NCBI RefSeq assembly: GCF_964222135.1
Contig: NZ_CAXQBR010000024.1
Location: 1 to 45,368, forward strand
Source: Euzebya sp.
GTDB lineage: Bacteria > Actinomycetota > Nitriliruptoria > Euzebyales > Euzebyaceae
Length of the DNA stretch: 45,368 nucleotides
Direction: 5' to 3'
Shown here piece by piece: positions 1 to 45,368 of the stretch (position 1 is its first letter; each line of letters opens with the position of its first letter). The notes beneath the pieces were generated by a model. That model saw only the letters and a list, made by a program, of their open reading frames with translations, was not told the origin of the DNA and made no database searches. Position numbers and translations under genes: made by a program.

Positions 1-3523
<3,523 letters not shown>

Positions 3524-3525
3524 GT

Positions 3526-3544
3526 GATGCTCGCGCTCGCTATG
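3526..3544 (+). other. 23S precursor processing stem, right arm
   Basis: GATGCTCGCGCTCGCTATG at 3526-3544 pairs over its full 19 nt with 579-597, closing the helix around 23S. It lies in the 23S-5S spacer, which carries no tRNA. The short hairpin GAACTC-CATA-GAGTTC just before 5S reuses the AGAACTCCATAG word found before the left arm. Confidence 0.85.
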
Positions 3545-3580
3545 TCGTTCATCAGAGAACGCAAACAAGAACTCCATAGA

Positions 3581-3698
3581 GTTCCGTGGTCATTGCGGAG
3601 GGGGTACACCCGGTCACATTCCGAACCCGGAAGTTAAGCCCTCCAGCGCCGATGGTACTGCGCGGGAGACTGCGTGGGAGAGTAGGACGTCGCGGACC
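3581..3698 (+). rRNA. rrf: 5S ribosomal RNA
   Basis: About 118 nt with canonical 5S features: CCGAACCCGGAAGTTAAGC in the loop B/C region (3620-3638), GATGGTACTG, and a terminal GAGAGTAGGACGTCGCGGACC. The first and last bases form the helix I stem. It completes the order 16S-23S-5S. Ends are approximate. Confidence 0.95.
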
Positions 3699-3704
3699 AC
3701 CACA

Positions 3705-3746
3705 AACAGCCGCTCTACCTTCGTGTAGAGCGGCTGTTGTTGTTTT
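3705..3746 (+). terminator. rRNA operon rho-independent terminator
   Basis: A 14-bp perfect stem AACAGCCGCTCTAC / GTAGAGCGGCTGTT with a 6-nt loop (CTTCGT) is followed by a T-rich run ending at 3746. It begins only a few bases after 5S and precedes the next ATG at 3769, as expected for a terminator separating the rrn operon from the TPR gene. Confidence 0.92.
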
Positions 3747-3768
3747 CGACCTCGAAGGCGGTTGCGCC

Positions 3769-4623
3769 ATGCCCCACACGCCCAAGCCGGACCGCGCCGG
3801 TCGCGGCGGCCGCGGTCCCTCAGGCGGCCGTGACCGAGATCCGCGGCGGGACGCGCCCGCCCGGCGCGAGCCGCCGGCGCGGCGGAGCCTGTCGGGCAAG
3901 GCCCCACCCCCTCGCACGCCGGGGGGCGGGCAGAAGCGCCGCGTCCCCAAGCCGACGCTGCCGACCGAGCGGCCCCAGCTCCCCGGCGGGGTGTACCGCG
4001 ACATCCGGCGGACCACCCGGCAGGACGAGGTCGACGACGTCGCCGCGGCGGTCGGGGCCGCGGGCGAGGCCATCGAGGACGGCGACCTCGATCGCGCGGT
4101 GGAGCTGCTGGCGTGGGCCAGCAGCCGGGCGCCGCGGAGCACGTCGATCCGGGAGGGGCTCGGCGTCGCCTACTACCTGTCCGGGCAGTTCGAGGAGGCC
4201 CAGCGCGAGCTGCTCGCGTACCGGCGCATGTCGGGGCGGGCGGACCAGAACCACCTGCTCGCCGACTCAGCGCGCGCGGTCGGCAGGACCGACCGGGTGC
4301 TCGAGCTGGTCGATGAGATGCTGGCCGCCCACCAGGCCGGCAAGGTGCCGGTCGACCGCGTCGTCGAGGCGGTGATCGTCCAGGCGGCGATCCGCGCCGA
4401 CGGGGGCGATTACGAGGGCGCGCTCGCGACCCTCGACCGTGCGCCGCTGCCGGCCGAGCTCGGCACCCCCCACGGGCGCACCTGGTACGCCGCCGGCGAC
4501 ATCGCCGAGCGGATGGGGGACACCCAGCGCGCACGGGAGTACTTCGATGCCGTCCTCACCGTCGAGGAGGACTTCCTCGACGCGGCCGAACGCCTCGCCG
4601 CGCTCGGCGGCTCGGAGGAGTAG
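3769..4623 (+). CDS. tetratricopeptide-repeat protein, conserved in the tlyA region
   Basis: 284-aa protein. Residues 1 to about 75 are a low-complexity basic tail rich in Pro, Arg and Gly. From about residue 82 it is helical with TPR-like pairs: a Gly/Ala-rich ED-GDLDRAVELL unit, then GLGVAYYLSGQFEEAQREL, GGDYEGALATLD and GDTQRAREYFDAVL. TPR proteins act as scaffolds for protein partners, and no catalytic motif is present. An equivalent TPR-type gene lies upstream of tlyA in mycobacteria (from memory, Rv1691-like), so this looks like a core-locus member. ATG 3769 is chosen because earlier in-frame codons fall inside 5S and the terminator. It is convergent with the next gene, 15 nt away. Specific function unknown. 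Confidence 0.85.
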   Translation: MPHTPKPDRAGRGGRGPSGGRDRDPRRDAPARREPPARRSLSGKAPPPRTPGGGQKRRVPKPTLPTERPQLPGGVYRDIRRTTRQDEVDDVAAAVGAAGEAIEDGDLDRAVELLAWASSRAPRSTSIREGLGVAYYLSGQFEEAQRELLAYRRMSGRADQNHLLADSARAVGRTDRVLELVDEMLAAHQAGKVPVDRVVEAVIVQAAIRADGGDYEGALATLDRAPLPAELGTPHGRTWYAAGDIAERMGDTQRAREYFDAVLTVEEDFLDAAERLAALGGSEE

Positions 4624-4638
4624 GGGCGCGGACGGGGG

Positions 4639-5622
4639 CTAGGCCTCCGGCTCGACGCGTCCCTGGTCGCGCAGGTCGAAGTAGCGGGTCAACCCCATCG
4701 CGTTGGACCGGATGCCGCTCAGGAGCTCCACCCGTCCCTCCGCGTCGGGGTCGCCGGGCACGGCCTGCACCTCGTCGGCGAAGCGGCGGCCGAGCGTCTC
4801 CACCACGTGGTCGAGGTCGGCGTCCTCCGACCAGGCCCGGTCGGCGACCCGAACCCACTCCGCGAGGCGATCGCTCGCCTCGACGAGCGCCTCGTGCGGA
4901 GGGTCGACGGGCCCGTAGTGGGCGAGGTGCACGCGTGCGGGCCCGAGGTCGCGGTAGCGCTGGAGGGTGCGCTCGGCCAGGACGAAGTCGAAGTCCGGTG
5001 GAGGGGTCGCCGGACGGATGACGTCCATGCCCGGCATCTTGACCCCGACCGAGTCGCCCACGAAGAGGTCGCCGGAGTCCGGGTCGAACACGCCGATGTG
5101 GTGCTTGGCGTGGCCGGGCGCGGCGAACAGCTCGAGGCGGCGACCACCGCCCAGGTCCAGCTCGAGGTCGGCGTCGACCCCGAGGAGCCGGTCGGCGTCG
5201 ATCGGCGTGCACGCCCCGTACACGGTGTCGAACAGGTCGCCGTACACCCGGCGGGAGCTCGCGTTCAACCGCTCGGGATCGACCATGTGCCGCACGCCGA
5301 TGTCGCTGCACACGATCGTCGCGTTCGGGAACGCGGCGGCGATGTCGCCGGCCCCGCCGGCGTGGTCGAGGTGGATGTGGCTGAGCACCAGGTAGGCGAG
5401 GTCGTCGGGGTCCATCCCCAGCTCGCGCAAGCCCGCGATGACCGACTCGATCGAGATCGCCGGCCCGCACTCGACCAGGGTCGGCCGCGGCGCCGTCAGC
5501 AGGTACCCGGCGGTGACCTTCGTCATCCCGGCGGTCAGCGTGTCGAGTGCGATGACGCCGCCGTCCAGGTCCTCGGCGGGGGAGGGGCGGACGTCGTGCG
5601 GGTGGTCGTCTGCGGTGGGCAT
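4639..5622 (-). CDS. metallo-beta-lactamase-fold hydrolase
   Basis: 327-aa MBL-fold protein. The metal-binding motif reads SHIHLDHAGG (HxHxDH), followed by GHAKHHIG, the Asp of FVGDSVG and a late His in LAHYGP, which together complete a two-metal site. The extra C-terminal helical region (last ~90 residues) could cap the active site. Family members hydrolyse thioesters, phosphodiesters or lactones; the sequence does not say which. ATG 5622 lies 8 nt after the upstream stop. A GTG at 5634 would overlap that stop as GTGA and is an equally possible start. It sits last in a minus-strand run after the AI-2E-type gene, so co-transcription is likely. Confidence 0.88.
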   Translation of the reverse strand: MPTADDHPHDVRPSPAEDLDGGVIALDTLTAGMTKVTAGYLLTAPRPTLVECGPAISIESVIAGLRELGMDPDDLAYLVLSHIHLDHAGGAGDIAAAFPNATIVCSDIGVRHMVDPERLNASSRRVYGDLFDTVYGACTPIDADRLLGVDADLELDLGGGRRLELFAAPGHAKHHIGVFDPDSGDLFVGDSVGVKMPGMDVIRPATPPPDFDFVLAERTLQRYRDLGPARVHLAHYGPVDPPHEALVEASDRLAEWVRVADRAWSEDADLDHVVETLGRRFADEVQAVPGDPDAEGRVELLSGIRSNAMGLTRYFDLRDQGRVEPEA

Positions 5623-5630
5623 CCGGGGGG

Positions 5631-6902
5631 TCACCTCTGCAGGTCGGGGGTGCGTGGGTCGCGGGCGGGGTGGTCGTCGTCCGCGTGGAGCTGGTCGGAG
5701 ATCTCGCTGAGCTCGTCGATCAGCGCGTGCCGCTGCATGTAGGTCGACGAGACGGCCTGGATGATCGCGGTCGCAGGCAGGGCGAGCAGCGCCCCGACGG
5801 CGCCGAGGAGGGTGGCGCCGATGATCACGCTGACGAACGCCACGGCGGGGTGGATGTCCATCGTCGCCGCCTGCAGGCGGGGGGCGATCAGGTAGTTCTC
5901 GATCTGCTGGTAGACGGCCAGGAAGATCAGCACCCAGATCGCGAGGATCGGGTCGTGGATCAGGGCCACGATGACGATGAGGACCCCGCCGAGGTAGGTC
6001 CCGACGACGGGGACGAACGCCCCGGTCACCCCCACCCAGAGGCCGAGGGGGAGGGGGTAGGGGACGCCGATGACCAGCAGGAAGACGGCCGTCACGGTCG
6101 CGGCCACGGCGGCGATCAGCACCCGTGAGTAGATGTACCCGCCGGTCTTGGCCACGGCGATCTCCCAGATCGCCAGCATCTCGCGCTGCCGGTGCGGGGG
6201 GAGGGGGCGAGCCAGCGCGGCGCGGAACCGCGGCCCGTCCGCCACCATGTAGAACGACACCAGCAGCACCGTGAGGCCCTGGAAGATCACCCCCAGGGCC
6301 GTGGCGCCGATGCCGACGACGCTCCCCGCGGCGCCCAGCACGTTGCCGGTCGCGAACTGGGCGATCCCGCCGCTGCTCAGCTCGCGGCCGATGCGGATGA
6401 GCTCCTGGTTCAGGTTCGCGTCCGGGTCGAGCTGGAGGTCCACGTAGGGGATCCGGCTGAGGAGGGAGTTCAGCTCGTCCACCGACCGCGGGATGGTCCG
6501 CAGCAGGTCGCTGACCTGGTCGACCAGCAGCGGGATGATCGAGCCGAAGCTCGCCACCAGCGCGAGGATCGCACCGAGGAACACGACGGCGGTCGCGGGA
6601 CCCCGGCGCCAGCCGTGCCGTCCCAGCCACTGGACGGCCGGCTCGACGGCGAAGGCGATGAACAGCGACACGAGCAGCATCACCAGCACCGACCGCAACG
6701 ACCGGATGACGATCACCGTGGCGTAGGTCAGCACCAGCACGACGATGAGACCGACGAGCTGGGCGGGGCTGGGCAGCGCGCTCTCGGGCCACCGGCCGAA
6801 CCGATCGCTGGCCCGACGGCCGCGTGCGGCACGGCCCGTCGGGACCGCCCGGCCGGGCGTCGGCCGACCGGTGGTCTCGGGTGCGGGCGTCTCGTCGCTC
6901 AT
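5631..6902 (-). CDS. AI-2E family transporter (PF01594-type membrane protein)
   Basis: 423 aa. An N-terminal ~45-residue Pro/Arg-rich cytoplasmic tail is followed by about eight hydrophobic segments. Typical family features are the early segment pair, the long amphipathic loop with VDQVSDLLRTIPRSVDEL, the pore-side segments with the PYPLPLGLWVG-like loop, and the late QQIENYLIAPR motif with HPAVAFVSVIIGATLLG. Members have been proposed as AI-2 exporters or as Na+/H+ or other exporters, so the substrate is open. Membrane-located. ATG at 6902; the gene leads directly into the MBL gene. Confidence 0.9.
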   Translation of the reverse strand: MSDETPAPETTGRPTPGRAVPTGRAARGRRASDRFGRWPESALPSPAQLVGLIVVLVLTYATVIVIRSLRSVLVMLLVSLFIAFAVEPAVQWLGRHGWRRGPATAVVFLGAILALVASFGSIIPLLVDQVSDLLRTIPRSVDELNSLLSRIPYVDLQLDPDANLNQELIRIGRELSSGGIAQFATGNVLGAAGSVVGIGATALGVIFQGLTVLLVSFYMVADGPRFRAALARPLPPHRQREMLAIWEIAVAKTGGYIYSRVLIAAVAATVTAVFLLVIGVPYPLPLGLWVGVTGAFVPVVGTYLGGVLIVIVALIHDPILAIWVLIFLAVYQQIENYLIAPRLQAATMDIHPAVAFVSVIIGATLLGAVGALLALPATAIIQAVSSTYMQRHALIDELSEISDQLHADDDHPARDPRTPDLQR

Positions 6903-6945
6903 CCGGCGCGCAACGTACCGCAGCGGGTCGGGCGCCAGTCCCGGA

Positions 6946-8172
6946 TCACGCCTGCGCGTCGAGGGCGCGCATGACGAGCCCCGCGCGCGGCTTCGGGCGG
7001 AACCACGTGGTCTTGGCGGGCATCCGCAACCCGGACGCCGCGACGTCCAGCACCTGCTGCGCGGTGGGGGGCGCCAGCAGCAGGAGCGTCGCGGCGGAGG
7101 ACCGCGCGACCTCGTCCGCCGCCTCCCCGGCGTCGAACACCGCTCGCGCGGCTGTCTCGGGTGCGATCAGGGGCAGGACGTGGGTCGCCGCGACCTGTGC
7201 GTCGAGCTGCTGGAGGCTGGGCTGGTCCGGCGCCGCACTCGTGCGCAGGCGTCGCGGGTCGTCGGCACGCAGCACCCACCGGCCATCGGGCGTCACCACC
7301 CCGAAGGCGACGCCGGGCATCTCGCCGATCGCCCGCTCGAGCTCGACCACCCCGTCCCGCCAGGCGAGCGCACGGAAGCCCGGGATCCGCGGCGTGCCGT
7401 CGGGTCCGGTGGGCGGCGTGCCGGGCACCAGGCGGTGGACGGCGCGGAGCTCCGGACCGTGGGCCCGGGCGTCGACGAGCCACACGGTCACGCGTCCCCA
7501 CCGGGCGCCGGCCTCTGCGGCCAGCTGCCGGGCCGCGGCGACGCGGTGGTGGCCGTCGGCGAGCACCGCGGTGACGTCGGCGTGCGCGGCCGTGATCGAC
7601 GACACGAGGGCCGGCTCGTCGATCCGCCACAGCCGGTGGTCGACGTTCGCCTCGTCGGTGAACGCCGCGACCGGGGGGCGCCCTGCCGTGGTCGCGCCCA
7701 GGTCCGGCACGCCGGGGGCCATGTGGAGGGCGACGACGGGCGTCAGGTCGACCGGCACCTGCCGCATGCGCTCGGCGCGCAGCGCCGTCCGGGCGTCGTC
7801 GACGTGCTCGTGGAGCAGCAGGCGTCCCCGCTCGATCTCGGTGAGGTCGACGGCCCCGACGATGCCGCGCTGCACGGTCGGGACCCCGCGGCGCAGCTCG
7901 TGCTCCTCGTAGAGGTAGAGCGCGGGCTGCGCGTCCTCGACCAGCACGCCGGTGCGGCGCCAGCGGGCGAGGGTCGCCCGCGCGGCCTGGAACCCGCCGG
8001 GTCCGCCGTCGGCCTCACCCGCCTGGAGCTCGAGCACCGTGTAGGGGTTCGCGGTCCGGTGCTGGAGGTACTGCAGGGGGTCGAACGCGTCGTAGGGCGG
8101 CGCCGAGGTCTCCTCCGGCGGGCCAGCGACCGCCGAGTCGTACCGCAGCGCGCGGAAGGGGAGGAGCCGCAC
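6946..8172 (-). CDS. DUF1015 family protein (SerK/ParB-like fold)
   Basis: 408 aa starting from GTG 8172 (reads RLLPFRALRYD, then APPYDAFDP), the standard opening of DUF1015 proteins. The core motif ADGHHRVAAA near residues 200-215 matches the ParB-like nucleotide-binding loop used by ADP-dependent serine kinases of this superfamily. Archaeal relatives phosphorylate free serine; bacterial members are mostly uncharacterised. The gene is transcribed away from the phasin-like gene at 8314, leaving a 141-bp divergent promoter region. Family identification is firm, activity is inferred. Confidence 0.88.
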   Translation of the reverse strand: MRLLPFRALRYDSAVAGPPEETSAPPYDAFDPLQYLQHRTANPYTVLELQAGEADGGPGGFQAARATLARWRRTGVLVEDAQPALYLYEEHELRRGVPTVQRGIVGAVDLTEIERGRLLLHEHVDDARTALRAERMRQVPVDLTPVVALHMAPGVPDLGATTAGRPPVAAFTDEANVDHRLWRIDEPALVSSITAAHADVTAVLADGHHRVAAARQLAAEAGARWGRVTVWLVDARAHGPELRAVHRLVPGTPPTGPDGTPRIPGFRALAWRDGVVELERAIGEMPGVAFGVVTPDGRWVLRADDPRRLRTSAAPDQPSLQQLDAQVAATHVLPLIAPETAARAVFDAGEAADEVARSSAATLLLLAPPTAQQVLDVAASGLRMPAKTTWFRPKPRAGLVMRALDAQA

Positions 8173-8247
8173 GTCAGGCGTCCCACGGCTGCCGCGCGCC
8201 GGGGGGCCCCCGACGGACGGTCAGCCGTTCGCACGCCATCAGGGCGT

Positions 8248-8253
8248 TATCCT
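8248..8253 (+). promoter_or_regulatory. candidate -10 box for the phasin-like gene
   Basis: TATCCT at 8248-8253 fits the TANNNT -10 pattern and lies 60 nt upstream of the GTG at 8314, within the divergent gap after the DUF1015 gene. No convincing -35 is seen. Tentative. Confidence 0.35.
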
Positions 8254-8313
8254 GCACCCCACAGCCCACGTCGGCAGCAGTCGACCGTCCGCGAGCGAAC
8301 CGGAGTCGAACCA

Positions 8314-9222
8314 GTGGAACCCGCTTGGAGGAAGTACCTCGACATGGCCAGCGGCCTGGCCGAGGTGCCGCGACGCAAGGCAGAGGATGCGGTCAAGGCC
8401 CTGGTCTCGAGGGGCGAGATCGCGGCCAACGCCAGCGAGAACATGGTCGAGGCGCTGATCGGGCAGGTCGACCGCAACCGCAAGGCGATCCAGGAGATCG
8501 TGTCGAAGGAGGTCGAGCGCGCCCTCGCCGGCGTCGACGTCGTGCGCACCAGCGCGATCGAGGCGCTGGAGAGCCGCATCAGCCTGCTCGAGCGCCTCCG
8601 CGGCGGGGACGACGAGGGGTCGGAGGACGCGCCCGCCCCGGTCAAGAAGGCCACCGCGAAGAATGCCACCAAGAAGGCGACGAAGCGGTCCGCGGCGAAG
8701 AAGACTGCGGCGAAGAAGGCCACCAAGAAGGCGGCGACGAAGAAGGCGACCAAGAAGGCCAGCACGCGGTCGGTCACCGCCACCGCCGCCGCGGCGACCG
8801 CCGAGTCGGCGTCATCTGCTGCGCCGCCCGCCGCCGCGAGCGGCAGCGCCGACACCGCGTCCACGGCGAAGTCCACGGCTGCCAAGACCACCGCCGCCGC
8901 GGCCAAGAAGTCGACGGCGGCCAAGAAGTCGACGGGCGCGAAGAAGGCGACGGCGAAGACGGCGTCATCCGCGAAGTCGACCGCTGCCAAGACGACCGCC
9001 GCGGCTGCGAAGAAGACCAGCACGGCGAAGAAGACCAGCACGGCGAAGAAGACGAGCACGGCGAAGAAGGCCAGCACGGCCAAGAAGACGAGCACGGCCA
9101 AGAAGGCCAGCCCCGCCAAGAAGACGGCCATGCCGCCGTCGTCGAGCGGGCAGGGCTCGAGCGCCTCGTCGGACTCCGGCGCCGGGGCCTCCGGCTCCCC
9201 TGACCGCGGCGACGAGAGCTGA
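8314..9222 (+). CDS. phasin-like coiled-coil protein with histone H1-like Lys/Ala tail
   Basis: 302 aa. Residues 1 to about 100 are a helical amphipathic domain (WRKYLDMASGLAEVPRRKAE, then VDRNRKAIQEIVSKEVERAL and ALESRISLLERL) of the phasin/PHA-granule-associated type; I recall a similar protein at this spot in other actinobacteria. From about residue 107 the protein turns into KKATAKKATKK-type repeats with Ala, Ser and Thr, strongly basic, ending in an acidic Ser-rich tail. This resembles bacterial H1-like nucleoid proteins, so DNA binding is plausible. GTG 8314 has GGAG 8 nt upstream; ATG 8344 is an alternative. Codon repetition makes the tail prone to length change. Confidence 0.82.
   Translation: MEPAWRKYLDMASGLAEVPRRKAEDAVKALVSRGEIAANASENMVEALIGQVDRNRKAIQEIVSKEVERALAGVDVVRTSAIEALESRISLLERLRGGDDEGSEDAPAPVKKATAKNATKKATKRSAAKKTAAKKATKKAATKKATKKASTRSVTATAAAATAESASSAAPPAAASGSADTASTAKSTAAKTTAAAAKKSTAAKKSTGAKKATAKTASSAKSTAAKTTAAAAKKTSTAKKTSTAKKTSTAKKASTAKKTSTAKKASPAKKTAMPPSSSGQGSSASSDSGAGASGSPDRGDES
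9010..9126 (+). repeat. 18-bp tandem repeat inside the Lys/Ala tail
   Basis: Six head-to-tail 18-bp units beginning at 9010, 9028, 9046, 9064, 9082 and 9100, each of the form AAGAAGACCAGCACGGCG with few changes, plus a partial seventh. They encode KKTSTA or KKASTA hexapeptides. In-frame units mean gain or loss by slippage changes tail length without frameshift. Confidence 0.9.
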
Positions 9223-9224
9223 CC

Positions 9225-9380
9225 GTGCACGGCACCGATCCGCTCGAGGACGTCCGGTCCGCGGTCAGCGACCTCCACGCGAGGCCGGTGGCCGAGCACG
9301 TGGAGGCGCTCGGACGGTCCCTCGACGTCATCGTCCGCGAGCTCGACGAGCTGGCGCGCAGCATCCCGCCCGCCCGGTAG
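9225..9380 (+). CDS. small conserved-locus protein, 51 aa
   Basis: GTG 9225 to TAG 9378-9380, two bases after the stop of the phasin-like gene and 10 bases before tlyA. The product begins VHGTDPLEDVRSAVSDL and ends ELDELARSIPPAR; it is acidic and probably one helical hairpin. Mycobacteria carry a similarly small gene directly before tlyA (Rv1693, from memory, with a comparable 'DPL..LR' opening), which supports a real gene. No function is recognised. There is only a weak GAGAG ribosome site, so translational coupling to the upstream gene is likely. Confidence 0.72.
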   Translation: MHGTDPLEDVRSAVSDLHARPVAEHVEALGRSLDVIVRELDELARSIPPAR

Positions 9381-9390
9381 CCGGCGCGAC

Positions 9391-10203
9391 GTGGCCGGAC
9401 GGCGAGCCCGCCTCGACGCGGAGGTCGTCCGCCGGGGCCTCGCACCCTCGCGGAGCGCCGCCCAGGCGATGATCGCCGCCGGTGAGGTGCGCGTCGGCGG
9501 CGTGCCCGCACCCAAGCCCGCCACCCAGATCACCCCCGACGACCCGGTGGAGGTGGTCAGCACCGGCCCCCGCTACGCCAGCCGAGGCGGGCTCAAGCTG
9601 GCCGGGGCCCTCGACGCCCTCGACGTGGACCCCGCCGGTCGGGTCGCCCTCGACGCCGGGGCTGCCCACGGCGGGTTCACCGACGTCCTCCTCCGCCGCG
9701 GCGCGGCGCACGTCGTCGCCGTCGACGTCGCGTACGGGCAGCTCGCGTGGGCCCTCCGCACCGACGAGCGCGTCACCCTGCTCGAGCGCACCAACGTGCG
9801 GGAGCTCACGGCGGCGGACCTGGCCGGCCGCAGCCCCTCCGTGGTCGTCGCCGACCTGTCCTTCATCTCGCTGCAGAAGGTCCTCCCGGCCCTGGTGCGC
9901 GCCGCCGCCCCCGATGCCGACCTGCTGCCCATGGTGAAGCCCCAGTTCGAGGCCGGCCCGGCGCGGGTCGGCAAGGGGGGCGTGGTCCGAGACCCCCAGG
10001 TCTGGTCCGACGCGATGGCCGGCGTCGTCGCCGTCGCCGCCGACCTGGGCCTCGACCTGGTCGGGGCGGTGCCGTCACCGGCGCCCGGGCCCGCGGGCAA
10101 CGTGGAGTTCTTCCTCCACCTGCGCCGCGGTCGGGCCGCTGCCGACGCGGAGGCCGTCATCGCCGGAGCGGTCGCCGCCGGCCGCCGACTGCGGGACGGC
10201 TGA
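9391..10203 (+). CDS. tlyA: TlyA family rRNA (cytidine-2'-O)-methyltransferase
   Basis: 270 aa. An N-terminal S4 RNA-binding domain (residues 5-60, RLDAEVVRRGLAPSRSAAQ) precedes an FtsJ-like Rossmann methyltransferase. The K-D-K-E set of ribose methylases can be assigned to Lys of RGGLKL, Asp of VADLSFIS, Lys of MVKPQFE and Glu of GNVEFF. TlyA methylates 16S C1409 and/or 23S C1920 and affects capreomycin sensitivity in mycobacteria. The SAM-binding loop reads DAGAAHGGFTD where the family usually has DVGASTGGFTD, a change of the two middle residues. GTG 9391 follows the 51-aa gene by 10 nt. Confidence 0.93.
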   Translation: MAGRRARLDAEVVRRGLAPSRSAAQAMIAAGEVRVGGVPAPKPATQITPDDPVEVVSTGPRYASRGGLKLAGALDALDVDPAGRVALDAGAAHGGFTDVLLRRGAAHVVAVDVAYGQLAWALRTDERVTLLERTNVRELTAADLAGRSPSVVVADLSFISLQKVLPALVRAAAPDADLLPMVKPQFEAGPARVGKGGVVRDPQVWSDAMAGVVAVAADLGLDLVGAVPSPAPGPAGNVEFFLHLRRGRAAADAEAVIAGAVAAGRRLRDG

Positions 10204-10246
10204 CGCGCCTGTGCACCACCACCCGCACCACGTCAGCCCCCCTGCG

Positions 10247-10252
10247 TAGATT
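10247..10252 (+). promoter_or_regulatory. candidate -10 box for tetR, near-leaderless
   Basis: TAGATT at 10247-10252 lies 12 nt before the ATG at 10265. A start point 6-8 nt downstream would leave a leader of at most about 7 nt. The same TANNNT-to-start geometry recurs before xerD, scpA and the small CxxC gene. Confidence 0.45.
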
Positions 10253-10264
10253 GGGGGACGCGAC

Positions 10265-10906
10265 ATGAGACGTTCCCGAGTGACCGCCGGCGTCACGCTC
10301 CCGCGTGAGCCCAAGCAGGAGCGCAGCCGCCGGAAGCAGACCGCCCTCATGGCGTCGGCCGAGCGGCTCTTCGCCGAGCCCGGCTTCGAGCACGTGACCG
10401 CTGACGACATCGCCGCCGACGCGGGGTTCGGGACCGGCACCTTCTACAACTACTTCACGAACAAGACCCAGGCGTTCCTGATGGTCGCCGGCCGCCACGA
10501 GACGGCGATCGCGCCCACGCTCGAGACGATCAGCGCCGAGCTGACCGCCGGCAGCGACATCGCCTCGGTCGCGGAGCAGATCGTCGGGTCCGTCATCAGC
10601 GATCGACGTCGCGTCCCGTGGCTCCGACGCACCTGGTTGCGGCTGGCCCTGACCGATCCCGAGGTGGCGGAGGTCCAGCGGCGCATCGACGTCGAGTGGG
10701 ATGCCGCGCTCACCGAGCTCGTCGACACCCTGCGCGACTCCCCGGACGTGGCCGACCTCGACCTGCCCTCCCCGGCGATCGCCACGACCCTACGGGTGCT
10801 CGTCGACGCCCTGGCCGACGAGGTCGTGCTCGTCGGCAGCATCCGCCCGGACGACGCGGCCCGGACCGTCGCGGCGCTCCTCGACGGGCTCGTCCAGGAC
10901 CGGTGA
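10265..10906 (+). CDS. TetR family transcriptional regulator
   Basis: 213 aa. The N-terminal helix-turn-helix spans residues ~18-65: RKQTALMASAERLFAE, then TADDIAADAGFGTGTFYNYF with the typical TFYNYFxNK recognition helix. The remainder is the helical ligand/dimer domain without recognisable specificity. The gene sits between tlyA and recN, where other actinobacteria usually carry NAD kinase (ppnK). Its stop overlaps the recN GTG by 4 bp (GTGA), so it is likely co-translated with recN. A link to DNA damage control is possible but not shown. Confidence 0.9.
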   Translation: MRRSRVTAGVTLPREPKQERSRRKQTALMASAERLFAEPGFEHVTADDIAADAGFGTGTFYNYFTNKTQAFLMVAGRHETAIAPTLETISAELTAGSDIASVAEQIVGSVISDRRRVPWLRRTWLRLALTDPEVAEVQRRIDVEWDAALTELVDTLRDSPDVADLDLPSPAIATTLRVLVDALADEVVLVGSIRPDDAARTVAALLDGLVQDR

Positions 10907-12615
10907 GCGTGGTGCCGACCACGGCGGACCGACCGCCGCCGGTGCTGACCGACCTCGAGATCGCCGGGCTCGGGATCATCGACGAGATCGCTCTCTCCCT
11001 CGCCCCCGGCCTCAACGTCCTGACGGGCGAGACCGGCGCGGGCAAGACCATGGTGGTCACCGGCCTGCAGTGGCTGCTCGGCGCCCGGGCGGACAGGGAC
11101 AAGGTCCGCGCGGGCGAGCGGGCCGCCGTGGTCCAGGCCCGCTTCGACGGCGTCCCGCGGTCCGCGGGCGACTGGGTCGATCCCGAGGACGGCGAGCTGC
11201 TCGTCACCCGTGAGGTCGGCGCCCGCGGCGACGACGCCACCGCGGCCGGCCGCTCCCGCGCCCGCATCGCCGGTCGGCTCGCCCCCGTGGCGACCCTGTC
11301 GGAGGTCCTCGAACCGGTGGTCGAGATCCACTCCCAGCACGAATCGGTCCGGCTGGCGGATCCGTCCCTCCAACGCCGGCTCCTCGACCGGTTCGGCGGG
11401 ACGGCGGTCGCGACCGCCCGCGCGGCGTACGACGCGGCGTACGCCGCCTGGCGCGAGGCCGTCCGGGTCCTCGACCAGGCCGAGCGGTCGTCGCGTGACG
11501 ACGCCAGCATGGCCGACCACCTGCGGGCCGAGGTCGACGAGATCGCTGCGGTCGACCCCGCGGAGGGGGAGGAGGACGCCCTCGACGCCGAGATCGGCCG
11601 CCTCGAGCACGCGGAGTCGCTCCGCCGGGCGGCGGTCGTCGCGACCGCTGCGCTGACCGGTGACGACGGGGCACGCGACGCGCTCGGCGCCGCCGTGGCC
11701 GCCGTCCGCGACGTCGTCGACCACGACCCGCAGCTCGCCGAGCCGCTCGCACGGCTCGAGGGGGCCCTGGCCGAGGCGCAGGACGTCGCGTTCGAGCTCG
11801 ACGCCTACGCCGAGGGGCTCGACGCGGACCCCGAGTCCCTGGACCGCGCGCTCGGACGCCGCGCCGCCATCGGTGGGCTGTTGCGCAAGTACGGCCCCAC
11901 GACCGGTGACGTCATCGCCCACCTGGCCCAGGCCTCGGACCGGTTGGCCCTGGTCGACGGCGGCGACGAGCGCCTCGCCCGCCTGCGCGCGGAGGCGGAG
12001 GCGGGCGAGGAGGCGGTCACCGGTGCCGGCGCGGCCCTGACCGCGGCGCGCCGCACCGCCGCGGCGGCGCTGGCGCGGATCGTGGACGGGCACCTGGCCG
12101 AGCTGTCCATGCCGGACGCGAGGACCACGATCGCCGTCGAGGACGCGTCGCCGGGTCCCGACGGCGCCGATCGTGTGGAGTTCCTCCTGGCGGCGAACCG
12201 GGGCCAGCCGCCGCTGGCGCTCGGGCGGGCGGCCAGCGGCGGTGAGCGCAGCCGCGTCGCCCTGGCTGTCAAGGTCGCCCTGGCCGACGCCGACGACACG
12301 CCCGTCATGGTGTTCGACGAGGTCGACGCCGGCATCGGCGGCGAGACGGCGCTCGCGGTCGGGCGGAAGCTGGCCCGCCTGGCCGAGGGCCGCCAGGTCC
12401 TGTGCGTGACCCACCTGGCGCAGCTCGCCGCCTTCGCCGACGCGCACTTCGTGGTGACGAAGGCCGCCCAGGGCGACACCACCGTGACGCGGGTGGACCG
12501 CCTGTCCGACGAGGACCGGGCCGTCGAGCTGTCCCGCATGCTGTCCGGCGCCACCGAGAGCGACGCCGCGCTCTCCCACGCCCGCGAGCTGCTGGCCAGC
12601 GCGGCGCGGGGCTGA
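10903..12615 (+). CDS. recN: DNA repair protein RecN
   Basis: 570 aa, normal RecN length. The N-terminal Walker A reads GETGAGKT within LTDLEIAGLGIIDEIALSLAPG; a long coiled-coil middle follows; the C-terminal ABC signature is ASGGERSRVALAVK and Walker B is VMVFDEVDAGIGG, with HLAQLAAFAD after it. RecN is an SMC-like ATPase that holds broken DNA ends during recombinational repair. The GTG at 10903 overlaps the TetR stop. It was preferred over GTGs at 10909 and 10912 because of the 4-bp overlap typical of this cluster and the CAGGA motif upstream. Confidence 0.95.
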   Translation: MSVVPTTADRPPPVLTDLEIAGLGIIDEIALSLAPGLNVLTGETGAGKTMVVTGLQWLLGARADRDKVRAGERAAVVQARFDGVPRSAGDWVDPEDGELLVTREVGARGDDATAAGRSRARIAGRLAPVATLSEVLEPVVEIHSQHESVRLADPSLQRRLLDRFGGTAVATARAAYDAAYAAWREAVRVLDQAERSSRDDASMADHLRAEVDEIAAVDPAEGEEDALDAEIGRLEHAESLRRAAVVATAALTGDDGARDALGAAVAAVRDVVDHDPQLAEPLARLEGALAEAQDVAFELDAYAEGLDADPESLDRALGRRAAIGGLLRKYGPTTGDVIAHLAQASDRLALVDGGDERLARLRAEAEAGEEAVTGAGAALTAARRTAAAALARIVDGHLAELSMPDARTTIAVEDASPGPDGADRVEFLLAANRGQPPLALGRAASGGERSRVALAVKVALADADDTPVMVFDEVDAGIGGETALAVGRKLARLAEGRQVLCVTHLAQLAAFADAHFVVTKAAQGDTTVTRVDRLSDEDRAVELSRMLSGATESDAALSHARELLASAARG

Positions 12616-12779
12616 ACCCCCAGAACCCCTGCACGTCCAGGGGCCTGGACCTGTCCGGCCGTCCGGGGTGGCCTGGGACAGCGCAGCGGTGCGCGTTGGT
12701 ACCGTTCTCCCGTCCTGAGCAGGCGTGACCGGATGGCGTATCTCGTGCACGCCCGGTCACGCACGTCCCTCGAGGAACG
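12616..12779 (+). other. intergenic region with inverted repeats and a candidate -10
   Basis: This 164-bp gap after recN holds two overlapping inverted repeats: CCCCTG/CAGGGG (12626-12631 with 12638-12643) and GTCCAGG/CCTGGAC (12635-12641 with 12644-12650). They could end recN transcripts, but there is no T-tract. TACCGT at 12700-12705 is a possible -10 for the next gene. No protein gene is seen. Confidence 0.4.
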
Positions 12780-13736
12780 TTGACCTCCACCACAGACTTC
12801 AGCACGCTGGGTCGCCTCGGCACGTCCGACGGCGCGTCTCCCCGTCGTCGCCGACGTCGTCCCACCCCGCGCCCGACGCCCCGTCCGACGTCCGGGCCCG
12901 CGCGGACGCGGCGCCGCCGCCGTCGGCTGCCCGGCGCGGTCGAGGTGGTGGGCCTGCCACGTCTCATCGGCGCCGCCGCCGCGGTGGTCATCGTCCTGCT
13001 GTGGATCCTCGGTGCCGTCGTCGGCGGCCAGACGTCGGCGATGTCCGCGGTCACCCTGTCGACCCCGGAGGTCGACCCGGTCCTCGAAGCCGAGCTCGCA
13101 GCCGGTCAGCAGATGGTCGACACCGGCAGCCTCGCCCTGGTGCCCGGCGGGGGGTCGGCCGCCAGCCTGATCGAGGCCCCACCGGCCTTCGCCGCGGTCC
13201 AGGACGTCGCGCTGCACCTGCCGGCGCAGGGCGCCGGGGGGATCGTGTTCAGGGAGGCCGACATCGCGGCGGCCCTGCCCCTCGCGCCCGTCGGGACGAT
13301 GACCGAGAACGCGAACCCCGCCGGGTACACCGCCGATCGGGCACTGTCTGGCCCCGCGGAGTACACCGTCGACGAGCCGATCTCCGGCGTCCGCCCCGCC
13401 ACCGGCATGGCAGCGGTCCTCGCCGCTCCCGGCACGGCGTTGCGCGCCCCCGTCCAGGGCACCGTCGCGTCCGTCACGAGCTACGAGACCGCGCAGGGCA
13501 CCCAGGCGTGGCGCCTCGTCCTCCAGCCCCGCGACCGCAGCGACCTCCACGTCGTCGTCCGCGGCATCGAGACGCCCTTCGTCTCCGCCGGGGACGAGGT
13601 GACCGTCGGGCGCACCGAGCTCGGCCTCCTCCGCGCCCAGGCCAGCATCGAGGGGCCGGCGAACCCGTTGTCGCTGCCGGCGGCGCTGGTCCACGTCCAG
13701 CCCGCGGTCGGCGTCGACGCCGGCGCCCCCAGCTGA
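12780..13736 (+). CDS. membrane-anchored protein with a degenerate M23-like C-terminal domain
   Basis: 318 aa from TTG 12780, with GAGG a few bases upstream. Residues ~20-52 are strongly basic (Arg/Pro-rich). One transmembrane helix follows at about 61-83 ([20 protein letters not shown]), then an extracytoplasmic Ala-rich region. The last ~90 residues resemble the beta-sandwich of M23/lysostaphin peptidases ([15 protein letters not shown], then [18 protein letters not shown]) but lack the HxxxD and HxH zinc ligands, so it is probably non-catalytic. It lies between recN and pyrG, where mycobacteria have a SteA-like gene and mctB; I see no similarity to either. Function unknown; the start is uncertain. 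Confidence 0.7.
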
Positions 13737-13786
13737 TCCGGCCCGTCGGACGGTGGGGGGTCGTGTCCCCGCCGCGGACCGGCTGC

Positions 13787-13792
13787 TACGTT
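13787..13792 (+). promoter_or_regulatory. candidate -10 box for pyrG
   Basis: TACGTT at 13787-13792 fits TANNNT and lies 81 nt upstream of the pyrG ATG. It would give a leader of about 75 nt. I see no attenuator hairpin or C-run like those controlling Bacillus pyrG. Tentative. Confidence 0.35.
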
Positions 13793-13873
13793 GGCCCAGG
13801 CCGCACACGCCAGAGGCCCACCCGATCAGATCAGCGCGTCCCAGCGGTCGCGCACGGTCAACGAGGAGGCCCC

Positions 13874-15514
13874 ATGGCAAAGCACATCCTGGTCACCGGG
13901 GGTGTGTCGTCCTCGCTCGGCAAGGGGATCACCGCGGCCTCGCTCGGACGCCTGCTGACGGCCAGGGGCCTGCGGGTGACCATGCAGAAGCTGGACCCCT
14001 ACGTGAACGTGGACCCCGGGACCATGAACCCGTTCCAGCACGGCGAGGTCTTCGTCACCCACGACGGCGGTGAGACCGACCTCGACCTCGGCCACTACGA
14101 GCGGTTCATCGACGTCCAGCTCCCCCGCGAGGCGAGCGTGTCGACCGGCCAGATCTACTCGACGGTGATCGCCAAGGAGCGCAAGGGCGACTACATGGGT
14201 GAGACCGTCCAGGTCGTCCCCCACATCACCAACGAGATCAAGAAGCGGATCCTCGAGGCGGCCACCGACGACATCGACGTCGTCATCAGCGAGGTCGGCG
14301 GCACGGTCGGCGACATCGAGGGCCTGCCGTTCCTCGAGGCGATCCGCCAGATCCGCTACGACGTCGGCCGCGAGAACATCTGCTACGTGCACTGCGCGCT
14401 GGTCCCCTTCATCGGACCGACCAAGGAGCTGAAGACCAAGCCCGCCCAGCACTCGGTCCGCGAGCTGCGGTCGATCGGGATCCAGCCGGACGCGCTGGTC
14501 TGCCGCGCCGACCGGCCGATCCCGCTCGAGCTCAAGCGCAAGATCGCGATGATGTCCGACATCGACCTCGAGGGCGTCGTCAGCTGCCACGACGCCCACT
14601 CGATCTACGCGGTGCCCCAGGTGCTGGCGGAGGAGGGGTTGGACCGCTTCGTCGTCAACCGCCTGCGCCTCGACCCGGTCGTCGAGCCCGACATGGCCGA
14701 GTGGGACGCGATGGTCCGCCGCCTCGAGAACCCGCGCGAGACCGTGACCATCGCGCTGGTCGGCAAGTACGTGTCCCTCCCCGACGCCTACCTGTCGGTC
14801 GTCGAGTCCCTCGACCACGCCGGCATCCACCACGAGGTGTCGGTCGACATCAAGTGGGTCCAGTCCGACGACCTGGCCCGTCGAGGCGTCGCCGAGGAGC
14901 AGCTCAGCGACGTCGACGGCGTCCTCATCCCCGGCGGCTTCGGGGTCCGTGGCGTCGAGGGCAAGATCAACGCCGGCCGGTACGCCCGCGAGCGGCTCAT
15001 GCCGTACCTCGGCATCTGCCTCGGCCTGCAGACCGCGGTCATCGAGTTCGCCCGCAACGTGTTGAACCTGCCGGAGGCCCACTCCGCGGAGTTCGACCCC
15101 GACACCCCCGATCCGGTGATCGACCTGATGGCCGACCAGCGCGACGTGACCGACCTGGGCGGCACCATGCGGCTCGGGGTCTACCCGTGCCGGCTGGTCC
15201 CCGGGACCCGGGGGGCGGAGGCCTACGACGAGCCGTTCGTCTACGAGCGGCACCGCCACCGCTACGAGGTGTCGAACCGCTACCGGTCGCGCCTCGAGAG
15301 CGCCGGGATGCGGATCTCCGGCATGTCGCCCGACGAGCGCCTCGTGGAGATGGTCGAGCTGGCCGACCACCCGTGGTTCGTCGCGACCCAGGCCCACCCG
15401 GAATTCAAGTCGCGCCCGAACCGCCCGCATCCCCTCTTCCGGGACTTCGTCGGCGCCGCGCTGGAGCGGCGGCTGGCACGCCAGGGGCGTCTGCCCCAGC
15501 ACGCCCTCAGCTGA
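13874..15514 (+). CDS. pyrG: CTP synthase
   Basis: 546 aa. The N-terminal synthetase domain opens [17 protein letters not shown] with the P-loop-like ATP site and contains [18 protein letters not shown]. The C-terminal class I glutamine amidotransferase domain carries the nucleophile Cys382 in LGICLGLQ and the HPEFKSRP His-Glu pair near the end. It converts UTP to CTP using glutamine and ATP in the cytoplasm, the last step of pyrimidine nucleotide synthesis. ATG 13874 is preceded by GAGGAGG at about 7 nt. The frame is open further upstream but without homology there. The 3' end overlaps the convergent PGPGW gene by 8 bp. Confidence 0.97.
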
Positions 15515-15827
15515 GACCCGTCCCCCGCGGGGTGCCGTCGCCGGCGCGCCGGTCACGACGCTGCTGGACCTTCGAGCGCGCCTGCGCGTACGCCGCCTTC
15601 GACCGGCGTCGGGCCGCGTCCCGCGCGCGGGCGGCCCAGTCGTACTCCGTGCCGAGGATGGCGAGGCCGGCGATGATCCCGACCAGGCCGGGTCCGGGCG
15701 TCAGGATCATGACGATGCCGGCGGCCAGCACGACCGCGCCCACGACGGTGACGACCGTGCGGCGCAGCGCGAGCCCGACCCACCGGCTGAGGGTTCGCTG
15801 CCCGCGGTGGGGGTCGGGGTGGGTCAT
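15507..15827 (-). CDS. PGPGW-motif small membrane protein
   Basis: 106 aa. Residues ~17-60 form two hydrophobic helices around [23 protein letters not shown], matching the PGPGW-type transmembrane family (Trp replaced by Leu). The C-terminal third is basic and probably cytoplasmic. The family has no established role. ATG 15827 has no clear GGAGG upstream. It is divergent from the NUDIX gene (start 15953) and its stop lies inside the 3' end of pyrG. Confidence 0.8.
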
Positions 15828-15903
15828 GAGGAGATCATGGCTCCCTGGTGAGGCCGGGAACAGGCCGATCGGCCAACATCGGGGACAACTCCGGGGATCA
15901 CCC

Positions 15904-15909
15904 TAGGCT
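15904..15909 (+). promoter_or_regulatory. candidate -10 box for the NUDIX gene
   Basis: TAGGCT at 15904-15909 is 43 nt upstream of the ATG at 15953. GGGACA about 16 bp further up could be a weak -35. Located in the divergent gap with the PGPGW gene. Confidence 0.4.
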
Positions 15910-15952
15910 TCCCGATCACGGCAGACGACGGCGTGGAGGAGACGTTCGCACC

Positions 15953-16576
15953 ATGTCAGACGGCACCTGGTCAGACGACACGTCAGACGGCACCGGCCCC
16001 GCGAGCTCATCGGTGGGGCCCCTCCCCGACGGGTTCGACCTGGTGGGATCCGAGACCGTCTTCCGGTCGTCGTTCACGACCATCCGGCGCGACCGCATCC
16101 GCATGCCCGACGGCGACGTGACCGAGCGGGAGATCGCCGAGCACCTGTCGGCGGTGGGCGCGGTGCCCCTCGACGCCGATGACCGGGTCGTCCTGGTGCG
16201 CCAGTACCGCCACGCCTTCGGACGCCACTACCTCGAGATCCCCGCGGGGAAGCTCGACGTCGACGGGGAGGACCCGGCGGCCGCGATGCGCCGTGAGCTG
16301 GCCGAGGAGGTCGAGCTTGCGGCCGCGGACCTCGAGACCCTGGTCACCTTCACCAACTCCGCCGGCTGGACGACCGAGCAGACGACGGTCTACCTGGCCA
16401 CCGGCCTGTCCGCCGAGCCCCGTCCCGACGACTTCGACCTGACCCACGAGGAGGCGGACATGGAGGTGGTCCGCATCCCCCTCGACGAGGCGGTGGCCAT
16501 GGTCCACGCCGGTGAGATCGTCGACTCGAAGACCGTGATCGGGCTGCTCGCCGTGGCCGACCGCCGACGTCGCTGA
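15953..16576 (+). CDS. NUDIX hydrolase, ADP-ribose pyrophosphatase type
   Basis: 207 aa. An acidic Ser/Asp/Thr-rich N-terminal stretch of ~25 residues precedes the domain. The NUDIX box reads GKLDVDGED...RRELAEEVEL: the REXXEE core that binds metal is intact, there is one extra residue before the first Glu (as in mycobacterial Rv1700, from memory), and the usual Gly after EEx is Glu. The preceding VRQYRHAFGRHYLEIPAGKLD is typical of ADP-ribose pyrophosphatases, which split ADP-ribose to AMP and ribose-5-phosphate. GGAGGAG lies ahead of ATG 15953. It occupies the standard slot between pyrG and xerD. Confidence 0.92.
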   Translation: MSDGTWSDDTSDGTGPASSSVGPLPDGFDLVGSETVFRSSFTTIRRDRIRMPDGDVTEREIAEHLSAVGAVPLDADDRVVLVRQYRHAFGRHYLEIPAGKLDVDGEDPAAAMRRELAEEVELAAADLETLVTFTNSAGWTTEQTTVYLATGLSAEPRPDDFDLTHEEADMEVVRIPLDEAVAMVHAGEIVDSKTVIGLLAVADRRRR

Positions 16577-16615
16577 CCCACCCCTCCCAGGCGACGGTTA
16601 TGTCAACAGCTGCGC

Positions 16616-16621
16616 TACACT
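16616..16621 (+). promoter_or_regulatory. candidate -10 box for xerD, leaderless
   Basis: TACACT at 16616-16621 is 7 nt before the GTG at 16629, which places the expected start point at or next to the start codon. There is no GGAGG between them. This fits a leaderless transcript and would be the promoter of the xerD-der run. Confidence 0.5.
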
Positions 16622-16628
16622 GCCGCCT

Positions 16629-17573
16629 GTGGCCCTTCCCCTCCACGCCGAGGCCTACCTCGACCACCTCGCGGTCGAGCGGGGCCTCAGCGACCACAGC
16701 CTCGCGGCCTACCGCCGCGACCTGAACCTGTACGGCACGTACCTCGAGGCCATCGGCCTGGCGTCCCCCGTCGATGCGGATGCCGAGCAGGTGGCGGCCT
16801 TCGCGGCGTGGCTGCGGGGGCAGCGGACCGCACGGGGACGCCCCTATGCGAAGTCGTCGATCGCGCGGACCCTCGTGGCCGTCCGCGGGTTGCACCGCCA
16901 CCTGGTGCGCGACGGCGTCGTCGACGTCGACACCTCGACCGAGCTGGCCGCCCCGCGGCCGGGCCGCTCGCTACCTGACACGCTGAGCCAGGCCCAGGTC
17001 GACCAGCTGCTCCGCCAGGCGGAGGGGTCGACGCCGGCCCACCAGCGGGACACCGCGATGCTCGAGCTGCTGTACTCCGCCGGGCTGCGGATCTCCGAGC
17101 TCATCGGCCTCGACGTCGACGACGTCGACCTCATCGACCTGACCGTGCGCTGCGTCGGGAAGGGATCGCGGGAGCGGGTCGTCCCGCTCGGCCGCATGGC
17201 CGCCGGCGCGCTGCGCCGCTGGCTGTCCGACGGGCGACCGGCCCTCGAGCCCCGCGGCCCGATGCTGTTCTGCAACGCCCGCGGGGGCCGGCTGACCCGG
17301 CAGGGGGGGTGGAAGATCGTCAAGCGGCACGCGGACGCGGCCGGTCTCGGCGACGCGGTCAGCCCGCACACGCTGCGCCACTCCTTCGCGACCCACCTGG
17401 TCGAGGGGGGCGCCGACCTCCGCGTGGTCCAGGAGCTCCTCGGCCACGCGAGCGTCAACACCACCCAGGTGTACACCCACACGAGCCAGGCCCGGCTGCG
17501 GGCGTTGTACGACCAGGCGCACCCTCGGGCAGACTTCGATGTCGCACCCGCCGCCGGCCGGACCTCCGGTTGA
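16629..17573 (+). CDS. xerD: tyrosine recombinase XerD
   Basis: 314 aa. The N-terminal SAM-like DNA-binding domain spans about 1-90 (AYLDHLAVERGLSDHSLAAY) and the C-terminal catalytic domain carries the full active site: Arg154 (GLRISEL), Lys178 (GKGSRERVVPL), His247 and Arg250 (HTLRHSFATHL), His273 (LLGHASVNTTQ) and nucleophile Tyr282 (VYTH). XerD with XerC resolves chromosome dimers at dif near the terminus. Position in the NUDIX-xerD-scpAB cluster supports XerD rather than a phage integrase. GTG 16629 lacks an SD and follows a TACACT -10 box. Confidence 0.95.
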   Translation: MALPLHAEAYLDHLAVERGLSDHSLAAYRRDLNLYGTYLEAIGLASPVDADAEQVAAFAAWLRGQRTARGRPYAKSSIARTLVAVRGLHRHLVRDGVVDVDTSTELAAPRPGRSLPDTLSQAQVDQLLRQAEGSTPAHQRDTAMLELLYSAGLRISELIGLDVDDVDLIDLTVRCVGKGSRERVVPLGRMAAGALRRWLSDGRPALEPRGPMLFCNARGGRLTRQGGWKIVKRHADAAGLGDAVSPHTLRHSFATHLVEGGADLRVVQELLGHASVNTTQVYTHTSQARLRALYDQAHPRADFDVAPAAGRTSG

Positions 17574-17613
17574 CCCGCGTCCGGGCGAACCCCGCACCAC
17601 CCAGGAGGCACAC

Positions 17614-18930
17614 GTGGCCCGAGGCCCGAACCCCGTCGAGCTGATCGAGCGCAAGCGCGACGGCGGCGCGCTCGAGCTGGACGAGTACCGCTGGTTCGTC
17701 ACCGCCTACCTGGCCGGTGACGGCCGGGTCCAGGAGGGCCAGATGGCGGCCTTCCTGATGGCGGGGCTGCTCCGGGGGTTCTCCCGCGCAGAGGCGCTGA
17801 GCCTGACGACCGTCCTGCTCGAGTCCGGCGACCAGCTCGACCTGTCCGGCCTGCGGGGTCCGACGGTCGACAAGCACTCGACCGGCGGCGTGGGTGACGG
17901 CACGACGCTGGTGGTCGCCCCGGTCCTGGCCGCCGCCGGCGCGCAGGTCGTCAAGCTCAGCGGCCGCGGGCTCGGCCACACCGGTGGGACGCTCGACAAG
18001 CTCGAGTCCATCCCCGGCCTGACCGTCAGCCTCCCGCAGGAGCGGATCATGGCGATCGCTGAGGACGTCGGCTGCGTCGTCGCGGCCCAGACCGCCGACC
18101 TGGTGCCGGCCGACAAGGCGCTGTACGGGCTGCGGGACGTGACCGGCACCGTCCCGTCCGACGCGCTGGTGGCGTCGTCGGTGATGTCGAAGAAGCTCGC
18201 GAGCGGCGCGGGGACCATCGTCCTCGACGTGAAGGTGGGCGACGGGGCGTTCATGCAGACCCTCGAGGCGGCCCGGGGCCTCGCGGACCTGTGCACCCAG
18301 ATCGGCGCCGACGCCGGCCGGCGGACGCGCGCGATCGTGTCGTCGATGGACACCCCGCTCGGCCGCGGGATCGGGAACGCGCTGGAGGTCGCCGAGGTCG
18401 TCGAGACCCTGCAGGTGCCCCCGTCCGGGCGGTTCGCCGACGTGTGCCTGACCCTCGCCTCGCTGGCGCTGTCCGAGGCCACCGGCAGCGACGTCGACGA
18501 CGCCCGGGCGACGGTCACCCGGCTGTGGGAGGACGGGTCGGCCCTCGCGTCCCTCCAGGCGATGATCGCCGCGCAGGGTGGCGATCCGGCGGTGTGCGAG
18601 CGCCCGCGGGAGGTCCTGCCCGCCGCGCCGGTCGTCGTCGACGTGCCGGCCCCGGGGGAGGGGTGCGTCAGCCGCATCCCCGCCCGGGCCATCGGCCTGG
18701 TGTCCATGGGGCTCGGGGCCGGGCGCCAGCACTCCGGGGACGAGGTCGATCCGGCGGTCGGCGTCGACCTCCTGGTGGGGGAGGGGGACGACGTCGAGCC
18801 CGGGCAGCCCCTCGCCCGCGTCCACGCCCGGACCGACGCCGACGCCGACGCCGCCGTGGCCCGGCTGGGTGAGCTGATCGTGGTCGGTCCCGAGGGGCAG
18901 CCGGCACCGACGGTCCTCGAGGTGATCTAG
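17614..18930 (+). CDS. deoA: thymidine/pyrimidine-nucleoside phosphorylase
   Basis: 438 aa. The signature of class II pyrimidine phosphorylases is present: DKHSTGGVGDGTTLVVAP (phosphate site), KLSGRGLGHTGGTLDKLESI, SKKLASGAG and DVKVGDGAF. The C-terminal domain follows the usual order. It splits thymidine or uridine with phosphate to base and (deoxy)ribose-1-phosphate in salvage. GTG 17614 has AGGAGG 7 nt upstream; an in-frame ATG at 17539 lies inside xerD and is less likely. It sits in the xerD-scpA interval, where many actinobacteria carry a ParA-type ATPase. DeoA versus Pdp specificity cannot be told from the sequence. Confidence 0.93.
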   Translation: MARGPNPVELIERKRDGGALELDEYRWFVTAYLAGDGRVQEGQMAAFLMAGLLRGFSRAEALSLTTVLLESGDQLDLSGLRGPTVDKHSTGGVGDGTTLVVAPVLAAAGAQVVKLSGRGLGHTGGTLDKLESIPGLTVSLPQERIMAIAEDVGCVVAAQTADLVPADKALYGLRDVTGTVPSDALVASSVMSKKLASGAGTIVLDVKVGDGAFMQTLEAARGLADLCTQIGADAGRRTRAIVSSMDTPLGRGIGNALEVAEVVETLQVPPSGRFADVCLTLASLALSEATGSDVDDARATVTRLWEDGSALASLQAMIAAQGGDPAVCERPREVLPAAPVVVDVPAPGEGCVSRIPARAIGLVSMGLGAGRQHSGDEVDPAVGVDLLVGEGDDVEPGQPLARVHARTDADADAAVARLGELIVVGPEGQPAPTVLEVI

Positions 18931-18982
18931 GGCCGGCGCCTCGCCGGCGTGCGCGGTCCCGGGGCCGGGCGGGGGGCGCCGA

Positions 18983-18988
18983 TAGACT
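18983..18988 (+). promoter_or_regulatory. candidate -10 box for scpA, near-leaderless
   Basis: TAGACT at 18983-18988 lies 11 nt before the ATG at 19000. GGGGAG just before the ATG is too close (about 2-3 nt) to act as a normal ribosome site, which favours a near-leaderless transcript. Confidence 0.42.
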
Positions 18989-18999
18989 GCCGGGGAGCG

Positions 19000-19857
19000 A
19001 TGCCGGCCACCTACCACGTCTCCGTCTCGGCCTTCGAGGGCCCCTTCGACCTGCTGCTGCACCTGATCGCGCGGCGGAAGGTCGACATCTACGAGGTCTC
19101 GATCGCGGAGATCACCGACGACTACCTGGCGGTGCTCGGTCAGCTCGAGGAGCTGGACCTCGAGGTGACGACGGAGTTCCTGGTCGTCGCCGCCACCCTG
19201 ATCGAGCTGAAGGCCGCCCGGCTGCTGCCGACCGACGAGGATCCCGAGCTCGACGAGCTGGCCCTCGAGGCGAGGGACCTCCTGTACGCCCGGCTCCTCG
19301 ACTACCGGGTGTTCCGCGAGGCCGCGGCGCACCTGCGTGAGCGGCTCGAGGCGCTCGACGGCTACGTCCCCCGCGAGGTTGCGATGGAGCCGCAGTTCGC
19401 GCGGTTGCGGCCCGAGGCGTCGCTCGGCATCACCCCGGAGGCGCTGGCCCGGCTGGCTGCGCGTGCCTTCGCCGACCAGCCGAGCGGCGCGATCGACCTG
19501 TCCCACATCCAGCCGGTCCGGATGACGGTCCGCGAGGCCGCCGGGATGATCCTCGACGAGCTCTCCCGGTCCGAGGGGCCGCTGACGTTCGAGGAGCTGA
19601 CCGCCGGCTGCCGCCACGTGGCCGAGGTGGTCGTGCACTTCCTCGCCTGCCTCGAGCTGTACAAGCTCGATCACGTCGACCTCGCGCAGCCGTCGAACTT
19701 CGGGGCCCTGTCGGTCACCTGGACGCCGGAGGGCGCCGACCTGACCCCCACGTCGTTCCTGCTCGACGCCTACGAGGGCATGGCTGCGGACGACGCGTCT
19801 GGCGACGCGTCGGACGACGCGTCTGGCGACGGCGACGTCGAGGTGGAGCAGCCGTGA
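19000..19857 (+). CDS. scpA: segregation and condensation protein A
   Basis: 285 aa kleisin. The N-terminal part reads VSAFEGPFDLLLHLIARRKVDIYEVSIAEITDDYL, the hallmark ScpA opening that binds the SMC neck; the middle has TEFLVVAATLIELKAARLLP, and the C-terminal winged helix includes FLACLELYKLDHVDLAQ. It forms the condensin ring with SMC and ScpB. The last ~25 residues are an acidic D/A/S-rich tail. ATG 19000 was chosen over an upstream in-frame codon at 18949 because homology starts there. The stop overlaps the scpB GTG by 4 bp. Confidence 0.95.
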   Translation: MPATYHVSVSAFEGPFDLLLHLIARRKVDIYEVSIAEITDDYLAVLGQLEELDLEVTTEFLVVAATLIELKAARLLPTDEDPELDELALEARDLLYARLLDYRVFREAAAHLRERLEALDGYVPREVAMEPQFARLRPEASLGITPEALARLAARAFADQPSGAIDLSHIQPVRMTVREAAGMILDELSRSEGPLTFEELTAGCRHVAEVVVHFLACLELYKLDHVDLAQPSNFGALSVTWTPEGADLTPTSFLLDAYEGMAADDASGDASDDASGDGDVEVEQP

Positions 19858-20624
19858 GCGATGCCACCGGGTCGACCGAGCTCCGCCTGCAGCCCGAGCT
19901 GCGCAAGGCGCTCGAAGCCATCCTGCTGGTGGTCGACGAGCCCGTGGACGTGGAGACCCTCGCCCAGGTCCTCGAGGTCGCCGCCGACGAGGTGGAGGAC
20001 GGGCTGCTGGCGCTCGCGACCGAGTACGTCGAGCAGGGCCGGGGGTTCGTCCTGCGGCGCGTCGGCGGCGGCTGGCGCATGTACACCGACCCCGGCGCCG
20101 CCGCCTACGTGGAGCGCTTCGTCCTCCACGGCCGGTCCGGGCGGCTCAGCCAGGCCGCGCTCGAGACGCTGGCGATCATCGCCTACAAGCAGCCGGTCAC
20201 CCGGGCGGCGATCTCGGAGATCCGCGGCGTCGACGCCGACGCCGGCGTGCGCAACCTGGTCAGCCGCGGCCTGGTGGAGGAGGTCGGGCGGGAGGAGACC
20301 CCCGGCCAGCCGCTGCTGTACGGGACGACCAGCGCGTTCCTCGAGAAGCTCGGGGTCGACGGCCTGGACGAGCTGCCGGCGCTGCCCGACCTCAGCCCCA
20401 CCGGTCCGCCGCCGCCGGAGCCGCGACCCGGTGGCTACAAGGCGGCCCGCAAGGAGCTCGACATGCTGGCCGAGGACGACGCCGAGCTCGACGCGGAGAT
20501 CGAGGAGGTGCTCGCCAAGCCGACGCCGAAGCCCGGCGCAAGGCTGAGCGCGCTGCTCGACGACCCGTGGGCGGACGAGACCGCGGACGGTGCCCCCGAC
20601 GGGGGTGACGACGATGGCACGTGA
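19854..20624 (+). CDS. scpB: segregation and condensation protein B
   Basis: 256 aa. Two winged helices: the first around LRKALEAILLVVDEPVDVETLAQVL, the second containing LSQAALETLAIIAYKQPVTRAAISEIRGVDAD, diagnostic for ScpB. It dimerises and binds the ScpA linker, completing the condensin complex. The C-terminal ~70 residues are acidic and probably disordered. GTG 19854 overlaps the scpA stop as GTGA; the end overlaps rluB by 11 nt. Confidence 0.95.
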   Translation: MSDATGSTELRLQPELRKALEAILLVVDEPVDVETLAQVLEVAADEVEDGLLALATEYVEQGRGFVLRRVGGGWRMYTDPGAAAYVERFVLHGRSGRLSQAALETLAIIAYKQPVTRAAISEIRGVDADAGVRNLVSRGLVEEVGREETPGQPLLYGTTSAFLEKLGVDGLDELPALPDLSPTGPPPPEPRPGGYKAARKELDMLAEDDAELDAEIEEVLAKPTPKPGARLSALLDDPWADETADGAPDGGDDDGT

Positions 20625-21375
20625 GCGTCTGCAGAAGGTCCTCGCCGCCGCCGGCCAGGGCAGCCGCAGAGTCTCGGAGGGCCTGATCGCCGAGGGGCGG
20701 GTCACCGTCAACGGCACGGTCGCCACGCTGGGGGACCGAGCCGATCCCGCGAGCGACGTGATCGCCGTCGACGGCGAGCGGATCCACACGAACACCGATC
20801 TCGTCTACCTCCTGCTCAACAAGCCGATCGGCGTGGTCACCACCGCGAACGACCCCGAGGGCCGCCCGACCGTGATGGACCTGGTCCCGCCCACGCCGCG
20901 GGTGTTCCCCATCGGCCGGCTCGACCAGGACACCTCCGGGCTGATCCTGCTGACCAACGACGGCGAGCTGGCGAACCGGGTCGCCCACCCCCGCTACGAG
21001 GTCCCGAAGACCTACATGGCCCAGATCCGCGGGCCGGTGCCGAAGCGGGCGCTGCGGGCGCTGACCCAGGGCGTCGAGCTCGAGGACGGGCCGGCCCGGG
21101 CGAAGCGGGCCGACCTGAAGGTCGCCGACCAGACCCGCTCGCTGATCGAGCTGGTCCTGACCGAGGGCCGCAAGCGTGAGGTGCGGCGGATGATCGCCGC
21201 CGTCGGCCTCGAGCTCGAGGCCCTGGTCCGCACCCGCGTCGGCCCTATCCACCTCGGCGACATCAAGCCGTCCAAGGTCCGCCCGCTGAACGGCAAGGAG
21301 ATCCGCGAGCTCTCCGCCGCCGTCGGCATGGGCAGCGCCCCCGACGAGCCGACCCCGCCGGATCCCGCGTCATGA
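20614..21375 (+). CDS. rluB: 23S rRNA pseudouridine synthase, RsuA/RluB family
   Basis: 253 aa. The N-terminal S4 domain (ERLQKVLAAAGQGSRRVSEGLI) is followed by the pseudouridine synthase core with the catalytic Asp in IGRLDQDTSGLILLTNDGEL, plus KTYMAQIRG and TEGRKREVRRM. By family and by position after scpAB it is most likely RluB, which modifies a uridine in the peptidyl-transferase region of 23S. GGGGGTGA precedes ATG 20614, which lies within the end of scpB. Confidence 0.93.
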   Translation: MARERLQKVLAAAGQGSRRVSEGLIAEGRVTVNGTVATLGDRADPASDVIAVDGERIHTNTDLVYLLLNKPIGVVTTANDPEGRPTVMDLVPPTPRVFPIGRLDQDTSGLILLTNDGELANRVAHPRYEVPKTYMAQIRGPVPKRALRALTQGVELEDGPARAKRADLKVADQTRSLIELVLTEGRKREVRRMIAAVGLELEALVRTRVGPIHLGDIKPSKVRPLNGKEIRELSAAVGMGSAPDEPTPPDPAS

Positions 21376-22505
21376 CCTCCCTCATCCCCGCCGGCCGGGA
21401 GGCCGGCCTGCGCGTCGCGATCCTCGGCACGGGGCTGATCGGCGCGTCGCTCGGCATGAGCCTGCGCGAGGTCGCGACCGTCGCCGAGGTGATCGGCTAC
21501 GACACCGACGCGGTCGGGCTGGACACCGCCCTGCACCGCGGTGCGGTCGACCACGTGGCCGCCGATGCCGCCGACGCGGTCGCCGACGCCGACGTCGTCG
21601 TGCTCGCCGCCCCGCCGTCGGCCATCCCGTCGGTGGCCCGGGAGATCGCCCCGCACCTGCGCGACGGCACGGTCCTGACCGACGTCGGCAGCGTGAAGGC
21701 CGACGTGGTCGCCGCGATGGAGGCGGCCGTGCCGCCGGGGGTGCGGGTGGTCGGCGGGCACCCGATGGCCGGGTCCCACGAGCACGGCGCGGCGCACGCG
21801 GCCAAGGACATGTTCGTGGGCGCCACCTGGCTGCTGACGCCGACGCCGCGGACCGACGCCGACGCCGTCCAGCTGCTCAACGGGCTGCTGACCGCCATCG
21901 GCGCGCGGGTCGTCATCGTCGACACCGCAGCCCACGACACGCTGGTCGCCATCGTCAGCCACCTGCCGCAGCTGACCGCGACGACGCTGATGAGCCTCGC
22001 GGCCGAGCGCGCCCGCCGCCAGGACGCCCGCCTGCTGCTCCTCGCCGGTGGCGGGTTCCGGGACGCCACCCGCGTGGCCGCCTCGAACCCGCAGATGTGG
22101 CTCGACATCTGCCGGGAGAACCGCGAGGCCATCGTCGCGGTCCTCGACGAGTACGCCGCCCGGATCGGCCAGCTGCGCATGATGCTGTTCGAGGGCGACG
22201 AGGCCCGCCTGACCCAGCTGCTGACCGACGCGAGGGAGGCCCGCCGGTCGCTGCCGGGCAAGGAGACCGCGACCGGGCAGCTCGTCGAGCTGCGCATCCC
22301 CATCCCGGACCGACCCGGCGCGATCGCCGAGATCACCACCACGGTGTCCGAGCTGGGCGTGAACATCGAGGACCTCGGCATCGAGCACGCCCCCGACGGG
22401 CGCGGCGGGACCATGCGCCTGGCGGTCAACGGCACCGATGCCGCGACCACGGCTGGCGACGCGCTGGCCCAGCGCGGGTACACCGTCGTGGAGCGGATGC
22501 CGTGA
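21372..22505 (+). CDS. tyrA: prephenate dehydrogenase with ACT domain
   Basis: 377 aa. The N-terminal Rossmann fold has VAILGTGLIGASLGMSL; the catalytic region contains VVGGHPMAGSHEHG, and a helical dimerisation domain follows. Residues ~300-370 form an ACT regulatory domain (RIPIPDRPGAIAEITTTV, then LGVNIEDLGIEH), the usual tyrosine-feedback site. It oxidises prephenate to 4-hydroxyphenylpyruvate in tyrosine synthesis. ATG 21372 overlaps the rluB stop by 4 bp. A direct partnership with aroA downstream is evident from order. Confidence 0.93.
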   Translation: MTSLIPAGREAGLRVAILGTGLIGASLGMSLREVATVAEVIGYDTDAVGLDTALHRGAVDHVAADAADAVADADVVVLAAPPSAIPSVAREIAPHLRDGTVLTDVGSVKADVVAAMEAAVPPGVRVVGGHPMAGSHEHGAAHAAKDMFVGATWLLTPTPRTDADAVQLLNGLLTAIGARVVIVDTAAHDTLVAIVSHLPQLTATTLMSLAAERARRQDARLLLLAGGGFRDATRVAASNPQMWLDICRENREAIVAVLDEYAARIGQLRMMLFEGDEARLTQLLTDAREARRSLPGKETATGQLVELRIPIPDRPGAIAEITTTVSELGVNIEDLGIEHAPDGRGGTMRLAVNGTDAATTAGDALAQRGYTVVERMP

Positions 22506-22515
22506 GGAGCCGTCG

Positions 22516-23820
22516 ATGAGGATCCCCGACGCGTTCGAGGTCGTGCCCACCGGCCCGCTCCGCGGAGCGGTCGTCGCCCCCGCGTCGAAGAGCGTCACCA
22601 ACAGGCTGCTGGTGATGGCGGCCTTGGCCGACGGCACGTCGGTGCTGCGCCGTCCCCTGATCAGTGACGACTCCGCCGCGATGCGCGACCTCATCGAGGG
22701 GCTGGGCGCCGCCGTCCGGCCGGTCGGCGACCCCGATGGTGACGCCCACCGCTGGCAGATCGCCGGGACCGGCGGGCGGATCAGCCCCGTGCCGCACGCC
22801 CTCGACTGCCGCCTGTCGGGCACGACGATCCGGTTCGGCACCGCCATCGGTTCACTGGCTGATGGTCAGGTCACCCTGACCGGCGAGGCGCCGCTCCGGC
22901 GCCGTCCGATCGGCCCGCTGACCGAGGCGCTGCGGACGCTCGGCGCCACCGCGGTCGACGCCGACGGGTTCCCGCCGGTGACCGTCGGCGGCGGCCTCGA
23001 CGGCGGCGAGGTCCTCATCGACGTCACCGGGTCAAGCCAGTACGCCTCGGCCGTGCTCATGGCCGCCCCCTACGCCGCCGCCGACGTGCAGGTCTCCGCC
23101 ACCGGTGGCCACGCGGCCGCCTACGTCGAGCTGACCGTCGCCGCGATGGACGCCTGGGGTGCCGAGGTGGCGACGGTCGGCCCGTCGGCGTGGCGGGTCA
23201 CCGCCGGGGTCGGCTACCGGCCGTGCGACCTGACCGTCGAGTACGACGCGTCCGCCGCCGCGCACCTCTTCGCGCTCGCAGTCGCGTCCGGCGGGACGGT
23301 CACGGTCGCCAACGTCACCGACACGATCCAGCCCGACGCCGACGTCGTCGACGTGCTCGCCGCGTTCGGGGCGACCCTGGCCGCGGAGGGCGACCACGTG
23401 ACCGTGACCGGCCCGGACCGCCCGGTGCCCGCCGGCGTCGTGGACCTGTCGCGGATGCCGGACCAGGTGACGACCGTCGCCGCCCTCGCGGCTCTGGCCG
23501 AGGGGCCGACGACGATCACCGGCGTGGCCGTCGCGCGCGGCCACGAGACCGACCGGATCGCCGCCCTCGCCACCGAGCTGCGGAAGGTCGGCGCCGACGT
23601 CGAGGAGCGGCCCGACGGGCTGGTCGTCGACGGCACCGGCGCGACGGGCCACGCGGTGCTCGACACCTACCACGACCACCGCCTGGCCATGGCGTTCGCG
23701 GCGATCGGCACCCGCCTGCCCGGCGTCGTGGTCGACCAGCCCGGCTGCGTCGCCAAGACGTTCCCGGACTTCTGGAAGGCCCTGGTCCGCGTCGGCGGGG
23801 AGGTGCGGGCCGGCCGATGA
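22516..23820 (+). CDS. aroA: 3-phosphoshikimate 1-carboxyvinyltransferase (EPSP synthase)
   Basis: 434 aa, normal length. Motifs: APASKSVTNRLLVMAALA with the substrate Lys, RLSGTTIRF, GEAPLRRRPIGPL, GSSQYASAVLM, MPDQVTTVAALAAL, ETDRIAAL, YHDHRLAMAFA and CVAKTFPDFW. It joins shikimate-3-phosphate and PEP on the way to chorismate. The loop that in E. coli reads GNAGTAMRP is RLSGTTIRF here, so the Pro position is Phe, as I recall for other actinobacteria. ATG 22516 has GAGGAG 7 nt upstream. The stop overlaps the most upstream cmk ATG. Confidence 0.94.
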   Translation: MRIPDAFEVVPTGPLRGAVVAPASKSVTNRLLVMAALADGTSVLRRPLISDDSAAMRDLIEGLGAAVRPVGDPDGDAHRWQIAGTGGRISPVPHALDCRLSGTTIRFGTAIGSLADGQVTLTGEAPLRRRPIGPLTEALRTLGATAVDADGFPPVTVGGGLDGGEVLIDVTGSSQYASAVLMAAPYAAADVQVSATGGHAAAYVELTVAAMDAWGAEVATVGPSAWRVTAGVGYRPCDLTVEYDASAAAHLFALAVASGGTVTVANVTDTIQPDADVVDVLAAFGATLAAEGDHVTVTGPDRPVPAGVVDLSRMPDQVTTVAALAALAEGPTTITGVAVARGHETDRIAALATELRKVGADVEERPDGLVVDGTGATGHAVLDTYHDHRLAMAFAAIGTRLPGVVVDQPGCVAKTFPDFWKALVRVGGEVRAGR

Positions 23821-24548
23821 GCGCGCGACCGTCGGCGCGATCGGGGCCTCCCTCGCCTGACGGCGAGGTTCGGCGCGATCCTCGCGCGCAACCGTCGGGT
23901 GCGTTGCCCGCGCCGCTCGTCGTGGCCATCGACGGTCCGGCCGGATCGGGCAAGTCGACCGTCGCCCAGGCCGTCGCGCGGGCCCTCGGCCTGCCCCACG
24001 TCGACACCGGCGCCTACTACCGGGCGGCCACGCTCGCGGTGCTGCGGGCCGGGGTCGACCCGACCGACACCGAGGCGGTCCCGACGGTGGTCGCGCAGGC
24101 CCGCATCGACCGGGTGGCCGGCAGGACCGACCTGGACGGCGAGGACGTCGAGGCGGAGATCCGCGGGCCGGCGGTCACGGCCCACGTCAGCGCCGTCGCG
24201 GCCCAGGCGGCCGTCCGCACCCACCTGCTGGCCGCCCAGCGCGAGGGCGTGGCCCGCGACGGCGGGGTGATCGAGGGGCGGGACGCCGCCACCGCCGTCG
24301 CGCCGTGGGCCCAGGTGAAGGTGTGGCTCGACGCCGAGGTCGAGGAGCGGGCCCGTCGCCGCGCCGCCCAGGCCGGCGAGCCGGACCGGGTGGCCCACCA
24401 CGTCGCCGACCTCGTCCGCCGCGATGCCGCCGACGCCGCGCAGATGGCGCGGTCCCCCGACGCGGTCGTCGTCGACACGACCCACATGTCGCTCGAGGAC
24501 GTCGTGGCTAGCGTGGTGGCCCAGGTCCGAGAGAGGCGAGGACGATGA
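23817..24548 (+). CDS. cmk: cytidylate kinase
   Basis: 243 aa from ATG 23817, which overlaps the aroA stop as ATGA. The conserved protein begins only at about residue 35: [18 protein letters not shown] (P-loop), then [39 protein letters not shown] and [17 protein letters not shown]. It phosphorylates CMP and dCMP using ATP. The first ~30 residues are encoded across a 51-bp repeat found again at 37.9 kb and have no family counterpart. The true start may instead be TTG 23904 or GTG 23922, leaving the repeat intergenic. The enzyme identity is firm, the start is not. Confidence 0.93.
23832..23882 (+). repeat. 51-bp dispersed palindromic repeat, copy A
   Basis: Matches 37885-37935 at 47 of 51 positions. 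It begins TCGGCGCGATCGGGGCCT and ends GTTCGGCGCGATCCT, so TCGGCGCGATC is present twice as a direct repeat. Between them is a small hairpin, TCGCC-TGAC-GGCGA. Differences between copies fall in the hairpin loop and flanks, while both stem arms are unchanged. This copy lies at the aroA-cmk junction. Confidence 0.88.
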
Positions 24549-25939
24549 GTCGTCGGCAAGTGCGGTCGACCGGCGGTGCGCGCGTCGCCGTGGTCGGACG
24601 CCCCAACGTGGGCAAGTCCACCCTGGTGAACCGGATCGCCGGGCGCCGCGACGCGATCGTCCAGGAGCTGCCCGGCGTCACCCGCGACCGCTCCACCCAC
24701 CCGGCGGAGTGGCTCGGGCAGGCGTTCACCCTGATCGACACCGGCGGGTGGACGCCCGGCTGGGCACCAGACCGCACGGTCATGGACGAGCTGGTCAGCG
24801 CCCAGGCGGAGGCCGCCACCCGCGAGGCCGACGTGGTCCTCTTCGTCGTCGACGCCTCCGTCGGCGTGACGTCCGAGGACGAGGCCGTCGCCAAGTGGCT
24901 GCGCACCGCGGGGATCCCCGTCGTCCTGGTCGCCAACAAGGCGGATGCGGTGAACGACGTCGAGCGGGCCAGCCAGATCGCCGAGCTGTACGCCCTCGGG
25001 GTCGGCGACCCGTCGCTGGTGTCGGCGCTGCACGGCAGCGGCTCCGGTGACCTGCTCGACGACGTCATGGGCCGCCTCCGCCGGCTCGGGGCCCTCGACC
25101 GGCCCGACGAGGAGGACGACGGCATCCCCGACGTGGCGCTGATCGGCCGGCCGAACGTCGGGAAGTCCAGCCTGTTCAACAAGTTGGTCGGCAGCGACCG
25201 GGTGATCGTCGATGACGTGCCGGGCACGACGCGGGACCCGGTCGACACCCTGCTCGAGGTCGAGCGGGACGACGGGACGACCCGGACCTACCGGCTGATC
25301 GACACGGCCGGCCTGCGCAAGAAGAAGGCCAAGCTGGACACGACGGAGTTCTACTCGACGGTCCGGACCCGCAAGAGCCTCGACCGCACCGACGTCGCGC
25401 TGCTGCTGATCGACTCCGCCGAGCCGATCGGGGAGCAGGAGCAGAAGCTCGCCCGCGAGATCGTCGACGCCGGCCGGGCGGTCGTGCTCGTGCACAACAA
25501 GTGGGACCTGACCGACGACGACCGCCGCGAGCAGATCGACCGGGAGCGCGACCGACTGCTGCAGTTCATGGCGTTCGCGCCGATGCGGCGCATCTCCGCC
25601 CTCACCGGTCGCGGGGTCGTGAAGCTGTTCGACGACATCGACGCGGTCCACGAGGCCTGGAGCACCCGGGTGCCGACCGGCCAGCTCAACCAGTGGCTCG
25701 CCGACGCGGTCGCGGCCAGCCCGCCGCCCCTCGGACGCGACCACCGGCCGGTCAAGATCCGCTACGTGACGCAGGTGTCGAGCCAGCCGCCGCGGTTCAA
25801 GCTGTTCACCAACCAGCGGCTCGAGGCGGGCTACCTCCGCTACCTCGAACGCCGCCTCCGCGAGCGCTTCGGCTTCGTCGGCACGCCCCTCCGCCTGGAC
25901 GTCTCCATCCGCGCGGGTTGGGAGGAGCGGGACCGCTGA
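24545..25939 (+). CDS. der: ribosome biogenesis GTPase Der (EngA)
   Basis: 464 aa with two tandem GTPase domains and a C-terminal KH-like domain. Domain 1: [27 protein letters not shown]. Domain 2: [29 protein letters not shown]. The C-terminal part contains [18 protein letters not shown] and [20 protein letters not shown]. Der is required for 50S subunit assembly. ATG 24545 overlaps the cmk stop by 4 bp, and this is the last gene of the xerD-der run. Confidence 0.96.
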
Positions 25940-25966
25940 TCGGCGCCCCTCCGGCCGACCTCCGGG

Positions 25967-26746
25967 TCAGGCACCCTCGGTGGGGAGGGCGTCCGCGCCG
26001 CCGCACCCGGGGGTGCCGGTCCACAGCAGCGTGGGGACCTCGCCCTCGACCTCGGCGTTGGCGGCCACGAAGCTGACGCCGCCCTGGGTCTCGACGAACG
26101 CCGTCGGGCCGAGGGTCAGGACGAACGGCTTGTCCGACGGGAACCCGAGGGTGAAGTACTCCTGGAAGCCCGCGGTGAGGTCGAACGTCACCTCACCCTC
26201 GTCGTCCACGAGCGTGCCCGCCATCTCGTCGCCGGCTCGCAGCTCCGGATCCATCGCCTGGTTGTCGACCACGTCGACGGGTTGGTCGACGGTGGAGGGG
26301 AACACGCCCAGCTGGACCGGTGAGGCGAGGTCGTCGACGGTCATGCTGAGCGTCACCGCCTGCATGCACGCCGGGTCGCCCTGGGGGATGTCGAAGGCGA
26401 CCACGATCGCGTCAGCGGGGTCGTCAGAGATCTCGAGCGACTCCCCGTCGATGTCGGCGATCGAGTCGTTGACGGTGAAGTCGGCGATCGGGGTCGAGGA
26501 GCCGTCGGTGACCGGCCCGGTCCCGGCCTGCAACGTCGACTGGGGGATGTCGGCGACGGGGATGTCGAGGGGGTCCTCGCTCTCCGACGCGCCCTCGTCG
26601 GGTGCCAGGATCGATCCGCTCGCGTCGAACTCGATCATCCCGGACGCGGCCTCGCCGAGCCGCGGCAGCGCGTAGTTCACGACGGCCAGCAGGCCGAGGA
26701 TCGCGATCGGCCAGCGGAGGAACGTCCAGACCTTGGCGGGAGTCAT
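25967..26746 (-). CDS. membrane-anchored protein of unknown function
   Basis: 259 aa. Residues 1-32 are short and basic, then one transmembrane helix (FLRWPIAILGLLAVVNYAL). The rest is acidic and predicted extracytoplasmic, with Asp/Glu/Ser-rich linkers before a probable beta-sandwich (VAFDIPQGDPACMQAVTLSM through LTLGPTAFVETQGG). Two Cys, one in the middle (DPAC) and one near the end (PGC), could form a disulfide. I recognise no family. It follows a 56-aa CxxC protein by 12 nt and is probably co-transcribed with it. Convergent with der. Confidence 0.72.
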   Translation of the reverse strand: MTPAKVWTFLRWPIAILGLLAVVNYALPRLGEAASGMIEFDASGSILAPDEGASESEDPLDIPVADIPQSTLQAGTGPVTDGSSTPIADFTVNDSIADIDGESLEISDDPADAIVVAFDIPQGDPACMQAVTLSMTVDDLASPVQLGVFPSTVDQPVDVVDNQAMDPELRAGDEMAGTLVDDEGEVTFDLTAGFQEYFTLGFPSDKPFVLTLGPTAFVETQGGVSFVAANAEVEGEVPTLLWTGTPGCGGADALPTEGA

Positions 26747-26758
26747 CGCCGCCAGAGC

Positions 26759-26929
26759 CTAGCGGCCCCGGGGTGCGGTCACGGTCACCTGGCGTCGGCA
26801 CCATGGACAGGCGAGGGACCCGCGCGACGGGGAGCGCGTGAAGTCGACCCGCGCCCGCAGGACCTGGGCGCACGCCGGGCAGGGCGCGAACATCGGGACG
26901 TCGGTGAGCGGCGGCCGGTTGCGTGACAC
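26759..26929 (-). CDS. small zinc-ribbon-like protein, 56 aa
   Basis: GTG 26929 to TAG 26759. The protein contains CPAC, 24 residues, then CPWC (opens VSRNRPPLTDVPMFAPCPAC, ends CRRQVTVTAPRGR), a four-cysteine pattern of small zinc ribbons. It is strongly basic. The start has no GGAGG, but TAGCCT lies 6 nt upstream, so the transcript is probably leaderless. It ends 12 nt before the ATG of the membrane-anchored gene at 26746. Function unknown; zinc binding is inferred from spacing. Confidence 0.68.
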   Translation of the reverse strand: MSRNRPPLTDVPMFAPCPACAQVLRARVDFTRSPSRGSLACPWCRRQVTVTAPRGR

Positions 26930-26935
26930 CCCGGC

Positions 26936-26941
26936 AGGCTA
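26936..26941 (-). promoter_or_regulatory. candidate -10 box for the CxxC gene, leaderless
   Basis: On the minus strand TAGCCT (26941 to 26936) is followed by 6 nt and the GTG at 26929. The start point would coincide with the start codon. Confidence 0.45.
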
Positions 26942-26964
26942 CGACGACCCTGTGACGCGGCGCG

Positions 26965-26970
26965 TAGGAT
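26965..26970 (+). promoter_or_regulatory. candidate -10 box for the thioesterase gene
   Basis: TAGGAT at 26965-26970 faces away from the minus-strand TAGCCT 24 bp to the left, making a compact back-to-back promoter pair. It would give a leader of about 70 nt before ATG 27046. Confidence 0.42.
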
Positions 26971-27045
26971 GCGCCCACCCCGCCGCCGGCGCGGGGCCGA
27001 TCCCGCGAGACCGACCCCGAGACCGCCCCGGAGGCCGACGCGTTG

Positions 27046-27492
27046 ATGACCCACCCGCCGCTCGCGCTCGACCGCGACGGCGTCTGCGACTACCTGGCGG
27101 AGGTCTGGCCCGAGGCGGCGGGCAGCTTCGCCGACGGTCTCGTCGAGCTGGAGCCGGGGTTCGCGCGGTTCGTCCGCCGCACCGGGCCGGCGGACGTCCG
27201 ACCGGGCGGGACGGTGTCGGGGCCGACGCTGATGCACGCCGTCGATGAGGGCGGGTACGCCCTGGTCCTCGGCCACCTCGGCCCCGCGGCGCTGGCCGTC
27301 ACCAGCCACCTGTCCATGGACTTCCTGCGACGCCCGACCACCGGCGACCTCGTCGTCGACGTCGAGCTGCTGAAGCTCGGCCGCACCCAGGTGCCCATGG
27401 CCGCCCGGGTCTTCGTCGACGACCCCGGCACCCCGCCGGTGGCGGTCGCGACGATCGTCTACTCGCGTGCCCTCGTCGCGGGGGAGGGGTAG
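27046..27492 (+). CDS. PaaI-type hotdog thioesterase
   Basis: 148 aa single-hotdog protein. The core has GGTVSGPTLMHAVDEGGYAL and then AVTSHLSMDFLRRPTTGDLV, matching the PaaI/4-hydroxybenzoyl-CoA thioesterase pattern in which the long central helix follows the GG.x.a.D segment. Family members hydrolyse acyl-CoA thioesters; the substrate is not deducible. ATG 27046 is used; TTG 27043 directly before it is possible. GGAGG lies about 11 nt upstream. The stop is 10 nt from the DUF445 gene. Confidence 0.87.
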   Translation: MTHPPLALDRDGVCDYLAEVWPEAAGSFADGLVELEPGFARFVRRTGPADVRPGGTVSGPTLMHAVDEGGYALVLGHLGPAALAVTSHLSMDFLRRPTTGDLVVDVELLKLGRTQVPMAARVFVDDPGTPPVAVATIVYSRALVAGEG

Positions 27493-27502
27493 GAGCCCAG
27501 CG

Positions 27503-28783
27503 ATGTCCACCACCGCCGCCCCCGTCCCGACCGCCGCGCCCGAGAGCGAGCAGGCGCGTCGAGACGACCTGCGCCGCATGAAGGCCCGCGCGACCGGCCT
27601 CCTCGTCATCGTGGCGCTCGTCTGGATCGCGCTGCTGGTCTGGACCGGCGACCAGACCTGGGCCGGGTACGCCATCGCCGCCGCCGAGGCGGGCATGGTC
27701 GGCGGGCTGGCCGACTGGTTCGCCGTCACCGCGGTGTTCCGCCACCCCCTCGGGCTGCCGATCCCCCACACCGCAGTGGTCGCCTCCCGCAAGGACGCGT
27801 TCGGCGTGACGCTCGGGCAGTTCGTCCAGGAGAACTTCCTGTCCCCCGACGTGGTCGGCCAACGCCTCGGCGAGGCCGACCTGGCCCGCCGCGCCGGCCG
27901 GTGGCTGACCACGCCGGCGAACGCCCGGCTGGCGGCCGGCCACCTCGCCGAGCTGGTGGCCCGCCTGGCGGCCGAGGCCCGCGACGAGGACGCGATCAGC
28001 CTGATCGAGTCCGAGCTCCGCCGCCGGGTCGAGGAGGTCGACGCCGCGCCGGCGGCCGGCCGGCTCCTGCGGATCCTCACCGTCGAGGGCCACCACGAGC
28101 AGCTGCTCGACGAGCTGCTCGAGATCCTCGACCGCTTCCTCCTCGACGCCGAGCCCAACCTCCGCCGCCGCTTCACCGCCGAGGCCCCCTGGTGGCTGCC
28201 CGAACCCGTCGACGAGGCCATCTTCCAGCGCCTCTTCCAGGGGGTCCGCAACATCCTGGCGGACGCGAGCGGCACCGCGACGGAGTCCCACGGGCTGCGA
28301 CCCACGATCCACGCCGCCATCGAGGACTTCGTCACCCGGCTCGAGTACGACCCGGTCCTTGCCGAGCGGGCTGAGGACCTCAAGCGCGAGCTGCTCGAGA
28401 GCGAGCGGGTGCGCGCCTGGATCTCCTCGATCTGGGACGAGCTCAAGCAGCGCATCCAGGCCCAGGCCGCCCAGCCGGAGTCGGTCCTCCGAACCCGCCT
28501 GGAGGGGACCGTCATCGGCCTCGGACGTCGCCTGCTGACCGATCCCGCCACCGCCGACCGGGTCGACGACCTGATCGTGCGGGGTGCCCGTGCGGGCGTC
28601 GAGACCTACCGCGAGGAGCTCGCCGGCCTGGTGTCGGGGACGATCGAGCGCTGGGACACCGCGGAGACCAGCGACCGCCTGGAGCTGCTGCTGGGACGGG
28701 ACCTCCAGTTCATCCGCATCAACGGCACCGTCGTCGGTGCCCTGGCGGGTCTCGTCATCCACGCGATCGCCGTCCTGACCTGA
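27503..28783 (+). CDS. DUF445 family membrane protein
   Basis: 426 aa. A short N-terminal cytoplasmic tail is followed by a transmembrane pair around GLLVIVALVWIALLVWTGDQ and AAAEAGMVGGLADWFAVTAVFRHPLGLPIPHTAVV, the diagnostic DUF445 motif. A long helical region (about 110-400) ends in a final hydrophobic helix (VVGALAGLVIHAIAVLT). The family has no settled function. ATG 27503 has AGGAG at about 9 nt. Confidence 0.9.
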   Translation: MSTTAAPVPTAAPESEQARRDDLRRMKARATGLLVIVALVWIALLVWTGDQTWAGYAIAAAEAGMVGGLADWFAVTAVFRHPLGLPIPHTAVVASRKDAFGVTLGQFVQENFLSPDVVGQRLGEADLARRAGRWLTTPANARLAAGHLAELVARLAAEARDEDAISLIESELRRRVEEVDAAPAAGRLLRILTVEGHHEQLLDELLEILDRFLLDAEPNLRRRFTAEAPWWLPEPVDEAIFQRLFQGVRNILADASGTATESHGLRPTIHAAIEDFVTRLEYDPVLAERAEDLKRELLESERVRAWISSIWDELKQRIQAQAAQPESVLRTRLEGTVIGLGRRLLTDPATADRVDDLIVRGARAGVETYREELAGLVSGTIERWDTAETSDRLELLLGRDLQFIRINGTVVGALAGLVIHAIAVLT

Positions 28784-28838
28784 CCGGGTTCGCGGGACGC
28801 GGGTTCACCGGGGGAACGCGTCGGGAAGGACACCCCCC

Positions 28839-29321
28839 ATGAGCGATCGCGACCAGTTCCTCGAGGTGCTCGACGAGTTCGACACCTGCATCATGACCAC
28901 CTTCACCCGCGACGGGACGCCGCACGGCCGCCCGATGCACGTCGCCGAGCGCGACGGCGACACCCTCCGGTTCGTGACCGCGGTGGACGCGGCGAAGGTC
29001 AAGGAGGTCGCCGCCGGGGACCCGGTCGTCCTGACGTTCCAGTCCTCCACCCGGTGGGTGGCCGCGACGGGTTCGGCCAGGGTGCACCAGGACCGGGGCG
29101 CGGTCGCCGACCTGTGGTCCGAGCCCATGCGCGCCTGGTTCCCCGACGGACCCGACGACCCGCAGCTGTGCGTCATGGACGTCGACCTGGAGAGCGGCGA
29201 GTGGTGGGACGTCAGCGGCACCGACCTCGCCTCCTTCGCGTTCGGGGTCGCGAAGAGCGTCGTGACCCGCCAGCCCATCGACACCGACCGCGAGGGCGAT
29301 CACGGCGAGGTGCGCCTGTGA
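28839..29321 (+). CDS. pyridoxamine 5'-phosphate oxidase-family protein (general stress protein 26-like)
   Basis: 160 aa split-barrel flavin-binding fold. Features: FDTCIMTTFTRDGTPHGRPM at the start, LRFVTAVDAAKVKEV, and a VAATGSARVHQD strand followed by W-rich segments (LWSEPMRAWFPDG). Members bind FMN, F420 or haem; no PLP oxidase specificity is implied. The stop overlaps the GTG of the F420-type oxidoreductase by 4 bp, suggesting joint production and perhaps a shared deazaflavin or flavin cofactor. Confidence 0.87.
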   Translation: MSDRDQFLEVLDEFDTCIMTTFTRDGTPHGRPMHVAERDGDTLRFVTAVDAAKVKEVAAGDPVVLTFQSSTRWVAATGSARVHQDRGAVADLWSEPMRAWFPDGPDDPQLCVMDVDLESGEWWDVSGTDLASFAFGVAKSVVTRQPIDTDREGDHGEVRL

Positions 29322-30271
29322 CCCGCTTCGGCCTCAAGCTGATGTGCGAGCTCTACGACGCCCGCACGCTGCTCCGCCACGCCCGGGCCGCCGAGGAGGC
29401 CGGCCTCGAGTTCGTGGCCATCTCCGACCACATCCACCCCTGGCTGCCCGAGCACGACCACTCGCCGTTCGCCTGGTCCGTCCTGGGCGGCGTGGCCGCC
29501 GCCACCGACCTCGAGATGGCCACCGGTCTGACGTGCCCGATCGGGCGCTACCACCCCGTCATCATCGCCCAGGCCGCCGCGACCGTCGCCAGCATGTCCG
29601 ACAAGCCGTTCACGCTCGCGGTCGGCGCGGGGGAGCGGCTCAACGAGCACGTCACCGGCAAGCCGTTCCCGTCCGTCGACGTCCGCCACGAGATGCTCCA
29701 CGAGGCGTGCGACATCATGACCCTGCTGTGGCAGGGCGGGTTCCACACCTACCGGGGCGACCACTTCACCGCCGACGACGTGCGCGTCTACGACCTCCCC
29801 GACGAGCCGATCCGACTGGTCGTCGGCGTGTCCGGCGAGTCCTCCCTCGACCTCGCCAAGGCCGTCGGCGCCCATGGGATCATGGCCACCGATCCCGAGG
29901 AGGACCTGACCAGCGGGTGGGCGGACCGCGGCGGCGACGCCGGGTACACGTGGTCGGAGATCCCGATGGCGTGGGCCCCCAGCGACGACGAGGGGTTGGC
30001 GCTCGCCCACGAGCGGCTCCGCTTCGCGCTGCCAGGGTGGAAGGTCATGTCGGAGCTGCCGAACCCCGTGAACTTCGACGCGGCGACGGCCATGACCTCG
30101 CCGGAGGACATGGCCGACGCCGTCCCCTACGGCCCGGATCCGGAGCGCTACGCCGAGACGATCCGGACCTTCGTCGACGCCGGGTTCGAGCACCTCTCCC
30201 TCATCCCCGTCAACGACGACGTCGAGCGGACCATCGCGTTCTTCACCGACGAGGTCCGGCCGCTCCTCTGA
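29318..30271 (+). CDS. LLM-class F420-dependent oxidoreductase, G6PDH (Fgd)-related family
   Basis: 317 aa bacterial luciferase-like TIM barrel. Motifs: FVAISDHIHPWLPEHDHSPF, TGLTCPIGRYHPVIIAQAAA, LAVGAGERLNEHVTGKPFPS and HEMLHEACDIMTLLW, the pattern of the F420-dependent glucose-6-phosphate dehydrogenase-like group. The C-terminal segment YGPDPERYAETIRTFVDAGF is also typical. It likely uses F420 for a hydride transfer; the substrate is unknown. GTG 29318 overlaps the preceding stop. The presence of F420 biosynthesis elsewhere in the genome is assumed, not seen. Confidence 0.9.
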   Translation: MTRFGLKLMCELYDARTLLRHARAAEEAGLEFVAISDHIHPWLPEHDHSPFAWSVLGGVAAATDLEMATGLTCPIGRYHPVIIAQAAATVASMSDKPFTLAVGAGERLNEHVTGKPFPSVDVRHEMLHEACDIMTLLWQGGFHTYRGDHFTADDVRVYDLPDEPIRLVVGVSGESSLDLAKAVGAHGIMATDPEEDLTSGWADRGGDAGYTWSEIPMAWAPSDDEGLALAHERLRFALPGWKVMSELPNPVNFDAATAMTSPEDMADAVPYGPDPERYAETIRTFVDAGFEHLSLIPVNDDVERTIAFFTDEVRPLL

Positions 30272-30293
30272 CGCTCCACCCCCTGGGTGCCCC

Positions 30294-30515
30294 TCAGCGC
30301 AGCGGGGTGCCCGGAGACGGCTGGGGATCGGGCCCAGGGTCCGGGTCACCCGGCCCGGGGATCGGCTCGGGGCGTCCCGGGTCGGGCACCGGGGTCGGCT
30401 CGCCCGGGTCCGGGACGGGCGTCGGCTCGGGCTCCGGGAGCGGATCCGGGACCTCGGGGTCCGGGAGCTGGGGGTCCGGGACCACCTGGTCGGTCACTGC
30501 CTGGGTGCTGTCCAT
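30294..30515 (-). CDS. Pro/Asp-rich micro-protein, 73 aa
   Basis: ATG 30515 with a strong AGAGGAGG ribosome site about 6 nt upstream, and TGA at 30296-30294. After MDSTQAVTDQVV the protein is an almost pure Pro/Asp/Glu/Gly sequence: PDPQLPDPEVPDPLPEPEP, then a duplicated PTPVPDPG unit. It is acidic, extended and without hydrophobic residues, so soluble and disordered; there is no signal peptide. It is convergent with the LLM gene and divergent from the DinB gene. The SD quality supports expression. No family recognised. Confidence 0.62.
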   Translation of the reverse strand: MDSTQAVTDQVVPDPQLPDPEVPDPLPEPEPTPVPDPGEPTPVPDPGRPEPIPGPGDPDPGPDPQPSPGTPLR

Positions 30516-30605
30516 GTCGGCCTCCTCTGCCGGGGTGGATGACCTTCCCCGCTCCGTGCGCCGGAACCGTGTGCCGTCGGCCGGTGGCGGGGAAGGCTGG
30601 CGGGC

Positions 30606-31118
30606 ATGGACGTCGCCGCACTGCTGACCGACGCGATCGACCGGATCCGTTCCTCCCTCCGCGACGCGGTGGAGGGGTTGGAGGCCGAGGCGCTCGCGTT
30701 CCGCCCCGACGACGAGGCCAACCCGATCGGCTGGCTGGCCTGGCACACCGCGCGCATCCAGGACGACCACGTCGCCGCGCTCGCCAGCCACGAGCAGCTG
30801 TACGTCACCCACGGCTGGGCCGAGCGCCTGGGCATGCCGGCCGACGAGTCCGACATCGGGTACGGGCACGACCGCGACGACGTGGCCGCCCATGTCCCTC
30901 AGGACGCGACCACGCTGTTGGCCTACCTCGACGCGGTGTGCGACCGGACCAAGGCGTTCCTCGACACCCTCACCCCCGACGACCTCGACCGCGTGGTCGA
31001 CGAGTCCTGGGACCCGCCGGTCACGGCGGGCGTGCGCCTGGTCAGCGTGGTCAACGACAACCTGCAGCACACCGGGCAGGCCGCGTACGTCCGCGGCCTG
31101 TGGGAGCGGCGCGGCTGA
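30606..31118 (+). CDS. DinB/DUF664 family metal-dependent protein
   Basis: 170 aa four-helix bundle. The three-His metal site is suggested by WHTARIQDDH in the first third and NDNLQHTGQAAYVRGL near the end, the two DinB-superfamily positions. Actinobacterial members include mycothiol-dependent enzymes and maleylpyruvate isomerase-like proteins; the exact reaction is not evident. ATG 30606 has GGGGAAGG about 9 nt upstream. Confidence 0.85.
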   Translation: MDVAALLTDAIDRIRSSLRDAVEGLEAEALAFRPDDEANPIGWLAWHTARIQDDHVAALASHEQLYVTHGWAERLGMPADESDIGYGHDRDDVAAHVPQDATTLLAYLDAVCDRTKAFLDTLTPDDLDRVVDESWDPPVTAGVRLVSVVNDNLQHTGQAAYVRGLWERRG

Positions 31119-31126
31119 GGGCGCTG

Positions 31127-31165
31127 CTCAGCCTGCGACGTCCTCAGCCTGCGACGTCCTCAGCC
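31127..31165. repeat. 16-bp tandem repeat at the DinB/GH1 convergent ends
   Basis: CTCAGCCTGCGACGTC occurs at 31127-31142 and exactly again at 31143-31158, with a partial third unit CTCAGCC at 31159-31165. The last unit contains the stop of the minus-strand GH1 gene, so each unit carries a copy of that stop context (GCTGAG on the minus strand). Confidence 0.85.
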
Positions 31166-32572
31166 CGCATGGCGCGCACGGTGGGCGGCGATCACGTCGG
31201 CGTACCAGCGTGCGCTGTCCTTCGGGGTCCGCTCGAGCGTGTCGAAGTCCACGCGGATCAGCCCGAAGCGCTTGTCGAAGCCCAGCGCCCACTCGAAGTT
31301 GTCGAGCAGCGACCACACGTGGTACCCGCGGACGTCGATCCCGTCAGCCACCGCCTCGGCGATGACCTCGAGGTGCCGGCGCAGGTAGTCGATGCGACGC
31401 GGGTCGTGGACCACGCCGTCAGCCGCCACCTCGTCGGCGAACGCGGCCCCGTTCTCGCTGACCACGAGCGGGAGGTCCGGGTACGCCTGCCCGACCCGGC
31501 GCAGCACGCGGGCCAGCCCCTCCGGCTCGACCCCCCAACCCATCTCGGTCAGCTCGGCGGGCGGGGTGACCTCCACCGCCCCGTCCGCGCCCGGGTAGGC
31601 GCCGGGTGCCGGAGCCCCCTCGACGTGGCGGACGTGGGTGATGTTGTAGTAGTTCACCGCCAGGTGGTCGATCGGCTGGTGCACCCGCGCGAGCTCGTCG
31701 ACGTCGACCCGGTCGGCGACGCCGTAGCGGTCGTGCAGCGCGAGGACTGCGTCGGGGTACCGACCCTCGAGCACGCCGTCGAGCCACATCTGGCTGTGGA
31801 TCAGGTCCACGGCCTCGGCGACGGCGTCGTCTGCTCCGTCGGGGTCCTGGCCCTGGGCGGGGATCAGGTTCAACGCGATCGTCACGGTGTCCTCGGGCCG
31901 GGCGACGGTCTCCCGGAGCACCGCGACCGCGCGGTGGTGGGCCAGCAGCATGTGGTGGGCGGCGAGGAACGCCGTGCCGGGATCGGCGATCCCCGGGGCG
32001 TGGTGCCCGGACCCGTGGCCGAGGAACGCCGCGCAGTACGGCTCGTTGATCGTCAGCCAGTCCGAGGCGAGGTCGCCGAGCGCGCGCTTGGCCGTGCCCG
32101 CGTAGTGGGCGAACCACTCGACGGATTCAGGGGACGCCCAGCCGCCGCGGTCCTGCAGCACCTGGGGCAGGTCCCAGTGGAACAGTGCCACCAGCGGGCG
32201 GATGCCCGCGTCGGCCAGCAGCTCGCAGAGGCGTCGGTAGAACTCGACCCCGTCCGGGTTGACCTCGCCGTCCCCGGACGGGATCAGCCGCGGCCAGGCG
32301 AGGGAGAACCGGTAGGTGTCCACCCCCAGGTCGGCCATCAGCGCCACGTCCTCGGCGACCCGGTGGTAGTGGTCGCAGGCGACCGCGGCGGTCTGGCCCC
32401 CGGCCACCTTGCCGGGGGTCGCGCTGAACGTGTCCCAGATCGACGGGGCACGGCCGCCCTCGTCGACGGCCCCCTCGATCTGGTGGGCGGACGCCGCCAC
32501 CCCCCAGGAGAACCCGGCGGGCAGGTCGATCTCGATGGGGGAGGGGGAGGGGGCGGGGGCGGTGTCGGTCAC
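31160..32572 (-). CDS. glycoside hydrolase family 1 beta-glucosidase
   Basis: 470 aa, standard GH1 length. The N-terminal signature reads FSWGVAASAHQIEGAVDEGG; acid/base Glu177 is in LTINEP; nucleophile Glu373 is in VVSENG; HVWSLLDNFEWALGFDKRFGL closes the aglycone side. There is no signal peptide, so it is cytoplasmic. It should hydrolyse beta-glucosides imported by the adjacent ABC system. GTG 32572 overlaps the stop of the upstream permease by 4 bp. It is the last gene of the lacI-SBP-permease-permease-GH1 operon. Cellobiose or related beta-glucosides are the likely substrates. Confidence 0.95.
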   Translation of the reverse strand: MTDTAPAPSPSPIEIDLPAGFSWGVAASAHQIEGAVDEGGRAPSIWDTFSATPGKVAGGQTAAVACDHYHRVAEDVALMADLGVDTYRFSLAWPRLIPSGDGEVNPDGVEFYRRLCELLADAGIRPLVALFHWDLPQVLQDRGGWASPESVEWFAHYAGTAKRALGDLASDWLTINEPYCAAFLGHGSGHHAPGIADPGTAFLAAHHMLLAHHRAVAVLRETVARPEDTVTIALNLIPAQGQDPDGADDAVAEAVDLIHSQMWLDGVLEGRYPDAVLALHDRYGVADRVDVDELARVHQPIDHLAVNYYNITHVRHVEGAPAPGAYPGADGAVEVTPPAELTEMGWGVEPEGLARVLRRVGQAYPDLPLVVSENGAAFADEVAADGVVHDPRRIDYLRRHLEVIAEAVADGIDVRGYHVWSLLDNFEWALGFDKRFGLIRVDFDTLERTPKDSARWYADVIAAHRARHAG

Positions 32573-33678
32573 TTGTTCACTCCGGAGAGGTCGATGCCCT
32601 TCAGGAAGACCCGTTGGGCGAAGAAGAAGATGATGATCGGGATGCCCATGGCCAGCAGCGCGCCGGCCTGGATCAGGTGGGGGGAGGTGTCGAACAGGCT
32701 GTTGAAGATCTGCAGGCCGACGGCGATCGGCTGCAGGTCACGGCGGGTGGACAGGTACACGAGCGGCTCGAAGAAGTCGTTCCACGCGTAGAAGAAGTGG
32801 AAGATCGCCACGGCCACCAGGGCCGGGCGGGCCTGGGGGAGGATGACCGACCAGAGGGTCCGGAGCGGTCCGGCGCCGTCGATGGCGGCGGCCTCGTCGA
32901 GGTCCTTCGGGAGGGTCAGGAAGTACTGGCGGAGCAGGAACACGTTGTAGGCGTTGCCGAAGAAGTGCGGGACGATCAGCGGCAGCCAGGTGCCGACCCA
33001 GCCGATCCGGTGGAACAGCGCGTAGGTCGGTACCAGGGTCACGAACTTCGGCAGGATGATCGTGGCGATCAGCACCACGAAGATCGTCCGCTTGAACGGC
33101 AGCTCGAAGCGGCTGAGGCCGTAGGCGACCAGCGTCGACGCGACAAGCGTGCCGAGCATGCCGATCACGGCGATCGCGACGGTGTTGCGGAGCAGCACGA
33201 GGAAGTCCATCTGCTCCCAGGCCGCGGCGTAGTTGGAGGTCTGCGGCGCCCAGTCGTAGTCGGGGACGAGCTGGCGCCAGTTCCCCTCCCACTCGACGGG
33301 GCCGGCGGCAGGATCGGCGGGGTCGATGAACTCGCTGACCTGGCGGCCGGGCCGGACCAGGGCGAGCTCGCGGAGCTCCTCGCCGCCGTCCGCGGTGGGC
33401 ACCGGGACCTGGAACACCTCGTGCTCCTCCCCCTCCCAGGCGAAGGTGCCCGGCGCCGCCGGGTACAGCGGCGCGCGGAAGTCCTGGATCATCGCCTCGC
33501 TCTTGAGCGACGTCGCCCCCATGTACGCCAGCGGGGCCAGGTACACCACCAGCACGCCGGTGGCGACCATCGTGACCATCCCGCCGGCGAGCAGGCGCTT
33601 CATGCCCGCGTCGGCATCCCGCAGGCGGCGTCGCGGTTCGCGGAAGAGGCGGCGTCCCCTCATCGCTGCCGCGCTCAT
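32569..33678 (-). CDS. carbohydrate ABC transporter permease (MalG type)
   Basis: 369 aa with about six transmembrane helices. The EAA loop that contacts the ATPase reads YFLTLPKDLDEAAAIDGAGPLRTLWSVILPQARPAL, as in MalG-type permeases. Residues ~55-140 form an unusually long extracytoplasmic insert between the first two helices (LYPAAPGTF, then GGEELRELALVRPG and YDWAPQTSNYAAAW). ATG 33678 overlaps the partner permease stop as ATGA. It forms a heterodimeric pore with the next gene. The MsmK-type ATPase is not in this locus and is presumably shared from elsewhere. Confidence 0.93.
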   Translation of the reverse strand: MSAAAMRGRRLFREPRRRLRDADAGMKRLLAGGMVTMVATGVLVVYLAPLAYMGATSLKSEAMIQDFRAPLYPAAPGTFAWEGEEHEVFQVPVPTADGGEELRELALVRPGRQVSEFIDPADPAAGPVEWEGNWRQLVPDYDWAPQTSNYAAAWEQMDFLVLLRNTVAIAVIGMLGTLVASTLVAYGLSRFELPFKRTIFVVLIATIILPKFVTLVPTYALFHRIGWVGTWLPLIVPHFFGNAYNVFLLRQYFLTLPKDLDEAAAIDGAGPLRTLWSVILPQARPALVAVAIFHFFYAWNDFFEPLVYLSTRRDLQPIAVGLQIFNSLFDTSPHLIQAGALLAMGIPIIIFFFAQRVFLKGIDLSGVNK

Positions 33679-34667
33679 GAGCGCTCCCCGAACTCGTAGT
33701 GCACCCAGTAGCGGGCCGACCAGAACAGCAGGCCGGTCACGACCACGCCGGCCAGGAACAGCATCCACGCGAGCGTGGCGGCGTACCCCATGTCCTGGAG
33801 CCGGAAGAGCGTCCGGAAGAAGTACATCGAGTAGAAGAACGTGGCGCCGCCCGGGTCGCCCGACCCGTTCTTCAGCACGAACGGCACCAGGAAGTACTGG
33901 AAGAGCCCGATCAGCGCGACGACCACGTTGTAGAAGAGGACCGGCGAGATCATCGGCAGGGTCACGTGGCGGAACGCCTGCCACGACGAGGCGCCGTCGA
34001 CGTCCGCGGCGTCGTACAGGTCGGTCGGGACCGAGTTGATCCCGGCGATGAAGATGATCATCGCGTTGCCGACCCCCCACAGGGCGATGAGGGTCAGCGT
34101 CGGGTAGATCCACACCTCGGAGTTGAGCCAGTTCGGCCCGGGCACGCCGATGGCGCCCAGCGCGCGGTTCGCCCACCCCGTCTGGGAGTTCAGGACCCCG
34201 TTGAACACCAGCACGGCGGCGACGAAGGGGATGACGCTCGGCAGGTAGAAGAGCGTGCGGAAGATCGACCGGCCCCACAGCTGCTTCGCCGTGAGCAGGT
34301 ACGCGAAGCCGAGGGGGACCGCGATCGTGAGGGGGAGGGACAGGACGCCGAACTTGACGGTGACGAGCGCCGAGTCGATCACCTCGGGGTCGCCGAGGAG
34401 CCGCTCCCAGTTGCGCAGGCCGACGAACTCCGCCGGCTCGGGGGACGTCAGGCTGAAGTCGGTGAAGGAGAACCACAGGCTGGCCAGCATCGGGATCGCG
34501 TACCAGAGCGCGAACCCGAGGATCCACGGCGCGACGAACGCGAGGCCGATCCGCCCCTCGCGTCGTCGCAGCCGCGAGGCACGACCTCCTGGTGGTGCCG
34601 GCTTGGGCGGTGGGGCGGACAGCCCGGGGCGGCCCGCCCCGCCGCGGACCGGTGCCGCGGTCGACAC
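33675..34667 (-). CDS. carbohydrate ABC transporter permease (MalF type)
   Basis: 330 aa. A basic Pro-rich N-terminus (residues ~1-35) precedes six transmembrane helices, the first around IGLAFVAPWILGFALWYAIP. The EAA loop is PTDLYDAADVDGASSWQAFRHVTLPMISPVL. Partner of the MalG-type gene downstream. GTG 34667 is 2 nt after the stop of the binding protein, so the two are translationally coupled. Confidence 0.93.
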   Translation of the reverse strand: MSTAAPVRGGAGRPGLSAPPPKPAPPGGRASRLRRREGRIGLAFVAPWILGFALWYAIPMLASLWFSFTDFSLTSPEPAEFVGLRNWERLLGDPEVIDSALVTVKFGVLSLPLTIAVPLGFAYLLTAKQLWGRSIFRTLFYLPSVIPFVAAVLVFNGVLNSQTGWANRALGAIGVPGPNWLNSEVWIYPTLTLIALWGVGNAMIIFIAGINSVPTDLYDAADVDGASSWQAFRHVTLPMISPVLFYNVVVALIGLFQYFLVPFVLKNGSGDPGGATFFYSMYFFRTLFRLQDMGYAATLAWMLFLAGVVVTGLLFWSARYWVHYEFGERS

Positions 34668-34669
34668 GC

Positions 34670-36211
34670 CTACTCTGCGCTCGCGGCGAAGATGTCGGTC
34701 AGCTCCGCCTCGAGGTCGGCGACGGCGGCCGCCATGTCGAGGTCGGGGTCGCTCAGCTGGGCGCTCTCGAGGTCGGCCAGTGCCAGCTTGTACTCGTCCC
34801 AGCCGGGGACGGCCTGCTCGGCGCTCGGGACGTCGGCGTACGCGGCGGAGTCCATCGCGACCTCCCAGGTGACGCCTTGGGGGAACACCTCGTCGAGGTC
34901 GGCGAAGAACGCCTCCGTCAGCGACGGGTCGGCCGGCGCGGCGCCGTAGGCGTTGAGCAGCTCGAGGGCGGCGTCGTCCAGCAGGTGGCTGAGGACCTCG
35001 AAGGCCTCCTCGGGGTGCTCGGTGGACTCGAGGATCCGGAAGGTGTCCGCGTGCATGTTGGCCGTCACCACCCCGTCGTGGGAGGGCATGACCGCGATGT
35101 CGAAGAAGTCGTAGCCGTTGCCGTCGTCGTCGCGGATGCAGCACGTGTACCAGAGGTGGGAGTTCGCCATCGCCACGTTGCCGGACGCGAACGGGTTGCC
35201 GGCGAGCAGGTCGGAGTCGAACTGCTCCTGGCTGGGCGCGAACCCGGACTCCCACACCGCGTCGTGGTACCAGGCCCACTCCTCCTCCCAGGCGGCCGGG
35301 ATGTCGGCGGTGCCGTCGTCGGCGACGGGCGAGCCGGCGCCGAAGTGGGTGCCCTGGGCGAACATCAGCGTCGTCCACTGGTTGATGTAGCCCCACTGCA
35401 CGGTCTGGGAGCGGTCGAAGTCGGGGCTGGTCGCGTCGGTGCCGTTCGCGTCGACGGTCAGGATCTCGGCGATCTCGGCGACCTTCGCGTAGTCCCAGGG
35501 ACCCTCGTACTCGGTCCCCTCGCCGTAGGTGGCGGTGCCGTCGTCGCCGTAGCTCTGCGGCGGGTACGGGAGGCCGGCCTCGTCGAACAGCTCGGTGTTG
35601 AAGTAGATGAAGGAGGGGAACGAGGCGAACGGCAGCCCGGGGAGGGTCCCGTCGTCCTCGCGGAAGTTCTCGACCGTCTCCTCCGGCCAGCGGGAGGTGT
35701 CGTAGCCCGTCTGCTCGATCAGCGGTTCGAGGTCGAGGTACAGCCCGGCGTAGGAGTTCGCGCCGTCCCGGCCGACGGGTCCGACGATGTCCGGCGGGTT
35801 CCCGCCGGCGATCTGGGTGGAGAGGGTGTCGTAGGCGACGTCGTTCTCCACCACCTCGAGGACGATCTGGATGTCGTCGTGGGAGGAGTTGAACGCGTCG
35901 ACCACCGCCTCCTGGGCCGCGATCTGCTCGGGCTGGCCGCCGGCGCCGAGCCCGACGAACCAGCGGATCTCGACCGCGTCGCCGCTGCCCGCGTCGGCGC
36001 TGTCGTCGGCGGTGTCGGCTGCGGTGTCGGTCTCGTCGGCGTCGGCCTCGCCGGTGTCGTCGGTGGTGTCGGCCGCGGCTTCGGTGGGGTCGTCGCCGCC
36101 GGCGCCGGCATCCTCCTCGACGGGGTCGCTGCCGCCGCAGGCGGCCAGGCCGAGGGCCAGCACCAGTGCCAGCAGCACGGTGGTGCGGGCGCGCGTGAAT
36201 ACCATGGTCAT
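34670..36211 (-). CDS. extracellular sugar-binding lipoprotein (SBP family 1)
   Basis: 513 aa. A lipoprotein signal with lipobox LAAC, Cys25, is followed by a Asp/Ala/Thr-rich acidic linker (about 30-75) and a type I solute-binding fold: AAQEAVVDAFNSSHDDIQIVLE, STQIAGGNPPDIV, YFNTELFDEAGLPYPP, WGYINQWTTLMFAQG. Aromatic residues in the binding region suit sugar stacking. Tethered to the outer membrane face, it would hand a beta-glucoside to the permease pair. ATG 36211 has GAGGAG 5-6 nt upstream; ATG 36205 is an alternative. Confidence 0.94.
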   Translation of the reverse strand: MTMVFTRARTTVLLALVLALGLAACGGSDPVEEDAGAGGDDPTEAAADTTDDTGEADADETDTAADTADDSADAGSGDAVEIRWFVGLGAGGQPEQIAAQEAVVDAFNSSHDDIQIVLEVVENDVAYDTLSTQIAGGNPPDIVGPVGRDGANSYAGLYLDLEPLIEQTGYDTSRWPEETVENFREDDGTLPGLPFASFPSFIYFNTELFDEAGLPYPPQSYGDDGTATYGEGTEYEGPWDYAKVAEIAEILTVDANGTDATSPDFDRSQTVQWGYINQWTTLMFAQGTHFGAGSPVADDGTADIPAAWEEEWAWYHDAVWESGFAPSQEQFDSDLLAGNPFASGNVAMANSHLWYTCCIRDDDGNGYDFFDIAVMPSHDGVVTANMHADTFRILESTEHPEEAFEVLSHLLDDAALELLNAYGAAPADPSLTEAFFADLDEVFPQGVTWEVAMDSAAYADVPSAEQAVPGWDEYKLALADLESAQLSDPDLDMAAAVADLEAELTDIFAASAE

Positions 36212-36249
36212 GCCATCTCCTCTTGCTTCCAGGCGGTGGGGTTGGCGGT

Positions 36250-36339
36250 GGGGCTGTCGGACTGGACCTCTGGCAGCCCCACGTGTGCGTTGTGGGTCGG
36301 TGACCTCCGCAGGTCACCTCGGGGGCGACGTGGCCCCCG
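36250..36339 (-). other. three consecutive inverted repeats between lacI and the binding-protein gene
   Basis: Reading from lacI: CGGGGGC/GCCCCCG (36320-36326 with 36333-36339), GGTGACCT/AGGTCACC (36299-36306 with 36311-36318, 8 bp, 4-nt loop) and GGGGCTG/CAGCCCC (36250-36256 with 36274-36280). They fill most of the 133-bp gap. None has a T-tract. They may partly terminate lacI transcripts or protect the downstream mRNA; the spacer also has a direct repeat GGCGGTGGGG near the binding-protein start. Confidence 0.6.
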
Positions 36340-36344
36340 CGTCA

Positions 36345-37355
36345 TCACGCGCCGTGCGTCCCTCCTGTCGTCGACTGGCGGATGATGAGCTCGGTGGGCA
36401 GCAGGATGCGCCGGGGCCCGCCGTCGGGGTCCTCGAGCAGGTCCAGGAGGACCCGCGCCGCCTCCGCGCCCTGGGCGGCGACGCTCTGGCGGATCGTGGT
36501 GAGGGGCGGGGTCAGCCCGGCGGCGAAGTCGAGGTCGTCGAAGCCGGCCAGCGCGACGTCGTCGGGGACCGCGACGCCGGCCTCGACCAGCGCCGCGAGC
36601 GCCCCGCTGGCCGTCGCGTCGTTGGCGCAGAAGATCGCGTCCACCCCGGCCTCGAGCAGGGGCGGCACCCCGGCCCGGCCAGCGGCGGGGTTGAAGTCGC
36701 CGCGGACGACGAGGGCATCCGTGGGCAGGCCCGCGGCGGCCATGGCCTGGGTGTACCCGGTCAGGCGGTCCTCTCCCGCCACGCTGCCGGCCAGTCCGCT
36801 GATGTGCCCGATCCGGCGGCGGCCGAGGTCGATCAGGTGCCGGGTCACCATCGCGGCGGCGGCGACGTTGTCCACGTCGACGTAGCTGGCGGTCCGGTCC
36901 TCGCGGCGGTGGCCGATCAGGACGGTGGGGATGCGCGAGGCGAGGAGGCCGTCGACCAGGGCGTCGTCCTGCCAGTGGGCGGTGACGATCACGCCGTCGA
37001 CGAGGCCGATCCGCTCGATGTCCTGCAGCGTCTCCTGCTTGGACCGGTTGCCCAGCCACAGCATCATCCCGGTGGCCCGCTCGGCGAGGGCGTCGCTCAT
37101 GCCCTGCAGGAGGCCGCTGAAGTAGGGATCGCCGAAGAGGAGCGCGGGCTCGAGGTGCATCACGACGCCGACGACGCCGGACCGGCCCGAGGCGAGCGTC
37201 CGCGCCGCCCGGTTGGGGGAGTAGCCGGTCTCGGCCAGCACGGCCAGGACCTTCTGGCGGGTCGCCTCGGCGACGGGTCCGCCGTTCAGGACCCGCGAGA
37301 TCGTCGCGCGCGACACCCCGCTCAGGGACGCCAGATCGTCCAGCGTCAGGCTCAT
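36345..37355 (-). CDS. LacI family transcriptional repressor
   Basis: 336 aa. The N-terminal helix-turn-helix and hinge read LTLDDLASLSGVSRATISRVLNG, then TGYSPNRAARTLASGRSGVVG. The periplasmic-binding-like core contains FCANDATASGAL and LAGFDDLDFAAGLTPPLTTIRQ. ATG 37355 has GGGAGGAG about 8 nt upstream. It is the first gene of the sugar operon and has an operator at its own start point, so it probably represses itself and the operon until sugar binds. By operator sequence it should be CelR/CebR-like. Confidence 0.93.
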   Translation of the reverse strand: MSLTLDDLASLSGVSRATISRVLNGGPVAEATRQKVLAVLAETGYSPNRAARTLASGRSGVVGVVMHLEPALLFGDPYFSGLLQGMSDALAERATGMMLWLGNRSKQETLQDIERIGLVDGVIVTAHWQDDALVDGLLASRIPTVLIGHRREDRTASYVDVDNVAAAAMVTRHLIDLGRRRIGHISGLAGSVAGEDRLTGYTQAMAAAGLPTDALVVRGDFNPAAGRAGVPPLLEAGVDAIFCANDATASGALAALVEAGVAVPDDVALAGFDDLDFAAGLTPPLTTIRQSVAAQGAEAARVLLDLLEDPDGGPRRILLPTELIIRQSTTGGTHGA

Positions 37356-37370
37356 GGGCGGCTCCTCCCG

Positions 37371-37386
37371 GTGAGAGCGCTCTCAC
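37371..37386 (-). promoter_or_regulatory. LacI-family operator overlapping the operon start point
   Basis: GTGAGAGCGCTCTCAC is a perfect 16-bp palindrome with the central GAGCGCTC typical of LacI-family boxes. It overlaps the 3' end of the -10 hexamer, and the predicted start point falls near its centre (37378), so a bound repressor would block RNA polymerase. Confidence 0.85.
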
Positions 37387-37414
37387 GCTAGGCCGGCGGG
37401 GAGGCGCCGGTCAA
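37385..37414 (-). promoter_or_regulatory. sigma-A-type promoter of the lacI-sugar operon
   Basis: On the minus strand, -35 TTGACC (37414-37409), an 18-bp spacer and -10 TAGCGT (37390-37385). It is one of the two promoters here with both hexamers recognisable, and the operator abuts it. Confidence 0.7.
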
Positions 37415-37446
37415 GGGCCTGTTTCGCGCACGCTCGTCGGCAGATG

Positions 37447-37460
37447 TGGGAGCGCTTCCA
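37447..37460. promoter_or_regulatory. CelR/CebR-like operator
   Basis: TGGGAGCGCTTCCA differs at one position from the actinobacterial CelR/CebR box TGGGAGCGCTCCCA. Its centre is 75 bp from the centre of the operator at 37371, about seven helical turns, and it is 70 bp upstream of the GlsB-type ATG. It could serve as auxiliary operator for looping or control the neighbouring gene. Confidence 0.72.
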
Positions 37461-37529
37461 CGTGACCGGGGTGGGTGTGCCGTCAGATGGTGGTGTGTCC
37501 GGGCCGGGCCGTCAGGGGAGGGTCAGGTC

Positions 37530-37793
37530 ATGGCAATCATCGGGTTCATCATCGCCGGACTGGTCATCGGCGCCCTCGCGCGCCTCTTCAAGCCCGGACG
37601 TCAGAAGATCGGCTTGCTGGGCACGCTGCTGCTCGGCGTCGTCGGGTCCGTGATCGGCGGCGTCATCGCCAGCCTGCTCGGCACGGGCGACATCATGGAG
37701 CTCAACATCCTCGGGTTCGTCGTCGCCGTGATCGCCGCGGTGGTCCTGCTCGGCATCGCCGAGGGCACGGCCGGTCGCAACCGCAGCGCGTAG
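37530..37793 (+). CDS. GlsB/YeaQ/YmgE family small membrane protein
   Basis: 87 aa from ATG 37530, with GGGGAGGG about 9 nt upstream. Three hydrophobic segments (IIGFIIAGLVIGALARLFKPG, LLGTLLLGVVGSVIGGVIAS, ILGFVVAVIAAVVLLGIAE) and Gly spacing are as in the transglycosylase-associated/GlsB stress family. The role is unclear; in other bacteria members are stress-induced. Divergent from the lacI operon. Confidence 0.9.
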   Translation: MAIIGFIIAGLVIGALARLFKPGRQKIGLLGTLLLGVVGSVIGGVIASLLGTGDIMELNILGFVVAVIAAVVLLGIAEGTAGRNRSA

Positions 37794-37813
37794 CCCCGCT
37801 CTCCCTCCACCTG

Positions 37814-37841
37814 GCCCCTCCCGGCGCCGCCCGGGAGGGGC
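37814..37841 (+). terminator. GC-rich hairpin after the GlsB-type gene
   Basis: A perfect 11-bp stem GCCCCTCCCGG / CCGGGAGGGGC with 6-nt loop CGCCGC, 21 nt after the stop. There is no T-run, so it would be an L-shaped actinobacterial terminator or an mRNA-stabilising hairpin. Confidence 0.6.
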
Positions 37842-37884
37842 GTCGTGCGTCCGGGGCCGGGGCGCCGAGGTCGGGCGCCGAGGT

Positions 37885-37935
37885 TCGGCGCGATCGGGGC
37901 CTGCGTCGCCTGATGGCGAAGTTCGGCGCGATCCT
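37885..37935 (+). repeat. 51-bp dispersed palindromic repeat, copy B
   Basis: Same element as 23832-23882, 47/51 identical. Here the hairpin loop is TGAT (TCGCC-TGAT-GGCGA), and the two TCGGCGCGATC direct repeats are exact. The surrounding sequence is non-coding, so the element itself does not depend on translation. Extra partial words (GGGCGCCGAGG) precede it. Confidence 0.88.
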
Positions 37936-37954
37936 GGCCTGAACGCTCCCTTGC

Positions 37955-37983
37955 CAACCACCGTCCTCCGTGGTTGTGTTTGT
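37955..37983 (+). terminator. probable rho-independent terminator
   Basis: CAACCAC / GTGGTTG 7-bp stem (37955-37961 with 37970-37976) followed by TGTTTGT. It comes after repeat copy B and could stop read-through from the GlsB-type gene. Confidence 0.55.
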
Positions 37984-38187
37984 CCAGGCACAGCACATAC
38001 ATGATCACCATTCGAGGGTGGTCCTGACCGCCGCGTTCGATCGGGGGGCGCGGCGGCACGGTGCTGCGCGCAGTCGTGCCATCACGTTGAACCTGCGTCT
38101 GTGGGCGGGGCCATGTGTCGAGGTGTCTGGTTGACCGTCGACGATGAGCCCCGGGTGACGTCCTCGGGCGGCGACGCAGGCAACTCC
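37984..38187 (+). other. intergenic region upstream of the giant surface protein gene
   Basis: About 200 bp with no gene I can support in either strand. It has a hairpin GGCACG/CGTGCC (38055-38060 with 38075-38080) enclosing the palindrome CTGCGCGCAG. No operator of the LacI type and no tRNA is seen. GC is slightly lower than in the genes. Confidence 0.5.
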
Positions 38188-38217
38188 TTGACCGACCTCC
38201 AAGCGTCTGCCTAGTTT
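38188..38217 (+). promoter_or_regulatory. promoter of the giant surface protein gene
   Basis: -35 TTGACC (38188-38193), 18-bp spacer and -10 TAGTTT (38212-38217); the start point would be near 38224, giving a leader of about 64 nt. The hexamers and spacing match the lacI operon promoter. Confidence 0.65.
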
Positions 38218-38287
38218 GTAGTTCGCATCAACAAACAGCACACGCTGTCGCGGAGTTGGTGCCGAGCCGACCACGGAGGTCCCTGCC

Positions 38288-41200
38288 ATGTCCTCGTCCT
38301 CGTCACGCGCGCTGCTCATGCGTGCGCTGCTCATCGCGCTGGTGGCCTCCGTGCTGCTCGCGGTGCCACCCCTGCCGGCCGCTGATGCCCAGGAGGGGGC
38401 CGGCACGACGGTCCTGGTCTTCTCGAAGACGGCCGCGTTCCGGCACGACTCGATCCCCGCAGCTGTCGACGCCCTCGAGCAGCTGGGTGAGGACAACGGC
38501 TGGACGGTCGACGCTACCGAAGACGCCAGCGCCTTCACCGACGAGAACCTGGCGGGCTACGACGTGGTGGTCTTCCTGAGCACGACGGGGGATGTGCTCG
38601 ATGCCGCCCAGCAGGCCGCCTTCGAGCGCTACATCCAGGGTGGCGGCGGGTACGCGGGCATCCACGCCGCATCCGACACCGAGTACGAGTGGGCGTGGTA
38701 CGGCGATCTGGTCGGTGCCTACTTCGAGAACCACCCGCCGGGGACGCCCGCGGCGACCGTGGAGGTCGCGGACCACGTCCACCCCTCGACCGCGCACCTG
38801 CCGGCCCGCTGGCAGCGAGTAGACGAGTGGTACTACTTCCAGGACAACCCCCGCGGCGACGTCCACGTGCTGGCGAGCATGGACACGACGAGCTACAGCG
38901 GCAGCGGCATGGGTCCGGACCACCCGATCGCGTGGTGCCACGACTTCGATGGCGGGCGCAGCTGGTACACCGGCGGCGGTCACACCGCCGCGAGCTTCAC
39001 CAACGCGGACTTCCTCGAGCACATCGAGGGCGGGATCCTCACCGCCGCCGGCGCGCAGATCGCCGACTGCGGCGCCACCGTGGAGGACGAGTTCGAGCGC
39101 ACCGTCGTCGACGACGAGACCTCCAACCCGATGAAGCTCGACATCGCCGACGACGGGACCGTGCTGTACATCGAGCGCGACGGCCGGGTCCGGGTGTGGG
39201 ACCCCGAGGTCCAGATCCCGCAGACCGCCGGTCAGCTCGAGGTCTCCCAGACCCACGAGGACGGGCTGCTCGGCATCGTCGCCGACCCCCAGTTCAGCGA
39301 GAACGGTTGGATCTACCTGTACTACTCCGACCCCGCGACGGTGGGATGCCCGGAGAGCGACCCCGCGGCGACCACGTGCGGCGAGAACGTGCTGTCGCGC
39401 TTCCACCTCGACGTCAGCGGTCCGACCCTGGACCTGGGCAGCGAGGTGGAGTTGCTCCGCGTCACGACCCAGCGCAACAACTGCTGTCACGCCGGCGGGG
39501 CGCTGACCTTCGACGACGCCGGCAACCTCTACCTGGCCACTGGCGACAACACCGACCCGTTCGAGAGCAACGGCTACACCCCCATCGATGAGCGCGACGG
39601 CCGGTCGTCCTTCGACGCCCAGCGCACCTCGGGCAACACCAACGACCTGCGCGGCAAGGTGCTGCGCATCACGCCCCAGGACACCGGTCCACCAGAGATC
39701 CCCGCGGGCAACCTGTTCGAGGACGACGACCCGCTCACCCGCCCCGAGATCTGGGCCATGGGCTTCCGCAACCCGTTCTCGATCAACTGGGACTCCACCC
39801 ACGACCGACTGATGGTCGGCGAGTACGGGCCGGACGCGAACAGCGCCAACCCCAACCGTGGCCCGGAGGGTCGGGTCGAGTGGCTCGCGGTCAGCGGCCC
39901 CAGCAACCAGGGGTGGCCGTACTGCGTGAGCGGGAACGTCGCCTTCACGGACTACGACTTCGCGACCAGCACCTCGGGTGACCAGTTCGACTGCAGCGCA
40001 CCCGTCAACGACTCGCCCAACAACACCGGCCTGGAGAACCTTCCGCCAGCGCAGCCGGCCACGCTGTGGTGGGGCTACAACGCCAACAACAACAACGTGC
40101 CCGTCATCGGTCGGGGCGGTGCGCCCATGGCCGGCGGGGTCTACGAGTACACGCCCAACGCCGGCCCCGACGCCTTCCCCGAGTACTACGACGGCGTCGC
40201 GTTCCTCATGGAGTGGAACAACAACGACATCTACGAGGTGCACTCCGACGGCACCGGGGCCGTCACGCACGTGGCGCCCTGGCTCGACGACCAGACCTTC
40301 CGCCGCCCCCACGACATGCGCTTCGGCCCAGATGGGGCGATGTACCTGATCGAGTGGGGCTCCGGCTTCGGGGGCAACAACGCCGACTCGGGCGTGTACC
40401 GCATCGGCTACACGGGCGGCGCGTTCCGCCCGGTTGCCAGGATCAGCGCGACCCCCGACAACGGCCCGGCACCGCTCGAGGTGCAGTTCTCCTCCGAGGG
40501 GACCGAGGCGATCGCACCCGAGGCCGAGATCGACACCCTGGAGTGGGACTTCGACGGTGACGGCACCATCGACTCGACCGACCCGAACCCCACGCACACC
40601 TACGACGAGGCCGGCCAGTACACCGCCAGCCTGACCGTCACCGACACCCTGGGAGCCGTGGGCATCGCGAGCACGACGATCACGGCGGGCAACACCCGCC
40701 CGGTCGTCACCGTCACCGCCCCCGCGGCCGGTGGGTTCGTCCACTTCGGTGACGAGTTCGAGTGGTCGGTGACCGTCACCGACGCCGAGGACGGCAGCAC
40801 CGCCGACACGATCGACTGCGACGACGTGCAGGTCCGCCTGCTGCTGGGACACGACGAGCACGCCCACGCGCTGCAGAACACGACCGGCTGCGACGGCACC
40901 TTCACGACCAGCGGTGACGGTGGCCACGGCGTCACCGAGAACCTCTTCTTCGTGGTCGAGGCCACCTACCTGGATCAGGCGCAGGGCGACGCGCCGTCCC
41001 TGTCGGACAACGACATCGTCCAGCTCCAGCCCAAGACCCGGCAGGCGGAGCACTTCGACGACGCCGACGGGTTCGTCATCACCTCCGACGAGATGGCCGA
41101 GGGACTGGCCGTCGTGGTCGGCTCTGCCGGTGACGCCTTCAGCTACGACCCGGTGAACCTGGCGGGCGTCGACAGCCTCGCCGTGCGCTACCGCTCGACC

Positions 41201-44200
41201 GGCGACGCGGTGCTCGAGCTGCGCAAGGGTGCCGTCGACGGCCCCCCGGCCGCGACGGTGCAGCTGACCGACAGCGGCGGCGAGTTCGCGACCAGCGCGC
41301 CCGCCACCGTGACCGACCCCGTCGGCACGGACGCCTACCACCTGGTGCTGGCGTCCGGCACCGACGTGAGCATCGACAACCTGCGGTTCGAGGGCCGGGG
41401 CAGCGCGACCAACGCCGCGCCCGTGGTGACGGCCGAGGCCACCCCGACCAGTGGGATCGCGCCGCTCACGGTCGAGTTCGACGGATCCGCGGTCGATCCC
41501 GACCCCGAGGACACGGTCGCGGGCTACGAGTGGGACTTCGGTGACGGCACGACCGCGGAGGGGACCGAGGCGTCGCACACCTACGTCACCCCGGGGGAGT
41601 ACACGGCCCGGCTGTCCGCCACCGACTCCCGTGGTGCCACCGGCTACGACGAGGTCCCGATCACCGTCGAGGTCGACCCCTCACCCCCCGTCTGCCTGGC
41701 TCCCGGGTCCGACGAGTTCGAGGGCACGGAGCTGGACACCGGCACCTGGAGCATCGTCCGGGACAACCCTGGGCTGTACCGGGTCGAGGGGGGCCAACTG
41801 ATCCTCACGACGAGCCAGGGCGACCTGTACCAGAACACCAACAACGCCCAGAACGTGATCTTGCAGCCCGCCCCGGGCGACGTCTTCGAGATCACCACGC
41901 AGGTGACCGTCAACCCGACGGCGACCTATCAGCAGGGTGGGATCATCGTCTACGGCGACGACGACAACTACACCAAGCTGGATGTCGTCTACAACGGCAA
42001 CCGCATCGTCGAGTTCCTCCGCGAGGTCGGTGGCACGCCGACCGCCGGCAACGGTCCGACGTTGGGGGCCGAGGTCTCGACCACCCTGCTGCTGCGGATC
42101 ACCAGCGACGGCACCGAGATGGTCGGCTCCTACTCCACCGACAGCGGTGAGACGTGGGTGACGGTGGGCAACCCGTCGCCGATCCCGGCCAACCCCCAGA
42201 TCGGCCCGTTCGCCCTGACGGGGAACAACACCGCCCCGCAGATCGATGCCGCCTTCGACTGGATCCGCGTCACGGGCCCGGCGACCGAGGCCCCCTCGGT
42301 CAGCGACGAGTTCGACGGCGACAGCCTCGACAGGTGCCGCTGGTCGGCGATCGTCCGCGAGGATCCCGAGGGCTACGAGGTCACCGACGGGCACCTGGTC
42401 CTCACCAGCCCCGACGGCGACATCTACCAGACCCCAAACGGTGAGCCGGGGAACTTCATCCTCCAGCCCATGCCGGACGGCGACTGGGAGATCGAGACCC
42501 ACGTCACCGCCGAGCTCGTCGGCCGCTACCAGCAGGCGGGCCTGTTGGCCTACGTCGACGACGACCAGTACGTGAAGCTCGACCTCGTCGCCGGCGGCCA
42601 AGCGACGTCCGGCCCGGCGCGGGTGGAGCTCCGCAGCGAGCTGGGTGCCGTCGTCCAGGACCCGCAGCCCCAGGCCAACACCACCAGCAGCGAGGTCACC
42701 CTGCGACTTCGCCGCGAGGGCGGCTCGTTCTACGGCAGCTACTCCTTCGACGGCGGCGAGACCTGGACGACGTTCGCCCAGGCCGTGACCAACACCGCGG
42801 TGATGGAGTCCCCTGATGCGGCCTTCGGCGTCTTCACGCTGGGCGCAGGCCAGGGCAACGACCCGCGGATCGACTCCTTCGACGCGGAGTTCGACTACTT
42901 CCGGCTGCTCGGTGAGGGCGGCGGGGACACCACCCCGCCCACGGTCGAGATCGAGCTCCGCGGTGACCTCGCAGGTGCGGTGACCCCGCTCCCGCAGGGC
43001 CCGCAGGGCATCGGCGGCACGGCGACCCTGTCCCGGACGGACGACGGCACCACCGCGAGCATCCAGGTCACCGGCCTGACGCCCGGCGCCACCTATCCCT
43101 CCCACCTCCACGCCGGCACCTGCACCACCGCGACCGGCCACTACATGGACGACCCATCCGGGGACCCGACACCGCCCAACGAGATCTGGTTGTCCTCGAA
43201 CCAGGACCCGATGGCCGGCCTGGCGGCGAACTCCAACGGCACCGCCAACGGCAACGGGTCGGCGACCTGGATCGCCCGCACCGAGCCGCTGTCCATCATG
43301 GTCCACGACCACCAAGCGCCGGGTGCCCCGATCGCCTGTGTCGACCTCGCGCCCGACGGCCCGCAGACGGTGGTCATCACCGCCGACGACGGCGACGGGT
43401 CGGGTGTGGACTCGATCGAGTCCCAGCTCGACGACGGGGACTGGGTCGCCTACGACCAGCCGTTCACCGTCTCCGAGCCCGGCGACCACACCGTCGGCGC
43501 CCGCGCGACCGACGTGGCGGGCAACACCGCCGAGCCGGTGGAGGCGACCTTCTCGATCGCCGAGGAGCCCGCGGTCGACGAGACCCCACCGGTCGTGACC
43601 GCCAGCCTGGACCCCGCGCCGGATGCGAACGGCGAGGTCGTCGACGGGCCGGTCACCGTGACCCTCTCCGCCAACGACCCCGGCACCGCCGAGGTCGAGG
43701 TCGGGGACAACTCCTTCACCCCGTCGGAGACGGCGATCACCGCCGGCGACGCGGTCCTGTGGACCTGGACCGGGTCCGAGACCCACAACGTCATCAGCGA
43801 CACGGGTCTGTTCAACAGCCCGAGCCAGACGGAGGGCACCTACACCCGGACGTTCGACGAGCCGGGCGAGTACGCCTACTTCTGCGGCCTGCACTCGCTG
43901 CCCGGCGGCCAGGCGCAGAACGGCGTGGTCACCGTCGCGGCCCCCGCGGGCAACGACGACGGCATCACCATCGAGTACCGGGTCGACGATCCGGACGGCG
44001 ACTGGGTCGCCTACGACCAGCCCTTCGACGTCGCAGGCGAGGGCGAGCACACCGTCGAGTTCCGCGGCACCGATGCCGCGGGCAACACCTCCGACATCGA
44101 ATCGGTGACGTTCACGATCACGACCGACGACACCAGCCCCGGCCCTGGTCCCAACCCCGGCCCTGGCCCCAACCCCGGTCCGGACCCGGACCCCGACCCC

Positions 44201-45368
44201 GACCCGGACCCCGAGGACCCCAGCCTCACACCGTCCGGCGGCGAGGTGGAGCTGACCGACTTCGGCACCGAGGGTGACCCCCTCGGGCTGGGCGAGCTGC
44301 TCGGGTCCTGGACCGTCGGCGGAGACGGGACGGTCACGTTCCCGACCGAGCTGGACGGCCGGATCTGCCTGATCGCCGTCGCCCCCGACGGCACGACGCT
44401 CACCGTGCGGTGCTTCGCCGAGGGCACGAGCTTCGCCCAGGACGGCGGTCGCGAGCTGACCATCCCCGTCACCGACGGCGCGACGCTCTACGCCTACCGG
44501 GTCGCGAACGGTGCGGTCCGCATCGCCGGCTCCGACCGGGTCAGCACCGCGGTGCAGACCTCGCGGTCCGGGTGGGACTCGAGCAGCGACGTGGTGCTCG
44601 CCACCGCCGACGGCTTCGCCGACGCCCTGTCGGCCGCGCCGCTGGCCGGCCAGCTCGACGCCCCGCTGCTCCTGACCCCGTCCGGCGCACTCGACGCCCG
44701 CGTGCTCGACGAGATCCGTCGACTCGGCGCCGACCGCGTCGTCGTCATGGGCGGCAGCGCGGCGGTGTCCGACGAGGTCGTCGCCGAGCTGACCGCGGCG
44801 GGCCTCACCGTCGAGCGGATCGGCGGTGGCGACCGGACCGAGACCGCGGCCCTGGTGGCGGACGCGATCGGTGGCGCACCTGACGGCACCGCCGTCATCG
44901 CCTCCGGCGGATCGTTCGCCGACGCCCTCGCGATCGCCCCGATCGCGGCGGCGCAAGGGCTGCCCATCTACCTGACGGGCGGCGATGGCCTGAGCGGCGC
45001 CACCACCGAGGCCCTGGCGGCCCACGGGGTGGACCGCGTGATCATCGTCGGCGGCACCGCTGCCGTGGACGAGGGCGTGGAGGAGGACCTGGCCGAGGCC
45101 GGTGTCGAGGTCGCCGAACGACTCGGCGGCGCGACGCGGTACGCCACCGCCGTCACGATCCTCGAGTGGGCCGCAGCGAACGGTGCGAACCTGACCGAGC
45201 TGCTGGTCGCGACGGGCACGGACTTCCCCGACGCCCTGACCGCCGGCGCCTACGGGGCGCGCACCGATCGGCTGGTCCTGCTGGTCGACGGACGTGCCCT
45301 GCTCGACGGCCAGCCCGGCGAGGGCTTCCTGGCCGGCACGGGTGACGACACCGAGCTGGTGGTCCTGC
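38288..45368 (+). CDS. giant modular surface protein: ThuA-like, PQQ sugar dehydrogenase, copper modules, CWB2 repeats (3'-truncated by window)
   Basis: Open for 2360 codons with no stop. In order: signal peptide (1 to ~34); ThuA-like domain (~39-250, GGGGYAGIHAASDTEYEW); glucose/sorbosone dehydrogenase beta-propeller (~270-710, HEDGLLGIVADPQF, NNCCHAGGALTFD); PKD 1 (~715-800); CBM6-like (~900-1035); PKD 2 (~1041-1128); two DUF1349/laminin-G-like repeats (~1138-1331, 1337-1543); SOD-like module (~1550-1690, His1606, His1608, His1618, His1673); an Ig-like repeat (~1694-1760); a second split by a cupredoxin (~1800-1886, His1833, Cys1866, His1869); a Pro/Gly/Asp linker; an unrecognised domain (~1985-2076); three CWB2 repeats from ~2078, the last cut off. 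Probably a wall-bound extracellular sugar-oxidising protein; the activity is inferred. Confidence 0.9.
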   Translation, partial: MSSSSSRALLMRALLIALVASVLLAVPPLPAADAQEGAGTTVLVFSKTAAFRHDSIPAAVDALEQLGEDNGWTVDATEDASAFTDENLAGYDVVVFLSTTGDVLDAAQQAAFERYIQGGGGYAGIHAASDTEYEWAWYGDLVGAYFENHPPGTPAATVEVADHVHPSTAHLPARWQRVDEWYYFQDNPRGDVHVLASMDTTSYSGSGMGPDHPIAWCHDFDGGRSWYTGGGHTAASFTNADFLEHIEGGILTAAGAQIADCGATVEDEFERTVVDDETSNPMKLDIADDGTVLYIERDGRVRVWDPEVQIPQTAGQLEVSQTHEDGLLGIVADPQFSENGWIYLYYSDPATVGCPESDPAATTCGENVLSRFHLDVSGPTLDLGSEVELLRVTTQRNNCCHAGGALTFDDAGNLYLATGDNTDPFESNGYTPIDERDGRSSFDAQRTSGNTNDLRGKVLRITPQDTGPPEIPAGNLFEDDDPLTRPEIWAMGFRNPFSINWDSTHDRLMVGEYGPDANSANPNRGPEGRVEWLAVSGPSNQGWPYCVSGNVAFTDYDFATSTSGDQFDCSAPVNDSPNNTGLENLPPAQPATLWWGYNANNNNVPVIGRGGAPMAGGVYEYTPNAGPDAFPEYYDGVAFLMEWNNNDIYEVHSDGTGAVTHVAPWLDDQTFRRPHDMRFGPDGAMYLIEWGSGFGGNNADSGVYRIGYTGGAFRPVARISATPDNGPAPLEVQFSSEGTEAIAPEAEIDTLEWDFDGDGTIDSTDPNPTHTYDEAGQYTASLTVTDTLGAVGIASTTITAGNTRPVVTVTAPAAGGFVHFGDEFEWSVTVTDAEDGSTADTIDCDDVQVRLLLGHDEHAHALQNTTGCDGTFTTSGDGGHGVTENLFFVVEATYLDQAQGDAPSLSDNDIVQLQPKTRQAEHFDDADGFVITSDEMAEGLAVVVGSAGDAFSYDPVNLAGVDSLAVRYRSTGDAVLELRKGAVDGPPAATVQLTDSGGEFATSAPATVTDPVGTDAYHLVLASGTDVSIDNLRFEGRGSATNAAPVVTAEATPTSGIAPLTVEFDGSAVDPDPEDTVAGYEWDFGDGTTAEGTEASHTYVTPGEYTARLSATDSRGATGYDEVPITVEVDPSPPVCLAPGSDEFEGTELDTGTWSIVRDNPGLYRVEGGQLILTTSQGDLYQNTNNAQNVILQPAPGDVFEITTQVTVNPTATYQQGGIIVYGDDDNYTKLDVVYNGNRIVEFLREVGGTPTAGNGPTLGAEVSTTLLLRITSDGTEMVGSYSTDSGETWVTVGNPSPIPANPQIGPFALTGNNTAPQIDAAFDWIRVTGPATEAPSVSDEFDGDSLDRCRWSAIVREDPEGYEVTDGHLVLTSPDGDIYQTPNGEPGNFILQPMPDGDWEIETHVTAELVGRYQQAGLLAYVDDDQYVKLDLVAGGQATSGPARVELRSELGAVVQDPQPQANTTSSEVTLRLRREGGSFYGSYSFDGGETWTTFAQAVTNTAVMESPDAAFGVFTLGAGQGNDPRIDSFDAEFDYFRLLGEGGGDTTPPTVEIELRGDLAGAVTPLPQGPQGIGGTATLSRTDDGTTASIQVTGLTPGATYPSHLHAGTCTTATGHYMDDPSGDPTPPNEIWLSSNQDPMAGLAANSNGTANGNGSATWIARTEPLSIMVHDHQAPGAPIACVDLAPDGPQTVVITADDGDGSGVDSIESQLDDGDWVAYDQPFTVSEPGDHTVGARATDVAGNTAEPVEATFSIAEEPAVDETPPVVTASLDPAPDANGEVVDGPVTVTLSANDPGTAEVEVGDNSFTPSETAITAGDAVLWTWTGSETHNVISDTGLFNSPSQTEGTYTRTFDEPGEYAYFCGLHSLPGGQAQNGVVTVAAPAGNDDGITIEYRVDDPDGDWVAYDQPFDVAGEGEHTVEFRGTDAAGNTSDIESVTFTITTDDTSPGPGPNPGPGPNPGPDPDPDPDPDPEDPSLTPSGGEVELTDFGTEGDPLGLGELLGSWTVGGDGTVTFPTELDGRICLIAVAPDGTTLTVRCFAEGTSFAQDGGRELTIPVTDGATLYAYRVANGAVRIAGSDRVSTAVQTSRSGWDSSSDVVLATADGFADALSAAPLAGQLDAPLLLTPSGALDARVLDEIRRLGADRVVVMGGSAAVSDEVVAELTAAGLTVERIGGGDRTETAALVADAIGGAPDGTAVIASGGSFADALAIAPIAAAQGLPIYLTGGDGLSGATTEALAAHGVDRVIIVGGTAAVDEGVEEDLAEAGVEVAERLGGATRYATAVTILEWAAANGANLTELLVATGTDFPDALTAGAYGARTDRLVLLVDGRALLDGQPGEGFLAGTGDDTELVVL

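Follow-up and report, generated by a model that had tools for sequence, protein, structure and literature searches.

Does a sugar dehydrogenase displayed on a bacterial surface carry its own copper electron carriers? The question arises from a long gene at the end of a contig from a Euzebya species, whose product joins a ThuA domain and a glucose/sorbosone dehydrogenase (GSDH) propeller to carbohydrate-binding-like modules, a superoxide dismutase (SOD)-like domain, a cupredoxin and CWB2 anchors. The first-pass annotation read this arrangement as a wall-bound, PQQ-type sugar oxidation chain with built-in copper carriers. That proposal is unsupported by our analysis, because the core of the protein is conserved whereas the copper modules are missing from nearly all of its family. 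The reading we prefer, to which we give about an even chance, is a wall-anchored carbohydrate-oxidizing ThuA-GSDH enzyme carrying lineage-specific accessory copper modules.

The gene and its domain architecture

The window, by which we mean the whole 45,368-nt stretch of DNA that was analyzed, is an entire contig. The gene is a single open frame of 2360 codons (38288-45367, plus strand) that begins with an ATG at position 38288 and is still open at the contig edge, which is also the edge of the window. Third codon positions have a GC content of 0.91-0.97 along its whole length, and the frame is therefore coding. Two congeners have proteins with the same domain order and about 64% identity to the window protein. 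The congener proteins L034 and L033 (2691 and 2897 amino acids) extend about 23 residues beyond the truncation point, and thus only about 23 C-terminal residues appear to be lost here. The domains are as follows.

38288-38392, plus strand: predicted signal peptide (residues 1-35), with a charged start, a hydrophobic stretch and an AADAQ-like cleavage site
38411-39040, plus strand: ThuA domain (residues 42-251; Pfam PF06283, 1e-79)
39071-40417, plus strand: GSDH six-bladed propeller (residues 262-710; Pfam PF07995, 7.6e-32, above cut-off)
40430-40684, plus strand: PKD domain 1 (residues 715-799; Pfam PKD_4/PKD, two stretches in the protein; exact bounds drawn from the sequence)
40685-41041, plus strand: unannotated Ig-like domain with the motif H855-x2-H858-x-H860...H880 (residues 800-918; alignment of relatives)
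41042-41392, plus strand: CBM6-like module (residues 919-1035; Pfam PF03422, 1.1e-8)
41411-41665, plus strand: PKD domain 2 (residues 1042-1126; Pfam PF18911, 4.9e-28)
41708-42277, plus strand: ConA-like module 1, GH43_C2/DUF1349 (residues 1141-1330; Pfam PF17851, 5.1e-24)
42305-42907, plus strand: ConA-like module 2, DUF1349 (residues ~1340-1540; Pfam PF07081, 7.3e-26)
42938-43363, plus strand: Cu-SOD-like domain (residues 1551-1692; phmmer to 1srd, 3.8e-5; AF2; Foldseek)
43361-43558, plus strand: OmpL47/Ig-like module (residues 1692-1757; NCBIfam NF047446, 2.4e-34 on the whole protein)
43670-43933, plus strand: cupredoxin (residues 1795-1882; Pfam Copper-bind, 4.1e-7 on the segment)
43940-44125, plus strand: Ig-like module (residues 1885-1946; Pfam Big_13/Big_3_4)
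44135-44242, plus strand: Pro/Gly-rich spacer (residues 1950-1985; visible in the sequence)
44519-45367, plus strand: three CWB2 cell-wall-binding repeats (residues 2078-2360, cut by the contig end; Pfam PF04122, 1.2e-44)

All of the domains called in the first-pass annotation (ThuA, GSDH, carbohydrate-binding-like, SOD-like, cupredoxin and CWB2) are borne out by Pfam, phmmer or AF2, and the ThuA match scores 268.1 bits against a curated cut-off of 33.4. However, that list had no entry for residues ~800-918, the His-rich Ig-like domain, which figures prominently below. Attachment to the cell wall is likewise supported, in that the window protein has three tandem PF04122 stretches, and known CWB2 anchors consist of three tandem repeats. 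The CWB2 part of the protein matches more than 100 places in this genome (158 matches in total), an unusually large wall-anchored set.

The contig starts inside an rRNA operon (1-3698), with the 3' end of the 16S gene, cut by the contig start, followed by a complete 23S gene and a 5S gene. Directly upstream of the long gene lies a frame for a small Transgly_assoc-family membrane protein (37446-37793). Also adjoining the long gene (32569-37355) are genes for a LacI regulator and for a sugar ABC transporter, represented by its solute-binding protein and two permeases. We set aside a functional link to this transporter, as the flanks of the congeners' genes gave no match.

The ThuA-GSDH core

An AF2 model of the ThuA and GSDH domains, built on a 57-sequence alignment, has a mean pLDDT of 93.8 and a pTM of 0.92. 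The ThuA portion matches the ThuA-like structure 4jqs (Z 24.7), and its residues His53, His126, Glu180, His212 and His232 are each kept in 96-98 of 98 relatives. The best structural match to the modeled propeller is the Pyrobaculum PQQ sugar dehydrogenase 3a9g (Z 41.5), followed by the Thermus enzyme (Z 40.4), E. coli Asd (Z 38.3) and Acinetobacter sGDH (Z 34.4). Alignment to sGDH (1c9u) equates His401 with sGDH His144 and Arg494-Asn495 with Arg228-Asn229. Both His401 and Arg494 are present in all 98 relatives, and Asn495 shows no variation among the 66 rows of alignment A2, where the pair is numbered Arg459-Asn460. A Gly-Pro of the calcium site is also retained. These features support a model in which the propeller has the fold of a PQQ sugar dehydrogenase and keeps its catalytic His and Arg-Asn residues. 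One congener (G002, L043 2179-4152) also encodes a ThuA-CWB2 protein that lacks the propeller.

Fusions of ThuA to GSDH are widespread and usually lack copper modules. At least 581 candidate stretches proved to be relatives, and the sampled members come from Actinomycetota, Bacteroidota, Planctomycetota, Verrucomicrobiota, Gemmatimonadota and Bacillota. The combination of GSDH with cupredoxin and SOD-like domains does recur in congeners, but the cupredoxin is present in just 3 of 114 sampled family proteins, which form one clade within this genus. The SOD-like domain occurs in about 11 of the 114, on scattered, separate branches of the family tree. Among the sampled family proteins, therefore, the two modules are found together on this enzyme in this genus only. 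Members from Micromonospora (L047) and Phytoactinopolyspora (L065) share the architecture of the window protein through the second ConA-like module and then continue with C-terminal Ig and FIMAH domains. In the lineage of the window protein, this Ig/FIMAH end gives way to the SOD-like domain, the cupredoxin and CWB2.

Does the propeller use PQQ?

The assignment as a PQQ-type sugar dehydrogenase stands as far as the fold, the catalytic His and the Arg-Asn pair are concerned, but the cofactor itself is less certain. In the alignment of 98 relatives, the PQQ clamp positions of sGDH, Lys377 and Arg408, are occupied by other residues, and the position of sGDH Arg406 is Arg in only 47 of the 98. PQQ binding may therefore be altered or absent. 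These replacements weaken the case for PQQ while leaving its use possible, since AA12 enzymes that lack Lys377 nonetheless bind PQQ (PMC6881789).

Genes for PQQ synthesis give a similar picture. PqqC was undetected in this genome and in the three congeners, and 101 relatives likewise gave no match over the cut-off. Among 38 searched genomes that carry the ThuA-GSDH family, 8 have PqqC over the cut-off and 30 do not, and the 8 positive carriers indicate that the search works. PqqE (TIGR02109) gave only a below-cut-off match in this genome, as it did in all 14 controls. PQQ use by the propeller is thus uncertain, and the scarcity of PqqC in the genus and in most carriers means that a scavenged or different cofactor has to be considered.

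These same observations favor a second explanation, in which the propeller no longer uses PQQ and instead serves for binding or for a different catalysis, so that the protein would be mainly a wall-anchored carbohydrate adhesin or a ThuA-type enzyme. The propeller model is structurally close to HHIP (Z 31.8), a relative that is not known to be an enzyme, and AA12 follows at a Z of about 30. We nevertheless regard this explanation as doubtful. Against it stand the retention of His401, Arg494, Asn495 and the calcium-site Gly-Pro and the AA12 enzymes, which bind PQQ without Lys377. Moreover, the sugar dehydrogenase Asd, whose structure is solved, comes from E. coli, which gave no PqqC match in our control set.

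A His-rich domain that tracks the propeller

The segment at residues 800-918 matches no family above cut-off in the window protein. A bacterial Ig family is matched by some relatives, and the PDB yields a single hit, to a bacterial Ig domain (E 8e-6). The histidines of the segment are nearly invariant, with His855 and His858 present in all 100 aligned relatives, His860 in 99 and His880 in 95. The pair Cys844-Cys868 is present in 93 of the 100. A profile of the domain was used to search 198 genomes of the phylum, and 30 loci were inspected. In 29 of these, a GSDH propeller lies upstream of the His-rich domain in the same frame. Where the propellers are divergent, the motif becomes HHC...CHxH. 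Conservation of the motif in this search is partly built in because the profile contains it, but the link to GSDH is not.

The His-rich domain therefore appears to track the propeller, and, being more widely conserved and close to it, is a better candidate for a metal site in cis than either the SOD-like or the cupredoxin module. It is possible, and we put this forward tentatively, that the domain holds a metal site, redox-active or catalytic, that serves GSDH propellers specifically, and that the SOD-like and cupredoxin modules were a later addition at the level of the genus. If so, the near invariance of the motif across phyla and its position after GSDH in 29 of 30 loci would make many secreted GSDH proteins two-site enzymes that combine a propeller with a metal center.

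The copper modules

The SOD-like domain falls below the cut-off for Pfam CHRD (E 0.04), but phmmer connects it to the Cu,Zn-SOD 1srd and Foldseek matches its AF2 model to Cu,Zn-SODs. The predicted copper ligands His1606, His1608, His1618 and His1673 and the disulfide cysteines Cys1612 and Cys1684 are kept in 13 of 13 domains of the set. There is no His between His1618 and His1673, which indicates that the Zn site is missing, and the electrostatic loop appears short because Cys1684 stands just 11 positions after His1673. Cu-only SODs similarly lack Zn ligands. No clear counterpart of the Cu,Zn-SOD active-site residue Arg143 is seen, and the aligned position holds Pro, Met or Ile.

The cupredoxin matches Pfam Copper-bind at 1.1e-4 in the context of the whole protein and above the curated cut-off when its segment is searched alone, and the segment also matches plastocyanin 1bxu (4.5e-6). 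His1833, Cys1866 and His1869 are intact in the window protein and both congeners (3/3). In all three, the alignment places Gln1877 at the position of the axial Met, making it the probable axial ligand, as in stellacyanin, which has an axial Gln. Other cupredoxins inspected in the phylum mostly keep Met at this position. An AF2 model of the SOD-Ig-cupredoxin part is confident for the SOD-like and Ig domains, whereas the cupredoxin has a pLDDT of about 50 or under, in an alignment without a second row, and so its assignment rests on sequence. For both modules, the loss of copper ligands in close homologues that would have counted against the initial domain assignments is not seen.

Both modules behave as exchangeable surface parts. 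This conclusion follows from the scattered branches on which the SOD-like domain occurs, from variable copy number, from a paralogue that lacks the cupredoxin, and from the presence of the same modules on other kinds of surface protein. In the congener proteins L033 and L034 the cupredoxin is followed by another SOD-like domain, and congener G003 encodes a paralogue (L040) with the SOD-like domain but no cupredoxin. In the genome of the window protein, a SOD-like domain is carried by a CWB2 protein (L127 2-3331) and a cupredoxin by a membrane protein (L128 231-2330), both of which look beta-helix-like by their sequences rather than by a profile match.

A third explanation assigns the SOD-like domain to superoxide defense in cis. 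The domain would remove superoxide made by the dehydrogenase or present in the environment, and the cupredoxin would serve as a copper store or electron partner. The complete set of copper histidines and disulfide cysteines, the Cu-only character of the site, and the joining of SOD-like modules to ThuA-GSDH proteins on several branches are consistent with this explanation. However, the Arg143 equivalent is not evident, the same domain occurs on a non-redox beta-helix protein, and PQQ sugar dehydrogenases do not reduce oxygen strongly. We therefore consider it unlikely.

The least probable explanation is the chain in cis, wherein the propeller oxidizes sugar and passes electrons to the cupredoxin, and to the copper of the SOD-like domain, for delivery to the cell or to oxygen: the copper ligands are conserved in congeners, all three congeneric full-length proteins retain the cupredoxin, and a PQQ dehydrogenase with a redox partner in cis is known (in Coprinopsis CcPDH, an AA8 cytochrome b; PMC6881789), but the SOD-like domain and the cupredoxin lie ~850 and ~1,100 residues from the propeller with several domains between, 111 of 114 sampled family proteins and the G003 paralogue lack a cupredoxin, and both modules also occur on beta-helix surface proteins.

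A model for the wall-anchored enzyme

In the carbohydrate-oxidizing enzyme that we favor, the CBM6 and ConA-like modules would probably hold a polysaccharide at the wall. The propeller would oxidize a sugar unit by using catalytic residues His401 and Arg494 and PQQ or a related quinone, probably scavenged. ThuA would then probably act on the oxidized product, an analogy drawn from rhizobia, in which ThuA pairs with a dehydrogenase and thuAB is described as supporting the use of sugars by way of 3-keto derivatives (PMC7404187, citing Ampomah 2013). Electrons would pass to a further acceptor, with no obligatory relay through the copper modules. The Cu-only-SOD-like domain and the Gln-axial cupredoxin would bind copper at the wall, and their distribution suggests an accessory role. 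With moderate confidence, we consider protection against oxidants or copper handling to be the most economical reading of these modules.

Although ThuA-GSDH fusions are found in several phyla, a search for ThuA with PQQ or GSDH found, in the library searched, no paper on such a fusion and no biochemical data. A search for cupredoxin with sorbosone dehydrogenase likewise found none on such a fusion among titles and abstracts. If the core is a quinoprotein, then many Gram-positive and other bacteria would oxidize polysaccharide-derived sugars at their surface by using a cofactor that most of them apparently do not make. The His-rich domain is a concrete candidate to fill the role of the missing electron or metal partner. 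The addition of redox domains to a surface enzyme, as seen in the copper modules specific to this genus, amounts to a natural experiment.

Comparison with known systems

The closest architectures are the ThuA-GSDH-PKD-CBM6 proteins of Micromonospora (L047), Phytoactinopolyspora (L065) and Paenibacillus (L114), which have ThuA, GSDH, PKD, the His-rich Ig-like domain and CBM6 in the order seen in the window protein. The two actinomycete proteins also share the second PKD domain and both ConA-like modules. However, the C termini of proteins of these types consist of FIMAH/Ig, PA14 or sorting tails, and SOD-like, cupredoxin and CWB2 domains are lacking.

Asd and sGDH have the six-bladed fold and the catalytic His and Arg-Asn residues in common with the window propeller. 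They are soluble, single-domain proteins, whereas the window propeller is fused to ThuA and other modules and has Lys377 and Arg408 replaced. CcPDH, with its AA8 cytochrome b-AA12-CBM1 arrangement, is also a PQQ-type propeller with modules in cis, and like the window protein it lacks Lys377 (PMC6881789). Its redox carrier is a haem domain, whereas the copper modules of the window protein are distant from the propeller, and a Pfam scan of the window protein found no cytochrome domain.

Copper-only SODs match the SOD-like domain in fold, in the four copper histidines, in the disulfide cysteines, in the lack of Zn ligands and in the short stretch after the last His. The window domain differs in being embedded in a large surface protein and in having no evident Arg143 equivalent, and its activity is putative. 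Finally, cupredoxins of the plastocyanin/amicyanin type share the type 1 His-Cys-His set with the window cupredoxin, which departs from plastocyanin and, like stellacyanin, has Gln in place of the axial Met in all three congeners.
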